Shown here: one piece after another, positions 1 to 64,000 of the stretch
How positions within the stretch are numbered: position 1 is the stretch's first letter
Layout: every line of letters starts with the position of its first letter
From: Thauera terpenica 58Eu
Lineage (GTDB): Bacteria > Pseudomonadota > Gammaproteobacteria > Burkholderiales > Rhodocyclaceae
Direction of reading: 5' to 3'
DNA: 64,000 nucleotides
NCBI RefSeq assembly: GCF_000443165.1
Contig: NZ_ATJV01000001.1
Coordinates: 62,001 to 126,000 of the forward strand
The notes under the pieces: model-generated
What the model was told of the DNA's origin: nothing
Databases searched by the model: none
The model's input: only the letters and a program-made list of their open reading frames with translations
Program-made: the position numbers and the translations under genes

Positions 1-1
1 C

Positions 2-709
2 TCCTTGATGACGCCGCTGCTGGTGCTGATGTTCGGCATCCACCCGTCAGTGGCGGTCGGCACCGACCTGCTCTACGCCGCGATCACCAAGGCAGGCGGC
101 ACGCTCGCGCACGGACTGAAGGGCTCGGTGGACTGGAAGATCACGCGCTTGCTCGCCACCGGCAGCCTGCCCGCGGCGGTCATCACCCTGGTGCTGGTGG
201 GTCGTTACGCGCCTGGCGGGATAGACGGCGCTGCCAGCCTGATCAAGGTCGCGCTCGGTGTCGCGCTCGTCCTCACTGCAGTGGCGCTGATCTTTCGCAA
301 GCGCATCCAGGCCTTTGCCCTCGCCCGCTTCGGCGGCCAGCCCGACCCGGTGCGCACCGCCCGCCTCACCATCATCACTGGTGCGGTACTCGGCGTGCTG
401 GTGTCGATTTCCTCGGTGGGTGCAGGCGCCCTGGGTGTCACCGCCCTGTTCTTCCTCTACCCGGCGATGCCGGCGCTGCGCATCGTGGGCTCGGATATCG
501 CCCATGCCGTACCGCTCACCGCGGTTGCCGGCATCGGTCACTGGATGCTCGGCAGCATCGACTGGTTCTTGCTCGGCAGCCTGCTCGTTGGCTCGCTGCC
601 CGGGATCTGGCTTGGCAGCCACATCTCGGCCAAGGTCTCCGATCGCGTCCTGCGCCCCATCCTGGCGACGATGCTGATGCTGGTCGGCGCCAAGCTGATA
701 TCGCACTGA
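2..709 (+). CDS. TauE/SafE-family membrane permease (5' end cut by window)
   Basis: The frame is open from the first bases, so the N-terminus lies outside the window; about 235 residues are visible. It is a chain of hydrophobic helices with the glycine-rich style of TauE/SafE (DUF81) permeases, including GTDLLYAAITKAGG near the visible start and a second, similar half containing GSDIAHAVPLTAVAG. The two related halves fit the internal pseudo-repeat of this family. Members export sulfite or sulfonates, or take up sulfate-like anions, across the inner membrane. Position 83 bp ahead of cysI on the same strand suggests a role with sulfate or sulfite here, but the substrate is inferred from context only. 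Confidence 0.85.
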   Translation, partial: SLMTPLLVLMFGIHPSVAVGTDLLYAAITKAGGTLAHGLKGSVDWKITRLLATGSLPAAVITLVLVGRYAPGGIDGAASLIKVALGVALVLTAVALIFRKRIQAFALARFGGQPDPVRTARLTIITGAVLGVLVSISSVGAGALGVTALFFLYPAMPALRIVGSDIAHAVPLTAVAGIGHWMLGSIDWFLLGSLLVGSLPGIWLGSHISAKVSDRVLRPILATMLMLVGAKLISH

Positions 710-792
710 AAACACGGGCCCACATCCGAGGCACCGGAGCGCTCCTCACGAAGCGCTCGCTACTGACCGAATACAAAACAGAGAGAACCCAC

Positions 793-2475
793 ATGTACCA
801 ATACGACGACTACGACCAGCATCTGCTCGACGAACGTGTTGCACAGTTCCGCGACCAGATGGGGCGCTTCCTCGCCGGGGAGCTCTCGGAGGATGAGTTC
901 CGTCCGCTGCGCCTGCAGAACGGCGTCTACATCCAGCGTCACGCGCCGATGTTCCGCATCTCCGTGCCCTACGGCCATCTCGCCAGCCGCCAGCTGCGCA
1001 AACTCGCCGAGCTGGCGCGCAACCATGACCGCGGCTACGCCCACTTCACCACCCGCACCAATGTCCAGTTCAACTGGCCGGCGCTGGAGGCCATTCCCGA
1101 GATGCTCGCCGAATTGGCCAGCGTGCAGATGCATGCCAACCAGACCTCGGGCAACTGCATCCGCAACATCACCGCCGACCCCTTCGCCGGCGTGGCGGTC
1201 GACGAGGTGGCCGATCCGCGGCCTTTCGCCGAGATCCTGCGCCAGTGGGCGACCTACAACCCCGAGTTCGCCTTTCTGCCGCGCAAGTTCAAGATCGCCT
1301 TCAACAGTGCCGCTGAAGACCGCGTCGTGCTGCGGGTGTACGACATCGGCCTCAGCCTGGTGCGCAACGACGCCGGCGAACTGGGCTTTCGTGTGCTCGT
1401 CGGCGGTGGTCTGGGCCGCACGCCCATCCTGGCCGAAGAGATCGCGGCCTTCGTGCCCTGGCAGCACCTGATCAGCTACTGCGAGGCCATCCTGCGCGTC
1501 TACAACCGCTGGGGCCGGCGTGACAACGCATGGAAGGCGCGCATCAAGATCCTGGTCAAGGCCCTCGGCGTCGACGCCTTCCGGCGCGAGGTCGAGGACG
1601 AATGGGCGCTCGCCAAGGACGGCCCGAGCACCATCACCGAGGCTGAGTTCGCCCGCGTCGCCGCGCACTTCAGCCCGCCCGCCTACGACAAGCTGCCCGC
1701 GCATGATGCGGAATTTGACGCCCTGCTCGCCACCAACAAGGCCTTCGCCAACTGGGTGAAGCGCAACGTGCGTACGCATCGCCAGCCCGGCTACGCCTCG
1801 GTGATCCTGTCGCTGAAGAAGACCGGCACCGCGCCGGGCGACGTCAGCGCCACGCAGATGGACCACATCGCCGCACTGGCCGACCGCTTCAGCTTTGGCG
1901 AGGCGCGCATGCTGCACGAGCAGAACGTGGCCCTCGCCGACGTGCGTCGCCAGGACTTGTTCGCACTCTGGCAGGAGGCGCGCACGGCCGGGCTGGCGAC
2001 GCCCAACATCGGCCTGCTGACCGACATCATCTGCTGCCCCGGCGGCGACTTCTGCAGCCTCGCCAACGCGCGCTCGATCCCGGTGGCCGACGCCCTCCAG
2101 CACCGCTTTGACGATCTCGACTACCAGCACGACATCGGTGAGCTCGACCTCAACATCTCCGGCTGCATGAACTCCTGCGGTCACCACCACGTCGGCCACA
2201 TCGGCATCCTCGGCGTCGATAAGAACAACGAGGAGTGGTACCAGATCTCGATCGGCGGCACCCAGGGCAATGGCACCACCCTGGGCAAGGTGATCGGCCC
2301 CTCGTTCGCGCTCAATGAAGTGGTGGGCGTGGTCGAGCAGCTGCTCGAGACCTATGTAGACCTGCGCCATGAAGACGAGCGCTTCATCGACACCGTACAA
2401 CGCCTCGGCATCGCCCCCTTCAAGGAGCGCGTGTATGCCGAGCGCCAGCCGCAAAGGAAACCCGCCCATGTCTGA
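793..2475 (+). CDS. cysI: Sulfite reductase hemoprotein (nitrite/sulfite reductase family)
   Basis: 560 residues, normal for the siroheme/[4Fe-4S] subunit that reduces sulfite to sulfide in cysteine synthesis. Two ferredoxin-like half domains and two siroheme domains are expected. The cluster-binding cysteines are seen in CCPGGDFCSLANARS and, further on, NISGCMNSCGHHHVG, which match the paired Cys motifs that hold the bridged cluster and siroheme. An Arg-rich siroheme-binding segment (HFTTRTNVQFNW) lies near residue 80. No flavoprotein subunit (cysJ) is present nearby, so electrons probably come from ferredoxin or another donor. The stop codon overlaps the next gene by 8 bp, indicating translational coupling with the DUF934 protein. 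Confidence 0.95.
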   Translation: MYQYDDYDQHLLDERVAQFRDQMGRFLAGELSEDEFRPLRLQNGVYIQRHAPMFRISVPYGHLASRQLRKLAELARNHDRGYAHFTTRTNVQFNWPALEAIPEMLAELASVQMHANQTSGNCIRNITADPFAGVAVDEVADPRPFAEILRQWATYNPEFAFLPRKFKIAFNSAAEDRVVLRVYDIGLSLVRNDAGELGFRVLVGGGLGRTPILAEEIAAFVPWQHLISYCEAILRVYNRWGRRDNAWKARIKILVKALGVDAFRREVEDEWALAKDGPSTITEAEFARVAAHFSPPAYDKLPAHDAEFDALLATNKAFANWVKRNVRTHRQPGYASVILSLKKTGTAPGDVSATQMDHIAALADRFSFGEARMLHEQNVALADVRRQDLFALWQEARTAGLATPNIGLLTDIICCPGGDFCSLANARSIPVADALQHRFDDLDYQHDIGELDLNISGCMNSCGHHHVGHIGILGVDKNNEEWYQISIGGTQGNGTTLGKVIGPSFALNEVVGVVEQLLETYVDLRHEDERFIDTVQRLGIAPFKERVYAERQPQRKPAHV

Positions 2476-3022
2476 GCAGCTCATCAAGAACGGCCGCGTC
2501 GTCACCGACCCGCGCCTTATCGTCACCCTCGCCGAGGGCGAGGCCCCCACCGACATTGCAGTCCCTGCCGGCCCCGTGCTGGTGCCGCTCGCCGTATGGC
2601 AGGCGCGGCGCGAGGAGTTGCTGGCGCGCGCGCGCAGCGGCGAACTCGGCGTGTGGCTGGCTGCGGGTGAGGACGTCGCCGCGCTCGCCGACGATGTCTC
2701 ACTGTTGAGCGTGATCGGCCTGCAGTTCCCGAAATTCACCGATGGCCGCAGCTACTCGGCCGCCACCCTGCTGCGCACGCGCTACGCCTACCGCGGCGAG
2801 CTGCGTGCCATCGGCGAGGTGTTGCGCGACCAGTTCAATTACATGACGCGCTGCGGCTTCGACGCCCTGCAGCCACGCGCCGGGCGCTACAGCGACGCAC
2901 AGCTCGAGGCTGCGCTCACCAGCATCGCCGACTTCACCCAACCCTATCAGCACTCGGTGAAAGACCCGCTCCCGCTCTTTCGCCGCGTCAGTCGTGAAAA
3001 CAGCCAGGAGGTACAGGCATGA
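2468..3022 (+). CDS. DUF934 family protein, CysI partner
   Basis: 184 residues from the ATG that overlaps the end of cysI (MSEQLIKNGRVV). An in-frame extension further upstream lies inside cysI and is unlikely to be used. It carries the typical DUF934 core FPKFTDGRSYSAATLLRTRY. Members of this family (COG3749, annotated as probable oxidoreductases of sulfite reduction) regularly sit next to single-chain CysI in proteobacteria that lack CysJ; the biochemical role is not settled. The stop overlaps the cysH start by 4 bp (ATGA). Context makes a supporting or electron-transfer role in sulfite reduction likely, as inference. Confidence 0.9.
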   Translation: MSEQLIKNGRVVTDPRLIVTLAEGEAPTDIAVPAGPVLVPLAVWQARREELLARARSGELGVWLAAGEDVAALADDVSLLSVIGLQFPKFTDGRSYSAATLLRTRYAYRGELRAIGEVLRDQFNYMTRCGFDALQPRAGRYSDAQLEAALTSIADFTQPYQHSVKDPLPLFRRVSRENSQEVQA

Positions 3023-3789
3023 ACGCGAGCATCTCCATCCTTCGTCCTGGCAGCAACAACCCGGCCACTCACCCCGAGCTCACCGACACCCTGCGCGCCA
3101 GCGTCGCCGCCAAGGCCAGCGCGGCCCTCGCCGTGCTGCGCGCAGCGCTTGAGGAATTCGGCAGCGCGGGCGAGCTCACCTTCGCCAACAGCTTCGGCGC
3201 CGAGGACATGGTGCTGACCGATCTGATCCTGTCACAGGCGCTGCCGATCGAGATCTTCTCGCTCGATACCGGTCGCCTCCCGGCCGAGACCTACAGCCTG
3301 ATGGGCAAGGTCGAGCAGCGCTATGACGCGAAGCTGAAGGTCTTCTTTCCCGACGCCACGGCGGTCGAGACCCTGGTGCGCAGCCACGGCATCAACGCCT
3401 TCTACGACTCGGTCGAGCTGCGCAAGGCCTGCTGCGGTGTGCGCAAGATGGAGCCGCTGCGCCGTGCTCTGGCCGGCAAGAAGGCCTGGGTCACCGGCCT
3501 GCGTGCCGCGCAGTCGGTGACGCGCAGCGCGCTGCCGCTGCGCGAAATGGACCTCGCCAACGGCCTGGCAAAGCTCAATCCGCTCTCGGACTGGAGCGAG
3601 ACCGAAGTGTGGGCCTACATCCGCATCAACGAAGTGCCCTACAACGCGCTCCATGACCAGTTCTACCCCAGCATCGGCTGCGCCCCGTGCACCCGTGCCG
3701 TCGCACTCGGCGAGGACGTGCGCGCCGGGCGCTGGTGGTGGGAAGACCCCGCCTCCAAGGAGTGCGGCCTTCACGTCAAGGCGAGCTGA
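3019..3789 (+). CDS. cysH: Adenylylsulfate (APS) reductase, assimilatory
   Basis: 256 residues of the PAPS/APS reductase family, which reduces activated sulfate to sulfite with thioredoxin. Near the start FANSFGAEDMVL marks the nucleotide-binding fold. A Cys-Cys pair (138-139, KACCGVRK) and CAPC (221-224) form the [4Fe-4S] ligands that mark APS-using enzymes rather than the E. coli PAPS type, and the catalytic Cys is 249 in the C-terminal ECGLH motif. No APS kinase gene is visible in the cluster, which agrees with direct APS use. It overlaps the DUF934 gene by 4 bp and lies within one cys operon. Confidence 0.95.
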   Translation: MNASISILRPGSNNPATHPELTDTLRASVAAKASAALAVLRAALEEFGSAGELTFANSFGAEDMVLTDLILSQALPIEIFSLDTGRLPAETYSLMGKVEQRYDAKLKVFFPDATAVETLVRSHGINAFYDSVELRKACCGVRKMEPLRRALAGKKAWVTGLRAAQSVTRSALPLREMDLANGLAKLNPLSDWSETEVWAYIRINEVPYNALHDQFYPSIGCAPCTRAVALGEDVRAGRWWWEDPASKECGLHVKAS

Positions 3790-3792
3790 AGC

Positions 3793-3942
3793 ATGAACAC
3801 CAGACACTCCGTGCAGCGCGTGCACAGCGCTGATGTGGGCGCACTGCGCCACCTGCAGCATCGCCTGCTTGCGCTCCGGGCCGGTCTGAAGGCCGCGCTG
3901 CGTGCCTTCCGCAAGCACTCGACCAAGCATCCGCAACGGTAA
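3793..3942 (+). CDS. Small basic ORF between cysH and cysD (49 aa, unrecognised)
   Basis: An ATG three bases after the cysH stop opens a 49-codon frame that ends 7 bases before the cysD start, so it fills the gap almost exactly. The product begins MNTRHSVQRVHSADVG and is rich in Arg, His, Leu and Ala; residues about 15-45 could form one amphipathic helix. I recognise no family. A weak purine stretch ends the cysH gene and might serve as ribosome site. The tight fit argues for a translated gene or a coupling spacer, but a chance frame in GC-rich DNA is possible. Confidence 0.45.
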   Translation: MNTRHSVQRVHSADVGALRHLQHRLLALRAGLKAALRAFRKHSTKHPQR

Positions 3943-3949
3943 ACCCATC

Positions 3950-4864
3950 ATGTCGACCCTGATCAAACAGACCTTGTCCCACCTTGACTGGCTGGAAGCT
4001 GAAGCCATCCACATCCTGCGCGAAGTCGCCGGCCAGTGCGCCAACCCTGTGCTGCTGTTCTCTGGTGGCAAGGATTCGCTGTGCCTGCTGCGCCTGGCTG
4101 AGAAGGCTTTCCGCCCCGGCCGCTTCCCCTTCCCGCTGCTGCACATCGACACCGGCCACAACTACAAGGAAGTGACTGACTTCCGCGACCAGCGTGCAGC
4201 CGAGCTCGGCGAGCGCCTGATCGTGCGCTCGCTGGAAGATTCGATGGCGCGCGGCACCGTGGTGCTGAAGCATGCGGGTGAGTCGCGCAACAAGCATCAG
4301 TCGGTGACGCTGCTCGAGGCGATCGAGGAGTTCGGTTTCGACGCCTGCATCGGCGGCGCCCGCCGCGACGAAGAGAAGGCACGCGCGAAGGAGCGCATCA
4401 TGAGCTTCCGCGATGAGTTCGGCCAGTGGGACCCGAAGAACCAGCGCCCCGAGCTGTGGAACCTGTATAACGCGCGCCGCCACCAGGGCGAGAACATCCG
4501 CGCCTTCCCGATCAGCAACTGGACCGAGCTCGACGTGTGGCAGTACATCGCCCGCGAGCAGCTGGAGTTGCCGTCGATCTACTTCGCCCACACCCGCCCG
4601 GTGGTGCGCAGGAACGGCTTGCTGCAGCCGGTCACCGAGCTCACGCCGGCAAAGGATGGCGATGTGGTCGAGGACGTGCAGGTGCGTTTTCGCACCGTCG
4701 GTGATATCAGCTGCACCGCGCCGGTGGAGTCCGACGCCGACACCGTGGAGAAGATCCTTGCCGAGACCGCAACGACGACCATCACCGAGCGCGGCGCAAC
4801 GCGGATGGACGACCAGACCTCGGAAGCCTCGATGGAGCAGCGCAAGAAGGAAGGGTACTTCTGA
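3950..4864 (+). CDS. cysD: Sulfate adenylyltransferase subunit 2
   Basis: 304 residues, the usual length. It is the catalytic ATP sulfurylase subunit that makes APS from ATP and sulfate. The PP-loop SGGKDS is at residues 38-43, followed by HIDTGHNYKE, GGARRDEEKARAKER and the family C-terminus MEQRKKEGYF. Start chosen at MSTLIKQTLSHL, which fits the family N-terminus; an in-frame codon further upstream would add non-conserved residues. The partner GTPase cysN follows about 430 bp downstream, separated by two palindromic repeats, which is unusual because cysD and cysN are normally adjacent. Confidence 0.97.
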   Translation: MSTLIKQTLSHLDWLEAEAIHILREVAGQCANPVLLFSGGKDSLCLLRLAEKAFRPGRFPFPLLHIDTGHNYKEVTDFRDQRAAELGERLIVRSLEDSMARGTVVLKHAGESRNKHQSVTLLEAIEEFGFDACIGGARRDEEKARAKERIMSFRDEFGQWDPKNQRPELWNLYNARRHQGENIRAFPISNWTELDVWQYIAREQLELPSIYFAHTRPVVRRNGLLQPVTELTPAKDGDVVEDVQVRFRTVGDISCTAPVESDADTVEKILAETATTTITERGATRMDDQTSEASMEQRKKEGYF

Positions 4865-4961
4865 GAGCTGTTTTTGGCTGTTTGTGCTCGACGGTTCGGC
4901 GGCGGGACGCATGCAGGGTGTTCCTTCCGGGGCTGTTGAAAGCGGCAGGCTGGAAGTCACC

Positions 4962-5071
4962 GGCTCCAGGAGGGATGCGTACGGGGCATTCCTTCCGAGG
5001 CTGCGGAACTCGCCCTTCGGGCTCAGACAGTCCTCGCCTCTTCACGAATGCCCCGCACGCATCCTGGAACC
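4962..5071. repeat. Palindromic repeat, copy 1 (cysD-cysN gap)
   Basis: A long imperfect inverted repeat: the left arm 4962-4991 (ggctccagg...ggggcattcc) pairs with the right arm 5046-5071 (gaatgcccc...cctggaacc). The core (about 4990-5046) holds ctgcggaactcgccc and cagacagtcctcgcc. The same core occurs in reverse orientation in copy 2, so these are two members of one REP/BIME-like family. No reading frame here looks coding. Confidence 0.7.
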
Positions 5072-5130
5072 TTGGTCAAGACACTGAGAAAAAACAGGAC
5101 CTGGCCTGGCCGGAAGAACGAACTCGGCGA

Positions 5131-5237
5131 GCCGGGGATGTGTCGGGTGTTCCTGAAGAAGGCGAGGACTGTCTGAGCCGAGCGCAGCGATGGCGAGTTC
5201 CGCAGCCTTCCGAAGGAACACCCGGCGCATCGCAGGC
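5131..5237. repeat. Palindromic repeat, copy 2, inverted relative to copy 1
   Basis: Arms 5131-5154 (ending cgggtgttcct) and 5214-5237 (starting aggaacacccg) form an inverted repeat. Read on the minus strand, the interior gives ctgcggaactcgcc and cagacagtcctcgcc as in copy 1, so the two elements face each other about 60 bp apart. The remaining bases of the 4865-5296 gap hold no gene; a short AT-richer stretch (5240-5296) carries the AAGGA ribosome site of cysN. Confidence 0.7.
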
Positions 5238-5296
5238 ACGAAGCACATCAAACAATCAGCAAGCGAATTTGAAGAAAGTCTGAAGGAATAAAAACC

Positions 5297-6577
5297 ATGT
5301 CCGCCCTCGAACACCTCCCCGAAATCGACAATGGCCTGCTGCGCTTCCTGACCTGCGGCAGCGTAGACGACGGCAAAAGCACCTTGATTGGCCGCCTGCT
5401 CTTCGACAGCAAGACCATCCTTGCCGACACCCTCAACGCCATGGAAAAAACCTCGGCCCGGCGCGGCATGGCGGAGGTCGACCTGTCGCTGCTCACCGAC
5501 GGCCTGCAGGCCGAGCGCGAACAAGGCATCACCATCGACGTCGCCTACCGCTACTTCACCACCGGCCGGCGCAAGTACATCATCGCCGACGCCCCCGGCC
5601 ACGAGCAGTACACCCGCAACATGGTCACCGCGGCCTCCACCGCCAACCTCGCCATCATCCTCGTCGACGCGCGCAAGGGCATCCTCACCCAGACCCGCCG
5701 CCACTCCTACCTCGCCAGCCTGGTCGGCATTCCCCACCTTCTGGTCGCAGTCAACAAGATGGACCTGGTCGGCTATGACCAGGCGGTGTTCGAGCGCATC
5801 AAGGCCGAATACCTCACCTTCGCCACCCAGCTTGGCATCAAGGACGTGCGCTTCATCCCCATCTCCGCATTGGCCGGCGACATGATCGTCGACCGCGGCG
5901 AGCACCTGCCCTGGTACGAGGGCCCGACCCTGCTCGACATCCTCGAGAACGCCCCCGCCGCCCACACCGAGCAGGCCGAAGACTTCCGCTTTCCGGTGCA
6001 ATACGTCTGCCGCCCGCAGGACTCGGCCAACCCCGAGTTGCACGACTACCGCGGTTTCATGGGGCGGGTGGAGTCGGGCGCAATCGCCGTCGGCGACGCC
6101 ATCACCGTACTGCCCTCAGGTGCGCGCAGCCGCATCAAGAAAATCGAACTGGGCAGCCAGTCGCTGCCGCGCGCCATCCACGAGCAGTCGGTGACCCTGC
6201 TGCTGGAAGACGAAATCGACATCTCGCGCGGCGACCTCATCGTCAAGTCGGCCGAAGCGCCCGTGCCCGTCAAGCACATCGACGCCACCCTGTGCTGGCT
6301 GTCCGAGACCCCCTTGAGCCCGGCGCGCACCTACCTGGTCCGCCACACCACCCGTGAGGTCAAGGCCAAGCTCGCGAAGATCGACTACCGCCTCGACGTA
6401 AACACGCTGGAGCGGGAAGCTGCCGATGGCCTGGCCATGAACGACATCGCCCGCGTCACGCTGAAGCTCGCACAACCGATCGTCGCCGACTCGTATCGTA
6501 GCAATCGCGCTACCGGCGCCTTCATCATCATTGACGAGAGCAGCAACAACACCGTGGGCGCGGGCATGATCGCCTGA
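5297..6577 (+). CDS. cysN: Sulfate adenylyltransferase subunit 1 (GTPase)
   Basis: 426 residues; EF-Tu-like regulatory GTPase that drives APS formation by CysD. Seen: G1 GSVDDGKST (21-29), G3 DAPGHEQYTRNM, G4 NKMDL, then two beta-barrel domains. No APS kinase (CysC) domain is fused at the C-terminus, consistent with the APS-type CysH upstream. A clear AAGGA ribosome site lies 9 bp before the ATG. It is co-directional with cysD but has its own 430-bp leader containing two palindromic elements, so mRNA processing or separate expression is possible. Confidence 0.97.
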   Translation: MSALEHLPEIDNGLLRFLTCGSVDDGKSTLIGRLLFDSKTILADTLNAMEKTSARRGMAEVDLSLLTDGLQAEREQGITIDVAYRYFTTGRRKYIIADAPGHEQYTRNMVTAASTANLAIILVDARKGILTQTRRHSYLASLVGIPHLLVAVNKMDLVGYDQAVFERIKAEYLTFATQLGIKDVRFIPISALAGDMIVDRGEHLPWYEGPTLLDILENAPAAHTEQAEDFRFPVQYVCRPQDSANPELHDYRGFMGRVESGAIAVGDAITVLPSGARSRIKKIELGSQSLPRAIHEQSVTLLLEDEIDISRGDLIVKSAEAPVPVKHIDATLCWLSETPLSPARTYLVRHTTREVKAKLAKIDYRLDVNTLEREAADGLAMNDIARVTLKLAQPIVADSYRSNRATGAFIIIDESSNNTVGAGMIA

Positions 6578-6803
6578 GTTCCCGCCGCGGGCGAGACAGC
6601 GCGATCGAGAACTACATCACGCGGGCAGCAAAGGCGCCCATCAGGGACCTTTACTACTGCTTACAATTGTCGGATGATGCGAAACGCAACTATGTTTTTG
6701 TCATTTTTAGCGCCACTGACCGCCGCTCACCGACAGCCCTGACAACAGGCCAGGAGGTCGATGAAGCGCAAGGTCACGGCCTCAAGCCTGAAGGAAGGGA
6801 ACA

Positions 6804-7541
6804 ATGTACAAGCGAATGATCGTGGTCGCCCTTGCGGCCACCCTGCTGTCCGGATGTGCAGCCACCCAGGTCGCCATCAGCAAGCGCGATCTGGACGTGC
6901 AGACCAAGATGTCGGATACGGTGTTTCTCGACCCGGTAGGCGCGGACAAGAAAACCATCTTCGTCCAGATCCGCAACACCTCCGACAAGCCTGAACTCTC
7001 GGTCCACGATGAAATCGTCGCTGCGCTGGGGGCCAAGGGTTATCAGGTGCTGCAAGACCCGGACGCCGCGCATTACATCCTGCAGGCCAACATCCTTCAG
7101 GTCGGCAAGGCCGCGCCGAGCGCCATCGAGGCCGCCATGCAGCAGGGCTACGGTGTATCCGCGGTCGGCGGACTCGTCCTCGGTTCTGGTGTTGCCTATG
7201 CCACAGGCAGCGGCGGACGTGGAATTGCAGCCGCAGGCCTGATCGGCGCCATCGCCGAAACCGTCGCCGGAGCGGCGGTGAAAGACGTCTATTTTTCCAT
7301 GATCACCGACCTGCAACTCAAGGAACGCATGCGCGGCAAGGGCAAGGCCAGCGTCAGCAGCAGACACAACCTGCGCCAGGGCAACAGTGGCAGCACCCAG
7401 GTTGCGTACGACGAAGAGTCCGAATACAAGTCCTATCAGACGCGTATCGGCTCCACCGCCAACAAGGTCAACCTCGAGTTTGAAGAGGCGCTCCCGGAAC
7501 TGAAGAAAGGCCTCATCACCTCGATTTCCGGCCTGTTCTGA
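6804..7541 (+). CDS. TraT-like outer-membrane lipoprotein
   Basis: 245 residues. Signal peptide with lipobox LLSG-C (Cys18); Ala at +2 predicts outer-membrane sorting. The rest follows the TraT complement-resistance/surface-exclusion family closely: VAISKRDLDVQTKMSDTVF, VFVQ-type IRNTSDKPELS, GAKGYQVLQDPDAAHYILQAN, a Gly/Ala-rich hydrophobic centre, KDVYFSMITDLQ, then YQTRIGSTANKVNLEFEEA. TraT is best known from F-like plasmids, where it blocks mating and complement attack; no transfer genes are nearby, so this is a chromosomal relative of unknown purpose. AAGGAAGGGA precedes the ATG. An AT-rich leader (6661-6710) holds a weak promoter candidate, TTGTCG-17-TATGTT at 6668-6696. Confidence 0.88.
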   Translation: MYKRMIVVALAATLLSGCAATQVAISKRDLDVQTKMSDTVFLDPVGADKKTIFVQIRNTSDKPELSVHDEIVAALGAKGYQVLQDPDAAHYILQANILQVGKAAPSAIEAAMQQGYGVSAVGGLVLGSGVAYATGSGGRGIAAAGLIGAIAETVAGAAVKDVYFSMITDLQLKERMRGKGKASVSSRHNLRQGNSGSTQVAYDEESEYKSYQTRIGSTANKVNLEFEEALPELKKGLITSISGLF

Positions 7542-7568
7542 CCCGCTGCGCGCGTACCAGCGCGCGCT

Positions 7569-7597
7569 TTGCCATTTGCAGCGGCGCTGCCGATAAT
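7569..7597 (+). promoter_or_regulatory. Sigma-70-type promoter for hslR
   Basis: TTGCCA (7569-7574), 17 bp, GATAAT (7592-7597): five of six matches in each box with ideal spacing. The expected start is near 7604, 23 bp before the hslR ATG. An 8-bp stem, agcggcgc (7580-7587) with gcgccgct (7605-7612), straddles the -10 box. Prediction from sequence only. Confidence 0.55.
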
Positions 7598-7626
7598 GTC
7601 GGTCGCGCCGCTCTTACGTCCACGCC

Positions 7627-8037
7627 ATGTCAGTCCGCACCCCCTCCCCCAAGGATTCTGTCCCTCGCACCCGCGTCGACAAATGGTTGTGGGCAGCGCG
7701 TTTCTTCAAACATCGCAGCGCCGCCACCGAGGCGATAGACGGCGGCAAGGTCAAGCTCAACGGCCTTGCGACCAAACCTTCACGCGAGATCAAACCTGGT
7801 GACCGCGTCGACATCACCATTGGCGAAGACACGCGCACGGTGATGGTATGCGCCATCGCCGACAAGCGGGGCACAGCGACCGTGGCGCAAACACTCTACG
7901 AAGAGACCGCGGAGAGCATGGAGGCACGCGAGCGCGCCCGTGAGTTGCGCAAGTTTGCCGCCACCCCGGGCGCTGATCTGCATGGCCGCCCCACCAAGCG
8001 CGACCGCCGCCGCATCGACCGCTTCGGCGGGTTCTGA
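7627..8037 (+). CDS. hslR: Heat-shock protein Hsp15, S4 RNA-binding domain
   Basis: 136 residues, normal for Hsp15. The S4 domain is at the N-terminus: TRVDKWLWAARFFKHRSAA followed by DGGKVKLNG and KPGDRVDITIG. The C-terminal tail is basic (GRPTKRDRRRIDRF), as in the family. Hsp15 binds stalled 50S subunits carrying a nascent chain after heat shock and helps recycle them. Single gene with its own likely promoter. The 224-bp gap that follows shows no gene or clear terminator. Confidence 0.93.
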   Translation: MSVRTPSPKDSVPRTRVDKWLWAARFFKHRSAATEAIDGGKVKLNGLATKPSREIKPGDRVDITIGEDTRTVMVCAIADKRGTATVAQTLYEETAESMEARERARELRKFAATPGADLHGRPTKRDRRRIDRFGGF

Positions 8038-8261
8038 GCACTACCGTGCCTGCGCAAAGCGGGCCAGATCCAGACCCTTGCGTGGGCGCGGGCAAGGGCT
8101 CAAGGGTCATGTCACGGCTTGCGTGCTGACGCTGCGCAGGGCGAGGATTGCGCTGTACGGCTCGGGCAATACGCAGACGCGGCGAACTTGCGGCCTTGTT
8201 GGGCACTCCGACTCACAGGTGCCGCTGCCATTTGCCAGCACACCGTCGCGGAGGGCTTCAC

Positions 8262-9734
8262 ATGTGGGCTCCCAAACCGGCCATGATGCAGAAGTTGATC
8301 AGCCTGCTGGTGCTGAGCCTGGCGCTGTCTTTCGGGGTGCTCGGCGCAGCCCCGCCAGGCCGTGATGGGGTGCTTGTGCTGCATGTGGACGGCGTGATCG
8401 GGCCGGCAACCGCCGACTACCTGCACAAGGGTCTGCTCCGCGCCGCCGAGCGCGGCGCGCAACTGGTGGTTATCGAGATCGACACCCCGGGCGGGCTCGA
8501 CAGCTCGATGCGAGCCATCATCAAGGACATCCTCGCTTCGCCCGTACCCGTTGCCACCTTCGTCGCGCCCGCGGGCGCACGCGCCGCCAGCGCCGGCACC
8601 TACATTCTTTACGCCAGCCACATCGCGGCGATGGCCCCGGCGACCAACCTTGGCGCGGCCACGCCGGTGGCGATCGGTATTGGCGGCGCGCAACCCGGCA
8701 CGGACATACCTCGCGAGGACGACAATCGACAAGCCTCCCCGTCCGGGCAAGGCAGCGCGCCTGGCGAAGAGCCCGCTGCGGACGCGACAGAGCGCGCCAG
8801 GGCGCAGGGCGCCGGGCCCACCGACGCGATGACGGCAAAGTCCATCTCCGACGCCACCGCCTACATCCGCAGCCTGGCCCAGTTACGCGGCCGCGACGTG
8901 GACTTTGCCGAACGCGCCGTGCGCGAGGCCGCCAGCCTGTCGGCCGAAGAGGCGCTGGCCCAGGGGGTGATCGATCTCACCGCGCTCGATGTCGCCGATC
9001 TGGTGCTCAAGCTCGATGGCCGCGAAGTCCCCGTGCTCGACGGCCGACGCACACTGGCCACCGCCGATCTGAGCATCGAGCGCCTGGAGCCGGACTGGCG
9101 CAACCGCGTGCTTGCCGCAGTCGCCAACCCACAGTTGGCCCTGATCCTGATGATGATCGGCATCTACGGCCTGTTCTTCGAATTCACCTCGCCCGGCTTC
9201 GGGGTGCCCGGCGTAGCAGGCGCCATCGCGCTGCTGGTCGCGCTCTACGCCTTCCAGCTCCTGCCGGTGAACTGGGCCGGTGTGCTGCTGGTGGCGGTCG
9301 GCGCCGCGCTCATGCTGGCCGAGGCCTTCCTGCCCAGCTTCGGCGTGCTCGGCGTCGGTGGCATCGTCGCCTTCGTCGTCGGCGGCCTGTTCCTGATGAA
9401 CACCGACGCCCCCGGCTTCGGCGTGCCGCCGGCGCTGATCATCGGCTTTGCCCTTGCCAGCGCAGTCATTCTCCTCGGCATCGGCAAACTCGCGCTGCGC
9501 AGCCTGCGCCGCCCGGTGGTGAGCGGACGCGAGGGCTTGATCGGCGCGCATGGCACCGTCACTCAGGCCAGCGCGGATGGCCACTGGTGGATAAGCGTGC
9601 ACGGCGAAACCTGGCGCGCCCGCAGTCCAGCGCCGCTCAGCCCCGGAGCGCGCGTACAGGTCGAGCATATCGACGGTCTCGTGCTCGAGGTTTCACCCTC
9701 GGTTTCCATCACCAAAACAGGGAGTACATCGTGA
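8262..9734 (+). CDS. NfeD-type membrane serine protease (ClpP class)
   Basis: 490 residues. Start chosen at the ATG preceded by GAGGG with a 6-bp gap ([10 protein letters not shown]). A signal sequence is followed by a ClpP/crotonase-fold protease domain: the nucleophile Ser110 lies in AASAGTYIL and the likely base Lys193 in TAKSISDAT, as in the archaeal stomatin-specific protease. A hydrophilic insert (about 145-190) precedes the catalytic Lys. Five transmembrane helices (about 285-425) and a C-terminal OB-fold NfeD domain follow. The stop overlaps the slipin start by one base (TGATG). The pair probably acts in membrane quality control, with the protease cleaving its stomatin partner; this is by analogy. 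Confidence 0.9.
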
Positions 9735-10558
9735 TGATCGATCTTCAATTCGGGCTCGCACCACTGATCCTGCTGCTGCTCTTCCTTGTCGCCGCCTCGA
9801 TCAAGATCCTGCGCGAATACGAGCGTGGCGTCATTTTCCTGCTCGGTCGCTTCTGGCGCGTCAAGGGCCCTGGCCTGGTGATCGTGATTCCGGGCATCCA
9901 GCAAATGGTGAAGGTGGACCTGCGCGTGGTGACCATGGACGTGCCTGCGCAAGACGTGATCTCGCGCGACAACGTCTCGGTGAAGGTCAATGCGATCGTG
10001 TTCTTCCGCGTCCTCGATCCGGAAAAAGCCATCATCCAGGTGGAAAACTTCCTCGTCGCCACCAGCCAGCTCGCACAGACCACCTTGCGCGCGGTGCTGG
10101 GCAAACACGAACTCGACGAGATGCTGTCCGAGCGCGAGCGCCTCAACCTGGACGTGCAGAACATCCTCGACGCGCAGACCGACTCCTGGGGCATCAAGGT
10201 CACCAACGTCGAGATCAAGCACATCGACCTCAATGAAAACATGGTGCGTGCGATTGCCCGCCAGGCCGAGGCCGAGCGCGAGCGTCGCGCCAAGGTGATT
10301 CACGCCGAGGGCGAAAAGCAGGCGGCCCAGGCCTTGCTGGAGGCGGCACAGACGCTCGCGCTCGAGCCGGCTGCCATGCAACTGCGCTATCTGCAGACGC
10401 TGACCCAGGTCGCCGGCGACAAAAGCTCGACCCTGGTGTTTCCGGTGCCGGTGGACATCCTCGGTCAACTCATGGGGCAAGCCCGCAGCGCGCAGGCGCT
10501 GACAGCCCCGGTGGCGTCCCCGGCAGCGCCCTCAGCACAGCCTCCAGCGCAAGCCTGA
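9734..10558 (+). CDS. Slipin (stomatin-like SPFH/band 7 membrane protein)
   Basis: 274 residues from the ATG overlapping the nfeD stop. One N-terminal membrane helix ([15 protein letters not shown]) is followed by the SPFH domain: [45 protein letters not shown]. The long charged helix [21 protein letters not shown] is the oligomerisation coiled coil, and the C-terminus is Pro/Ala-rich. Slipins assemble into ring-like membrane microdomains, and the adjacent NfeD protease is their usual partner. An upstream in-frame extension inside nfeD is not conserved. Confidence 0.93.
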
Positions 10559-10575
10559 ACACTGTCGGACGCGGT

Positions 10576-10950
10576 TCAATCCGGGTCGCGCGCGCAGTGC
10601 ACCGCCAGCCACACCGTGCCGACGGCCGTTGCCTCCACCCGATGGGGGCAGCCGGCGGGCAGTTCGACCCAGTCACCCGGCTCCAGCGCGAGGCGGGCGC
10701 CATCGGCAAAACCGAGTTCGGCGCTGCCCTGCAGCAGCACCACCCATTCGTCTTCCGGCTGTTCGTACCAGAAGCCGGGCGGGCTGGCCTGGCCGTGCGA
10801 AACGATGCGCTCGACGCGGCAAGCGCCGCCTGCAAACAGGAGCTCAAAGTGCTCTTCCAGGCCGGCAGGTGGGAGCGGCGAAAAAAGATTGCCGCGGCGC
10901 AGCGCCTTTGCGCCCGCAGGGTGCGGCGGTGAGGGCTCTTGCTCGGCCAT
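10576..10950 (-). CDS. Small cupin-domain protein
   Basis: 124 residues, a single cupin barrel. Seen: WYEQPEDEWVVLLQGSAEL (first cupin motif, with the usual first His replaced by Glu/Asp-rich residues) and LEPGDWVELPAGCPHRVEA (second motif with a His). Such proteins bind a metal or small ligand; the function is unknown. It lies 1 bp downstream of the AEC transporter gene on the same strand, so the two are probably co-transcribed, but the link is not informative. Confidence 0.8.
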   Translation of the reverse strand: MAEQEPSPPHPAGAKALRRGNLFSPLPPAGLEEHFELLFAGGACRVERIVSHGQASPPGFWYEQPEDEWVVLLQGSAELGFADGARLALEPGDWVELPAGCPHRVEATAVGTVWLAVHCARDPD

Positions 10951-10951
10951 T

Positions 10952-11827
10952 TCAGTCCAGCACCAAGGCCAGCGCCAGCGGCAGGAACACGACCGCCGCC
11001 AGATTGCCGATCAACACCATCGACGCCACCTTGCCCGGCTCCTGCTGATAGCGTTCGGCAAACATGAAGTTGAGCACCGCGGGCGGCAGCGCGCCGAACA
11101 CCAGTAGCAGCGCCTGCTCGCGCGCCGGCAGCTCGATCAGCTGCAGCACCGCCCACGCCAGCGCCAAGCCTATCAGTGGGCGCGCGAGGGCACCAAACAC
11201 GCCGATGCCGACCGCGCTGATGCGGGAGTCCGCCAGACGCACACCGAGACCGAACAACATCAACGGAATCGATATTTCGCCGAGCATGCGGATCGCGATC
11301 AAGAGCGGCGGCCACACCTCGAAGTGGCTCAGGCTCACGCTCAGCCCCAGGAAGGTGGCCAGCACCGACGGCACCTTCCATACCGTGAGCAGGCGCACGC
11401 GATGGTCAAGCAACCAGGCGCCGAAGGAAAAATGCACCAGGTTGGACACCATGAACATCACCACCATCGGCGCCAGCGCCGTCTCGCCAAAAGTCAGCAC
11501 CGCCAACGGCAGACCGAGGTTGCCGCAGTTGTTGAACATGATGGGTGGCACCAGCGTCTTCGGCTGCATGCCGAGCGCACGCGCCAGCGCCCACGCCACC
11601 AGCCCCGAACCGAGCACAATCAGGCTCACCGCCACCACCAGCGGCAGGAAGGCGCTGATGTCGAACGCCTTGTTCGCCAGCGCGGCAAACACCAGCGCCG
11701 GCACGAACACGTCCATGTTGAGCTTGTTGGCCTGCGACAGGTCGGGCTTCATGCGCCGGCCAACGAGGTAGCCAAGCGCAGTGATCGCGAACAGCGGGAA
11801 GAGGATTTCGACGATTCGGATCAGCAT
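10952..11827 (-). CDS. AEC-family (auxin efflux carrier-like) transporter
   Basis: 291 residues made of about ten hydrophobic helices, the normal size for bacterial AEC permeases. N-terminal LFPLFAITALGYLVGRR, the NKLNMDVFVPALVFAALA segment, PPIMFNNCGNLGLPLAV (the conserved Asn/Gly-rich crossing region) and the second-half PLIGLALAWAVLQL are typical. Relatives move malate or other carboxylates, but most are uncharacterised; the substrate cannot be told from sequence. It starts about 100 bp after hslU, on the same strand, with a hairpin between. Confidence 0.87.
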   Translation of the reverse strand: MLIRIVEILFPLFAITALGYLVGRRMKPDLSQANKLNMDVFVPALVFAALANKAFDISAFLPLVVAVSLIVLGSGLVAWALARALGMQPKTLVPPIMFNNCGNLGLPLAVLTFGETALAPMVVMFMVSNLVHFSFGAWLLDHRVRLLTVWKVPSVLATFLGLSVSLSHFEVWPPLLIAIRMLGEISIPLMLFGLGVRLADSRISAVGIGVFGALARPLIGLALAWAVLQLIELPAREQALLLVFGALPPAVLNFMFAERYQQEPGKVASMVLIGNLAAVVFLPLALALVLD

Positions 11828-11866
11828 CGGAGTCGATCAGGAGAGGGGATGCGCCTGGAAATGACG

Positions 11867-11903
11867 CCGCCCCGTTGGCGCACTGGGTACGCCGTCGGGG
11901 CGG
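11867..11903 (-). terminator. Hairpin after hslU, possible terminator
   Basis: CCGCCCCG (11867-11874) pairs with CGGGGCGG (11896-11903), extended inside by GGCG/CGCC. It lies 28 bp beyond the hslU stop. On the minus strand the stem is followed only by a weak T run (gtcattt), so it may stabilise the 3' end rather than terminate. Confidence 0.35.
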
Positions 11904-11931
11904 AACGGGTGAAGCCTGGGGAGCGCGTCGC

Positions 11932-13266
11932 TCAGAGCACGTAGCGCGCCAGATCCTCGCGCTGCGCCAGCATGTCCAGCCGACCATCGACATAGGCGGC
12001 ATCGACATGCACGTTCGCGACTGCGGCCTTGCCGGCCTCGAAGGACACTTCTTCGAGCAGCTTTTCCATCACTGTGTACAGGCGGCGTGCGCCGATGTTC
12101 TCGGTCTTCTCATTGACCTGGAAGGCGATCTCGGCCAGGCGCCGCACCCCCTCGGGGGTGAACTCGACCTTGACGCCGTCAGTGGCCAGCAAGGCCTCGT
12201 ACTGGCGGGTGAGGCAGGCGTCGGTGCTGGTGAGGATGCGTTCGAAGTCCTCCACCGACAGCGACTCGAGCTCGACCCGGATCGGGAAGCGGCCCTGCAG
12301 CTCAGGGATCAGGTCGCTGGGTTTGGCCAGATGGAAGGCGCCACTGGCGATGAACAGGATGTGATCGGTCTTGATCATGCCGTACTTGGTCGACACCGTC
12401 GTGCCTTCGACCAAGGGCAGCAGGTCGCGCTGCACGCCCTGGCGCGACACATCAGCGCCTTGCATGTCACTGCGCGCGGCGATCTTGTCTATTTCATCCA
12501 GGAACACGATGCCGTTCTGCTCCACCGCACGCACCGCCTCGAGCTTCACTTCCTCGTCATTGATCATGCGCGCGGCTTCTTCGTCGGCGAGCAGCTTGAG
12601 GGCTTCACGGATCTGCAGCTTGCGCTGCTTCTTCTTGCCACCACCCATGTTCTGGAACATGCCCTGAATCTGCTGGGTCAGCTCCTCCATGCCTGGCGGC
12701 GCGAAGATCTCGGCCTGCATCGACGGTGTCGCCACTTCGATGTCGATCTGCTTGTCGTCGAGTTCGCCCTCACGCAGCTTCTTGCGAAATTTCTGCCGCG
12801 TGGCCGAGTCCGGCGCCGGCTGCTGCTCGACATCGAGGCCGACAGCGCGCGCCGGCGGCAACAAGGCATCGAGTACGCGGTCCTCGGCGGCGTCAAGCGC
12901 ACGGTCGCGCACCGACTTCATCGCCCGGTCGCGCCCATCCTTGATCGCGATCTCCATCAGGTCGCGAATGATGGTCTCGACATCACGACCGACGTAGCCG
13001 ACTTCGGTGAACTTGGTCGCCTCGATCTTGATGAAGGGCGCATGAGCCAGGCGTGCAAGGCGGCGGGCAATCTCGGTCTTGCCCACGCCGGTGGGGCCTA
13101 TCATCAGGATGTTCTTGGGCGTGATCTCGCTGCGCAGCGGCTCCTCGACCTGCGCCCGCCGCCAGCGGTTGCGCAAGGCGATGGCAACGGCCTTCTTGGC
13201 CTTGTCCTGGCCGACGATGTACTTGTCGAGTTCGGAGACGATCTCCGGCGGGGTCATCTGGGTCAT
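11932..13266 (-). CDS. hslU: ATP-dependent protease ATPase subunit HslU
   Basis: 444 residues from [19 protein letters not shown], matching the family start; in-frame codons upstream belong to hslV and the spacer. AAA+ unfoldase of the HslUV (ClpYQ) protease. Walker A GPTGVGKT is at 57-64, the pore loop is in GYVGRDVE, a family I-domain (about 110-230) follows, then Walker [10 protein letters not shown] and sensor regions. The C-terminus EDLARYVL is the tail that inserts into HslV. It is 10 bp downstream of hslV, the usual order. Confidence 0.98.
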
Positions 13267-13276
13267 GCGTTCGCTC

Positions 13277-13813
13277 TCAATCCAGCACTTCGATGGTGTG
13301 ATGGTGATTGGTGTAAATGCACAGGTCGGCGGCGATGCCAAGTGCCTTGGACACCACCTCTTTCGGCTCGAGTTCGGTGTTTTCGATCAGCGCGCGTGCC
13401 GCCGACTGCGCGAAGGCGCCGCCACTGCCGATGGCGACGATGCCCTGCTCGGGCTCGAGCACATCACCGTTACCGGTAATCACCAGCGAGTGCTCGCGGT
13501 CGGCGACCGCCAGCATCGCCTCGAGCCGGCGCAGCATGCGGTCGGTGCGCCAATCCTTGGCCAGCTCGACTGCGCTGCGCAGCAGATTGCCCTGGTACTT
13601 GTCGAGCTTGGCCTCGAAACGCTCGAACAGGGTGAAGGCGTCGGCCGTGCCACCGGCAAAACCGGCGAGGATGTTGCCGTTGTAGAGCGTGCGCACCTTG
13701 CGCGCCGAAGCCTTGATGACGATGTTGCCCAGCGTGACCTGACCATCCCCGCCCAGGGCGATGCGATTGCCACGCCGCACGGACAGGATGGTGGTGCCGC
13801 GGTATTGTTCCAT
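13277..13813 (-). CDS. hslV: ATP-dependent protease proteolytic subunit HslV
   Basis: 178 residues, standard length. A proteasome-beta-like Ntn hydrolase: the short propeptide MEQYRG should be removed to expose catalytic Thr7 (TTILSVRR), with the conserved Lys in [15 protein letters not shown] and [14 protein letters not shown]. It forms the double hexamer that degrades misfolded proteins fed by HslU. Upstream on the same strand, 41 bp away, is a STAS-domain protein gene that may share the transcript. Confidence 0.98.
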
Positions 13814-13854
13814 GATGATTCCTCGTCGGCTCGGAGCCGGCGCTGGTGGGTTGT

Positions 13855-15021
13855 TCAGTGACGCAGGGTGACGTGCGCAACCTGATCTACGCTCATGACG
13901 CGCAACAAGGCGGCCACCATGGCGTTGACGTTGAAAAGGGTCACGAGTTTACCCTGAGCCTTGATAGTGGCGAGAATGTTGAACAGCAAGCCCGCGCAGA
14001 CAAAGTCGATGCGACGGAGCTGGGCGCAGTCCACTTTCATGTCCTGGGTTTCAGCCGCATGGCTGGCGAGGCGCTTGAGTCCCTCGTTCGATGCACCACA
14101 CAGCTCGCCGCTCAACTGGAAGCCCCCGCCGCTCACTGCGCTCGCCGGCGCCTGTGCGGCCTCTGGCTTTGGCAGTGCAATCCCTCTCCACGAGGGTGGC
14201 GACTCCTCGAAGGTGATCGCGTAATCCACAGCCAGGTTTTCGAAACGGGCCTGGTCGCCGGTGAACTGGAGCAATTCGAGCAGCAGCAGCCAGGTGTCTC
14301 GCCCTTCAGCCTGCCCTACCTGCGCGCGCCGTGCGAGTTCCTCGACAAAGAGGTCGACGCTAGCCAGACTGACCGTGATGCGCTCCGCAGCCAGTTCATT
14401 GAGCAGGCTCAGCAACAAGGCGCAGCCGGCGTCAGCCACACTGCGCAGGCGGCCGACATCGATGCGCACTGCGCCGCTGCGGCGTGCCAGCGCGGAGATC
14501 TGGCGCAACTGGGTTTCAGCCTGGGCGGCGAGACTGCCGGACAGATTGACGGTGGGCGCACGATCGCCCGCGGGGCGACTCGCCGCTGCGGAAAGATCCA
14601 CCCACGATGGCGGCGAGCGCTCGAAGCGCGTCGCGTAGTCAAGCACACGGGATTCAAAGCGCTGACGCTGCCCGGTGAGGCGATAGAGGTCGAGCAACAT
14701 CATCCACAAGCCTTCACCGGATGTCGCCTCCGCGTCGTCCAAGGTCGCGGCGAGCACTTTCTCGGCCTCGCCAACATTGCCATTGGCATAGAGCACGGCC
14801 GCTTCCTCGAACACCGCGCCGATGCCCGACACTGCCTCCCGCACCTCGACCTCGCCCGCCGCTGTCGCCAGGCCTCGCCCTGCATCGCTGCTGCTGAAGT
14901 CGAGCTCGGAGAGTTCCGTCGGCGGCGGGAGCAGCGCACCTTCACCCACTTCAGCAGACGGACCATGCTGTACCGATTTGACGCTGCCTGGTGATTTGCG
15001 ACCGAAAAAGGAAAGTGCCAC
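13855..15021 (-). CDS. Two-STAS-domain protein upstream of hslVU
   Basis: About 388 residues if started at the GTG giving [12 protein letters not shown]; an ATG at 15069 would add 16 residues and no ribosome site settles the choice. The protein shows an internal duplication: [13 protein letters not shown] and [13 protein letters not shown] each end a helical segment and are followed by a STAS-like unit ([10 protein letters not shown]... and [10 protein letters not shown]...), with [16 protein letters not shown] and [16 protein letters not shown] as matching helices. STAS units resemble anti-sigma antagonists and MlaB. The function is unknown; linkage to hslVU is positional. Expected in the cytoplasm; no signal peptide. 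Confidence 0.75.
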
Positions 15022-15189
15022 GCTGTGCGTTGTCCCAAGGTTTCGACAGGGGCTGGAAAGCCCGTCCACAAGGATAGCATTTCCCGCAATGTGCCTGCGA
15101 ACACTGGCAATGGCGGGGATTACCTTTTGTAAATATCTGCATCAACACTTGTCAGTGGACGGCGGCATGGGCTCGGATAGAATGCTGCG

Positions 15190-15648
15190 ATGCAACCGAA
15201 ATCAGCTGCAATATTGCCCCCCGCGCAGACCGCACCGCCTGGGTCATCTTCATCCATTCTGGCGCTCCGGGTCTACTACGAAGACACCGATGCGGCGGGC
15301 GTGGTCTATTACGCCAACTACCTGCGCTTTTGCGAGCGCGCACGCACCGAGTGGCTGCGCGAACTCGGTATCGGACAGCAGGCCTTGATGGCATCGGACG
15401 GCATCGCCTTCGTGGTGCGCTCGGTCAAGGCCGACTATCTGCGTGCAGCCCGGCTGGACGATGCGCTCGAAGTCATCACCCGCATCTCCGCCCTGCGCGG
15501 TGCCAGCCTGCTGTTCGAGCAGGATGTCCAGCGCGAAGGGCAACTTCTCTTCAGCGCACAAGTCCTAGTCGCCTGCATAGACCAGCGCCGACAAAAACCG
15601 ACCCCCATCCCGACCCAGCTGTACTCACTCTTTGAAAGCCTCGCATGA
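15190..15648 (+). CDS. ybgC: Tol-Pal-associated acyl-CoA thioesterase YbgC
   Basis: 152 residues, hotdog-fold thioesterase (4-hydroxybenzoyl-CoA type). The active-site signature YYEDTDAAGVVYYANYLRF contains the catalytic Asp. It is the usual first gene of tol-pal clusters and its stop overlaps tolQ (ATGA). The first ~25 residues are not conserved. A TAGAAT box at 15178-15183 lies only 7 bp before the ATG, so transcription might begin at or near the start codon, or the true start could be further in. Confidence 0.93.
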   Translation: MQPKSAAILPPAQTAPPGSSSSILALRVYYEDTDAAGVVYYANYLRFCERARTEWLRELGIGQQALMASDGIAFVVRSVKADYLRAARLDDALEVITRISALRGASLLFEQDVQREGQLLFSAQVLVACIDQRRQKPTPIPTQLYSLFESLA

Positions 15649-16313
15649 CCGTCACTCACGACCTTTCCATCCTCAGCCTGATCAGCCAGGCCAGCGTACT
15701 CGTCCAACTGGTGATGGCGCTGCTTGCCACCTTGTCGCTGATGTCCTGGTACTGGATCTTTCGCAAGTGGTTCCAGCTGCGCGCGGCGCGCACTCAGACC
15801 GACGTCTTCGAGCGCGACTTCTGGAGCGGGGGCGACCTCAACACCTTGTATGAAGCCGCCAACCGTCACGAAACCGGCGGCATGGAACGTATCTTCGAAT
15901 CCGGCTACCGTGAATACACCAAGCTGCGTGCCAAGAACCATGATCACAGTGCGATCCTCGATGGCTCGCGCCGTGCAATGCGCGCCACCTTCCAGCGCGA
16001 GGGCGACGATCTTGAAGCCCACCTCGCCTTTCTCGCCTCGGTGGGCTCAGTGTCGCCCTACATCGGCCTGCTCGGCACTGTGTGGGGCATCATGAACTCC
16101 TTCCGCGGGCTGTCCAACGTGGGCTCAGCGACCCTGGCACAGGTCGCCCCCGGCATCGCCGAAGCCCTGGTCGCCACTGCCATCGGCCTGTTTGCAGCCA
16201 TCCCGGCCGTCGTCGCCTACAACCGCTTCGCCCACGACATCGACCGCATCAGCATCCGCTTCGAGAGCTTCATGGAAGAGTTCTCCAACATCTTGCAGCG
16301 CAACCTGCGCTGA
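15645..16313 (+). CDS. tolQ: Tol-Pal system protein TolQ
   Basis: 222 residues of the ExbB/TolQ proton-channel family. Three membrane helices: [20 protein letters not shown] near the start, then [19 protein letters not shown], and [22 protein letters not shown]. With TolR it forms the inner-membrane motor that uses the proton gradient to energise TolA. The helix 2 and 3 signatures ([14 protein letters not shown]) are intact. Translation is coupled to ybgC by a 4-bp overlap. Confidence 0.97.
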
Positions 16314-16331
16314 CGGACACGGAGTCCAGCA

Positions 16332-16745
16332 ATGCGCCAACGCCGCCTCATGAACCAGATCAACGTCGTGCCCTATATCGACGTGATGCTGGTGTTACTG
16401 GTGATCTTCATGGTCACCGCGCCAATGATCCAGCACGGCACCATCAACGTTCCCTCCGCCGGCCCGGGCACACCGCCGCCGCAGGCCGACGCGATCACCA
16501 TCGAAGTGAAAGCCGACGGCGCACTGGCACTGCGTTCCAGCAACAGCCCCTCACGCCCGATCCGCAAGGACCAGCTTGAGCTCAGCCTCAAGGAGGCGCT
16601 GACGAAGGGCCCGGAGCAGCCCTTCCTCGTCGACGCCGACAGCAAGCTCGACTACCAGAAGGTCATCGACGTCCTGGAGACCGCACGCAGCGCGGGAGTA
16701 CGCAAGATCAGCCTCGTCACCCAAAGCAGCGCCGCACGTAAATGA
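16332..16745 (+). CDS. tolR: Tol-Pal system protein TolR
   Basis: 137 residues. One N-terminal helix carries the essential Asp in [18 protein letters not shown] (proton path), then a periplasmic ExbD/TolR domain ending [18 protein letters not shown]. The preceding [10 protein letters not shown] motif is typical. Works as a dimer within the TolQ pentamer. The stop overlaps the tolA start (ATGA). Confidence 0.97.
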
Positions 16746-17695
16746 GGGACCGCGCAGCATCGCCCCGGAAGCCGCTACCGGGTAAATGGCAATCACTCGG
16801 GCTGACCGTCGCGGTCCACCTGGGCTTATTCCTGTTCCTTTTTTTCGGTGTCCGCTGGCAGAGCCCGCCGCCTGCGGGGATTGAGGTCGCGCTCACCAGC
16901 GCACCGCTCACGTCCTCCGCTCCAGCCCCCAGACCCGAGCCCAAGCCTGAACCCAAACCCGAACCAAAGCCCGAACCAAAGCCCGAGCCCAAGCCCGAGC
17001 CCAAGCCGACCCCGAAGCCCGAGCCAGAACCCCCCAAGCCTGCACCCACGCCCAAGCCCACACCGGTTCCAAAACCCGAGATCGCGACCAAGGCCCCGGA
17101 GAAAAAACCCGAACCGCCCAAACCGGCCCCCAAGCCCGAGCCCAAGGTTGAACCCAAGCCCGCTCCAAAGCCCGAGCCCAAGCCAGTCCCGAAGCCCGAA
17201 CCCAAACCCGAACCCAAACCGGAGCCCAAGCCACAGCCGAAGCCCGAGCCCAAGCCACAGCCGAAGCCCGAGCCCCAACCGAAGCCCGAACCGCAGGCCA
17301 GGCCGGTGCAGGACGATTACATGAAGAAGCTCCTGGCGCAGGAAGCACAGGCGGCGCAAGACGCGCGTCTGGAGGGCATGCTGCGTCAGGACGCCGCCCG
17401 TGCCGGCGCCCAGGGCGACATGGACAAGTACAAGCTTGCGATCGCGACCAAGGTGCGAGGCAATCTGCTGCGCCCGCCAGGGCTGAGCGGAAACCCGGAA
17501 GCCACTTTCGAGGTGGATCAACTGCCCTCGGGCGAGGTGCTCAATCTCCGGCTCAAACGTTCATCAGGGGTCGCGGCACTGGACGAAGCCATCGAGCGCG
17601 CCATCCGGCGCTCAAGCCCCTTACCCCTGCCGCCCAACCCCAGTCTTTTTCAGCGCACTCTGGAATTCAAGTTCCGTCCGCTGACCGAAGACTGA
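16742..17695 (+). CDS. tolA: Tol-Pal system protein TolA
   Basis: 317 residues. One membrane anchor near the N-terminus ([17 protein letters not shown]), then a long periplasmic stalk made of Lys-Pro-Glu-Pro repeats (about residues 60-190) in place of the Ala/Lys-rich helix of E. coli TolA, then the TolA C-terminal domain ([21 protein letters not shown] ... [19 protein letters not shown]). Domain III contacts TolB/Pal. A polyproline-type stalk would be stiff and extended. The start overlaps tolR. Confidence 0.93.
16920..17310 (+). repeat. Short tandem repeats encoding the TolA KPEP stalk
   Basis: Imperfect tandem copies of a 12-bp unit like aagcccgagccc run through this stretch, giving K-P-E-P, with KPQP, KPAP and KPTP variants. 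Codon usage varies (gag/gaa, ccc/ccg), which suggests an old repeat, but the low complexity makes it prone to length change by slippage and causes long spurious frames on the minus strand. Confidence 0.85.
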
Positions 17696-17722
17696 TCATG
17701 GCTTATCTGCTTAATTAATCTA

Positions 17723-17728
17723 TATAAT
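17723..17728 (+). promoter_or_regulatory. Possible -10 box upstream of tolB
   Basis: A perfect TATAAT sits in an AT-rich island (17711-17730) in the tolA-tolB gap, 21 bp before the tolB ATG. No good -35 box is found at 17-18 bp (ggctta, tggctt), so an internal promoter is only possible. Confidence 0.3.
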
Positions 17729-17748
17729 CCTCGGTTGGAGTGCCCTCT

Positions 17749-19026
17749 ATGACCCGAATTCTTATCGCTTTCCGCCTCCTGCTGGCCATTGCGCTGGCAG
17801 GCTTCGCCCATGGCGCCCTCGCCCAGCTCTCGATCGAGATCACGGGCGCGGGCGCTTCGCGCTTCCCGGTGATCATCCCGATCTTCGAAAATGAAGGCCA
17901 GCTGCCCAACAGCGTCACCGACGTCGTGCGCGCCGACCTCGACCGCAGCGGGCTGTTCAGCCTCGTCGATCTCGGCCCCCTTGCGCTGCCCGAGGCGGTA
18001 CTCCCCGACCTGCCGGCAATGCGCGGGCGCGGCGCAGATGCGGTACTCACCGGCAGCGTGCTGCCACAGGGCAATGGACGCTACGAAGTTCGCTTTCGCC
18101 TCTTCGACACCCAGACACAGCTCGAACTCGGCGCCATGGCGCTGCCGATGATGGCCGCGCAGAATCGCATGATCGGCCATCGCATCGCCGACTTCGTGTA
18201 CGAAAAACTCACCGGCCAGCCCGGTTACTTCTCCACCCGCATCGCCTACGTGATCAAGAGCGGCCCCAACTTCGAGCTGCAAGTGGCCGACGCCGACGGC
18301 ATGAATGCCGCAGCGGCGCTGCGTTCGCGCGAACCGATCATCTCGCCCACCTGGTCGCCTGACGGCCAGCGCCTGGCCTACGTGTCGTTCGAGCAGAAAA
18401 AGCCCATCATCTACGTGCATACGCTCGCCACCGGCCAGCGTCGCATCGTCGCCAACTTCAAGGGCTCCAACTCCGCCCCGGCATGGTCGCCCGACGGCAG
18501 CCAGCTCGCCGTGGTGCTGACCAAGGACGGCCAGTCACAGCTTTACGTGCTCAATGCCGACGGCTCCGGCGTACGCCGCCTGGCCAGCTCGGCGGGCATC
18601 GACACCGAGCCCTACTGGGGCAACGACAGCAACATCTATTTCACTTCCGATCGCGGCGGCAGCCCGCAGATCTATCGTATTTCCGCTGGCGGTGGCAGTG
18701 CCCAGCGGGTGACCTTCGACGGCAACTACAACGTGACTCCGCGCCTTTCGGCGGACGGCACCTTGCTCGCCTTCATCACCCGCAATGCAGGCCGCTTTCA
18801 GGTGGCGGTGCAGGACCTCGCCACTCGCCAGACAACGATCCTCACCGATTCGGCACGCGACGAATCCCCCAGCTTCGCCCCCAACGGCCGCATGATCCTC
18901 TACGCCACCGAAAGCGGTGGACGGGGCGTGCTGTCGGCGGTGTCGTCTGATGGGCGGATCAAGCAACGCCTGACGGTGCAGGCCGCCGATGTACGCGAAC
19001 CCGCCTGGGGTCCGCAGCCACGGTGA
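17749..19026 (+). CDS. tolB: Tol-Pal periplasmic beta-propeller protein TolB
   Basis: 425 residues from the ATG preceded by TTGGAG with 8-bp spacing; a GTG three codons earlier overlaps that ribosome site. A Sec signal peptide (about 1-26, ending GALA) is followed by an N-terminal alpha/beta domain (LSIEITGAGASRFPVIIP) and a six-bladed WD40-like propeller with repeated WSPDGxxLAxV motifs (SPTWSPDGQRLAYVS, APAWSPDGSQLAVVL, SFAPNGRMILYA). It binds Pal and TolA at the division site. Confidence 0.97.
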   Translation: MTRILIAFRLLLAIALAGFAHGALAQLSIEITGAGASRFPVIIPIFENEGQLPNSVTDVVRADLDRSGLFSLVDLGPLALPEAVLPDLPAMRGRGADAVLTGSVLPQGNGRYEVRFRLFDTQTQLELGAMALPMMAAQNRMIGHRIADFVYEKLTGQPGYFSTRIAYVIKSGPNFELQVADADGMNAAAALRSREPIISPTWSPDGQRLAYVSFEQKKPIIYVHTLATGQRRIVANFKGSNSAPAWSPDGSQLAVVLTKDGQSQLYVLNADGSGVRRLASSAGIDTEPYWGNDSNIYFTSDRGGSPQIYRISAGGGSAQRVTFDGNYNVTPRLSADGTLLAFITRNAGRFQVAVQDLATRQTTILTDSARDESPSFAPNGRMILYATESGGRGVLSAVSSDGRIKQRLTVQAADVREPAWGPQPR

Positions 19027-19092
19027 TAATAAAGCTGTAAATAAATCTGTAACCACTGCTGTCTTAAAACGAAAGAATCAGGAGCATCACTC

Positions 19093-19608
19093 ATGAAGAA
19101 ACTTGTACTCCCCGCCTTGTTGTCGCTGGTCCTCGCTGCGTGCTCAAGCACCGGCACCGACACAGCATCCCAGGTCGAAGACCGCTCCGCAGGCGCCGGT
19201 GTGACCACCGTGACCGCCGGCGGCACCTCCGGCTCGGGCATCGCCGCGCTGACCGATCCGAACAACATCCTGTCCAAGCGCAGCGTGTTCTTCGACTTCG
19301 ACAGCTACATCATCAAATCCGAAGCCAAGCCGCTGGTCGAAGCCCACGCCCGCTTCCTGGTGCAGAACCCGCAGATGAAGATGCTCATCCAGGGCAACAC
19401 CGACGAGCGCGGCAGCCGCGAATACAACCTGGCGCTGGGTCAGAAGCGTGCCGACGTGGTCAAGCAGGCGCTGCTGCTGCTGGGCGCCAAGGAAGCGCAG
19501 ATCGAATCCGTCAGCCTGGGCGAAGAAAAGCCGCGTTGCGACGACGCCTCTGAAGCCTGCTACGCCGAGAACCGTCGTGGCGACATGCTGTACTCGGGCG
19601 AATTCTGA
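19093..19608 (+). CDS. pal: Peptidoglycan-associated lipoprotein Pal
   Basis: 171 residues. Signal peptide with lipobox LAA-C (Cys17) and Ser at +2, so anchored in the outer membrane. The C-terminal OmpA-like domain starts VFFDFDSYIIKSEAKPLVE and includes GNTDERGSREYNLALGQKRAD, the diaminopimelate-binding loop. Ends CYAENRRGDMLYS, typical of Pal. It holds the outer membrane to peptidoglycan and recruits TolB. Confidence 0.97.
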   Translation: MKKLVLPALLSLVLAACSSTGTDTASQVEDRSAGAGVTTVTAGGTSGSGIAALTDPNNILSKRSVFFDFDSYIIKSEAKPLVEAHARFLVQNPQMKMLIQGNTDERGSREYNLALGQKRADVVKQALLLLGAKEAQIESVSLGEEKPRCDDASEACYAENRRGDMLYSGEF

Positions 19609-19609
19609 G

Positions 19610-20326
19610 ATGAAGCGCCTGCTGCCGCTGGCGGCGATTCTCATCTTGTCATCGGCCGGACCCGCGCAAGCGGGTCTGTTCGATGATGCCGAGGCCCGTC
19701 GTCAGATCACCAACATCCGCCAGGACCTCGAAGGTCGGCTCGAAACCACCAGCCGTGGCCAACTCGAGCTCGCCAATCAAAACGAACAGCTGCGTGCCGA
19801 AGTGGCCCGCCTGCGCGGCCAGATCGAGCTGCTGGTCAATGAGGTGGAAACGCTCAAACAGCGGCAGCGGGACTTCTACGTCGACCTCGACACCCGCCTG
19901 CGCCAGATGGAATCCGGCGCGCCGCCAGCTGCGGCTGGCGCCAGCGCTGATCCCGCTGCAGAGTCAGCGGAGTACGAAGCGGCACTCAACCTGCTCAAGG
20001 ACGGCAAGCATCGTGAAGCGCTCACCGCCTTCGATGCCTTTCTGGCGCGCTTCCCCGCAGGCAACTTCAGCGCCGGCGCCCATTTCTGGGCCGGCAATGC
20101 CGCGCTCCAAGCCAAGGACATCAACGCCGCCACCAAGCACTTCGAGACCGTGCTCAACAAGTGGCCCAACGAGAACGTCGCCCCTGACGCCATGCTCGGC
20201 CTCGCCAACAGCCAGCAGTCCATCGGTGACGCCGCAACCTCGCGCCGCACCCTGCAAGCGCTGACCGAACGCTATCCGCAGAGCAACGCCGCGCAGGTCG
20301 CCAAGCAGCGCCTCGGCAAGCGTTGA
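19610..20326 (+). CDS. cpoB: Cell division coordinator CpoB (YbgF)
   Basis: 238 residues, starting one base after the pal stop. Signal peptide MKRLLPLAAILILSSAGPAQA, then a coiled-coil trimerisation region (about 30-95, QLELANQNEQLRAEVARLRGQ-like heptads), a Gly/Ala/Pro linker, and a C-terminal TPR domain (YEAALNLLKDGKHREALTAF ... GAHFWAGNAALQAKDINAA). In E. coli it links Tol to PBP1B during constriction. Completes the standard tol-pal cluster. Confidence 0.95.
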   Translation: MKRLLPLAAILILSSAGPAQAGLFDDAEARRQITNIRQDLEGRLETTSRGQLELANQNEQLRAEVARLRGQIELLVNEVETLKQRQRDFYVDLDTRLRQMESGAPPAAAGASADPAAESAEYEAALNLLKDGKHREALTAFDAFLARFPAGNFSAGAHFWAGNAALQAKDINAATKHFETVLNKWPNENVAPDAMLGLANSQQSIGDAATSRRTLQALTERYPQSNAAQVAKQRLGKR

Positions 20327-20333
20327 GACGGAG

Positions 20334-21011
20334 GTGGTGAGCATCGACACTCCGGTGGCTGAGACGGCGACCGTCAAGCTGCGCATCACCGAGATCTTCG
20401 CCTCGGTGCAGGGCGAATCGACGCGTGTGGGTTTGCCCACCGTGTTCGTGCGCCTCACCGGCTGCCCGCTGCGCTGCAGCTGGTGCGACACCGCCTACGC
20501 CTTCACCGGTGGCGAATCACGCACGCTGGACGCCGTGCTGCAGGACATCGCCAGCCACGGCCTCAAGCACGTCTGCGTCACCGGCGGCGAACCTCTGTCG
20601 CAGAAGGCCTCACTGGCGCTGATGAGCGCGCTGTGCGACGCCGGCTACTCGGTATCGCTCGAAACCAGTGGCGCGCTCGACATCAGCGCGGTTGATGCGC
20701 GGGTGGCTCGCATCGTCGACCTGAAAGCGCCCGGCTCGGGCGAGCTTGAACGCAACCTCCCCGCCAATATTCCCCTGCTGCGCGCTCAGGACGAAGTGAA
20801 AATGGTCCTCGCCGACGAGGCCGACTACGACTGGGCCAAGGCGCAGATTCTCGAACACGATCTCGCCGCGCGCTGCACCGTCTTGCTGTCGCCGGTGGCG
20901 GGTGATCTTGATCCCGCGCAGCTCGCGGAGTGGATCGTGCGTGACCGCCTGCCGGTCCGCTTCCAGCTGCAGCTGCACAAGGTGCTGTGGAACGACGCGC
21001 GCGGCCGCTGA
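20334..21011 (+). CDS. queE: 7-carboxy-7-deazaguanine synthase
   Basis: 225 residues if the GTG at 20334 is used (a second GTG follows at 20337; GGAGG overlaps this region so the exact start is unsettled). Radical SAM enzyme that makes the 7-deazaguanine ring from CPH4 in queuosine/preQ0 synthesis. The cluster motif CPLRCSWC (Cys44, 48, 51) has the CxxxCxxC spacing, followed by VCVTGGEPL (SAM-binding). It sits 8 bp after cpoB and just before queC, an arrangement common in this group. Confidence 0.93.
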   Translation: MVSIDTPVAETATVKLRITEIFASVQGESTRVGLPTVFVRLTGCPLRCSWCDTAYAFTGGESRTLDAVLQDIASHGLKHVCVTGGEPLSQKASLALMSALCDAGYSVSLETSGALDISAVDARVARIVDLKAPGSGELERNLPANIPLLRAQDEVKMVLADEADYDWAKAQILEHDLAARCTVLLSPVAGDLDPAQLAEWIVRDRLPVRFQLQLHKVLWNDARGR

Positions 21012-21062
21012 AACAGCGCCTGCGCCTGAGCGGTTTCACGCCTCACCTGGAATGACTAACCG

Positions 21063-21755
21063 ATGACCCCAGCCAAACGTGCCGTCGTCCTGCTCTCGGG
21101 CGGCCTCGACTCCGCCACCTGTCTCGCCATCGCACGTGAGATGGGCTTCGAAACCTACGCGCTCTCCATCGCCTACGGGCAGCGTCATGCCGCCGAGCTC
21201 ACCGCCTCCTTGCGCGTGGCGCAGGCCTTGGGTGCGCGCGAGCATCGCCTGGCCCGCGTCAATCTGGGCGAGTTTGGTGGCTCGGCACTGACTGACGCGG
21301 CCATTGCCGTACCGGAAAACGAGGGCAACACCGGCATTCCGGTCACTTACGTGCCGGCCCGCAATACGGTGATGCTCTCCATTGCGCTGGCCTGGGCTGA
21401 GGTTCTGGGCGCCAACGACATCTTCGTCGGCGTCAATGCGGTGGACTATTCAGGCTATCCGGACTGCCGTCCCGAGTTCATCCAGGCCTTCGAGACCATG
21501 GCCAATCTGGCGACCAAGGTGGGGGTCGAGGGCGCGCGCCTGCGCATCCACGCGCCGCTGATCAAGCTCAGCAAGGGCGAGATCATTCGCCGCGGCATCG
21601 AACTCGGCGTCGACTACGGCCTCACCGTCACCTGCTACCAGGCCGATGACGCCGGTCGTGCCTGCGGCTGCTGCGAAGCCTGTCGCCTGCGCGTAGCGGG
21701 CTTTACCGCGGCGGCTGTGCCTGACCCCACGCCCTACGTGCAGCGCAGCGTCTGA
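21063..21755 (+). CDS. queC: 7-cyano-7-deazaguanine synthase
   Basis: 230 residues. ATP-dependent enzyme that turns 7-carboxy-7-deazaguanine into preQ0. PP-loop LSGGLDS (12-17), [32 protein letters not shown] and [16 protein letters not shown] are conserved, as is the C-terminal zinc site in [17 protein letters not shown]. Works directly after QueE. The gap from queE is 51 bp. Confidence 0.96.
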
Positions 21756-21857
21756 CGCGCCCCCGCAGCCTGCGAGCACGGCTGGTGCAGTCCCCATGAC
21801 TCAACCCCGCCGGTCTTTTGCCCTAGAATGGCCGACCCCCTGGACGCTGAACGCATC

Positions 21858-22964
21858 ATGGAAGAAACCCTCGTCTCCGCCTCCACCATCGCCTGGCTTG
21901 CGTTTGCAGTCGGCGCGGTGTTTGGACTCGTCGCCAATCGCACCAGCTTCTGCACCATGGGTGCAGTGTCCGACATCGTCGCCATGGGCGACTGGAACCG
22001 CATGCGCATGTGGGCGATGGCCATTGCGGTGGCCATTCTGGGCACAAGCGCGCTTCAACTGCTCGGGCTGCTTGAGGTCTCCAAATCGATCTACACCAGC
22101 AGCAAGCTGCTGTGGCTGTCGCACCTCGTTGGCGGGCTCAGCTTCGGCATCGGCATGACGCTCGCGTCCGGTTGCGGCAGCAAGACCCTGATCCGCATCG
22201 GCGGTGGCAACCTCAAGTCGCTGGTGGTGTTCGCCTTCCTCGGCATCAGCGCCTACATGACGCTGCGCGGCCTGTTTGCGGTCTGGCGCGTGCGCTTCCT
22301 CGACAGCGTTGCGACCGACCTGCCCCACAGCCAGGACCTTCCCGCCTTCCTCACGGCCAGCGGCCTCCCGCCCAGCACCGCGCTCATGCTGGGCGCCGCC
22401 ATCATCGGTGGTGGCCTGCTGCTGTGGGTACTCTTGAAGCGCGACGCATGGCGAGCCGACGTGCTGCTTGGCGGAGCCCTCATCGGTGCCACGGTCGCCG
22501 CCGCCTGGTATGTATCGGGTCATGTCGGCTACGTGGCCGAGCATCCCGAAACCCTTGAGGAAGCCTTCATCGCCACCAACAGCGGGCGGGCTGAGTCACT
22601 CACCTTCGTCGCACCTTTCGCGTACACACTGGAGTTGCTCATGCTGTGGAGCGACACGAGCCGCATCGTCACCTTCGGCATCGCCAGCGCCTTGGGCGTG
22701 ATCGCAGGCGCCGCAGTCCATGCCGTGCTCTCGCGGAGCTTTCGCATCGAAGGCTTTCGCGACTCAGGCGATCTCGTTCGCCATATGGCGGGCGGCATCC
22801 TGATGGGTTTCGGCGGTGTCACCGCACTCGGCTGCTCGATCGGCCAGGGCATTACCGGCTTGTCCACGCTGGCCCTCGGATCGATCATCACCACAGCGGC
22901 CATCATCGTCGGCGCCGCGCTCACGCTGAAGCTTCAGTTCTGGCTGATGATGCGCGAAGCCTGA
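21858..22964 (+). CDS. YeeE/YedE-family sulfur-compound transporter
   Basis: 368 residues with about nine membrane helices. Conserved cysteines of this family are seen in NRTSFCTMGA (Cys32), ASGCGSKTLIRIGGG and LGCSIGQGITG; in the characterised relative TsuA these positions pass thiosulfate through the pore. Start chosen at MEETLVSAST: the ATG 30 bp earlier sits inside a TAGAAT box (21824-21829) that looks like the -10 element, so it is unlikely to be translated. It probably moves thiosulfate or a similar sulfur compound; no tusA-like gene is adjacent. Confidence 0.85.
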   Translation: MEETLVSASTIAWLAFAVGAVFGLVANRTSFCTMGAVSDIVAMGDWNRMRMWAMAIAVAILGTSALQLLGLLEVSKSIYTSSKLLWLSHLVGGLSFGIGMTLASGCGSKTLIRIGGGNLKSLVVFAFLGISAYMTLRGLFAVWRVRFLDSVATDLPHSQDLPAFLTASGLPPSTALMLGAAIIGGGLLLWVLLKRDAWRADVLLGGALIGATVAAAWYVSGHVGYVAEHPETLEEAFIATNSGRAESLTFVAPFAYTLELLMLWSDTSRIVTFGIASALGVIAGAAVHAVLSRSFRIEGFRDSGDLVRHMAGGILMGFGGVTALGCSIGQGITGLSTLALGSIITTAAIIVGAALTLKLQFWLMMREA

Positions 22965-23003
22965 GACGGACCAGGCTGGAGCAAGCACGCGGACTGACCT
23001 CAG

Positions 23004-23045
23004 CCGAATTTATCCTGCCGAATTTATCCTGTCGAATTTATCCTT
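23004..23045. repeat. Three tandem 14-bp AT-rich repeats before tRNA-Lys
   Basis: The unit ccgaatttatcctg occurs at 23004-23017 and 23018-23031 exactly, and as tcgaatttatcctt at 23032-23045. The last copy runs into the -35 box of the tRNA promoter. The AATTTAT blocks fall about 40, 54 and 68 bp before the expected start, where UP elements contact RNA polymerase alpha. Confidence 0.9.
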
Positions 23046-23072
23046 GACGTGCGTGCCCACATCTCCTAGAAT
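23044..23072 (+). promoter_or_regulatory. Strong sigma-70 promoter of tRNA-Lys
   Basis: TTGACG (23044-23049), 17-bp spacer, TAGAAT (23067-23072): five of six matches in each box with ideal spacing. Expected start about 23079, giving a leader of roughly 8 nt before the mature tRNA. Confidence 0.75.
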
Positions 23073-23086
23073 TTGCCCTCGCTTTT

Positions 23087-23162
23087 GGGTCGTTAGCTCA
23101 GCTGGTAGAGCAGCGGACTTTTAATCCGTTGGTCGCAGGTTCGAATCCCGCACGGCCTACCA
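23087..23162 (+). tRNA. tRNA-Lys (anticodon UUU)
   Basis: 76 nt including an encoded CCA (23160-23162). Cloverleaf: acceptor GGGTCGT/ACGGCCT, D arm TAGCTCAGCTGGTAGAGCA, anticodon loop CTTTTAA with TTT at 23120-23122, T loop TTCGAAT. Two weak pairs stand out: G1-U72 at the end of the acceptor and an A51-C63 mismatch in the T stem (GCAGG/CCCGC). The rest is canonical and it has its own promoter and terminator, so it is probably functional. Confidence 0.96.
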
Positions 23163-23170
23163 AAATCAAG

Positions 23171-23206
23171 AAAATGCCTCAGCTTCGGCTGAGGCATTTT
23201 CTTTTT
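23171..23206 (+). terminator. Rho-independent terminator after tRNA-Lys
   Basis: A perfect 13-bp stem, aaaatgcctcagc (23171-23183) with gctgaggcatttt (23188-23200), closes a stable TTCG tetraloop and is followed by ctttttg. Confidence 0.92.
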
Positions 23207-23827
23207 GCGCATGCGTCACGACGGACTGATGATCAGTATCGAAGTACGCTCACCACGCCTGCAATCCACGCCGCGCTCATGAGTTCCGGCGGGCGGCACT
23301 GTCGACGTCACATTGGACAGGCACGCGCTGCAGAAGGTATGATGCCGAGTTCTGAAGATTGGCAAAAACAGCTTTCGCCCGGCTCAACCGGGTCTGAGAC
23401 GTCATGCCGATGATCGTTTTGCCTGCCCCTGGCCTGGATGACGCCGTGGCGCCAGTGAAATGATTTCACCTTCGCCGAAACAACTTGCCGTGTCGTCCAG
23501 CGTCCCTTTTGCAGGCACGCCCGGTTTTGTCCGAGACACCCTCCTGTGGCGCCATGGCGCTGCAGGCTGACGCGATCCTTTGCGCTTTGCAGGCGTCTTG
23601 GACCGCAACGACGCAGCGCGCCCAAGGTGCATCCAACGCGCCGCACACGCCCGTGCCCTGGTGCCCGGACGTGCAATCTTTCCAATTTCCGCGCGGTCTG
23701 CGAGCTTATCGCCGACCGGGCCGGGTAGCTTGCTGCGCCCAAGGCGCAGCGACCCGACCTGATGCTCGCCCAGGCGGATGCGTACAAAACGCTGCCGCAC
23801 CCCACGGGCCTGCGCTGGCACAATGAC
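23207..23827. other. Gene-poor stretch before infA paralogue
   Basis: About 620 bp without a supported gene. Open frames exist on both strands (for example 23308-23829 minus) but have no ribosome site in a sensible place, no family features and Arg/Cys-rich composition typical of antisense noise. It could be a long 5' leader or decayed DNA; I see no repeat, RNA fold or motif that explains it. Confidence 0.5.
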
Positions 23828-23840
23828 AAGGAGCCTGAAC

Positions 23841-24101
23841 ATGGCCAAAGAAGAACTCATCGAAATGCATGGATCGGTTACCGAGGTCCTGCCCGACGGC
23901 CGTTATCGCGTCACGCTTGATAACGGTCACAACCTCATCGCCTACTCCGGCGGCAAGATGCGCAAGCACCACATCCGCATCATCGCCGGTGACAACGTCT
24001 CACTCGAGATGTCACCTTACGACCTGAGCAAGGGCCGCATCACCTTCCGCCACCTGCCCGGCCGCCCCGCTGGCTCGCCGCCGCCACCGCGCCGGCGCTG
24101 A
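23841..24101 (+). CDS. infA: Translation initiation factor IF-1 paralogue with C-terminal tail
   Basis: 86 residues against 72 for the usual IF-1. The S1/OB-fold part is complete: [24 protein letters not shown]-type [42 protein letters not shown]. It ends with an extra Pro/Arg tail ([13 protein letters not shown]). Located away from the ribosomal-protein operons, as is common for a second IF-1 in betaproteobacteria. AAGGAG lies 8 bp before the ATG. IF-1 occupies the ribosomal A site during initiation; why a second copy is kept is unknown, with cold or stress use a guess. Confidence 0.9.
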
Positions 24102-24151
24102 ACCCTGCCGCGCCTGCATCATTGCACGCGGGCACCGCAGCTGAGCACCCG

Positions 24152-24187
24152 AATCCCCGCAGGCCATGTGGCCGTGCGGGGATTTTT
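24152..24187 (+). terminator. Rho-independent terminator after infA
   Basis: AATCCCCGC (24152-24160) pairs with GCGGGGATT (24176-24184), with an inner GGCC/GGCC stem, followed by a T run (tttttc). It ends the infA transcript about 50 bp after the stop. The rest of the 319-bp gap to the hydrolase gene shows nothing beyond a likely promoter region. Confidence 0.85.
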
Positions 24188-24420
24188 CATTGTGCGCAAC
24201 AGTGGCCTTCTGCCGACACCTCAGTCACGCTTGCAGCGCGCCCCCTTGCAGCACACCCCATTGCGCGTCTTCACTTCGCGCCCATTTTTGTCACAATGGG
24301 CCTGTCGAAAGACTTCATCACACTGAGCTCCGCCCGGAATGTCGCTGCCAAGCCAGGCTCTACCGCGCGACACACCGTGCCCACGATCGCGACCAACAGC
24401 GAAACCCAACGGAGAAAGAC

Positions 24421-25302
24421 ATGAGCGCACCTGACAGCAAAACCTCCACCGCCGAATTTGACAGCCTGCTACCGGGCACAGGAATGGATCGCCGCGGCTT
24501 TGTGACCACCCTCGCCGCCGCGGGCTTCGCCCTTGCGGTCCAACCCGTACACGCCAGCACCGTCATCACCACCGACGGCACCGGACTCGAGCTTGGCAAT
24601 GCCACGGTGAGCGTGGGAGGCGACGTGCTACCGGTGTACTTCGCCCGCCCGGCGAAGGGCGACAAGTTACCCATCGTGCTGGTGGTGCAGGAGATCTTCG
24701 GTGTCCATGAGCACATCCGCGATGTCTGCCGGCGGCTGGCCAAACAGGGCTATCTGGCGATCGCGCCCGAGCTGTTCTTCCGCCAGGGCGACCCGACCAA
24801 GCTCGAAAACGTGGCCGACATCCTGACCGCCATCGTCTCGAAGGTAACGGACGCGCAAGTGATGACTGACCTCGACGCCTGTGTGGACTGGGCCGCGACG
24901 CGTGGCGGCGATGCTGCGCGCCTGGCCATCACCGGCTTTTGCTGGGGTGGGCGCATCACCTGGCTGTATGCGGCGCACCGACCGGAGCTGAAGGCCGGAG
25001 TCGCCTGGTACGGCCGCCTCGACGGTGCCCCTTCCGAACAGCAGCCCACGCAGCCGCTCGACATCGCCGCCGAGCTCACTGCGCCCGTGCTTGGCCTTTA
25101 CGGCGGACAGGACCAGGGCATTCCGCTCGACGACGTCGAGGCCATGCGTGAGGCCTTGAAAGCGGCCAACAAGCCGAGCCAGATCATCGTCTACCCCGAC
25201 GCCCCACACGCCTTCCACGCTGACTATCGTCCGAGCTTCCGCAAGGACGCCGCCGAAGATGGCTGGAAGCGTCTGCTGGAATGGTTCTCCACCCACGTCT
25301 GA
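24421..25302 (+). CDS. Dienelactone hydrolase family protein, Tat-exported
   Basis: 293 residues from MSAPDSKTSTAEF. A twin-arginine-like signal (MDRRGFVTTLAAAGFALAV, ending VHAS) precedes an alpha/beta-hydrolase of the dienelactone hydrolase type. Likely triad: Cys174 in GFCWGG, Asp231 in GGQDQG, His263 in PHAFHADY. VVQEIFGVHEHIRDVCRRLA is the family N-terminal motif. The true substrate is unknown; family members open lactones or hydrolyse esters. It is a single gene with no aromatic-pathway neighbours. Confidence 0.88.
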   Translation: MSAPDSKTSTAEFDSLLPGTGMDRRGFVTTLAAAGFALAVQPVHASTVITTDGTGLELGNATVSVGGDVLPVYFARPAKGDKLPIVLVVQEIFGVHEHIRDVCRRLAKQGYLAIAPELFFRQGDPTKLENVADILTAIVSKVTDAQVMTDLDACVDWAATRGGDAARLAITGFCWGGRITWLYAAHRPELKAGVAWYGRLDGAPSEQQPTQPLDIAAELTAPVLGLYGGQDQGIPLDDVEAMREALKAANKPSQIIVYPDAPHAFHADYRPSFRKDAAEDGWKRLLEWFSTHV

Positions 25303-25463
25303 GCAAGCGCGCAAGCGGTGATCGCACAGTCGGCGCTGGCTGGGGTCGCGCCGTGGTCCGCCGCGGCGCGCGCCACACCGGCGCCAGCCACCCAGCCGAA
25401 GGCGAGGCCACACAGGGCCGCGAACACCGCGGACAAGAACCTCCACCATCCCGTCCTCTTCAT
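25224..25463 (-). CDS. Small putative exported protein (79 aa)
   Basis: 79 residues starting MKRTGWWRFLSAVFAAL, with a good signal peptide (basic start, hydrophobic core, ARA-A-like cleavage near residue 33) and a short mature part with two Cys. GGAGG lies 5 bp before the ATG, a strong ribosome site. It begins 57 bp after the Gx transporter gene on the same strand, so it may end that operon. Its 3' third is antisense to the end of the dienelactone hydrolase gene, which weakens the case. No family recognised. Confidence 0.42.
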   Translation of the reverse strand: MKRTGWWRFLSAVFAALCGLAFGWVAGAGVARAAADHGATPASADCAITACALAQTWVENHSSRRFQPSSAASLRKLGR

Positions 25464-25520
25464 GCGCGCCTCCGTCCCTGCCCTGACTCTCGAGGTGCGA
25501 GCTTGGACGCGCGCCAGCGC

Positions 25521-26084
25521 TCAGCGTTCCGGGAGCGGAGCAGCCGGCGGCACCGCAGCCCCGCCCGGCGCATGCAATTCCTGTAATAAACGTGCCGCGA
25601 CCAGACCATTGACGATGCCGAACACCACCGCCGCCAGCGCAAACACCGGCAGCAGATAGAACACACCGTCATGCGGCACCAGCCACAACCGCGCCACCAC
25701 CAACTGGGCGCCGATGTGGGCGAAGGCGGCCAGGATGCTGTGACTGACGGGCCCGAACCAGCGCCGCGGCAAATGCATCGCCAGGCCCAGCACCAACAGG
25801 CTGGCGAGCGCGCCAGACAGGCTCAGGAAGAAACCGGGCGCCAGGAACTGCCCCAGCAACAGGCTGGCGGCCAACACTCGCAACAAGGCCACCCACACCG
25901 CTTCACGCCAGCCCCAACGCGCCAGCACGATCAAGGTGACGATATTTGCCAGCCCCGGCTTCAAGCCCGGCAGAGGGAGGGGAATCGCCGCCTCGGCAAC
26001 CGTGAGCACGATCGCCGCCGCCGCGTGACGCGCGATGCGGCGGTCCTTGGCGGTGGGAACCAGCTCAATAGTTGAGCGAGTCAT
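25521..26084 (-). CDS. Gx transporter family membrane protein
   Basis: 187 residues, about five membrane helices, matching the Gx transporter family (Pfam heptaprenyl diphosphate synthase component I, a misnomer). Signature region: ETAIPLPLPG-type EAAIPLPLPGLKPGLANIVTL, and later HIGAQLVVARLWL. Its start overlaps the NusG-II gene by 20 bp. In many bacteria this pair accompanies apbE flavinylation genes, suggesting a part in extracytoplasmic flavin or electron transfer; apbE is not next to it here. Confidence 0.85.
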   Translation of the reverse strand: MTRSTIELVPTAKDRRIARHAAAAIVLTVAEAAIPLPLPGLKPGLANIVTLIVLARWGWREAVWVALLRVLAASLLLGQFLAPGFFLSLSGALASLLVLGLAMHLPRRWFGPVSHSILAAFAHIGAQLVVARLWLVPHDGVFYLLPVFALAAVVFGIVNGLVAARLLQELHAPGGAAVPPAAPLPER

Positions 26085-26454
26085 AATCCGCCCCGCGCCC
26101 GCTCAGGCTCAGGCTGACCTGATTGGGCGCGCAGATGGCAACCGCACCGGCCTGGGTCAGCCAGCCCTGGCGTACGCAATACTGGCGCGGCCCAGGGTCG
26201 GTCGCCACGCGCGCGCGCCCGGGCTGGATCTCGATGCGCGTCATGCCCAGCGGTCCGCGCACATCAAACTCCTGAGGCAGCGCCAGATCCAGCTCCGCGA
26301 CAAGCTTGCCGCCGGCGCGCACAAGCGCGGTCTCGGGCCGGCCACCTTGCCACAGGCTGACGAACGCATGAACACATAGCGCGAGGCCGGCAAGCGCCAC
26401 CAGCACGTCACCCGGCCGTATCAGGGCACGCCAGGCGGCGAGCGGAAAGCTCAC
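26065..26454 (-). CDS. NusG domain II-containing protein
   Basis: 129 residues: one N-terminal membrane helix ([20 protein letters not shown]) and a periplasmic NusG-II fold with [20 protein letters not shown], which contains the two conserved Cys of the family. Overlaps rapZ (ATGA, 4 bp) upstream and the Gx transporter downstream, so translation is coupled. Function unsettled; the pair with a Gx transporter is conserved. Confidence 0.85.
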
Positions 26455-27350
26455 TGCGTCTGCTCAGGCGCTGCCACATGCGCCAGCGCCGCTTCGCGGT
26501 CGGCAGCGCGCCGCGCCGCCGAGCGGTGGCGAACGATGACGCTGACCTGATCACGGAAACGCCCGGCCAGCCACTCCGCCAGATACACGGAACGGTGCTG
26601 GCCACCGGTACAGCCGATGGCCACGGTAAGATAGCTGCGATTGTCGCGCACGTAGGCGGGCAGCCAGTTGGCGATGAACTTGCGGATATCTTCGGCCATG
26701 CGCGTCACCTCGGGGGTCTTGCGCAAGAACTCGATCACCGGTTCGTCACGCCCCGTCAGCGACCGCAAGCGCGGATCGTAGTAGGGGTTGGGCAGACAGC
26801 GCACATCAAACACCAGGTCAGCGTCGAGCGGGATTCCGTACTTGAAGCCAAAGGACTGGAACATCAGGGTCAAGCCCGCGCTCGCTTCGACCTGAATGAA
26901 ATCCTTCACCCAGGTTCGCAGCGTGTTCGGATGCAGATCACTGGTGTCGATGCGATGCCCCAGTTCGGCGATGCCGGCCAGAGCCTCGCGCTCGCGCTGG
27001 ATCGCCTCCTCGAGCGACACGCCGGCCGAGGCCAGTGGATGTCGGCGACGCGTTTCCGAGAAGCGCGCAATCAAGGCATCGTCACGCGCATCGAGAAAGA
27101 TGACACGCAGGTCACGCGCCATGTCACGCAGCAGGTTCACCTGACTGGGCAGGGCCGCAATGCTGGCGCCCGACCTCATGTCCACCGCCACCGCCACCCG
27201 CATCCAGCCCGCGCCACGCAGGTGAGTCACCAACTGCGGCAACAGGGCGGCTGGCAGGTTATCGACCACGTAATAGCCGGAATCCTCCAGCACGTTGAGT
27301 GCGATGCTCTTGCCCGAGCCAGACAGGCCGCTGATAAGTACGATCTGCAT
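26451..27350 (-). CDS. rapZ: RNase adapter protein RapZ
   Basis: 299 residues. Walker A GLSGSGKS near the N-terminus, [11 protein letters not shown], and the conserved C-terminal half [41 protein letters not shown]. In E. coli RapZ guides RNase E to GlmZ and so controls glucosamine-6-phosphate synthase. Start placed at the second of two adjacent ATGs because AGGGG is then 4-5 bp away. In many betaproteobacteria hprK and ptsN are adjacent; they are not seen here. Confidence 0.95.
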
Positions 27351-27423
27351 CATTCCCCTGCAATGAAAAGCGGCACGCACTCAAGCGCGTACCGGTTGAA
27401 CGCTGGCCGATATCAAGCCATTC

Positions 27424-28878
27424 CTAAGCGCGTCGTTTGCGACCTTGTGCGCGTTCGACCCACCAGGCGGCGTTTTCTATCCCCAAGGGGCGCGGATCGA
27501 AGTCCGGCTGCAGCCGCCCCTTCGCCTGCTGGGCTTCGTAGTCCCGCAGTGCCAGCAGCGCGGGTCTGCGCAGTGCCAGAACGGCGAAGATGTTCAGCCA
27601 GGCCATGACGCCGACACCAATATCGCCCAGTCCCCAGGCCAGATCGCTGGTCCGTATGCAGCCATAGAGCGCGGAGCCGATCAAGGCGATGCGCAAGCCG
27701 AACATGAGACCATCGGCGCGGATATTACGCGTCAGGTAGGCGAGGTTGGTCTCGGCGATGTAGTAATAGGCCAGCACCGTGGTGAAGGCGAAGAAAAACA
27801 GCGCCACGGCGACGAACATGGCGCCAAAGCCCGGCAGCACCGACTCCATCGCCGCCTGAGTGAAGCCGGTGCCTGCCGAAATATTCGCCAGCCCGGTGAA
27901 CACCGGCGCACCGTCGGCGCCGGTGACGTTGTAGGTGCCGGCGATGAGGATCATCAAGGCCGTCGCGGTGCACACGAACAGGGTGTCGATATACACCGAG
28001 AAGGCCTGCACCAGACCTTGCGCGGCCGGATGGCTGACCTCGGCTGCGGCCGCGGCATGCGGACCGGTGCCCTGCCCGGCCTCGTTGGAATACACCCCGC
28101 GCTTCACCCCCCACTGGATGGCCAGCCCCATCATCGCGCCAAAGCCGGCCTCGGCACCAAACGCGGACGAAACGATGAGCACGATCACGCCCGGCAGCTG
28201 CTCGATATTGAGCACCACCACCACAGCGGCCGCCAGCATGTAGCCCAGCGCCATGAAGGGCACGACGATCTGCGTCACCTGCGCGATGCGGCGTACCCCA
28301 CCGAAGATGATCAGGCCCAGCAGGATGACGATGATCGTGCCACTGACCGCGGGCGCAATATGAAAAGCGTTCTCCATCGCCGCAGCGATACTGTTCGTTT
28401 GCACGCCCGGCAGCAGCACACCGCAGGCGACCAGGGTTGCCAGCGCAAAAACCAGCGCATAGCGGCGCCAGCCCAGGCCCTTCTCTATGTAATAGGCCGG
28501 CCCGCCACGATAGAGGCCGTGATGCTCGGTCTTGTAGATCTGGCCCAGCGTGGACTCGACGTAGGCGGTGGCCGCGCCCAGAAAGGCCACCATCCACATC
28601 CAGAACACCGCCCCCGGACCGCCGAAGCCGATCGCCGTCGCCACGCCGGCGATGTTGCCGGTGCCCACACGACCGGAAAGCGCGATCGTCAGCGCCTGAA
28701 AGGATGACACCCCCGCGGCCGAGCTTTTGCCGCGGAACATCTGCCCCAGCATCCCACCCATATGCCTGAGCTGCATGAAGCGGGTGCGGATGGAAAAGTA
28801 CAGGCCTACGGCCAGGCACAGATAAACCAGCGCCGGGCTCCACACCCAGCCGTTGACCCAATCCACTGCTGCTTGCAT
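27424..28878 (-). CDS. Alanine/glycine:cation symporter (AGCS family)
   Basis: 484 residues from MQAAVDWVNGWVWSP; a longer in-frame start would overlap the neighbouring gene. About eleven membrane helices. Family signatures: FQALTIALSGRVGTGNIAGVATA, GPGAVFWMWMVAFLGAATAYVES, and GVKRGVYSNEAGQGTGPHAAAAA. AGCS carriers take up alanine or glycine with Na+. It follows the metallo-hydrolase gene on the same strand with a 94-bp gap; no glycine riboswitch fold is apparent there. Confidence 0.93.
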   Translation of the reverse strand: MQAAVDWVNGWVWSPALVYLCLAVGLYFSIRTRFMQLRHMGGMLGQMFRGKSSAAGVSSFQALTIALSGRVGTGNIAGVATAIGFGGPGAVFWMWMVAFLGAATAYVESTLGQIYKTEHHGLYRGGPAYYIEKGLGWRRYALVFALATLVACGVLLPGVQTNSIAAAMENAFHIAPAVSGTIIVILLGLIIFGGVRRIAQVTQIVVPFMALGYMLAAAVVVVLNIEQLPGVIVLIVSSAFGAEAGFGAMMGLAIQWGVKRGVYSNEAGQGTGPHAAAAAEVSHPAAQGLVQAFSVYIDTLFVCTATALMILIAGTYNVTGADGAPVFTGLANISAGTGFTQAAMESVLPGFGAMFVAVALFFFAFTTVLAYYYIAETNLAYLTRNIRADGLMFGLRIALIGSALYGCIRTSDLAWGLGDIGVGVMAWLNIFAVLALRRPALLALRDYEAQQAKGRLQPDFDPRPLGIENAAWWVERAQGRKRRA

Positions 28879-28972
28879 GCGCGTGCGCTCGAAACCCTGG
28901 AAAGCAGGATTGTATCCGCTTGTTGCGGGCCGATCGAAAAGCGGGCTTGTTATGCCAGGCCCGAAGCCCGGT

Positions 28973-29902
28973 TCAGCAGATATCGAGCCAGCGCTCGGCG
29001 CGTCGCGCCACACCCGCACGCTCGAGCTCAGTCACCAGCCAGCTGGCGAGGGCGTTCGGCTCCATGCCCAGAAAGCGCCGGTTGGCTTCACGATAGAGCG
29101 GGGTTTCATCGAGGTAGCGCGGCAACTCGTCGAGCGCCAGGCGACGCACCTCGAGCAGCTTGAACGTGACGCAGGCGCGAATGGCGTTGCGGGCCATGCG
29201 CGCACCGTCGGCCTCGAAGGCGCGCAAGCGCGCGAAAGCCCGTTCGAGCGCATCGTCAAATTCGGCAAACGGTGCACCGTGACCGGGAATGACCGCGTCC
29301 ACCGCCAGCCGACCGATGGCTTCGAGCGTGCGCCTGGCCTCGCCTATGCCATCGCCGGTGCCGAGCACGTCGGCAAAGAGGATGCCGAAACCGTCACGCC
29401 ACAGCGCATCGCCCGAGATCAGGATGCGGCGCTCGGTGTTGTAGTAGGTCAGTGCGTCCATGTCGTGACCGGGCGCGGCAATCGCCTGCCATTCGAGCTC
29501 ACCGGCGACGAAACGGTCCCCGGGCGCGAGCGTGGCATCGACCGCGAAACGCTCACCCGCCTGGGCGGCGGTGGACAGCAACAGGGCAGCCTCGTCCCAG
29601 TCCGTCACCGCGCGCTCCATGCCGGCCGGGACCGTGATGCTGCAGCCAAACGCACGCTGCACGCTGGCGTTGCCGCCGATGTGGTCGGAATGGGAATGGG
29701 TATTGATGAGGCGACCAAGCTGACGACCGTCGAGCGCGGCACGCAGCAGCGCCACGGTCTGCGCCGCGTGCGAGACGTAGCCCGAATCGACGAGCACGGC
29801 CTCGGCACCATCGAACAGCAGCACATTGTTGGCCGACAGCCAGCCACGCTCCAACACCTGCACGCTGTCGGGCAGGCGCAGCCGGGCATTCAATTGCCAC
29901 AC
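28973..29902 (-). CDS. MBL-fold metallo-hydrolase
   Basis: 309 residues from a GTG. Metallo-beta-lactamase fold with the metal motif THSHSDHIGG, APGHDMDAL, ISGDALW and IPGHGAP, so a complete dinuclear site is likely. The helical C-terminal part (about 215-309) resembles other hydrolases of the glyoxalase II/thioesterase-like group. Its start overlaps the upstream DUF1289 gene by 13 bp. The substrate is not predictable; co-location with acyl-CoA catabolism genes hints at thioester or lactone hydrolysis, as a guess. Confidence 0.85.
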   Translation of the reverse strand: MWQLNARLRLPDSVQVLERGWLSANNVLLFDGAEAVLVDSGYVSHAAQTVALLRAALDGRQLGRLINTHSHSDHIGGNASVQRAFGCSITVPAGMERAVTDWDEAALLLSTAAQAGERFAVDATLAPGDRFVAGELEWQAIAAPGHDMDALTYYNTERRILISGDALWRDGFGILFADVLGTGDGIGEARRTLEAIGRLAVDAVIPGHGAPFAEFDDALERAFARLRAFEADGARMARNAIRACVTFKLLEVRRLALDELPRYLDETPLYREANRRFLGMEPNALASWLVTELERAGVARRAERWLDIC

Positions 29903-30123
29903 CCCCCGTCACCTCCGCCCAGGGCTGGGCGCTTGGGCGGCATGCTTGCAGGCTGATCCTTGGCCGGCATGGTCACGCCCTGTTCGTCGGCCGCGGTCGG
30001 CACCGGGGACGATGGCTCCGCCGTCACGGCGTGGATCTCGTCGGTGCTGCGGCCACAACCCAGGCACACGCCCGCCTCCCAGTCGATCATGCACACGCCG
30101 ACGCACAGTGCATCGGCGCTCAC
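29890..30123 (-). CDS. DUF1289 protein, second of a tandem pair
   Basis: 77 residues from a GTG that overlaps the stop of the first DUF1289 gene (GTGA). The four-Cys motif CVGVCMIDWEAGVCLGCGRS is intact, followed by TDEI; the rest is a Pro/Ala/Gly-rich tail ending GGCGN that is not part of the domain. DUF1289 proteins are small, presumably metal-binding, and of unknown function. Less conserved than its neighbour downstream of the motif. Confidence 0.8.
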   Translation of the reverse strand: MSADALCVGVCMIDWEAGVCLGCGRSTDEIHAVTAEPSSPVPTAADEQGVTMPAKDQPASMPPKRPALGGGDGGCGN

Positions 30124-30320
30124 GCACGCACCTCGAAGGCCTGGCCGGACTCACCCAGGAACTCGCGGCGCTCGCTGACAGCGGCGAGAATGGCCTGACG
30201 GTCGCCATCCGTGGTCGTGCTCCAGCGCGTGATCTCCGCGATCGTGCGCTGGCAGCCTTCACACCAGCCGGTGTCCGCACTCATGTGGCAAATGTTGATA
30301 CAGGGCGAAGGAATGCTCAT
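30120..30320 (-). CDS. DUF1289 protein, first of a tandem pair
   Basis: 66 residues. The Cys motif CINICHMSADTGWCEGCQRT is followed by IAEITRWSTTTDGDRQAIL, the full classic DUF1289 layout. It overlaps the second DUF1289 gene by 4 bp and lies 90 bp after the HMG-CoA lyase gene, so it may be read with the leucine-degradation operon. Function unknown; the two copies look like an old duplication rather than a recent one because only the Cys motif is alike. Confidence 0.85.
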   Translation of the reverse strand: MSIPSPCINICHMSADTGWCEGCQRTIAEITRWSTTTDGDRQAILAAVSERREFLGESGQAFEVRA

Positions 30321-30410
30321 GGTGACAGTCTCTGCGGGTTGCGGAGAGCGCGACCATGCGCGCCCTCTCCATCGGTAGATGGCCCGATTATGGACGAATC
30401 GGCGCCGACT

Positions 30411-31358
30411 TCATTGCTGCGCAGGCGTCGTGGCCCTCTGTGCGCGCTTGGCCAGCACGGCCCGTGCCACCCGCGACGCCGGGTCGCGCCCCAATTCGGC
30501 GCTGATCCAGGCTGCCACATCGACCAGCGCATCGAGCTCGACGCCGGTGGCCATGCCCAGCCCATCGAGCATCCAGACCAGGTCTTCGGTGGCAAGGTTC
30601 CCGGAGGCACCGGCGGCATAGGGACAGCCGCCCAGCCCGCCGACCGCAGCGTCGAACACCGCCACCCCCATCTGCAGCGAGGCGAAGACGTTGGCCACCG
30701 CCATGCCATAGGTGTCGTGATAATGGCCGGCGACTCTGGCGACTGGCACACGCTTCATCACCGCCTCGAGCATGCGACTGATGCTGGCCGGATTACCAAC
30801 GCCTATCGTGTCGCCCAGCGAAACCTCGTAGCAGCCCATCTCGAGCAGCGTCGCCGCGACCTCGGCCACCTTCTGCGGTGCGACCGCGCCCTCGTAGGGA
30901 CAGCCGACCACGCACGAGACGTAGCCGCGCACCTTGACCCCGGCCGCCTGCGCCGCTTCGGTGAGCGGACGAAAGCGCTCGAGCGACTCCGCGATCGAGC
31001 AGTTGATGTTCTTCTGGCTGAAGGACTCGGAGGCGGCGCCGAACACCGCCACCTCGGTCGCACCCGCCGCCAGTGCGGCTTCGAAACCCTTCAGGTTGGG
31101 CGTGAGCACCGGATAGGCCACGCCGGCAGCCGCTTGTGCCAGCACGCGGCTCAACACCTCGCTGTTGTCGCCCATCTGCGGCACCCACTTCGGCGACACG
31201 AAGGAGGTGGTCTCGATCGCCTTCAGGCCGGCACCCTCGAGGCGACGCACGAGCTCGACCTTGGTGTCGGTCGGCACCAACCGCTTCTCATTCTGCAGCC
31301 CGTCGCGCGGCCCCATCTCGACGATACGCACGGATGCAGGCAGGCTCATTGACGTCAT
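30411..31358 (-). CDS. mvaB: Hydroxymethylglutaryl-CoA lyase
   Basis: 315 residues, TIM-barrel of the HMG-CoA lyase/isopropylmalate synthase family. [16 protein letters not shown] starts the barrel with the metal-binding Asp; [19 protein letters not shown] and HYHDTYGMA (metal-binding His) follow, and [15 protein letters not shown] carries the catalytic Cys loop. It splits HMG-CoA to acetyl-CoA and acetoacetate, the last step of leucine breakdown (LiuE role). Start chosen at [11 protein letters not shown] because AGGGAAG lies upstream. Confidence 0.95.
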
Positions 31359-31461
31359 GGATAGGACTTCCCTAGCAAATGGAGAGCGCGACTGCGGGCC
31401 GGCATCGACCTCTGCAGCCGCGCTCAAGGATTACCCAAAGCACCTGAAAACCTCAGGCCGT

Positions 31462-33144
31462 TCACACCTCATCAAGACCGAGTTCTTCCTTCATCTTCTT
31501 GCGGATGAGGAATTTCTGGATCTTGCCCGTCACCGTCATCGGAAAACTATCGACGAAACGAATGTGGCGCGGAATCTTGTAGTGCGCGATCTGACCCTGG
31601 CAGAACGCGCGCACGTCCGCCTCATTGAGCGCGCCTTCCTCGCGCAGGATGATCCAGGCGCACAGCTCTTCGCCGTACTTTTCGTCCGGGATGCCGATCA
31701 CCTGCACGTCCAGCACCTTGGGGTGCGAATAGAGGAATTCCTCGATTTCGCGTGGATAGATGTTCTCTCCACCGCGGATCACCATGTCCTTGATGCGGCC
31801 GACGATGGTGCAGAAACCCTCCTCGTCGATCACGGCGAGGTCGCCGGTATGCATCCAGCGTCCGCCATCGATCGCTTCCTTCGTCCGTGCCTCGTCACCC
31901 CAGTAGCCGAGCATCACCGAATAGCCGCGGGTGCACAGCTCGCCGGTCTGGCCACGCGGCAGGATACGGCCTTCGGTGTCGACGATCTTCACTTCCAGAT
32001 GAGGCTGGATGCGACCGACGGTGGACACGCGGCGGTCGATGGGGTCATCAGTGCCACTCTGGAAGCTGACCGGCGAAGTCTCGGTCATGCCGTAGGCGAT
32101 CGTCACTTCGGCCATGTTCATCGTGTCGATGACACGCTTCATGACCTCGATCGGGCATGGGCTGCCGGCCATGATGCCGGTGCGCAGGCTGGCGAGGTCG
32201 AATTCAGCGAAGCGCGGGTGATCGAGCGCGGCGATGAACATGGTCGGCACCCCATACAGCGCGGTGCACTTCTCCTCAGCCACGGCTTCCAGCACCGCCA
32301 GCGGCTCGAAGGCTTCTGAGGGATACACCATGGTGGCGCCGTGGGTCAGGCAACCCAGGTTGCCCATCACCATGCCGAAGCAGTGGTACAGCGGCACCGG
32401 AATGCAGAGGCGGTCGCCGGGCACGAGCTTGATCGCTTCGGCGACGAAGTAGCCGTTGTTGAGAATGTTGTGGTGCGACAGTGTCGCGCCCTTGGGGTGG
32501 CCGGTGGTGCCGGAGGTGAACTGGATGTTGATCGGATCGTCGAACTGCAGCCGCGTCGACAGCAGCGCCAGCGCAGTGAGCTCATCACGCGTCGGCGCGA
32601 CGCACAGATCGTCGAAATTGAGCATGCCTGGCGAAGCCTCGCTGCCCATGCGGATCACGAACTCCAGCGTCGGCAGCGCATGGCTGCGCAGCAGACCGGG
32701 TTCGCAATGGCTCAGCTCCGGCGCCAGTTCGGCAAGCATTTCCAGGTAGTTGCTGCTCTTGAAGGCCGGCGACAGGATCAGCGCGCGGCACCCCACCTTG
32801 TTGAGCGCGTATTCGAGCTCGGAGCGACGGTAAGCCGGGTTGATGTTCACCAGCGTCAGCCCGGCCTTGGCGGTGGCAAACTGGGTCAGCGCCCATTCGG
32901 CGTTGTTCTGCGACCAGATGCCGACGCGATCACCAGGCGCAAGACCCAGTCGCATCAAGCCGCAGGCCAGCGCATCAACGCGCTGGCGTAATTCGGCGTA
33001 GCTCAGGCGCAGCCCCTGGTGACGCACCACCAGAGCCTCACGCCCGGCATGACGCGCGCAGGCCTCATCAAAAAAGCGGCCTATGGTCAGGCCAATCAAG
33101 GCCTTGTCAGAGGCCCCGTGCACATAGCTCGGCATGCTGCTCAT
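31462..33144 (-). CDS. Acyl-CoA synthetase (AMP-forming) of the leucine cluster
   Basis: 560 residues from [13 protein letters not shown], with GGAGAGGAG before it. ANL-superfamily ligase: P-loop [57 protein letters not shown] and the C-terminal catalytic Lys in TVTGKIQKF. It activates a carboxylic acid to its CoA ester. Placement between mccA and HMG-CoA lyase suggests isovalerate, acetoacetate or a related short/medium acid, but the sequence alone is equally like general medium-chain ligases. Confidence 0.9.
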
Positions 33145-33232
33145 CGTGTGCGTCTCCTCTCCACGCGGGGCTGCGCCGATTGGCGTGACCGGCTTGCAGC
33201 CCTCATCCATCCTTTCTGAAGCTGCGCCCAGC

Positions 33233-35245
33233 TCAGGCTGCGGCGCCGGTTTCAGCCTCGAACTCGACCAGCTCGGCGCCATCACCGACCTGATCTCCCA
33301 CCGCATAGCAGAACGCCTTGAGCCTGCCTGCGGCGGGCGCAGTGATGGTGTGTTCCATCTTCATCGCCTCCAGGATCAGCAGCGCCGCACCCTTCTCCAC
33401 GCGCACACCGACGGTAGCAACCAGGGCGATGACCTTGCCCGGCATCGGCGCCAGCAGGCCGCCTTCTGCACCGCCGCCCGCACCGCTGTGGTGCAGCGGG
33501 TCGACGGCAGCGAGCTGCCAGGCGCGACCACGGGCAAAGACATGACGGCGACCGGCCGCGGCAATCACACTGGCGTCCATGCGCGTGCCGTCGAGTTCGA
33601 CCCGCAGCAGGCCGCGCGCGTTGAGCTCGCCGCGTGCCTCGACGCTGCGCCCGTCCATGCTCAGCCGATAAGCGCCAGGCAGATACGCGACCTCGACCAC
33701 GTGCTCGCTTTCGCCATGGCGGAACAACAGGCTGCGACGCGCGGTGGCGTTCATGCGCCAGCCGTCGCGCGCATGCCAGGGTGAGCGCGCATCGCTGCCA
33801 CCCGCCGCACGCTTGTCGGCGAGCGCCGTCTCGCGCAGCACTTCGGCGAGCGCGGCGATGTGCAGGACTTCATCGGGCACGCCGACATCGTCAGGGAAGA
33901 GGTAGGCTTTTTCGCGCTCGATCAGGCCGGTGTCGAGATCCGCGCTGGAAAAGGCCGGACACGCTGCCAGACGCGAGAGGAAATCGATGTTGTTCGACAC
34001 CCCCACCACGCGGTAATCCGCCAGCGCCTGCAACAGGCGCGCCAGAGCGCGCTCGCGGTTGATGTCCCACACGATGAGCTTGGCGATCATGGGGTCGTAG
34101 TGCGGACTGATCTCGTCGCCCTCCTCGACCCCGGTGTCGACGCGCACATGCAGGTTCTCCACCGGCGGCGCGAGGTGAATCAGTTTTCCAGTGGAAGGCA
34201 GGAAGCCCTTGGCCGGGTCTTCAGCGTAGATGCGTGCTTCCAGCGCGTGGCCGCGGATCTGCAATTGCTCCTGCGCCAGCGGCAGCTTGTCGCCCGCGGC
34301 GACGCGCAGTTGCCATTCGACCAGATCGAGGCCGGTGATCATTTCGGTCACCGGGTGCTCGACCTGCAAGCGGGTGTTCATCTCCATGAAGTAGAAGGAG
34401 CCATCCTGATTGGCGATGAACTCCACCGTACCCGCACCGACGTAACCCACCGCCTGCGCCGCGTCCACCGCCGCCTTGCCCATGGCCGCGCGGCGCTCGG
34501 GGGTCATGCCGGGAGCCGGCGCTTCTTCCAGCACTTTCTGGTGGCGGCGCTGCACCGAGCAGTCGCGCTCGAACAGGTACACCACCTTGCCATGGGTGTC
34601 GCCGAACACCTGGATCTCGATGTGACGGGGCTTGGTGATGTACTTCTCGACCAGCACGTGATCGTTGCCAAAGCTGGAGCTCGCCTCGCGCTTGCAGGAA
34701 GCGAGCAGGTCGATGAAATCCGCCGACTTCTCGACCAGGCGCATGCCCTTGCCGCCGCCACCGGCTGCGGCCTTGATCAGCACCGGGTAGCCGATCGCAT
34801 CGGCCTGCTGGTGCAGAAAGCTCGGCTCCTGATTGTCGCCGTGATAGCCGGGGGTGAGCGGCACGCCGGCCGCCTCCATCAGCTTCTTGGCCTCGGACTT
34901 CGAGCCCATGGCACGGATCGCTGCCACCGGCGGGCCGATGAAGACGATGCCTGCGCGCGCGCAGGCGTGGCAGAAATCCTCGTTCTCGGACAGAAAGCCG
35001 TAGCCAGGATGGATCGCCTGCGCGCCGGTCTGTTTGGCTGCGGCGATGATCCTGTCGATGACGAGATAGCTCTCGCGCGCCGCCGCGGGGCCGATCAGCA
35101 CCGCCTCGTCGGCGAGGCGTACATGGCGGGCGCCGGCGTCGGCCTCGGAATACACCGCCACGGTCCTGATGCCCATGCGACGGGCAGTCTTGATCACGCG
35201 GCAGGCGATTTCACCGCGATTGGCAATGAGAATTTTTTCAAACAT
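33233..35245 (-). CDS. mccA: 3-methylcrotonyl-CoA carboxylase, biotin-containing alpha subunit
   Basis: 670 residues, the length of MccA (LiuD). Biotin carboxylase part: [31 protein letters not shown] (ATP grasp loop), [16 protein letters not shown]-like motif. The C-terminal BCCP domain carries the biotinyl site [10 protein letters not shown] with Lys629 and APMPG before it. With MccB it carboxylates 3-methylcrotonyl-CoA in leucine breakdown. The assignment over propionyl- or acetyl-CoA carboxylase rests on the operon. A partial copy of its own 5' end lies directly upstream. Confidence 0.95.
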
Positions 35246-35363
35246 GGTCACTCTCCGCGGTGAAATCGCCTGAGCATGCTGCGCATGCCACGCGATGTGA
35301 CTTCGTCGCTGCGGCGCGAGGCGCCTGGTCACCGCGATTGGCAATGAGGATCTTTTCAAACAT
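35238..35363 (-). pseudogene. Truncated second copy of the mccA start (41 codons)
   Basis: A 49-bp block at 35330-35378 repeats 35212-35260, the mccA start and its ribosome site, at about 42 of 49 positions. Read on the minus strand it begins ATG and gives [11 protein letters not shown], identical to MccA for 11 codons, then runs out of homology and stops at 35238, seven bases into mccA. Both copies carry a GGAGA ribosome site. The two differences inside the shared codons are synonymous (AAA/AAG, ATT/ATC). Looks like a recombination scar or aborted duplication; it could still act as a short upstream ORF coupled to mccA. Confidence 0.75.
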
Positions 35364-35381
35364 GAAGCGTCTCCGCGGAAT

Positions 35382-36170
35382 TCAGTTATCGACCCATGCT
35401 GCCGGGCGCTTGGAGAGGAAGGCGTCCAGGCCTTCCCTGGCTTCGGGCGTGACACGCAGGCTGGCGATGCGGCGGGCAGTGTCTTCCACCACGGCGTCGC
35501 TCAGCGGGCGATTGGCCACGGCACGGATGAGCTCCTTGGCCGCGGACTGGGACTTCGGGCCGCCTAGCAGCAAGGCGTCGACGACTTCCTTCACCTTGGC
35601 ATCGAGCGCGTCGCTGGCCACCGCCTCGTGTGCCAGCCCGAGTTCGGCCGCGCGCCTGGCATCGATGCGCTCGGCGGTCTGGAAATAACGATAGGCCTGG
35701 CGTTCGCCGATGGCGCGAATGACGTAAGGGCTGATCGCCGACGGGATGATGCCGAACTTGACTTCGGAGGTCGCGAACAGCGCGCGCTCACCGGCGATGC
35801 AGATGTCGCAGGCTGAAGCCAGGCCCATGCCGCCACCCAGGGCCGCGCCGTGCACACGGGCGATGGTGGGCTTGCTCATCTCGGCCAGGGTGCGCAGCAT
35901 ACCGGCGAGTTTCATCGCGTCGGCAAAATTCTCGGCCTCGCCCGCCTCACCGGCGGCTTTCATCCAGTTGAGGTCGGCACCGGCGGAAAAGCTCTTGCCG
36001 CGCCCGGCCAGCACCACCACGCGCACGCTGGCGTCGGCATCGAGCGCGCGGCAGGCCGCGCTGAGGTCGGCGATCAGCTGCGCATTGAAGGCGTTATGCA
36101 CCTCGGGACGATTCATCCACAGCGTCGCCACGCCGCCATCGCGCAGCACTTCCACGGTTTCATAGCTCAT
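35382..36170 (-). CDS. liuC: Enoyl-CoA hydratase family, probable methylglutaconyl-CoA hydratase
   Basis: 262 residues from MSYETVEVLRDGG with GGAGG upstream. Crotonase fold: oxyanion-hole segment GRGKSFSAGADLNWMKAAG and ARVHGAALGGGMGLASACDI; the acid/base region FATSEVKFGIIPSAISPYV fits hydratases of this group. Between mccB and mccA it should hydrate 3-methylglutaconyl-CoA to HMG-CoA. It is 17 bp after mccB. Confidence 0.92.
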   Translation of the reverse strand: MSYETVEVLRDGGVATLWMNRPEVHNAFNAQLIADLSAACRALDADASVRVVVLAGRGKSFSAGADLNWMKAAGEAGEAENFADAMKLAGMLRTLAEMSKPTIARVHGAALGGGMGLASACDICIAGERALFATSEVKFGIIPSAISPYVIRAIGERQAYRYFQTAERIDARRAAELGLAHEAVASDALDAKVKEVVDALLLGGPKSQSAAKELIRAVANRPLSDAVVEDTARRIASLRVTPEAREGLDAFLSKRPAAWVDN

Positions 36171-36187
36171 GTCCTGTCCTCCTCCGA

Positions 36188-37795
<1,608 letters not shown>

Positions 37796-37810
37796 GTCGG
37801 GGCGCTCCGC

Positions 37811-38992
37811 TTAACGGGTTTCGCTGAACAGCTCGCGGCCGACCAGCATGCGACGAATCTCGCTGGTGCCGGCGCCGATCTCGTACAACTTGGCGTCACG
37901 CCACAAACGGCCAGCTGCATAGTCATTGGTATAGCCCACGCCGCCCAGGGTCTGGATGGCTTCACCCGCCATCCAGGTGGCCTTTTCGGCTGTGTAGAGG
38001 ATGACGCCGGCCGCGTCCTTGCGCAGCGAGCGCGCATGATCGGCACGATCGCAAGCCTGGCCCACGGCGTAGGCATAGGCACGGCAGGCCGACCAGGTGG
38101 AGTAGAGGTCGGCGACCTTGCCCTGCATGAGCTGGAATTCGCCGATCGGGGTGTCGAACTGCTTGCGCTCGTGCAGATAGGGCACGACCACATCCATGCA
38201 CGCGGCCATGATGCCCAGCGGGCCGCCCGACAGCACAGCACGCTCGTAGTCCAGGCCCGACATCAGCACCTGCACGCCGCGGCCGATGTTGGCTTCACCG
38301 CCGAGCACGTTCTCGACCGGCACTTCGACGTCGTCGAAGTAGAGCGGGAAGGTGTTGGAGCCGCGCATGCCCAGCTTGTCCAGATGGGGGCCGTGGGAAA
38401 AGCCCTTCATGCCCTTCTCGATGATGAAGGCGGTGATGCCCTTGGCGCCGGCGTTGATGTCGGTCTTGGCATACACCACCAGAGTGTCGGCGTCGCCGCC
38501 GTTGGTGATCCACATCTTGGCGCCGTTGAGCACGAAGTGCCCACCCTTGCGGTCGGCACGCAGCTTCATCGACACCACGTCAGAGCCGGCATTGGGTTCC
38601 GACATTGCCAGCGCGCCGACCTGATCGCCCGAGATCAACCCGGGCAGATACTTCTGCTTCTGCGCCTCGGTGCCGTTGCGACGGATCTGGTTGATGCACA
38701 GATTGGAGTGCGCGCCGTAGGACAGACCCACCGAAGCAGAGGCGCGCGAGATCTCTTCCATCGCCACGATGTGGGCGAGGTAGCCCATGTCGGTGCCGCC
38801 GTACTCCTCACCCACCGTCATCCCGTGCACGCCAAGATCGCCAAGCTTCTTCCACAGGTCCGCGGGGAATTCGTTGCTGCGGTCGATCTCCGCCGCGCGC
38901 GGCGCGATCTCCGCGGCACAGAAGGCCTGCAGCGTGTCGCGCAGGGCGTCGATGGTCTCGCCGAGGTTGAAGTTCAGGCTGGGCACGTTCAT
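37811..38992 (-). CDS. ivd: Isovaleryl-CoA dehydrogenase
   Basis: 393 residues of the acyl-CoA dehydrogenase family. The catalytic base fits the isovaleryl type: Glu250 in [15 protein letters not shown], while the C-terminal site where other members have Glu is Gly ([10 protein letters not shown]). FAD-binding [13 protein letters not shown] and [11 protein letters not shown] are present. Oxidises isovaleryl-CoA to 3-methylcrotonyl-CoA, passing electrons to ETF. First gene of the minus-strand liu operon; 15 bp before mccB. Confidence 0.96.
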
Positions 38993-39103
38993 GGGTGTCT
39001 CCTTCTTGAGGTTGTGCTGGCGCAGAGGGCTCGCAACGCAGATCCATTATGGACGGCGCATGCCCGACGATGAATGCAGATTAAGCGTAGAGCGTGATCG
39101 GTG

Positions 39104-39131
39104 CGTGCCATCAGGGTTGCAATTCGTGCCA
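39104..39131. promoter_or_regulatory. Direct repeats, possible AraC-type operator
   Basis: cgtgcca occurs at 39104-39110 and again at 39125-39131, exactly 21 bp apart (two helical turns), in the 160-bp gap between divergent ivd and the AraC-type gene. This spacing suits AraC-family half-sites, but the motif is short and could be chance. Confidence 0.3.
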
Positions 39132-39152
39132 CGCGGACTAGGATTGCGGCAC

Positions 39153-40241
39153 ATGAAAATCCTCGCCCCCTCTGCCGCCGAACTCAGCCGTGGCCGCGCC
39201 GCCACGCCGATCGCCTTCATCCGCGCGATCGTCCTTGGCTACCGCCTGCGCGGGATGGATCCGGCGAGCGCGCTGGCGCAGGCGCAGATCCCGCCAGCGC
39301 TGCTGGACGATCCGCAAGCGTGCGTGACCGCGGCGCAGATGGAGTTGTTGTCGGGCCTGGCGATGCAGGCACTCGACGACGAGGCGCTGGGCTGGTTCTC
39401 TCGCCGCCTGCCGTGGGGCAGCTACGGCATGCTGTGCCGGGCCTCGCTCAGCGCACCGACGCTGGAGGTCGCGCTCAAGCGCTGGTGTCGCCACCACCGC
39501 CTGCTCACCGAGGACATCGTGTTCGAGCTCGTCCCGCCGCGTCTTCAACAGCGCGCCAGCGCCACGATTCGCGTCATCGAACACCGCGCACTGGGCGAGC
39601 TGCGCGAGTTCTGCCTGGTCAGCACCCTGCGCTACCTGCTGGGCTACGCCTGCTGGCTGGTCGATTCGCGCATCGCGCTCACCGAGGCCGCCTTCCCCTT
39701 CCCTGCGCCGGCGCACGCCGAGGCCTACGCCTACCTGTTCGCCGGCCCGGCGCGCTTTTCCGCCCAGGCAGCGGCGATCAGCTTCGACGCGCGCTACCTG
39801 GCGCTGCCGGTGCGCCGCGACGAGAAGGCGCTGCAGACCATGTTGCAGCACGCGCTGCCACTCACCGTATTGCAATACCGCCGCGACCGCCTGCTCGTGC
39901 ACAGCGTCAGCCAGCTCCTCGCCGCTGACCCTGCCGCCGCTCACACCGCAGACGACATCGCCGCCCAACTCAACACCTCGGTACGCACGCTGCACCGGCA
40001 GTTGAAGGAGGAAGGTGTATCGCTGCAGCGCTTGAAGAACGAGGTGCGACGTGAGCGGGCAGTCGGGCTGCTACTGCAGACCGACAAGCCGGTGAAACAG
40101 GTGGCCGCAGCAGTCGGCTTTGACAGTGAGAAGAGCTTTGCGCGGGCGTTTCGGGAATGGACAGGGATGGCGCCAAGTGCTCTCAGGGCGGGCAAGCCCG
40201 AGCCGCCCGCACACCAACTGACGCCTGGACTCAGGCCGTGA
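39153..40241 (+). CDS. AraC-family transcriptional regulator, divergent to liu operon
   Basis: 362 residues from MKILAPSAAELSRG. The N-terminal two-thirds (about 20-215) is the arabinose-binding-like domain of OruR/ArgR-type regulators (IVLGYRLRGMDPASALAQAQIP, WGSYGMLCRASLSAPTL). The C-terminal AraC DNA-binding domain has TADDIAAQLNTSVRTLHRQLKEEG and VKQVAAAVGFDSEKSFARAFREWTG. Divergent placement suggests it controls isovalerate/leucine use. The 3' end overlaps the convergent OsmC gene by 11 bp. Confidence 0.92.
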   Translation: MKILAPSAAELSRGRAATPIAFIRAIVLGYRLRGMDPASALAQAQIPPALLDDPQACVTAAQMELLSGLAMQALDDEALGWFSRRLPWGSYGMLCRASLSAPTLEVALKRWCRHHRLLTEDIVFELVPPRLQQRASATIRVIEHRALGELREFCLVSTLRYLLGYACWLVDSRIALTEAAFPFPAPAHAEAYAYLFAGPARFSAQAAAISFDARYLALPVRRDEKALQTMLQHALPLTVLQYRRDRLLVHSVSQLLAADPAAAHTADDIAAQLNTSVRTLHRQLKEEGVSLQRLKNEVRRERAVGLLLQTDKPVKQVAAAVGFDSEKSFARAFREWTGMAPSALRAGKPEPPAHQLTPGLRP

Positions 40242-40686
40242 CCGGCGTGACCGTCACCTTCGAAGTGATCGAATGGGCGATGAAGCAGTTGCGGTGAGCG
40301 CTGGCGTGAAGTTTATCCAGCGCCTCGGCGTCAGGCTGATTGTCACCAGAGAAGCTCACCTGCGGTGACAAATCAATGCGGGTGACCGCCATGCGGCCTT
40401 CGGCGTTCTTTTCGAGATGGGCGACCGGATTGTCGACATAGCGCTCGACGCGAAGACCCTTGACTTCGGCAACGGCGAGAAACGTCAGCATGTGGCAGCT
40501 TGCGAGCGCAGTCAGCAACATCTGTTCGGGATCGGCCGCGTCGGGGTCACCCTTGTAGTCCACAGCCGAGGACAGCTTCACCGTCTGCCCACCGTTGAGT
40601 GTCGCCGCATGATTACGTGAAAAGGTGTCGGCTTCGGTCGGATGCGCCGCGCGCTGCCATTCGATCCTGCTGAGGTGCTGGGACAT
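40231..40686 (-). CDS. OsmC/Ohr family protein
   Basis: 151 residues. OsmC fold with both redox cysteines, ALASCHMLTFLAVAEVKG and AHRNCFIAHSI, which in family members reduce organic hydroperoxides. GGxxxxxSPE-like GDPDAADPEQMLLTALASC is the usual context. Single gene, convergent with the AraC-type gene. Whether it is OsmC, Ohr or the YhfA-type subgroup cannot be settled by eye. Confidence 0.88.
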   Translation of the reverse strand: MSQHLSRIEWQRAAHPTEADTFSRNHAATLNGGQTVKLSSAVDYKGDPDAADPEQMLLTALASCHMLTFLAVAEVKGLRVERYVDNPVAHLEKNAEGRMAVTRIDLSPQVSFSGDNQPDAEALDKLHASAHRNCFIAHSITSKVTVTPVTA

Positions 40687-40886
40687 GAGAGCTCCTTGCT
40701 GATGTTGAACCGGCGCGCCGAAGATGGCGGCGCGCCATGGGAGAAGCGTCCTATCTTAGGCGCAAAGCGGCAGTGGGCAAAACGCCTCATGCGCGAGCGC
40801 ATTCGCCCAAGCTCAGGCACGCGTTCAACACCGCGGGCTCAGCCAGATACAAGCGCCGCGCCTGGCCCTGCGAGGCCATCCGACGC

Positions 40887-41819
40887 TTACTTCACAGCAC
40901 CTGCCGCAGAGGGCACCACGGGCTCCAGCAACTGCACCTCGATACGCCCGGAGCGCATGTGCAGATCACGCTGCGGGAAGGGAATCTCGATGCCGGCCTT
41001 GCGCAGTTCGGTCTCCAACGCCCACAGGTAGGTGGCGGTGACGCGCCCGGGCGAGCGCAGGCCAACGATCCCGACCCAGACAACCAGCTGGAAGTCGAGG
41101 CTGCTTTGGCCCAGCGACACCAGCCACACTTCGGCGCTGCGAGTGCCCCCCTCGACCGTGAACTCGACGCTGCGGGCCGCAGCCAGGCCGGCCTCGCGCA
41201 CCCTGTCCTTGTCGCTGCCGTAGGCGACGCCAAAGGGGATATGCATGCGGCGGTACTGCTCACCATAGGTCCAGTTCACCACACGGCCGTTGATGAACTC
41301 GGAGTTGGGCACGATGACGTCGACGGCATCGTTGGTGGTGATGCGGGTGTAGCGCATGTTGATCTCGGACACGCGCCCCATCACCCCCGACTGCAGGTCG
41401 ACGAAATCACCGATCTTGAGTGTCTTCTCGAGCAGGATGACCAAGCCCGAAATCAGATTGCTGAAGATGCTCTGCATGCCGAAGCCGATACCGACGCCAA
41501 TCGCGCCGCCCATCAAGGCCAGGCTGCCGAGGTCGAAGCCGATGAAGTTCAGACCGATGATCGAGCCCAGGATCCAGATCAGGTAGCGCACGATGCGCCC
41601 GAGCGCGTATACGCCGGGCTCGCTCATCGATTTTCCGGCGCGGCTGCGGGAGATGTGCTGGATGCCGCGCTCGACGGCGAGCGCGCCCCACCAGGACAGG
41701 AGCAGCAAGACAACGAGGGCGACGATGCGCTCCGGCGTCACCTCGGTCTGACCGATGGTGAACCAACTCTGCGTGAGGAAGGCCCTGATTACCCCCCAGT
41801 AGCGATCGAGCGTTTCCAT
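40887..41819 (-). CDS. MscS-family mechanosensitive ion channel
   Basis: 310 residues. N-terminal helices (IVALVVLLLLSWWGALAVE; YLIWILGSIIGLNFIGF) are followed by the pore helix GSLALMGGAIGVGIGFGMQSI and the MscS beta domain LKIGDFVDLQSGVMGRVSEINMRYTRI and IVPNSEFINGRVVNWTY. Opens under membrane tension and protects against osmotic downshock. It is 9 bp downstream of the LapA-like gene, so probably co-transcribed. Confidence 0.93.
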   Translation of the reverse strand: METLDRYWGVIRAFLTQSWFTIGQTEVTPERIVALVVLLLLSWWGALAVERGIQHISRSRAGKSMSEPGVYALGRIVRYLIWILGSIIGLNFIGFDLGSLALMGGAIGVGIGFGMQSIFSNLISGLVILLEKTLKIGDFVDLQSGVMGRVSEINMRYTRITTNDAVDVIVPNSEFINGRVVNWTYGEQYRRMHIPFGVAYGSDKDRVREAGLAAARSVEFTVEGGTRSAEVWLVSLGQSSLDFQLVVWVGIVGLRSPGRVTATYLWALETELRKAGIEIPFPQRDLHMRSGRIEVQLLEPVVPSAAGAVK

Positions 41820-41828
41820 GCCTGAAGC

Positions 41829-42143
41829 TCAGTCGCCCACGGCACCAGCGGTACGCGACTTCCGATCATGCCCTTGGGGTAGAGCTGCGACTTGCGCCCC
41901 CGCATTGCCTTCGAGCTCGGAAATCCGCTGATTTGCGCTGCGGGCTTCGCGCGTCGCGCGCATGCGCGCGGGCAGCATCAGCGCGGTGCCGAGCAGCAGG
42001 CCGAGGACGAGGGCGCCGAGCAGGGCCCAGGCGAGCGCGATGTCGAGGGTCCACACGACGAAGGTGAGCGACACCGGGTGGATGTTCTGCAGACCGAATA
42101 CCACCGCCAGCACGGCAAGAATCGCAAGAAGTACGTTACGCAT
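41829..42143 (-). CDS. LapA-domain membrane protein (DUF1049)
   Basis: 104 residues from MRNVLLAILAVLAVVFGLQ; in-frame sequence further upstream is not conserved. Two membrane helices (5-20 and about 37-58) with the typical QNIHPVSLTFVVW between, then a short cytoplasmic coiled segment. The LapA (YciS) family helps lipopolysaccharide assembly with LapB; lapB is not adjacent here, so the same role is only presumed. Confidence 0.85.
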   Translation of the reverse strand: MRNVLLAILAVLAVVFGLQNIHPVSLTFVVWTLDIALAWALLGALVLGLLLGTALMLPARMRATREARSANQRISELEGNAGAQVAALPQGHDRKSRTAGAVGD

Positions 42144-42523
42144 GTTGATTGTCTCCGTATCGTCATTTTTTGGCCCACTCGCCCGCCAAAGACCGGCAGA
42201 CCTCTCGCCGCCACGATCGCGTCCTTGCGCAACGACGGCCAGGCGCGGCGCGCGCATCACACATTTACGCAGAAGCTCACATGCCACGAGATGAGCGGCA
42301 ACAAACTTTACACTTCGACGTCTGAAAGGGGGTAGTGGGTCGAGCCCGGGAAATACTCGCCCACACAGGATGCGCGTACCCAGGGGCGTCCGCCGCATGA
42401 GAACAATCACCGCAGGGGAAGCGTTCGCGTCAGGACTCGCCGCGGCACACGCACGGTGCAGATGCCTGACAGCATTCAGAGCGCGTGCTCAGCCTTCAGA
42501 TGGCCTGAAGGCCCTGGCTACGC
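42144..42523. other. Non-coding gap upstream of the LapA-like gene
   Basis: 380 bp. The region next to 42143 should hold the minus-strand promoter of the lapA-mscS pair. The plus-strand frame at 42370-42786 lacks a ribosome site and is Arg-rich, as expected of a frame antisense to the next gene. Nothing else is seen. Confidence 0.5.
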
Positions 42524-42952
42524 TCAGGTGCGCAGCACGCCGGGCTCACGTTGCCCCGGCGCGGTGGGTGCTTCCGCTTGACTTGGGCGCGCGCCGGCAT
42601 TGGCGCCGACCTGAGCCATGGCTTCGTACGACGCCAGTGCGCGTTGCGCGGAATAGCTGTTGCGCACGTCGCCGTTGGCAGCTGCGGCGCGCGCCTGCTC
42701 GATCGCACGCGCCTCCACCGTACCCTTGTCAGCGCTGGGCGTCGCTTGCGCGACAGATTCACCACGCGCACTTGCACTCAGGGTGACGACTGCACTGGGC
42801 TGCGTGCTCGCGCTGATGGTCGACTCAGGGGCTGTCGGGCCAGCCGCGGGCGCAGCCTGCGCCTCTTGCTGTGCGGCCTGGGACTGGCGCACGTCTGCTG
42901 GTCGCGTGAGCTCGCGAGCGACGGGGTTCATTCCAAGGGAAATTGCATCCAT
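42524..42952 (-). CDS. Low-complexity hypothetical protein (142 aa)
   Basis: 142 residues from MDAISLGMNPVARELT, with GAGG 8 bp upstream. The composition is dominated by Ala, Ser, Gln, Thr and Pro; there is no signal peptide or membrane helix and most of the chain is probably disordered. A short helix-like stretch (VEARAIEQARAAAANGDVRNSYSAQ, split here only for description as VEARAIEQARAAA then NGDVRNSYSAQ) may be the folded part. Codon pattern supports a real gene. No family recognised; it stands alone between lapA and the acyl-CoA dehydrogenase operon. Confidence 0.6.
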   Translation of the reverse strand: MDAISLGMNPVARELTRPADVRQSQAAQQEAQAAPAAGPTAPESTISASTQPSAVVTLSASARGESVAQATPSADKGTVEARAIEQARAAAANGDVRNSYSAQRALASYEAMAQVGANAGARPSQAEAPTAPGQREPGVLRT

Positions 42953-43180
42953 GACACAGGCCTCACTGACTGTTGCTGCAATCATTCGGGCGCATTTCGC
43001 CGGACCTTCATCAGCTACAGGAGAGCTTGTTCAAGCTCGTGCGGCTGATGATCGCACACCGGCCGACCTGCCGTCCGAGAACACCATCACGGCGGGCCAG
43101 ATGTGCTTGCTGCCGGCACGCCCGTCGAGGACGATGCCGGCAGCCCCGCTGCGCAAGGAGCACCTGCGGGAAGCTCGGTA

Positions 43181-44314
43181 TCAACCCGCCAGCGCGCGTC
43201 CGATCACCAGTTTCTGGATGTCGCTGGCACCTTCGTAGATCTGGCACACGCGCACATCACGATAGATGCGCTCGACCGGGAAGTCGGTGACATAGCCGTA
43301 GCCGCCATGCACCTGGATGGCGTCCGAGCACACACGCTCGGCCATTTCCGAGGCGAACAGCTTGGCCATCGAGGCTTCCTTCAGACAGGGGCGACCGGCA
43401 TCCTTCAGGCTGGCGGCGTGCCATACGAGCTGACGCGCAGCTTCGAGCTGGGTCGCCATGTCGGCGAGGCGGAAGTTGACCGCCTGGTGCTCGAAGATCG
43501 GCTTGCCGAAGCTCTCGCGCTCCAGTGCGTACTTGACCGCGGCCTCCAGCGCGGCACGCGCCATGCCCAGGCACTGCGCGGCGATGCCGATACGACCGGC
43601 TTCGAGATTGGCGAGCGCGATCTTGTAGCCCTGGCCTTCGTCGCCGATCATCGAGTCGGCCGGGATGCGGCAGTTCTCGAGCAGGATCTGCGTGGTGTCG
43701 GAGGCCTTCTGCCCCATCTTCTCTTCAATGCGGCCAACCTGGTAGCCGGGCGCATCCGCCGGCACCAGGAAGCAGCTGATGCCCTTCTTGCCCGCCGCCT
43801 TGTCGGTGACCGCAAACACGATCGCCATGTCGGCGTGCTTGCCCGAGGTGATGAACTGCTTCACCCCGTTGAGCACCCACTCGTCGCCCTCGCGCACCGC
43901 CGAGGTCCGGATGGCGGCAGCGTCCGAACCCACGTGCGGCTCGGTGAGGCAGAAGCAGCCGAGCTTTTCACCACGCGCCAGGGGCTTGAGCCAGGCTTCC
44001 TTTTGCGCGTCATTGCCGAAGCGGTTGAGGATGCCGCAGGGCAGCGAGTTCTGCACGCTGACGATGGTCGAGGTGGCACCGTCACCGGCGGCGATCTCTT
44101 CCAGCGTCAGCACCAGGCTCATGTAGTCCATGCCGGCGCCGTCCCATTCCTCGGGCACCACCATGCCGAGCGCGCCGAGCGCGGCGAGTTCATTGAGCGC
44201 TTCGCGCGGGAAAGTGTGGTTGCGGTCCCATTCGGCAGCAAAGGGGGCCAGGCGCTCCTGCGCGAAAGCGCGCATCGAGTCGCGAATGAGTTCCTGCTCG
44301 TCAGTCAGAATCAT
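43181..44314 (-). CDS. Acyl-CoA dehydrogenase (short/medium-chain type)
   Basis: 377 residues. FCLTEPHVGSDAAAIRT and KQFITSGKHADMAIVFAV are the FAD/substrate motifs; catalytic Glu361 lies in the C-terminal IYEGASDIQK, as in butyryl- and medium-chain enzymes and unlike isovaleryl-CoA dehydrogenase. It introduces a 2,3-double bond and feeds ETF. Last gene of the minus-strand operon with thiolase, GNAT-carbonic anhydrase and thioesterase. Confidence 0.93.
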   Translation of the reverse strand: MILTDEQELIRDSMRAFAQERLAPFAAEWDRNHTFPREALNELAALGALGMVVPEEWDGAGMDYMSLVLTLEEIAAGDGATSTIVSVQNSLPCGILNRFGNDAQKEAWLKPLARGEKLGCFCLTEPHVGSDAAAIRTSAVREGDEWVLNGVKQFITSGKHADMAIVFAVTDKAAGKKGISCFLVPADAPGYQVGRIEEKMGQKASDTTQILLENCRIPADSMIGDEGQGYKIALANLEAGRIGIAAQCLGMARAALEAAVKYALERESFGKPIFEHQAVNFRLADMATQLEAARQLVWHAASLKDAGRPCLKEASMAKLFASEMAERVCSDAIQVHGGYGYVTDFPVERIYRDVRVCQIYEGASDIQKLVIGRALAG

Positions 44315-44460
44315 GTGTTTACCTTTAGCGAAGCGACTCGCGCCGCTTCAATATTCATCAATTGGGAACACCACACGGCTGGCGGCGTCAGGGAGCATGG
44401 CGCCTGACAGCGCTGCCCGCGTCCCTTGGACCCGGTGCAGCGTCATCCGGCTCCGCACGA

Positions 44461-45672
44461 TCAGCCGCCGCAGCCCACCGCGGCTTCGACCTCGATCGCC
44501 ATTGCGGTTGCCTCGCCACCACCGATGCACAGGCTGGCCACACCACGCTTCAGACCACGCTTGCGCAGCGCGCCGATCAGCGTCACCAGGATGCGCGCGC
44601 CCGAAGCGCCGATCGGATGGCCCAACGCGCAGGCGCCACCATTGACGTTAACCTTGTCGTGCGGCAACTTCATCTCGTGCATCGCCGCCATGGTGACGAC
44701 CGCGAACGCCTCGTTGATCTCCCACAGATCGACCTCATCCGTGCTCCAGCCGGCCTTGGCCAGCACCTTCTGCATGGCACCCACCGGGGCGGTGGTAAAC
44801 AGCGCCGGCTCTTGTGCGTGGTTGGCGTGGCCGACGATGGTGGCAAGCGGCTTGAGGCCGAGCTTTTCGGCTGTCGATTTGCGCATCAGCACCAGCGCTG
44901 CCGCGCCGTCCGAGATCGAGCTGGAGTTCGCCGGCGTCACCGTGCCGTCCTTCTTGAAGGCCGGCTTCAGGCTGCCGATCTTCTCGATCTGGGCCTTGAG
45001 CGGCTGCTCATCGTGGTCGATGACAACATCGCCCTTGCGCCCCGACACGGTCACCGGCACCACTTCCCAGGCGAAGTCACCGCCCTTGATCGCCGCCTGC
45101 GCGCGCGTGGTCGAGGCAACGGCGAACTCATCCTGCGCCTCGCGCGTGAAGTTGAAGCTGGTCGCGCAATCCTCGGCAAAAGTGCCCATCAGGCGGCCCT
45201 TGCTCTCCTTGGAATAGCTGTCCTCAAGCCCGTCGAGGAACATGTGATCCATCATCTGGCCATGGCCCAGGCGGTAGCCGCCGCGCGCCTTGGGCAGCAG
45301 ATAGGGCGCATTGGACATCGACTCCATGCCGCCCGCGACCACGACCTCGCTGCTGCCGGCCAGGATCAGGTCATGCGCCAGCATCGCGGCTTTCATGCCG
45401 GAACCGCACACCTTGCTCACCGTGCTGCAGGCCACCGACAGCGGCAGGCCGGCGCCGATCGCAGCCTGGCGAGCGGGCGCCTGGCCCAGTCCGGCGGGTA
45501 GCACGCAGCCCATCATGACCTCCTGCACCTGCTCGGGCTGGAGACCGGCGCGCTCGACCGCGGCCTTGATGGCGATGGCGCCCAGCTGCGGCGCGGACAC
45601 GCTGGACAGATCACCCTGGAAGCCACCCAGCGGGGTGCGGGCGACGGAAACGATGACGACGGGATCGGACAT
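44461..45672 (-). CDS. Acetyl-CoA acetyltransferase (thiolase)
   Basis: 403 residues from MSDPVVIVSVARTPLGGF. Thiolase fold with nucleophile Cys89 in STVSKVCGSGMKAAM, then GGMESMSNAPYLLP, NVNGGACALGHPIGASGARI and the second Cys in CIGGGEATAMAIE. It condenses or cleaves acetoacetyl-CoA (AtoB/PhaA type); here it could finish leucine or fatty-acid breakdown or supply acetoacetyl-CoA for PHA. 146 bp before the acyl-CoA dehydrogenase, 37 bp after the fusion gene. Confidence 0.94.
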   Translation of the reverse strand: MSDPVVIVSVARTPLGGFQGDLSSVSAPQLGAIAIKAAVERAGLQPEQVQEVMMGCVLPAGLGQAPARQAAIGAGLPLSVACSTVSKVCGSGMKAAMLAHDLILAGSSEVVVAGGMESMSNAPYLLPKARGGYRLGHGQMMDHMFLDGLEDSYSKESKGRLMGTFAEDCATSFNFTREAQDEFAVASTTRAQAAIKGGDFAWEVVPVTVSGRKGDVVIDHDEQPLKAQIEKIGSLKPAFKKDGTVTPANSSSISDGAAALVLMRKSTAEKLGLKPLATIVGHANHAQEPALFTTAPVGAMQKVLAKAGWSTDEVDLWEINEAFAVVTMAAMHEMKLPHDKVNVNGGACALGHPIGASGARILVTLIGALRKRGLKRGVASLCIGGGEATAMAIEVEAAVGCGG

Positions 45673-45709
45673 GCAGTTCTCCTGTTGAATCCATTCTTTC
45701 AGATTGTGC

Positions 45710-46852
45710 TCAGCCTTCGAGCGCTTCGAGGGCCGCGGCATAGCGCGGCAAGAGATCTTCACTGCGGCTGAGATTCAGCCCCAGGTCGCGGATGACGCCG
45801 TCCTTCAGACCATAGATCCAGCCGTGCACGGTGAGGCACTGCCCGCGCTGCCAGGCGTCCTGCACGACAATCGTCTGCGCCACATTGGCGACCTGCTCGA
45901 TGACGTTGAGCTCGCACAAACGGTCGTGGCGCAGCTCGAGCGGCAAAGCGTCGACCTTACTGACATGGCGCAGATGCACGTCCTGCACGTGGCGCAACCA
46001 CAGATCGACCAGACCGACGCGATCGCGGTCGAGCGCAGCCTTGACGCCGCCACAGCCGTAATGCCCCACCACCATGATGTGCTTCACCTTCAACACGTCC
46101 ACCGCATACTGGATCACCGAGAGGCAGTTCAGGTCGGTATGCACCACCACATTGGCGATGTTGCGATGGACAAAGACCTCGCCCGGCAGCAGGCCAACGA
46201 TCTGGTTGGCGGGGACGCGCGAATCGGAGCAGCCGATCCAGAGATACTCGGGGTTCTGCAACTGCGCCAGCTTGCCGAAGAAACCGCCGTCGATCTGCTG
46301 CATCTGCCGCGACCAGGCTTGGTTGTAGTCAAACAGATGGAACAGGTTCTCGTTACACACCGCACCCTCGCACCACTGCGACAGGTCCAGTGTGAGGAAG
46401 ATCGTGCCCTCGATCGGTGTCGGGTAGTAGGCCGGCGCCTCGGTAAAGCCCAGCTCGCGGTAAAGCTTCACCGCAATCCGCATCATCGGCAGGGTGTCGA
46501 GCAGGATGCGCCGATAACCCAGCGCCTGCGCCGCCTTGATGGCTTGCAAGGCGAGCTGCCGTCCCAGACCGCGGCCACGCGCATCGGGGTCGACGTAGAG
46601 GCGCTTCATCTCGCAGACACCTTCGGAGAAGCGGCGGATCCCCACACAGCCTGCGGGCCGGCCATCGATCTCGGCGAAGAACAGGCGCCCATCGGCTTCG
46701 CCGTAGGCCCCTGGCAGATTCGCCAGTTCGTCGGCAAAACCCTGAAAGCTCAGGTCCACCCCCAGCCATGCGGCATAGTTGCGAAAGAATTGGCGCACGT
46801 GCTCCAACTCGGTGGTGTCAGATGCGCTCAGAGCGCGCAGACTCATACTCAT
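45710..46852 (-). CDS. Fusion: GNAT N-acetyltransferase + beta-carbonic anhydrase
   Basis: 380 residues in one uninterrupted frame, GAGGAGG before the ATG. Residues 1-155 are a GNAT domain: MKRLYVDPDARGRGLGRQLA has the acetyl-CoA loop (about 92-100) and KLYRELGF the C-terminal motif. Residues about 168-380 closely follow E. coli Can: GCSDSRVPA gives zinc ligand Cys208 and Asp210/Arg212, GHYGCGG gives His264 and Cys267, then CELNVIEQVANV and HGWIYGLKDG. Both halves look active. It would hydrate CO2 and acetylate an unknown amine. Lies between thioesterase and thiolase genes. Confidence 0.93.
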   Translation of the reverse strand: MSMSLRALSASDTTELEHVRQFFRNYAAWLGVDLSFQGFADELANLPGAYGEADGRLFFAEIDGRPAGCVGIRRFSEGVCEMKRLYVDPDARGRGLGRQLALQAIKAAQALGYRRILLDTLPMMRIAVKLYRELGFTEAPAYYPTPIEGTIFLTLDLSQWCEGAVCNENLFHLFDYNQAWSRQMQQIDGGFFGKLAQLQNPEYLWIGCSDSRVPANQIVGLLPGEVFVHRNIANVVVHTDLNCLSVIQYAVDVLKVKHIMVVGHYGCGGVKAALDRDRVGLVDLWLRHVQDVHLRHVSKVDALPLELRHDRLCELNVIEQVANVAQTIVVQDAWQRGQCLTVHGWIYGLKDGVIRDLGLNLSRSEDLLPRYAAALEALEG

Positions 46853-46910
46853 CCCCTTGCCTCCTCACCGTTGGAACAATCAGCGCTGGCACGCCCTGGC
46901 ACGCACTTGA

Positions 46911-47387
46911 TCAGGCTGTGCGCTCCTTCTTGCCGTGCATGACCATGATGGTTTGCTGCATGATGGCGCACAAGGTCGATCGCTCGTCGCGGATCGCGAA
47001 CACCTCGGCGCGGGTGATGATGAGCGTGCGGCCTGGCTTGATCACTTCACCGCGCGCGACCAGGTGCTGGCCGTCGGCGGGCGCGACCAGGTTCAACTTG
47101 TACTCCACCGTCAGCACGCTGGCATCGGCCGCGGTCAGTGTGTTGGCGGCATAGCCGGCAGCCGAGTCGGCGATCATGCCGACCACACCGCCATGAATAT
47201 AACCGTGCTGCTGGGTGATCTCCGGCTTGAGAGGCAGGTGGATCTCGGTGAAACCGGGTTCGACCACCATGAGGCGGGCACCGATCAGCTCCATGGCGTG
47301 CTGCAGCGCAAAGCTGGCATGCACGCGCGCGGCGTATTCAGGGTCACGGGGCTGGAACTGCGCCATATCAATTCGCATCGCTTTCAT
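46911..47387 (-). CDS. PaaI-type hotdog thioesterase
   Basis: 158 residues (starts at Met4 or Met8 are also possible; no ribosome site decides). Hotdog fold with QQHGYIHGGVVGMIADSAAGYA, the PaaI/YdiI motif, and TVEYKLNLVAPADGQHLVARGEV. Such enzymes release CoA from stalled acyl-CoA intermediates. First gene of the operon; a near-perfect ACGT palindrome lies 25 bp upstream. Confidence 0.88.
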   Translation of the reverse strand: MKAMRIDMAQFQPRDPEYAARVHASFALQHAMELIGARLMVVEPGFTEIHLPLKPEITQQHGYIHGGVVGMIADSAAGYAANTLTAADASVLTVEYKLNLVAPADGQHLVARGEVIKPGRTLIITRAEVFAIRDERSTLCAIMQQTIMVMHGKKERTA

Positions 47388-47411
47388 CTCAGTGGTGGAT
47401 ATTCTCTCTGT

Positions 47412-47433
47412 TTTACGTTAACGTCAACGTAAA
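47412..47433. promoter_or_regulatory. 22-bp palindrome, probable LiuR-type operator
   Basis: The sequence reads tttacgttaac at its left end and gtcaacgtaaa at its right; ten of eleven base pairs are symmetric. It lies between the MerR-type gene and the thioesterase gene. On the minus strand it contains TTGACG, a good -35 box for the thioesterase operon, so a bound MerR-type dimer would sit on the promoter. ACGT-centred palindromes are, as I recall, the operator type of LiuR regulators; the match needs a matrix check. Confidence 0.6.
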
Positions 47434-47466
47434 GTTGGTGGTACAACAAGGCCAGCGTCACGCCCC

Positions 47467-47910
47467 TCAGTCGACACCGGCCCGGTCGATGCGTCGCACC
47501 AGCTCCGCCCTGGCCGCTGCTGCGCCCTCGGCGTTATGTCCGAGCAAGGCATGACACTGCTGCTCGAGCATGTCGATCTCGAGCAGCACGGCTTCGATGT
47601 CCAGACGCTGTTGTTCCATCGCAGCACGCCGGGCAGCAAGCACGCTGAGAAAGCGCTCGAGCTGCGGCGCAGTGTTACGAACCCCGCCGTACATGTCGAG
47701 CAGCTCACCAACTTCGGCAAGAGAAAGCCCCAGGCGTTTGCCGCGCAAAGTGAGCTTGAGCCGGGTGCGATCGGCCTTGGTGTACACCCGGGCTCGACCG
47801 GAACGAGCCGGGGTGAGCAGGCCCTGATCCTCGTAGAAGCGGATCGCGCGCGGGGTGATGTCGAACTCGCGCGCAAGCTCGGTAATGGTGTAGGTTTGTT
47901 CTTCGCCCAT
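47467..47910 (-). CDS. liuR: MerR-family regulator, LiuR-like
   Basis: 147 residues from MGEEQTYTITELAREF with GGAAG upstream. The winged-helix N-terminus (DITPRAIRFYEDQGLLTPARSG) is followed by LKLTLRGKRLGLSLAEVGELLDMY and a C-terminal dimerisation coiled coil with LEQQC, very like LiuR, the repressor of branched-chain amino-acid and acyl-CoA breakdown genes in proteobacteria. It lacks the metal-binding Cys cluster of MerR/CueR. Located directly before the thioesterase-thiolase operon. Confidence 0.8.
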   Translation of the reverse strand: MGEEQTYTITELAREFDITPRAIRFYEDQGLLTPARSGRARVYTKADRTRLKLTLRGKRLGLSLAEVGELLDMYGGVRNTAPQLERFLSVLAARRAAMEQQRLDIEAVLLEIDMLEQQCHALLGHNAEGAAAARAELVRRIDRAGVD

Positions 47911-47929
47911 GGTCTTCCGTGATTGCCAA

Positions 47930-47995
47930 TGACGCTGCGCAGCACCCAGCAGCGTCAGCAAGATATTGTTTTATAAAATATAAATATGTATATGT
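47930..47995. promoter_or_regulatory. Inverted repeat and AT-rich divergent promoter region
   Basis: TGACGCTG (47930-47937) and CAGCGTCA (47950-47957) form an 8-bp inverted repeat; next to it 47961-47995 is almost pure A/T (ttttataaaatataaatatg). The region lies between the minus-strand MerR gene and the plus-strand metallo-hydrolase and probably holds both promoters. TATAAA and TATATT candidates exist on both strands, without convincing -35 boxes. Confidence 0.45.
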
Positions 47996-48076
47996 CGGCA
48001 AAAGTTAAGCAGATTTCAGGCACCTGAGCAACCTCAGGCCTGCGCAGCCGGCAAGCTACCCGAGCGAGACCCGCCC

Positions 48077-49102
48077 ATGTCCGATCTACACTACCCCTTT
48101 CCCGAACTCCCCACCGCAGCCACAAGCCTGGAAGTCGCCCCCGGCGTGCACTGGGTGCGCATGGCCCTGCCCTTTGCCCTCGACCACATCAACCTGTGGC
48201 TGCTCGATGACGGCGATGAGCGCGTCATCGTCGACGCCGGTTACGGCAGCGACGCGACGCGCTCAGCATGGTCAGGCCTGCTCGATGCTGACCCCCGGCC
48301 CATAAGCCGCGTCGTCGTCACCCACCACCACCCCGACCACCTTGGATTGGCGACCTGGCTGGCTGCGCGCAACAAGGCCAGCCTGCACATGGCACTGGGC
48401 GAATATCTCGCCGGCCATGCCATGTGGCACCAGTTGCCCGGCTATTGCGTGCCGGACATGGTCGAGCAGTTCCGCACCCATGGTCTTGACGAGCCGCGCG
48501 CGACGGCACTCGCCGAGCGCGGCAACGCCTACCGCCGCGGCATTCCCGAGATGCCGTCACGCTTCGAGCGCCTGCGTCAGGGCAGTGAACTGTCGATCAA
48601 CGGCAAGATCTGGCGCGTCCTCATCGGCTACGGCCACTCTCCCGAGCACGCCAGTCTGTATTGCGCCGAACTGGGTGTGCTCATCTCGGGCGACATGTTG
48701 CTGCCGCGCATCTCGACCAATGTCAGCGTTTATGCTGCAACGCCACATGACGACGCCCTGGGCTATTTTCTTGACTCGATTCGGGAACTCTGCAACATGC
48801 CCGATGACACGCTCGTGCTACCATCTCACGGCAAACCTTTCAAGGGTATCAGAGCAAGAGTGGCTCAACTGGTCGAGCATCACCGCGAGCGTTGCGACGC
48901 ACTGCTCTCCGAGTGCAGCGCAGCAAAAACCGCCGGAGAACTGCTCTCGAGCATGTTTCCACGCGAACTCGATACCCATCAGGTCATGTTCGCCATGGGG
49001 GAGGCAATTGCTCACCTCAACCACCTGGAGAAGCGCGGCGCGCTTCTGCGGGAGGTCGGTGCGGATGGTCTGGTCCGCTTTATGGCAAGAAATCAACGAT
49101 AG
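48077..49102 (+). CDS. MBL-fold metallo-hydrolase upstream of phaC
   Basis: 341 residues. Metal-site motifs THHHPDHLGLATWL, GHSPEHASLYC, ISGDMLLPRI and LPSHGKPF are complete. The C-terminal region (HRERCDALLSECSAAKTAGELL) is the winged-helix-like BLACT/LACTB2-type part. It may hydrolyse a thioester such as an acyl-CoA or PHA-related intermediate; this is inferred from its place 35 bp before phaC on the same strand. Confidence 0.87.
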   Translation: MSDLHYPFPELPTAATSLEVAPGVHWVRMALPFALDHINLWLLDDGDERVIVDAGYGSDATRSAWSGLLDADPRPISRVVVTHHHPDHLGLATWLAARNKASLHMALGEYLAGHAMWHQLPGYCVPDMVEQFRTHGLDEPRATALAERGNAYRRGIPEMPSRFERLRQGSELSINGKIWRVLIGYGHSPEHASLYCAELGVLISGDMLLPRISTNVSVYAATPHDDALGYFLDSIRELCNMPDDTLVLPSHGKPFKGIRARVAQLVEHHRERCDALLSECSAAKTAGELLSSMFPRELDTHQVMFAMGEAIAHLNHLEKRGALLREVGADGLVRFMARNQR

Positions 49103-49137
49103 ACCCTGCCTGGTCACCAACATGGAGTTAAAACAAC

Positions 49138-50967
49138 ATGGCTGCACCCTCAAAAGAGACCCCGCATCCCGAACTGCCTGACCCGCAGGAGGTCGCCAAG
49201 ACCTACGCTGAGGTCGCACAGCGTGCTTCGCACCTGATCAGCGATCACATCCAGCGCCAGCTCAAGAAAGGGGTCGCCACCCCCGCGGACGAACTCGGCA
49301 TCGCCCAGGCCTTCATGGACATGATGGCCAAGCTCTTGTCGAACCCCTACAAGCTGGCCCAGTCGCAGATGAATCTGGTGTGGGACTACTTCTCGCTGTG
49401 GCAGCATTCGATGATGCGCTTCGCAGGCGTCAACGGCTTGCCGGTCGCTGCTCCCGAAAAGTCCGACAAGCGCTTCAAGGATGAGGAATGGGAGGAGCAC
49501 TTCCTGTTCGACTTCATCAAGCAGTCCTATCTGATCACCGCGCGCCATATCCATGACACCGTGTCCAGTGTCGATGGCCTCGACGATCAGACCCAGAAGA
49601 AAGTCAACTTCTACACCCGCCAGTACGTCGACGCGCTGTCGCCGTCGAACTTTGCCATCACCAACCCGGAAGTGTTCCGTGAGACGCTCAAGAGCAATGG
49701 TCAGAACCTGTTGAAGGGCCTGAACAACCTGCTGCGCGACGTCGAGGACGGCGGCGGCAACCTGCGTGTGAAGATGACCGACACCACCGCCTTCGAGCTG
49801 GGCAAGAACGTCGCCACCACGCCGGGCAAGGTCGTGTTCCAGACCGACATGATGCAGCTGCTGCAGTACAGCCCGAGCACCGACACGGTCCTGAAGAAGC
49901 CGCTGCTGATCGTTCCGCCCTGGATCAACAAGTTCTACATCCTCGACCTGCGCGAGAAGAACTCCTACATCAAGTGGTGTGTTGACCAAGGCCACACCGT
50001 GTTCGTGATCTCCTGGGTGAACCCGGACGAGCGCCAGGCGGAGAAGACCTTCGAGTCCTACGTGCTGGAAGGAACAATCGCCGCACTCGAGGCGATCGAG
50101 AAGCAGACCGGCGAGAAGTCGGTCAACGCCGTGGGCTATTGCCTCGGTGGCACGCTGCTGGCCACGACGCTGGCCTATCTTGCCGGCAAGAAGCAGTCGA
50201 GTCGTATTGCAGCGGCGACCTTCTTCACCACGATGACGGACTTCGCCGATCCGGGCGAACTGGGCGTGTTCATCGACGAGATCCAGGTCTCCAGCCTCGA
50301 AAAGAAGATGTTCGAGCGCGGCTACCTGGAAGGTTCGGAAATGGCTGGCACCTTCAACATGCTGCGCGCCAACGACCTGATCTGGTCCTTCGTGGTCAAC
50401 AACTACCTGCTGGGCAAGGACCCGTTCCCCTTTGACCTGCTGTACTGGAACTCGGACTCCACCCGCATGCCGGCCAAGATGCACAGCTTCTATCTGCGCA
50501 AGCTGTACATGGAAAATCGTCTGGTGGAGCCGGGTGGCGTCGTCATCGACGGCGTGGCCATCGACCTCGGCAAGATCAAGACGCCGTCCTACTTCATCTC
50601 CACGATCGAAGACCACATCGCGCCCTGGAAGAGCACCTATGCGGGCGCTCGCAACTTCGGCGGTCCGGTACGTTTCGTGCTGGGCGGGTCGGGCCACATC
50701 GCCGGTATCGTCAATCCGCCGGCAGCCAACAAATATGGCTACTGGATCAACTCCGCCGCCAAGCTGCCGGGCAGCACGGACGACTGGTTTGCCGGCGCTC
50801 AGCAGCACCAGGGCTCATGGTGGACCGACTGGCAGGCCTGGCTGACCACCATTGATGGCGAGCAGACCGAGCCGCGTGATCCGGCGAAGGGCAAACTGAA
50901 GGCGATTGAGGACGCGCCGGGCTCCTTCGTCAAGAGCCGCGCCGACGCCAAGGAACTGGCCGCCTGA
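49138..50967 (+). CDS. phaC: Class I poly(3-hydroxyalkanoate) synthase
   Basis: 609 residues, normal for class I PhaC. An N-terminal PhaC domain (about 30-230) precedes the alpha/beta-hydrolase core. The lipase-like box AVGYCLGGT carries nucleophile Cys335; the Asp and His of the triad fall near DDWF-type and GSGHIAGIVNPP motifs toward the C-terminus. It polymerises 3-hydroxyacyl-CoA into storage granules. The phaA/phaB genes are not adjacent, though a thiolase lies 3.5 kb away. Confidence 0.96.
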   Translation: MAAPSKETPHPELPDPQEVAKTYAEVAQRASHLISDHIQRQLKKGVATPADELGIAQAFMDMMAKLLSNPYKLAQSQMNLVWDYFSLWQHSMMRFAGVNGLPVAAPEKSDKRFKDEEWEEHFLFDFIKQSYLITARHIHDTVSSVDGLDDQTQKKVNFYTRQYVDALSPSNFAITNPEVFRETLKSNGQNLLKGLNNLLRDVEDGGGNLRVKMTDTTAFELGKNVATTPGKVVFQTDMMQLLQYSPSTDTVLKKPLLIVPPWINKFYILDLREKNSYIKWCVDQGHTVFVISWVNPDERQAEKTFESYVLEGTIAALEAIEKQTGEKSVNAVGYCLGGTLLATTLAYLAGKKQSSRIAAATFFTTMTDFADPGELGVFIDEIQVSSLEKKMFERGYLEGSEMAGTFNMLRANDLIWSFVVNNYLLGKDPFPFDLLYWNSDSTRMPAKMHSFYLRKLYMENRLVEPGGVVIDGVAIDLGKIKTPSYFISTIEDHIAPWKSTYAGARNFGGPVRFVLGGSGHIAGIVNPPAANKYGYWINSAAKLPGSTDDWFAGAQQHQGSWWTDWQAWLTTIDGEQTEPRDPAKGKLKAIEDAPGSFVKSRADAKELAA

Positions 50968-50985
50968 TTGCGCTGATTCGACTCG

Positions 50986-51016
50986 AACGGGGAGCGGAAG
51001 CTCCCCGTTTTCATTT
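50986..51016 (+). terminator. Rho-independent terminator after phaC
   Basis: Perfect 10-bp stem AACGGGGAGC (50986-50995) / GCTCCCCGTT (51000-51009) with a GGAA loop and a following ttcattt; 18 bp beyond the phaC stop. Confidence 0.9.
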
Positions 51017-51057
51017 GTGCGCCCAGCTGCCACCCAAGCTCTCGAACATGCCCTGAA

Positions 51058-51498
51058 ATGCGCCCCCGGCTCGTCCTCGACACCAACACCGTTCTCGCCC
51101 TGTGGATGTTCCACGACCCACGCTTGTGCATCTTGCGCGACTGGATCGAGGCCGGCGCGTGCACGCTGAGCACACGCGCAGACGCACTCCACGAGCTGCA
51201 GCTCGTGCTCGCCTATCGGCAATTTGCGCTCGACACGCTCACCCAGCAAAGGGTGTTGCAGGACTATCGGGCCCGCGTCGAGATTTCAGCGGCCGACGTG
51301 GTCCCGGACACGCGGGCGCTGCCCGTGTGTCGAGATGCGGATGACCAGAAATTTCTCGAGATCGCTTTTGATACCGGCGCGTCGTCGCTGCTCACCCGCG
51401 ACAAGGCGCTGCTTCGGCTCGGCCGCCACCGCCTGCTACGCGAGCGTTTTGCCATCCTGTCGCCTGAACACTTCATCAACCAGCTGCCGACGCTCTGA
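51058..51498 (+). CDS. PIN-domain protein, COG1569-like putative toxin
   Basis: 146 residues. PIN nuclease fold with the acidic residues in RLVLDTNTVLALWMF (Asp8), the central Glu in ALHELQLVLAY, and RDADDQKFLEIAF with LLTRDKALL (Asp). COG1569 PIN proteins are often called toxins of toxin-antitoxin pairs, but no antitoxin gene precedes or follows it: upstream is the phaC terminator, downstream a convergent gene overlapping its end by 23 bp. It may be an orphan RNase. Confidence 0.82.
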   Translation: MRPRLVLDTNTVLALWMFHDPRLCILRDWIEAGACTLSTRADALHELQLVLAYRQFALDTLTQQRVLQDYRARVEISAADVVPDTRALPVCRDADDQKFLEIAFDTGASSLLTRDKALLRLGRHRLLRERFAILSPEHFINQLPTL

Positions 51499-52357
51499 GC
51501 TCAACCAGGCCGCGACGCAGGCTGGCGAGATAGCGCAAGCCGGCAATCACGCGGCTGCCGTACCACGACGCCATCTCGCCGTCGATCAGCGTAGCCGGGC
51601 GCGCGGCCAGCGTCGCCACCTCATCTAGGTGTCTGCTGTGAAAGCGGTAGGGCTCGGTCGATAACAGCACGCGCTCCACCTTGGGCAACCACGGTGCATC
51701 CCAGCCAAAAGCGGGATAGCGCGCAGCACCGACATCACCGCCCTCCACCGCAGGCAGGGTCTCCCAGCCCACCTCCGCGAGCATCGCCGAAATATAGGTG
51801 TCACTGGCGATCGTCATCCACGGCTCGCGCCAGATCAGGTACAGCACGCGTTCGAGTGGCAGGCTGGAGCGCGCGCATGCGGCGTCGGCGAGCGCGGCAT
51901 TGAGCTCGGCTTCGAACTGCGCGGCGCGCGCCTCGCAACCGAAGATGCCACCAAGAAGACGATACAACGCAAGATTGTCGCGCGGCGTGTTCGGATGCGT
52001 GACGATGATGTGCGGGATGATCGCGGCCAGCTCATCAACCGTCTCGCGGCGGTTTTCGTCCATGTTGACGATGAGGTGCGTGGGTTCCAGGGCACGCACG
52101 CGCTCGAGCTTCACATCCTTGGTGCCGCCCACCTTTTCCACCGTGCGCAGTTGCGCGCGCGGATGAATGCAGAAACCCGTGCGTCCCACCACCTGATCAC
52201 CCAGCCCAAGCTCAAACAGCAATTCGGTGAGGGATGGCACCAGGGACACGATGCGCGCCGCGGGCCCGGCAGGCGAGTGAGCGACCCCGCTCGCGTCGAG
52301 CAGCGCGGAGAAGGGGCTTGAAGGGGGGCTGAAAGCAGCGGGCTCGACCGGATTCAT
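51476..52357 (-). CDS. BtuF-like periplasmic metal-chelate binding protein family
   Basis: 293 residues from MNPVEPAAFSPPSS. Class III helical-backbone receptor: RIVSLVPSLTELLFELGLGDQVVGRT, KVGGTKDVKLERVRALEPTHLIVNMDEN, and WMTIASDTYISAMLAEVGWETL. Such proteins bind cobalamin, heme or siderophores for ABC import. No clear signal peptide is visible with this start, and no ABC transporter genes are adjacent, so it could be a cytoplasmic or orphan member. Converges on the PIN gene. Confidence 0.82.
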   Translation of the reverse strand: MNPVEPAAFSPPSSPFSALLDASGVAHSPAGPAARIVSLVPSLTELLFELGLGDQVVGRTGFCIHPRAQLRTVEKVGGTKDVKLERVRALEPTHLIVNMDENRRETVDELAAIIPHIIVTHPNTPRDNLALYRLLGGIFGCEARAAQFEAELNAALADAACARSSLPLERVLYLIWREPWMTIASDTYISAMLAEVGWETLPAVEGGDVGAARYPAFGWDAPWLPKVERVLLSTEPYRFHSRHLDEVATLAARPATLIDGEMASWYGSRVIAGLRYLASLRRGLVELRASAAG

Positions 52358-52604
52358 GTCTGTCTCTGTCAGGAATGTGACGGCGGGAAGGTATCGCCTT
52401 GGCGACTCTGCGTCCAGCACGCGCGGGCAAGCCAGCGACGCTCGGGCGTAGCCGTATTGCGGACTACCCCAAGCTGACAGAACCCCACAATCTGTGCAAT
52501 CCTCGCGTGGTCGTTCTGTCGGAAGCCTCGTCGGCACGGGCCCACTGCCCTGCCTCCGCAGGACACAGGACGCATCCAAACAGCTACTTTCCGAGGATGA
52601 ACAG

Positions 52605-53573
52605 ATGAAGAAACTCACCGCGCTGGCCGCTGCTGTGGCAATTTTCGGCACTCTGGCCGCCACCCCTGCTCAGGCCCAGCAAAAGTTCGTCACCATCGGC
52701 ACCGGCGGCGTCACCGGCGTCTACTATGCCGCGGGCGGTGCGATCTGCCGCCTCATGAACAAGGACCGCGCCCAGCACGGCATCCGTTGCTCGGTCGAGA
52801 GCACCGGCGGCTCGGTATACAACGTCAATACCATCAAGGCCGGCGAGCTCGACTTCGGCGTGTCGCAATCCGACATCCAGTACAACGCCCTGAAGGGCGA
52901 GGTCCAGTTCAAGGACGGCGGCGCCTTCCCGGAGTTGCGCTCCGTTTTCTCCCTGCACGGCGAGCCGCTCACCGTGGTATCGCGCAAGGAAGCCAACATC
53001 ACGAAGATGGAAGACTTCAAGGGCAAGCGCTTCAACGTCGGCAACCCCGGCTCGGGCCAGCGTGCCACGCTTGAAGTGCTGCTGCCGGCGATGGGCATGA
53101 GCACCGCTGACTTCTCGCTGGCCTCCGAACTGAAGCCCGATGAACATGGCGCAGCGCTGTGCGACAACAAGATCGATGGTTTCGCCTTCGTCGTCGGTCA
53201 CCCCGCCGCCAACATCCAGGACCCGACCACCACCTGCGGCGCCAAGCTGGTTTCGATCACCGGTCCGGGCGTCGACAAGCTCCTGGCCGAATACCCCTAT
53301 TTCGCCCCGGCCACCATCCCGGGCGGCATGTATGCGAACAACCCCGAGCCGACCAAGACCTTCGGCGTGGTTGCCAGCATCGTGTCCTCGACCAAGGTGC
53401 CGGCAGAGAGCGTGTACACCCTGGTGAAGGCGGTATTCGAGAACTTTGACGACTTCAAAAAGCTGCACCCGGCCTTCGCCAACCTCGAGCCAAAGGACAT
53501 GATCAAGAACGGCATGTCGGCGCCCCTGCACGACGGCGCGGTGAAGTACTACAAGGAAAAGGGCTGGATGTAA
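52605..53573 (+). CDS. TAXI-family TRAP transporter substrate-binding protein
   Basis: 322 residues. Sec signal [19 protein letters not shown] ending AQA, then the TAXI domain: [78 protein letters not shown]. Captures a solute in the periplasm for the fused TRAP permease downstream; glutamate-like or C4 acids are typical but not proven. GAGG lies 8 bp before the ATG. The upstream 247-bp gap contains no gene. Confidence 0.94.
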
Positions 53574-53619
53574 CTCCGTCGCGCGCCATCCGCCAAACGG
53601 GCGGCGCTCAAATTTTGCG

Positions 53620-53655
53620 AAACGGCGGCGGGCCACCAGCCCTTCGCCGTTTTTC
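53620..53655 (+). terminator. Hairpin with T run between TRAP receptor and permease
   Basis: AAACGGCG (53620-53627) pairs with CGCCGTTT (53645-53652), with additional G/C pairs inside, followed by TT then c. It lies 46 bp after the receptor gene and 46 bp before the permease ATG, so it may stop part of the transcripts and keep permease levels lower than receptor levels. Confidence 0.65.
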
Positions 53656-53700
53656 GTGTTCGACCCTGAATATCTGCAATATCTGCAAGAGAGGTGGCGC

Positions 53701-56301
53701 ATGGCGAGCCCGGGAAAAGAGAAAGGCAGTATCGAGCTGACTGATGAGCAGCTGAAACAAATCGTCGCCGAGGCCGACACCGGCGGACGCAAGCCGACCG
53801 GCTTCACCGCGCAGCTCTTGCTGATGGTGGCCCTCGCCTGGTCGCTGTTCCAGCTCTGGATCGCGTCGCCCCTGCCGTTCTCGCTCGGCATCTTCGTCCT
53901 CAACGACACCGAGTCACGTGCCATTCACCTCGCCTTCGCGGTATTCATGGCGTTTGCCGCCTACCCGGCGTTCAAGCGTTCGCCGCGGGCCTACGTTCCG
54001 GCCATGGACTGGTTGCTCGCCATGGCTGGCGCCTTTTGCGCCGCCTACCTGTTCCTGTTCTACCGCGAGTTGGCCGACCGGCCCGGACTGCCAACGACCA
54101 CCGACCTCGCCGTAGCCGTCGTCGGCATGGCTCTGCTGCTGGAAGCCGCACGTCGCGCGCTGGGCTTGCCGATGGTGATCCTGGCCGTCGTCTTCCTCAT
54201 CTACATCTTCTTCGGTCAGTACATGCCTGATGTGATCGCCCACCGCGGCGCATCGCTGGCCAAGGGCATGAGCCACATGTGGCTGACCACCGAAGGCGTG
54301 TTCGGCGTTGCAGTTGGGGTGTCGACCAGCTTCATCTTCCTGTTCGTGCTCTTCGGCGCCCTGCTGGAGACCGCAGGTGCCGGCAACTACTTCATCAAGT
54401 CGGCGATCGCGCTGCTCGGCCACATGCGGGGTGGTCCGGCCAAGGCAGCCGTTGTCGCCTCCGCCAGCACCGGCCTGATTTCGGGCTCGTCGATCGCCAA
54501 CGTGGTGACGACCGGCACCTTCACCATTCCGCTGATGAAGAGCGTCGGCTACCGTGCCGACAAGGCCGCCGCGGTCGAGGTCGCCTCCTCGGTCAATGGC
54601 CAGCTCATGCCCCCGGTGATGGGAGCCGCCGCCTTCCTCATGGTGGAATACGTCGGCATCACCTACATCCAGGTCATGAAGCACGCCATCGTGCCGGCGC
54701 TGATTTCCTACATCGCCCTGTTCTACATCGTGCACCTCGAAGCCCTGAAGATGAACCTGCAGGGCCTGCCGCGGCGCGAGCCCCTGCCCTGGCAGCGCGT
54801 CACCATCACCACCACGATGACCGTGTCCGGCCTCGTCATCCTGTCGGCCATCATCTATTGGGGCCTGGGCTGGATAAAGGGACTGGCGGGTGACGCAGCC
54901 TTCCTCATCGTCGGCCTGATGATGCTCGCAGCCTACGTCCTGATCGTCCGCAACGGGGCACGCTACCCCGAGTTGCACATGGACAAGCCCGACGAAAAGA
55001 TGGAGTTCCTGCCCGAGATCGGCCCCACGCTGAAGTCCGGCCTGCACTTCCTGCTGCCGGTTGCGGCCCTGATCTGGAACCTGATGGTCGAGCAGCTCTC
55101 GCCGGCGCTATCGGCGTTCTGGGCGACCCTTTTCCTGATCTTCATCCTCGTCACCCAGCGTCCGCTGTTCGCATTCTTCCGTGGCACGGGCCAATTCGGC
55201 GACGCCGTCCGGGAAGGCTTCCAGGACCTCTTCAGCGGCCTGGTGACCGGCGCCCGCAACATGATCGGCATCGGCATCGCCACCGCGACGGCGGGCATCA
55301 TCGTCGGCACGGTGACGCTCACTGGCATCGGCCTGGCGATGACCGAACTGGTCGAGGTGTTGTCAGGCGGCAACCTGATGATCATGCTCATCCTGGTGGC
55401 GGTGATCTGTCTGATCCTGGGCATGGGTCTGCCCACCACGGCGAACTACATCGTGGTGTCGACGCTGATGGCACCGGTGATCGTCGACCTCGGCGCGCAG
55501 GGCGGGCTACTGGTGCCGCTGATCGCGGTGCACATGTTCGTGTTCTATTTCGGCCTGATGGCTGACGTCACACCCCCGGTGGGTCTGGCGTCCTACGCCG
55601 CAGCGGGCATCGCCAAGAGCGACCCGATCAAGACCGGCCTCACCGCCTTCGGCTACAGCGGGCGGACCGCCATCCTGCCCTTCATGTTCATCTTCAACAC
55701 CCAGCTGCTGCTGATCGGCATCACCGACATCTTCCATCTGGTGCTGACCGTCGTCACCGCCACCATCGCCACCATGATGTTTGCCGCAGCAACACAGGGG
55801 TTCTTCATCACCAGGAACCGTCTCCACGAAGGCCTGATCCTGCTGCTGGTGACCTTCACCCTGTTCCGCCCCGGCTTCTGGATGGATATGGTGTACCCGG
55901 CCTACGAGGAGGTCGCGCCCACCGAACTTGGCCGTCTGGTCGAAGAAGCGCCGCCCAACGGCAACCTGCGCGTGTGGGTCGAAGGCATCACCCTGGAAGG
56001 GGACGAGATGTCCAAGGGGGTCTTGCTGCCGCTGGGCGAGCCCGCTGCGAGCGCAAACGAACGCCTGAAAAAGATGGGCCTGACGGTGATGGCCTTCGGT
56101 GAGGACGTGCAGATCGCTGCGGTGCGTTTCGGCAGCCAGGCCGAAAAGCTGGGGCTGGAGCAAGGCTTCACGATCAAGACCATCGAGCTGCCCTCGGGCG
56201 AACGCCCGGCAAAGGAGTGGATGTACCTTCCCGCCTTCCTCCTCCTCGGGCTGGTGTGGTTCATGCAAAAAGGGCGCGCACGCAGGCAGGCGACGGCGTA
56301 A
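53701..56301 (+). CDS. TRAP transporter permease, DctQ-DctM fusion (TAXI type)
   Basis: 866 residues from MASPGKEKGSIELTD, with GAGAGG 6 bp upstream. Small-subunit-like helices at the N-terminus (about 40-160) are followed by the large DctM-type domain with SASTGLISGSSIANVVTTGTFTIPLM, VASSVNGQLMPPVMGAAAFLM, ILGMGLPTTANYIVVS and DVTPPVGLASYAAAGIA. A C-terminal soluble segment (about 740-835) resembles DUF3394/PDZ, then a last helix. Moves the solute bound by the TAXI receptor with Na+ or H+. Confidence 0.94.
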   Translation: MASPGKEKGSIELTDEQLKQIVAEADTGGRKPTGFTAQLLLMVALAWSLFQLWIASPLPFSLGIFVLNDTESRAIHLAFAVFMAFAAYPAFKRSPRAYVPAMDWLLAMAGAFCAAYLFLFYRELADRPGLPTTTDLAVAVVGMALLLEAARRALGLPMVILAVVFLIYIFFGQYMPDVIAHRGASLAKGMSHMWLTTEGVFGVAVGVSTSFIFLFVLFGALLETAGAGNYFIKSAIALLGHMRGGPAKAAVVASASTGLISGSSIANVVTTGTFTIPLMKSVGYRADKAAAVEVASSVNGQLMPPVMGAAAFLMVEYVGITYIQVMKHAIVPALISYIALFYIVHLEALKMNLQGLPRREPLPWQRVTITTTMTVSGLVILSAIIYWGLGWIKGLAGDAAFLIVGLMMLAAYVLIVRNGARYPELHMDKPDEKMEFLPEIGPTLKSGLHFLLPVAALIWNLMVEQLSPALSAFWATLFLIFILVTQRPLFAFFRGTGQFGDAVREGFQDLFSGLVTGARNMIGIGIATATAGIIVGTVTLTGIGLAMTELVEVLSGGNLMIMLILVAVICLILGMGLPTTANYIVVSTLMAPVIVDLGAQGGLLVPLIAVHMFVFYFGLMADVTPPVGLASYAAAGIAKSDPIKTGLTAFGYSGRTAILPFMFIFNTQLLLIGITDIFHLVLTVVTATIATMMFAAATQGFFITRNRLHEGLILLLVTFTLFRPGFWMDMVYPAYEEVAPTELGRLVEEAPPNGNLRVWVEGITLEGDEMSKGVLLPLGEPAASANERLKKMGLTVMAFGEDVQIAAVRFGSQAEKLGLEQGFTIKTIELPSGERPAKEWMYLPAFLLLGLVWFMQKGRARRQATA

Positions 56302-56327
56302 ACGTCGCGCTGAGCAGTGCCCACAAA

Positions 56328-56362
56328 AAAACCGCCGGCCTGTCAGGGGCACGGCGGTTTTC
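56328..56362 (+). terminator. Rho-independent terminator after TRAP permease
   Basis: aaaaccgccg (56328-56337) pairs with cggcggtttt (56352-56361) over a 14-nt loop, with A run before and T run after, so it may work for both this transcript and the convergent PilZ one. Confidence 0.85.
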
Positions 56363-56412
56363 TGCATGCATGCGCTGCCCTGCTTACGGGCGTAACGCGG
56401 GCGCAACGCGCG

Positions 56413-56847
56413 CTAAACCAGGGACGGCCCCGCCACGATCGCGGCAGCATCCTTTTCGGTGATGCGCACCGACGCGCTCACGATCACGTGGGCAATCAGC
56501 CAGTCACGCAGACGCTGTGCGCCATCCCCCTCGATGCCGAGAAAATGACAGCCCGTCTGCGCCGCATCGGCGAGATAACTGACCGTCTCCGCACGGCCGC
56601 GGATTTCATCAGGCAACCCTTCGCGCTGGAGCACGAAATCAAAGACCTCAGCATTCGCGCGCGGTGTCAGCGACGGATACGAGAAGCCCTCGGCCGAGAG
56701 GTCATTGAGCGCGATGCGTTGCCCGTCCAGCACCAGCCAGAAACAGGGCTCGCCCCGCCGCCGGGCAACAAAACGCTGCTTGCTTCGACGCTCGCCGGCA
56801 ACATCATCGACGGGCGGCAGCGCGGTGCCAGACCTTTCCACGCTCAT
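56413..56847 (-). CDS. PilZ-domain protein
   Basis: 144 residues. Cyclic-di-GMP motifs are present: RRSKQR (RxxxR, 21-25) and NDLSAEG (DxSxxG, 49-54). A single-domain PilZ with unconserved flanks; it may bind c-di-GMP and control motility, surface or secretion targets. Its start overlaps the end of dsbA by 4 bp, so translation is coupled, although no functional link is known. Confidence 0.85.
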   Translation of the reverse strand: MSVERSGTALPPVDDVAGERRSKQRFVARRRGEPCFWLVLDGQRIALNDLSAEGFSYPSLTPRANAEVFDFVLQREGLPDEIRGRAETVSYLADAAQTGCHFLGIEGDGAQRLRDWLIAHVIVSASVRITEKDAAAIVAGPSLV

Positions 56848-57479
56848 TTCCCGCCGCGCTCCTTGCGCACACGCTCGATGAGCTGATCCACCACCTTCAG
56901 CGCCGCCTCGTGGCTGCCGGCCATCGACGCCGAGGTGAGAAAGCGCCCGTCAACCGCGACCGTGGGCACGCCCTGGATGCGCATCGCGCGTGCAAGCTGG
57001 TCGGCACGCTGCAACATCGAATTGACCCCGAAGGACGTGTAGGCCGCCATGAACTTCGCACTGTCGCCGACCTTGCCCTCGATCCACTCACGCACCTGCT
57101 CTTCGGTAAACAGCTGTCGCTTCTGCTCCTGGACGGCGATGAAGGCCTGGGAGTGCACCGCCGCCAGTTCGCCAGACACCTCGGCGGCGTAGAACAGGCG
57201 GGCAAGCGCGGAGAGCTGCGGGTTGTCCCAGATCGCCGGCACCTGACGGAAACTGACGTCTGCCGCCTGCTTCTTACGCCAGGCCTCGACCAAGGGATCA
57301 AAATCACGGCAGTGCGGGCAGCCGTAGTGGAAAAACTCCAGGATCTCGATCCTGGACGGGTCGTCGGTCTTTTGCGCCGGGTTGAGGACCACGAAGGGAT
57401 CCTTCGCCCACGCAATATTGGCAAACGGCAAGGCTGCAGAAATCGCAGCGAACTGTTTCAGGGCATCACGACGGTTCAT
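56844..57479 (-). CDS. dsbA: Thiol:disulfide interchange protein DsbA
   Basis: 211 residues from MNRRDALKQFAA. The signal has an Arg pair (NRRDALKQFAAISAALPF, ending AWA), so Sec or Tat export is possible. The thioredoxin-fold active site is CPHC (54-57) in HYGCPHCRDF, with the cis-Pro region GVPTVAVDGRF near the C-terminus. It introduces disulfides into exported proteins. Follows the SPOR protein gene by about 110 bp. Confidence 0.93.
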   Translation of the reverse strand: MNRRDALKQFAAISAALPFANIAWAKDPFVVLNPAQKTDDPSRIEILEFFHYGCPHCRDFDPLVEAWRKKQAADVSFRQVPAIWDNPQLSALARLFYAAEVSGELAAVHSQAFIAVQEQKRQLFTEEQVREWIEGKVGDSAKFMAAYTSFGVNSMLQRADQLARAMRIQGVPTVAVDGRFLTSASMAGSHEAALKVVDQLIERVRKERGGK

Positions 57480-57590
57480 GCAGGACTCCAGTATCGATAT
57501 ACCGTTCTCAGACGCTGGCAACACCGAGGCGTTCCCGGTCCGGCGGCGAAGTATTGAGTGGGACGGCAAAGCACCTGAACATCACCGCCA

Positions 57591-58229
57591 CTAGGGACTG
57601 CTGCGGCTCACCGAGGCGTTGAAACCTGCCTCAGCCAGACGGGCGCGGGTCGGATTCATGTCTTCCGGTCTGGAGAATGGTCCGATGCGTACACGGTGCA
57701 CGACCCGACCGTCTGCCAACTGCACGCGCTGCGCACTGGCTTCCATGCCCGCCAGCGCCAGGCGGGCTCGCAGATTGTCGGCCTCGCCCGGGTTCTCGAA
57801 CGCGCCCACCTGCAGATACAGGCGCTCGACGGGTTTGACGGTCGCATCCTGCACCGGTGCCGGCGCCTGCTGCACTGGCGGCGGCACGACAGGGGGCAGC
57901 GTAGTTGGTGGTTTGGCCTGCACGTCGGCAGCAGAGGGCACATTGTCACCTTGCGGCAGGATCTTGTAGAACTCGAAATCCTGCCTCACCACCGGACTAT
58001 CGCCCGGCTTGCCGGGCAAGGCTGCCGGCGCCTGCTGCTCGGCGCTGGGCGTGCGCGGCGGCGTCACCGGCGTGGACTGAAAGGGATTGGCGCGGGTGAA
58101 ATACCAGGCCGCACCTGCGGCGATCAGCGCACCGAACACGAGTCCGATGAAAATGCCGATCAGCGTGCTGCCGCCATTGCGCGCAGGAGCACGCGCCGGC
58201 TTGCGCGCGGGTTTGCGATCACGACTCAC
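57591..58229 (-). CDS. SPOR-domain protein, FtsN-like
   Basis: 212 residues. Basic cytoplasmic start (RDRKPARKPARAPARN), one membrane helix (TLIGIFIGLVFGALIAAGAAW), a Pro/Gln-rich periplasmic linker, and a C-terminal SPOR domain (LYLQVGAFENPGEADNLRARL ... VHRVRIGPFSRPEDM) that binds denuded peptidoglycan at the division septum. The layout matches FtsN. 15 bp after argS, the usual betaproteobacterial order argS-ftsN-dsbA. Confidence 0.9.
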   Translation of the reverse strand: MSRDRKPARKPARAPARNGGSTLIGIFIGLVFGALIAAGAAWYFTRANPFQSTPVTPPRTPSAEQQAPAALPGKPGDSPVVRQDFEFYKILPQGDNVPSAADVQAKPPTTLPPVVPPPVQQAPAPVQDATVKPVERLYLQVGAFENPGEADNLRARLALAGMEASAQRVQLADGRVVHRVRIGPFSRPEDMNPTRARLAEAGFNASVSRSSP

Positions 58230-58244
58230 TTGGGTCTCCGTGCC

Positions 58245-60008
58245 TTACATGGACTGCGGTGCAGACACGCCGAGCAGCTCAAGGCCGCTGGCGAGCACCT
58301 GCTGCACCGCCCTGGCCAGAGCGAGACGGGCAAGCTTGAGGGCCTCGTCTTCGACCAGCATGCGTTCGGCGTTGTACCAGCTGTGGAATTCGGCCGCCAG
58401 GTCCTTCAGGTAGAAGGCTATCTGGTGCGGCGCATGATCGGCGGCGGCATTCTGGATCAGCTCAGGGAAACTGCCCAGACGGGCGCAGAGGGCGAGCTCA
58501 CGCTCGTTGTTGAGCAGCGCAAGCTCGGCCGCTAGCAACTCGGCCACTTCGCCGCCCCACTGGTTCAGCACCGAGCACACGCGGGCGTGGGCGTACTGGA
58601 CGTAGTACACCGGGTTCTCGTTGCTCTGGCTCTTGGCCAGATCGAGATCGAAATCAAGATGCTGATCGGACTTGCGCAACACGTAGAAAAACCGGCAAGC
58701 GTCATTGCCGACTTCCTTGCGCAACTCGCGCAGGGTGACGAACTCACCCGAGCGCGTGGACATCGAGGTCTTCTGCCCATTGCGGTAGAGCACTGCGAAC
58801 TGGACCAGCGCCACTTCAAGCTTCGAAGGCGCCAGCCCTAGCGCCGCCACCGCACCCTTCACGCGCGGGATGTAGCCATGATGGTCAGCGCCCCAGACGT
58901 CAATGATGCGATCGAAGCCGCGCTCGTACTTATTCAGGTGATAGGCGATGTCCGACGCGAAATAGGTATACAAGCCGTTGTCGCGCTGCACGACACGATC
59001 CTTCTCGTCACCGAAGGCGGTGGAGCGGAACCACTTCGCGCCGTCCTGCACGTAGATATGGCCCTGCCGCTCGAGTTGGGCCACCGCGCGCTCGACCAGA
59101 CCGGTGTCGAACAGGCTCTGCTCCGAGAACCACTTGTCGAAACGCACGCCGAATTCGCCCAGGTCATCGCGTCCGTCGCCCAGTTGTTCATTGAGCGCGA
59201 AGCCATGCACCCAGCCATATTCGTCGCCGAGCAGACGCTTGGCGTTGGCGATGAGGGCGTCGAGGTGTTGCTCACGCATGTCCTTGGCTTCGTCATCCTT
59301 GCGCTCGGCCGGCGGCAGACCGGGTGTGCCGGCGAGCAATTGCTCGACCGTCACCCTGGCGAAGCGGTCCTGATGCGCATCACGCAGGTCGCGCCCCATC
59401 TCGGTGACGTAGTCGCCCTGATAGGCATTCGGCGGAAAGGTAATCTCGATACCGAAGCAGGCGAGATAACGCAGCCAGGTCGACAGCGCCAGAATGTCCA
59501 TCTGCCGGCCGGCGTCATTGACGTAGTACTCGCGCGACACCTCATGGCCGGCAAAGGCCAGCAGGTCCGACAGCGAGGCCCCATAGGCGGCGCCGCGGCC
59601 GTGACCCACATGCAGGGGGCCGGTCGGGTTGGCGGAGACGAATTCCACCAGCACCTTGATGTTCTTCCTGTCGCCGCGCCCGAAGTCTGCGCCCTTGCTC
59701 AGCACTTCGCCGACCACCGCCGTCTTGGCCTCAGCCGCGAGGGTGAAGTTGATGAAGCCCGCTCCGGCGACCTCGGCCTTTTCGATCAACTTCGAGGGCG
59801 GCAGCTCGGCCAGCAACAGGGCGGCGAGCTCACGCGGATTGCGCTTGAGCGGCTTGGCCAGCTGCAACGCAAGATTGGTGGCGAAGTCGCCGTGGTTCGC
59901 CTGCTTCGGGCGCTCCAGCAAGATGGTGATCTCGAGCTGGTCCGGCGCCACGCTCTTCAGCGCGGTCTTGAGCAAATCGTTCAACAGGACTTTAGGGTCG
60001 GCGCTCAT
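58245..60008 (-). CDS. argS: Arginyl-tRNA synthetase
   Basis: 587 residues. Class I synthetase with an N-terminal Add-1 domain, the HIGH-type HVGH (133-136) in SANPTGPLHVGHGRGAAYG, and the degenerate KMSK-type loop QKTSMSTRSGE seen in many ArgRS. The C-terminal DALR anticodon-binding domain ends GLELLGVSAPQSM. Charges tRNA-Arg. First gene of the argS-SPOR-dsbA-PilZ group; divergent from ubiB. Confidence 0.97.
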   Translation of the reverse strand: MSADPKVLLNDLLKTALKSVAPDQLEITILLERPKQANHGDFATNLALQLAKPLKRNPRELAALLLAELPPSKLIEKAEVAGAGFINFTLAAEAKTAVVGEVLSKGADFGRGDRKNIKVLVEFVSANPTGPLHVGHGRGAAYGASLSDLLAFAGHEVSREYYVNDAGRQMDILALSTWLRYLACFGIEITFPPNAYQGDYVTEMGRDLRDAHQDRFARVTVEQLLAGTPGLPPAERKDDEAKDMREQHLDALIANAKRLLGDEYGWVHGFALNEQLGDGRDDLGEFGVRFDKWFSEQSLFDTGLVERAVAQLERQGHIYVQDGAKWFRSTAFGDEKDRVVQRDNGLYTYFASDIAYHLNKYERGFDRIIDVWGADHHGYIPRVKGAVAALGLAPSKLEVALVQFAVLYRNGQKTSMSTRSGEFVTLRELRKEVGNDACRFFYVLRKSDQHLDFDLDLAKSQSNENPVYYVQYAHARVCSVLNQWGGEVAELLAAELALLNNERELALCARLGSFPELIQNAAADHAPHQIAFYLKDLAAEFHSWYNAERMLVEDEALKLARLALARAVQQVLASGLELLGVSAPQSM

Positions 60009-60179
60009 GGCTTCGGCAGCAAACTAAACGCCGGATTATAGCGGATCGTGCCCTTCCCCTCCGCCCCGCTTGTGAGTGTGCACTGCGGCGCCGCGCGCGC
60101 CACCTTCATTGAGCGCAACTTCCACGCCCTCCGGCTTTCGGGCTAAAGTCCGGCCTTTCCAGCTGCCTGGCCTCGCATC

Positions 60180-61709
60180 GTGCGTCTCTTCCGCCTCACC
60201 AAGATCGTTACCGTTGGCCTGCGCTTCGGCCTCGACCGCATGGTTCTCGACGCCGACAGCAGCGGCCGACTGGCGCGCATCTGGCAGATCCTGTTCTTTT
60301 GGCGCACTTTCCCCGAGCCGCGTGCGGTGCGGCTGCGCAAGGCACTCGAATCACTCGGACCGATCTTCGTCAAGTTCGGCCAGATGCTGTCGACCCGGCG
60401 CGACCTGCTGCCGCCCGACCTCGCCGACGAGCTCGCGCTGCTGCAGGACCGCGTCCCGCCCTTCCCCACCGCACAGGCACTGGACCTGCTCGAAGGTTTT
60501 TATGGCAAACCGATCGACGAGGTTTTCCGTGACTTTGAACGCACGCCGGTAGCCTCGGCCTCGGTCGCACAAGTGCATCTGGCGCGCCTGCCCGACGGCA
60601 CCGAAGTTGCGGTCAAGGTGCTGCGCCCGGGCATCGATCGCGTCATCGAGCACGACCTGGCCCTGCTTGAAGCGGCGGCGATGCTGCTGGAGAAGATCTG
60701 GCCAGAAGGGCGCCGCCTGAAGCCGCGTGAAGTTGTCGCTGAATTCAACAAATACCTGCACGACGAACTCGATCTGATGCGCGAGGCCGCGAACTGCTCG
60801 CAATTGCGGCGCAACTTCAAGGACTCCGCGCTGCTGATCGTGCCCGAAGTGTATTGGGACTGGTGCGGCAGTCGCGTCATGGTCATGGAGCGCATGCACG
60901 GCGTGCCCATCTCGCAGACCCCGGCACTGCTCGCCCAGGGCAACGACCTCAAGGCGCTCTCACGCGAAGGGGTGGAGATCTTCTTCACCCAGGTGTTCCG
61001 CGACGGCTTCTTCCATGCCGACATGCACCCCGGCAATATTTTCGTGCACCGCGACGGACGCTACATCGCGCTCGACTTCGGCATCATGGGCACGCTCAAC
61101 GAGGTGGACAAGAGCTACCTGGCGCAGAACTTTCTTGCCTTCTTCCAGCGCGACTACAAGCGCGTGGCGATGGCCCACATCGAGGCCGGCTGGGTGCCGG
61201 CAAAGACGCGCGTCGATGAGTTCGAGGCTGCGATCCGCACCGTGTGCGAACCCATCTTCGACAAACCGCTGAAGGACATCTCGTTCGGCAAGACGCTGCT
61301 GCGCCTGTTCCAGACCGCGCGCCGCTTCGAGATGGAAGTGCAGCCACAGCTGGTGCTGCTGCAGAAAACCCTGCTCAACATCGAAGGCCTGGGGCGCCAG
61401 CTCGACCCTGAACTCGACCTGTGGACGACGGCAAAACCTTTTCTCGAGCGCTGGATGGACGAGCGCATGGGCTGGCGCGCGCTCGTGCATGGGGTGAAGG
61501 CGGAAGCGCCAGCGTGGGCAAGCACCTTGCCGCAGCTGCCGCGCCTGGTCCATAACGCCCTCGCCGACGCGGGCAAACAGCGCACCCTGCACCAACAGCG
61601 GCTGGACAAGCTGGCCGCTGGTCAGCGCCTGCAGGGGCGCATGCTGGCCCTCATCGGCGTCATGGCTGCAGCGCTGCTGGGGCTGGAGCTCTACCGCCTG
61701 TTCGGCTGA
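60180..61709 (+). CDS. ubiB: Ubiquinone biosynthesis protein UbiB (ABC1/ADCK family)
   Basis: 509 residues from a GTG ([10 protein letters not shown]). Atypical kinase fold: the KxGQ motif VKFGQML (65-68), the Ala-rich loop [17 protein letters not shown] (Lys), [12 protein letters not shown] and LDFGIMG (metal-binding). Two C-terminal hydrophobic helices ([17 protein letters not shown]) anchor it to the inner membrane. Needed for aerobic ubiquinone synthesis, probably as an ATPase that helps extract intermediates. The other ubi genes are not adjacent. Confidence 0.95.
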
Positions 61710-61786
61710 ACGTTTGGCAGCGCGCTGGCCTCCAAGCAGCGACAGGCGTGACCAGCCCCGCGCCAACGCGCAAACGGAGGTGTGCG

Positions 61787-62743
61787 ATGACGATTTCCGC
61801 TGCTGCCGGCAATGCCCCCCGGGTTCACATCCTCGGCGCCGCCTGCGCCCTGGGCGCGCCGCATGCGGGCTCCGCGCACGCCCCGTCCGCCCTGCGCAGC
61901 GCACAGCTGATGCGCAGCCTCATCGCCGCCGGCGTCGACGCGCAGTGGGTCGACACCCTGCATCCCGTGGCCGACACGAATGATGCGTTCGACATGCGCA
62001 CCCGCCTCGAACTCAATGGCGCCTTTGCTCGCACCCTGGCCAAGGCGGTGGCGGCCCTGCCAGCGGGCGTCTTGCCATTCGTGCTCGGCGGCGATCACGC
62101 GATCGCAAGCGGAACCTGGCGCGGCGTCGGGCGTCGGCTGGGGCACGCGCCCGGCCTGATCTGGATCGACGCCCACCTCGACAGCCACACCGCGCTCACC
62201 ACCCACTCGGGCAACATCCACGGCATGCCCCTTGCCGCACTGTTGGGCGAGGGCGACCCCGCCCTGGCCGCCATTGCCGGGCCGACCCTGGACCCGCAAC
62301 GCACCTGCGTCATCGGTGCACGCGCCTGGGAGGCAGAAGAGCACGCGCTGCTGCAGCGTCTCGGGGTGCGCGTGTTCGCCATGGATGAGGTGCGTGCGCG
62401 CGGCCTGGCGGCGGTGTTCTGCGACGCGCTGGACATCGTGCGCGCCGGCGCTCCGGGCTTCGGCCTCAGCCTCGATCTGGACGCGATCGAGCCCTCGACG
62501 CTGCCTGCCGTCACCTGCCCGGAGGTCGGTGGCATCGATCCAGCGGCATTGGTGGCGGCTTTGCGTCACCTGCGCGCCTGTGAAGACTTTGTCGCGCTCG
62601 AGCTCGTCGAGTACCGTCCCGACCTCGACCCCGAGGGCGACAGCGCGCACTGGATTGCCGCGTTCGCCGCCGCCGCCCTCGGCCCTCGACCCGAGCGTTG
62701 TAAAAGTGCAATGAAGCGCGCGCCATCCCTTTGCCAGCATTGA
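61787..62743 (+). CDS. rocF: Arginase
   Basis: 318 residues; GGAGG is 6 bp before the chosen ATG. Ureohydrolase fold with all manganese ligands: GGDHA (His104), DAHLDSH (Asp128, His130, Asp132) and SLDLDAIEPS (Asp230, Asp232). The substrate loop THSGNIHGMPLAALLG is of the arginase rather than agmatinase type. Hydrolyses arginine to ornithine and urea. No ornithine aminotransferase or urease genes are in view. The extra C-terminal tail is short and basic. Confidence 0.9.
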   Translation: MTISAAAGNAPRVHILGAACALGAPHAGSAHAPSALRSAQLMRSLIAAGVDAQWVDTLHPVADTNDAFDMRTRLELNGAFARTLAKAVAALPAGVLPFVLGGDHAIASGTWRGVGRRLGHAPGLIWIDAHLDSHTALTTHSGNIHGMPLAALLGEGDPALAAIAGPTLDPQRTCVIGARAWEAEEHALLQRLGVRVFAMDEVRARGLAAVFCDALDIVRAGAPGFGLSLDLDAIEPSTLPAVTCPEVGGIDPAALVAALRHLRACEDFVALELVEYRPDLDPEGDSAHWIAAFAAAALGPRPERCKSAMKRAPSLCQH

Positions 62744-62835
62744 GCCTGGTGCGCCACTTCAGCGCAGCGTATTGCTAAACTCGCGCCTGCTTCCGCCAAC
62801 CTCGCGCGCCTGGCTGCGCTTTAACGAAGGGCCTC

Positions 62836-64000
62836 ATGATGCTGCTCTGGCTTGTCGTCGCCTACCTTGTCGTTTCCATCGGCGTCGGCCTGTACGCGGC
62901 GACCCGCGTGCACAACACGCGTGACTACATCACCGCAGGACGCAACCTGCCGATGATCGTGGTGCTGGCGATGGTGTTCGCCACCTGGTTCGGCGCCGAA
63001 ACGGTGCTCGGCACTTCCGCCACCTTCCTCGAAGAAGGCTTCCGCGGCCTCATCTCCGATCCGCTGGGCGCGTCGGCGTGTCTGGTGCTGTTCGGCCTTG
63101 TTTTCGCCCGCCCGCTGTATCGCATGAACCTGCTCACGCTGGGCGATTACTTCCGCGTGCGCTACAACCGCACGACCGAACTGGTGCTGTCGATCTGCAT
63201 CGTGCTGTCCTATCTGGGCTGGGTCGCAGCGCAGGTCACCGCGCTCGGCCTGGTGTTCAATGTGCTTTCCAACGACCTCGTGTCGATGAACCAGGGCATG
63301 CTGATCGGCGCCGCAGTGGTGCTCGTGTACACCTTGTTTGGCGGCATGTGGTCGGTGGCAATGACCACCTTCATGCAGATGATCGTGATCGTCATCGGCC
63401 TGATCTGGGTGACCTGGATCGCGGGCGACATGGCGGGCGGCTTCGAGACCGTGATCTCACAGGCGGCGGCCGAGGGCAAGCTCGCCTTCCTGCCCACACT
63501 GGACCTGATCGACATCATCGCCTGGATCGCCGCCTTCTCCACCATGGCGCTGGGCTCCATTCCGCAGCAGGACGTGTTTCAGCGCGTCAACTCGTCGAAA
63601 AACGAAACCATCGCGGTATGGGGCACGACCCTGGGCGGCATGAGCTACTTCTTCTTTGCCGCGGTGCCGCTGTTTCTCGCCTATACCGCCAACATCATCG
63701 ACCCGGACATGGTCGCGCGCCTGATGGAGCAGGACTCCCAGCTCATCCTGCCCACGCTGATCCTGCAGTACATGCCTTTCTACGCGCAGGTGATCTTCTT
63801 CGGCGCCCTGCTGTCGGTGATCATGAGTACCGCCTCGGGCACCTTGCTGGCCCCGTCGGTGACGTTTTCCGAGAACGTGTTGCGCGGCTTCATCCCGGGC
63901 ATGAGCGACCGCAGCCTGTTGCTCAGCACCCGCATCACCGTGGTCGTCTTTACCGTGCTTGTGACCTGGTACGCCACCAGCTCCGGCTCATCCATCCACG
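62836..64000 (+). CDS. Sodium:solute symporter family protein (3' end beyond window)
   Basis: Frame open from ATG (62836, AAGGG 5 bp upstream) to the window end; 388 residues visible, so roughly 60-100 are missing. SSF/LeuT-fold transporter: VHNTRDYITAGRNLP, FATWFGAETVLGTSATF, LGDYFRVRYNR, GGMWSVAMTTFMQM and GSIPQQDVFQRV. The AGRNLP and QQDVFQR motifs are typical of SSF carriers of the proline/pantothenate-related group. Na+-coupled uptake; substrate unknown. 92 bp after arginase, so an amino-acid-related substrate is possible. Confidence 0.92.
   Translation, partial: MMLLWLVVAYLVVSIGVGLYAATRVHNTRDYITAGRNLPMIVVLAMVFATWFGAETVLGTSATFLEEGFRGLISDPLGASACLVLFGLVFARPLYRMNLLTLGDYFRVRYNRTTELVLSICIVLSYLGWVAAQVTALGLVFNVLSNDLVSMNQGMLIGAAVVLVYTLFGGMWSVAMTTFMQMIVIVIGLIWVTWIAGDMAGGFETVISQAAAEGKLAFLPTLDLIDIIAWIAAFSTMALGSIPQQDVFQRVNSSKNETIAVWGTTLGGMSYFFFAAVPLFLAYTANIIDPDMVARLMEQDSQLILPTLILQYMPFYAQVIFFGALLSVIMSTASGTLLAPSVTFSENVLRGFIPGMSDRSLLLSTRITVVVFTVLVTWYATSSGSSIH

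Follow-up and report, generated by a model that had tools for sequence, protein, structure and literature searches.

A predicted LiuR operator in front of a thioesterase-thiolase operon

The window analysed here is a stretch of 64,000 nucleotides from Thauera terpenica 58Eu. On its minus strand lies a gene for a LiuR-like regulator of the MerR family (47467..47913), identified from NCBIfam MerR-type models (E-values down to 5.9e-15, none above cutoff), from matches to MerR-family chains in the PDB (best E 1.6e-9), and from its relatives. The protein is 93% identical to its counterpart in Thauera linaloolentis and falls inside a LiuR clade of 134 rows in our tree. A gap of 79 bp separates the gene from that of a hotdog-fold, PaaI-like thioesterase on the same strand (paaI; 46911..47387; TIGR00369 above cutoff). 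This is followed on the minus strand by genes for a fused GNAT acetyltransferase and beta-carbonic anhydrase (45710..46852; NF007756 above cutoff for residues 173-378, GNAT-type matches below cutoff for about residues 46-148), a thiolase of the acetyl-CoA C-acetyltransferase type (44461..45672; NF005404 above cutoff), and a short/branched-chain acyl-CoA dehydrogenase (43181..44314). From their presumed substrates, we propose that the last two act as 2-methylacetoacetyl-CoA thiolase and 2-methylbutyryl-CoA dehydrogenase, respectively; the dehydrogenase is a better match to short-chain enzymes than to the short/branched-chain one. The acetyltransferase-carbonic anhydrase fusion is a single open frame, which aligns over its full length in other genomes of the genus, and it may supply bicarbonate to acyl-CoA carboxylases.

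The 79-bp gap holds a 22-bp site (47412..47433) that we predict to be a LiuR operator. Read on the minus strand from 47433 to 47412, its sequence is TTTACGTTGACGTTAACGTAAA, which contains three ACGT units with a period of 6 bp. An earlier reading of the sequence alone had described a near-perfect ACGT palindrome at these positions, lying between the liuR-like and thioesterase genes and containing TTGACG on the minus strand. A check of the sequence bore out all of this, with 10 of the 11 pairs being symmetric and TTGACG running from 47427 to 47422. Bare symmetry of this degree is at the level of chance: the window contains three 22-mers with at least 10 of 11 symmetric pairs, and 20 first-order Markov sequences contain 2.05 on average. 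The sequence motif, in contrast, is far above it. Scored with a matrix that we built from 36 distinct non-Zoogloeaceae sites at other liuR loci (derived independently of the published ILV-box motif; maximum 42.4, training range 27.7-42.4), the site reaches 37.0, while the best unrelated place in the window scores 6.8 and two out-of-register overlaps of the site with itself score 15.0 and 6.0. The matrix score, which the sequence-only reading had named together with conservation as the check on its proposal, is therefore not a poor one, and the palindrome is conserved, as detailed below.

The box is conserved beside liuR

Conservation was examined in the best 80 of 461 confirmed relatives obtained by scanning species genomes. 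In 72 of these 80 loci, a box was present 350-700 bp after the start of liuR at no more than 2 mismatches; a box upstream of liuR was found in 51 at no more than 3 mismatches, and all 80 carried one in either position. Flanking sequence more than 1.5 kb away, 1.13 Mb in all, contained a single match when up to 3 mismatches were allowed. The order mbl-liuR-box was the same in most loci. Many Burkholderiales have a box upstream of liuR itself, but the Thauera window (best 8 mismatches) and the 18 Zoogloeaceae-type loci (L002-L019; 0/18) do not. Within the genus, all 29 genomes contained at least one site at up to 2 mismatches, while the reversed control matched in only one. Together with three other sites before genes that would suit one type of pathway, the conservation in all of the best 80 of 461 relatives supports, as a prediction, the earlier proposal that the palindrome serves the adjacent LiuR-like MerR protein as its operator.

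Promoter geometry suggests repression

The sequence-only reading had further placed the palindrome over the promoter of the thioesterase-thiolase operon. Such an overlap is clear in relatives from Cupriavidus/Ralstonia and the Oxalobacteraceae, while in the window itself the promoter elements are limited to a -35-like TTGACG and a weak -10. For this comparison, promoters were assigned to groups from organism names (19 Cupriavidus/Ralstonia, 27 Oxalobacteraceae-type, 18 Zoogloeaceae-type, and 8 other), and the placement of the -10 was read from the mean number of matches to the -10 hexamer at each offset. In the Cupriavidus/Ralstonia promoters, the -10 averages 5.0 of 6 matches and starts directly after the box; the TTGACG of the first unit then takes the -35 position, and the spacer is 16 bp long. 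In the Oxalobacteraceae-type promoters, it averages 4.63 of 6 and starts seven bases further on, so that the -35 falls on the second unit and the spacer measures 17 bp. No comparably clear peak was seen in the Zoogloeaceae-type promoters (highest 3.0) or in the other 8 (3.38 of 6). In the window, the -35-like TTGACG inside the operator (47422..47427, minus strand) has the register of the Oxalobacteraceae relatives, and a weak, putative -10-like GAATAT (47399..47404, minus strand; 3 of 6 matches) stands 17 bp after it; the 18 Zoogloeaceae-type promoters show no peak at this offset.

In the relatives, the box extends over the -35 and the spacer of promoters with normal spacing, as would suit a repressor, and this geometry suggests repression. 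At the window promoter, with its weak GAATAT, repression would follow by analogy. We propose that a LiuR dimer would bind the ACGT-repeat box next to its own gene, so that the bound box would overlap the -35 of the promoter of the thioesterase, carbonic anhydrase, thiolase, and acyl-CoA dehydrogenase genes, and RNA polymerase would be blocked. An inducer, probably a branched acyl-CoA, would then release LiuR.

An opposite role, in which LiuR binds the same operator as a classical MerR activator and untwists an over-long spacer, is improbable to our mind. It would suit a protein that is MerR-family by sequence and a box that sits at a promoter, and with a spacing of 19 bp, counted from the first unit, the Cupriavidus/Ralstonia promoters retain an average of 3.21 of 6 -10 matches. 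This is, however, a lesser value in that group; the best spacers are 16 bp there and 17 bp in the Oxalobacteraceae, the box lies over the -35 rather than within the spacer, and neither the Zoogloeaceae-type nor the other promoters give an equally clear peak. Metal-type MerR activators such as CueR, ZntR, and MerR resemble the window regulator in belonging to the MerR family by sequence, but the latter falls below all curated cutoffs, and the 16-17-bp spacers of the two groups of relatives differ from the 19-20 bp of these activators.

Repression by LiuR also has precedent. The LiuR/ILV-box regulon of Proteobacteria (Kazakov et al. 2009, as described in excerpts of PMC3223726, PMC5343134, and PMC7238569) is alike in its MerR-family regulator, in an operator near the regulator's own gene, and in targets for branched-chain amino acid breakdown; the excerpts of PMC3223726 describe LiuR as a MerR-family repressor of Ile/Leu/Val utilisation, and those of PMC8871633 describe the LiuR of P. 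aeruginosa as a repressor as well. LiuR is not mentioned in the main text of PMC5045206. The palindrome appears to add an example to a known type of operator.

Further sites define a candidate isoleucine-type regulon

A scan of the 4.15-Mb genome for further matches, which the sequence-only reading had suggested, revealed three more intergenic sites, all before genes that fit the pathway. With TTTACGTNNACGTNNACGTAAA and no more than 3 mismatches allowed, 4 places were found, compared with 1 when the pattern was reversed as a control. With TTNACGTTNACGTNAACGTNAA at up to 2 mismatches, the four genomic places were the window, C44, C59, and C2, and the reversed control gave 1 match at up to 3 mismatches. 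All four are intergenic, given the start codons chosen in our analysis. The C44 site (matrix score 34.2) ends about 50 bp before a gene for a short-chain dehydrogenase (sdr) that matches 3-hydroxyacyl-CoA dehydrogenases of the HSD10 type, and the C2 site (28.3) lies upstream of a gene for an enoyl-CoA hydratase (ech; NF006008 above cutoff). The C59 site (30.4) lies upstream of a gene for an acyl-CoA synthetase (acsX), with a nitroreductase-like gene on its opposite side; the best NCBIfam model for the synthetase is MbcS, with a score of 404.5 that is well below the cutoff of 850.

The breakdown of 2-methylbutyryl-CoA in the isoleucine pathway takes four types of enzyme: an acyl-CoA dehydrogenase, an enoyl-CoA hydratase, an HSD10-type dehydrogenase, and a thiolase. 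The window supplies the acyl-CoA dehydrogenase and the thiolase, and sdr and ech the other two types. Judged by enzyme type, it is therefore plausible that the four box-bearing units together serve the isoleucine (2-methylbutyryl-CoA) pathway, and as the box also precedes the HSD10-like dehydrogenase, the enoyl-CoA hydratase, and the synthetase, LiuR would control an isoleucine or 2-methylbutyryl-CoA-like regulon. What is observed upstream of paaI-thl-acad, sdr, ech, and acsX is the presence of boxes, as distinct from demonstrated control.

The same arrangement recurs within the genus. Among the 20 genomes with LiuR, and counting those in which the respective gene was found, a box with no more than 3 mismatches precedes sdr in 20/20, ech in 15/19, and acsX in 12/15 cases; the flank background gives a chance of such a box of about 0.0002 per stretch. 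The exceptions are acsX without a box in 3 of 15 and ech with at least 4 mismatches in 4 of 19. Two genomes without a strong LiuR match (G013 and G023) were counted apart, with boxes at up to 3 mismatches before sdr in 1/1, ech in 0/1, and acsX in 2/2. A truncated acsX of G027 (L368) and a second acsX copy in G003 (L369) were left out of these counts, as were second sdr copies of 72-74% identity in G001, G005, G007, G010, and G023 (L317-L320, and one without a locus).

A distant paralog in genomes without LiuR

At a threshold of E 1e-30, LiuR alone was detected in 20 of the 29 genomes of the genus. In seven others (G001, G002, G004, G009, G014, G017, and G022), a second MerR protein matched strongly and LiuR did not; G013 and G023 had neither, though G013 holds liuR in two pieces. 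Stretches around mbl of G001, G002, G004, G009, G014, and G017 contained no liuR at E 1e-8. In the tree (few columns, midpoint root), this paralog branches on a long stem apart from the LiuR clade of 134 rows, with support of 100/89 and with one other row, L054, on its side. Over the DNA-binding part, the two proteins agree in 39 of 58 residues, including 12 of 14 in the putative recognition helix; over the remainder, they agree in 21 of 60. No NCBIfam model matched the paralog at E 1e-20. Within the family it is rare, being found at E 1e-42 in 5 of 297 genomes and 2 of 68 genera.

The boxes of the LiuR genomes largely persist in these strains. In G001, G009, G014, and G017, liuR is absent between mbl and paaI, while a diverged box with the core TACGTTAACGTTAACGTA is kept before paaI (4/4 examined, 3 mismatches). 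Boxes at 3 mismatches also precede sdr in 5/5 and acsX in 3/4 cases, the fourth having 4; ech is weaker, with 0/6 at up to 4 mismatches and 4/6 at 5. A box precedes the paralog gene itself in G001, G002, and G009, in G004 by coordinates, and in G061 of another genus (L385). Upstream of the gene in G014 there is only a candidate with 4 mismatches, and in G022 the contig ends beside it. The paralog thus seems to have inherited the sites of a lost regulator, LiuR.

These persisting boxes could also be read as general acyl-CoA-responsive sites that serve several regulators, of which LiuR would be only one. In favour of this, 7 of 29 genomes have the paralog and no detected LiuR, and diverged boxes remain among them at sdr, acsX, and paaI in the counts given above; yet the two proteins were never detected together in a genome of the genus, which points to one LiuR-type protein for the box in each genome. 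We consider such a general site about as unlikely as activation by LiuR.

Additional boxes in the paralog genomes lie at genes for anaerobic aromatic metabolism, in stretches that were mostly chosen because a site lay there. A box is located between korA and had-oah in G001, G002, G004, G009, and G014, where the had and oah products of G014 are above the TIGR03201 and TIGR03200 cutoffs, respectively. Another is located between genes for a PadB-like and a CBS-domain protein in G001, G009, G014, and G017 (not in G002 or G004), and a third between rnfA and a NifU-like gene in G001, G002, G009, G014, and G017. The paralog and the boxes at these had-oah/kor, PadB-like, rnf, and NifU-like genes are at L163 4324-4794 and 10265, L164 5759 and 5881, L165 5997 and 10376, L166 3310, and L190 4702 and 9074. 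The names PadB-like, CBS-domain, and NifU-like are readings of the sequences; NCBIfam offered no family for the NifU-like protein, and the models that it gave for the PadB-like one were no more than distant ones of molybdopterin enzymes.

In this subgroup, a distant paralog may have replaced LiuR at the same box, giving one regulator for isoleucine-type and anaerobic aromatic genes (had-oah, 2-oxoacid:acceptor oxidoreductase, PadB-like, rnf, and NifU-like); the paralog would then be a regulator of the Thauera-type had-oah-dch-bcr operon that has gone unrecognised until now. We hold this tentatively, at slightly less than an even chance. Known repressors of CoA-linked aromatic (benzoate) degradation in Betaproteobacteria are BzdR and BoxR, which excerpts of PMC6449761 describe as XRE-type proteins with a shikimate-kinase-like domain, whereas the paralog is of the MerR type. 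According to the same excerpts, had-oah-dch-bcr of Thauera sp. MZ1T is not preceded by any BzdR/BoxR site that this comparative survey could find; five of the paralog genomes, in contrast, have LiuR-type boxes between kor and had-oah. The excerpts also cite earlier work in which both benzoate pathways of Thauera strains come under a single regulator, and we lowered our confidence in the paralog reading because of this. Literature listings yielded no report that we recognised on a MerR regulator of the had-oah-dch-bcr pathway, nor one on LiuR rewiring or isoleucine regulation. Going beyond a known operator type, the paralog with its predicted regulatory role is the more novel part of this analysis: it is a testable candidate for the control of anaerobic benzoyl-CoA degradation in Thauera, where the survey, as excerpted, saw no BzdR/BoxR site (PMC6449761).

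The leucine operon is uncoupled from the box

A leucine-type operon in the window begins with an ivd-like gene (37811..38992, minus strand). The sequence-only reading had found no such site before this ivd-mccB operon, and that holds: the best place within 38700-39300 has 8 mismatches. The divergent AraC-type gene that it had noted is likewise present (39153..40241, plus strand), and we propose it as the regulator of the leucine operon. Of the 29 genomes of the genus, 3 gave no ivd match at the threshold; among the 26 ivd loci of the others, none has a box (fewest mismatches 6, best matrix score 1.9), and the divergent AraC gene accompanies 24, all but those of G002 and G004. Both counts support the earlier suggestion that the two acyl-CoA operons are under different control. 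The ivd-mcc operon stands apart, without a box, and is probably run by its divergent AraC-type gene.

Outside the group, in the liuR-ivd operons of Cupriavidus, Ralstonia, Oxalobacteraceae, and others (L020-L081), the layout of liuR followed by the box is the same, with mbl mostly divergent. There, ivd comes after liuR in 62/62 loci, whereas in the window paaI, the carbonic anhydrase gene, the thiolase gene, and the acyl-CoA dehydrogenase gene follow and ivd lies elsewhere; we conclude that ivd has been uncoupled in this group. Among the 18 Zoogloeaceae-type loci, 16 have paaI, the gene for the carbonic anhydrase, or that for the thiolase behind the box, and ivd is not among the genes found; the other two (L009 and L016) end after paaI and are uninformative on ivd. 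Six of the 18 (L008, L011, L012, L013, L017, and L019, of the Aromatoleum and Azoarcus types) have liuC-like genes further on, on the same strand, and five of these six also have hmgL- or acs-like genes on that strand. The separation is therefore incomplete there, and part of the leucine branch may still stand behind the box in these six loci.

To cover the family, 49 further loci were selected by their LiuR protein rather than by the site (the best 30 of 103, and 19 picked from the rest), and all 49 have a box at up to 3 mismatches. Among the best 30 of 103, paaI and then ivd follow in 7, 22 are without ivd, and 1 is cut off; among the other 19, ivd is present in 17 and absent in 2, so that ivd follows liuR in 24 of 49 in total. 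The coupled and uncoupled states are intermixed on the tree.

LiuR might still control the leucine operon, through a diverged site or by read-through from the upstream operon, given that the two operons share a strand in the window, at a distance of about 4 kb. Against this, matrix scores in the 26 ivd loci go no higher than 1.9 and mismatches no lower than 6, a divergent AraC gene of its own accompanies ivd in 24 of these loci, and the plus-strand araC gene separates the two operons; we rate this somewhat lower still than the activator or the general site. A chance palindrome without function, for which only its chance-level symmetry would speak, is practically ruled out by the box beside liuR in 80/80 loci (the best 80 of 461) and by the enrichment over background.

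The site, its conservation, the gene neighbourhoods, and the absence of a box at ivd come directly from the computation. Around them we consider it very probable that the explanation as a whole, a LiuR operator with an isoleucine-type regulon and a boxless ivd operon, is right, with binding, repression, inducer, substrates, and the role of AraC as its inferred parts. Compared with the LiuR/ILV-box regulon as excerpted above, the differences are that the ivd operon is boxless here and that the targets resemble the isoleucine branch plus an acyl-CoA synthetase, so the regulon would be of unusual shape. Its interest lies in a branched-chain amino acid regulon that is split within one family, in which the regulator keeps the isoleucine-like part and ivd-mcc no longer has a box.

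Other occurrences of the box and of ivd

In G002 and G004 (L161, L162, and L374), ivd adjoins mbl-phaC, the place of liuR-paaI in other genomes of the genus, and the DNA examined there contained no liuR, box, or AraC gene. In the incomplete genome G013 (L386 666-1208), the two pieces in which liuR matches reflect an interruption in the gene or in the assembly, and the adjoining box is intact (1 mismatch). In the window genome, matches with 3 mismatches at C35 and C70 were rejected as operators, since they lie inside open frames; their matrix scores are 16.6 and 18.6.

In two paralog genomes, a box closely follows the 3' end of one and the same gene, perfect in one genome (L167 4985) and with 2 mismatches in the other (L382 418); this gene possibly encodes a U32-type peptidase. 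Three genomes of the genus (L175 5037, L121 4996, and L127 254) have a box at the 3' end of an AraC-type gene beside an IcmF-like gene, and in two of these the same box precedes a PAS-kinase-like gene, the names again being given by reading.
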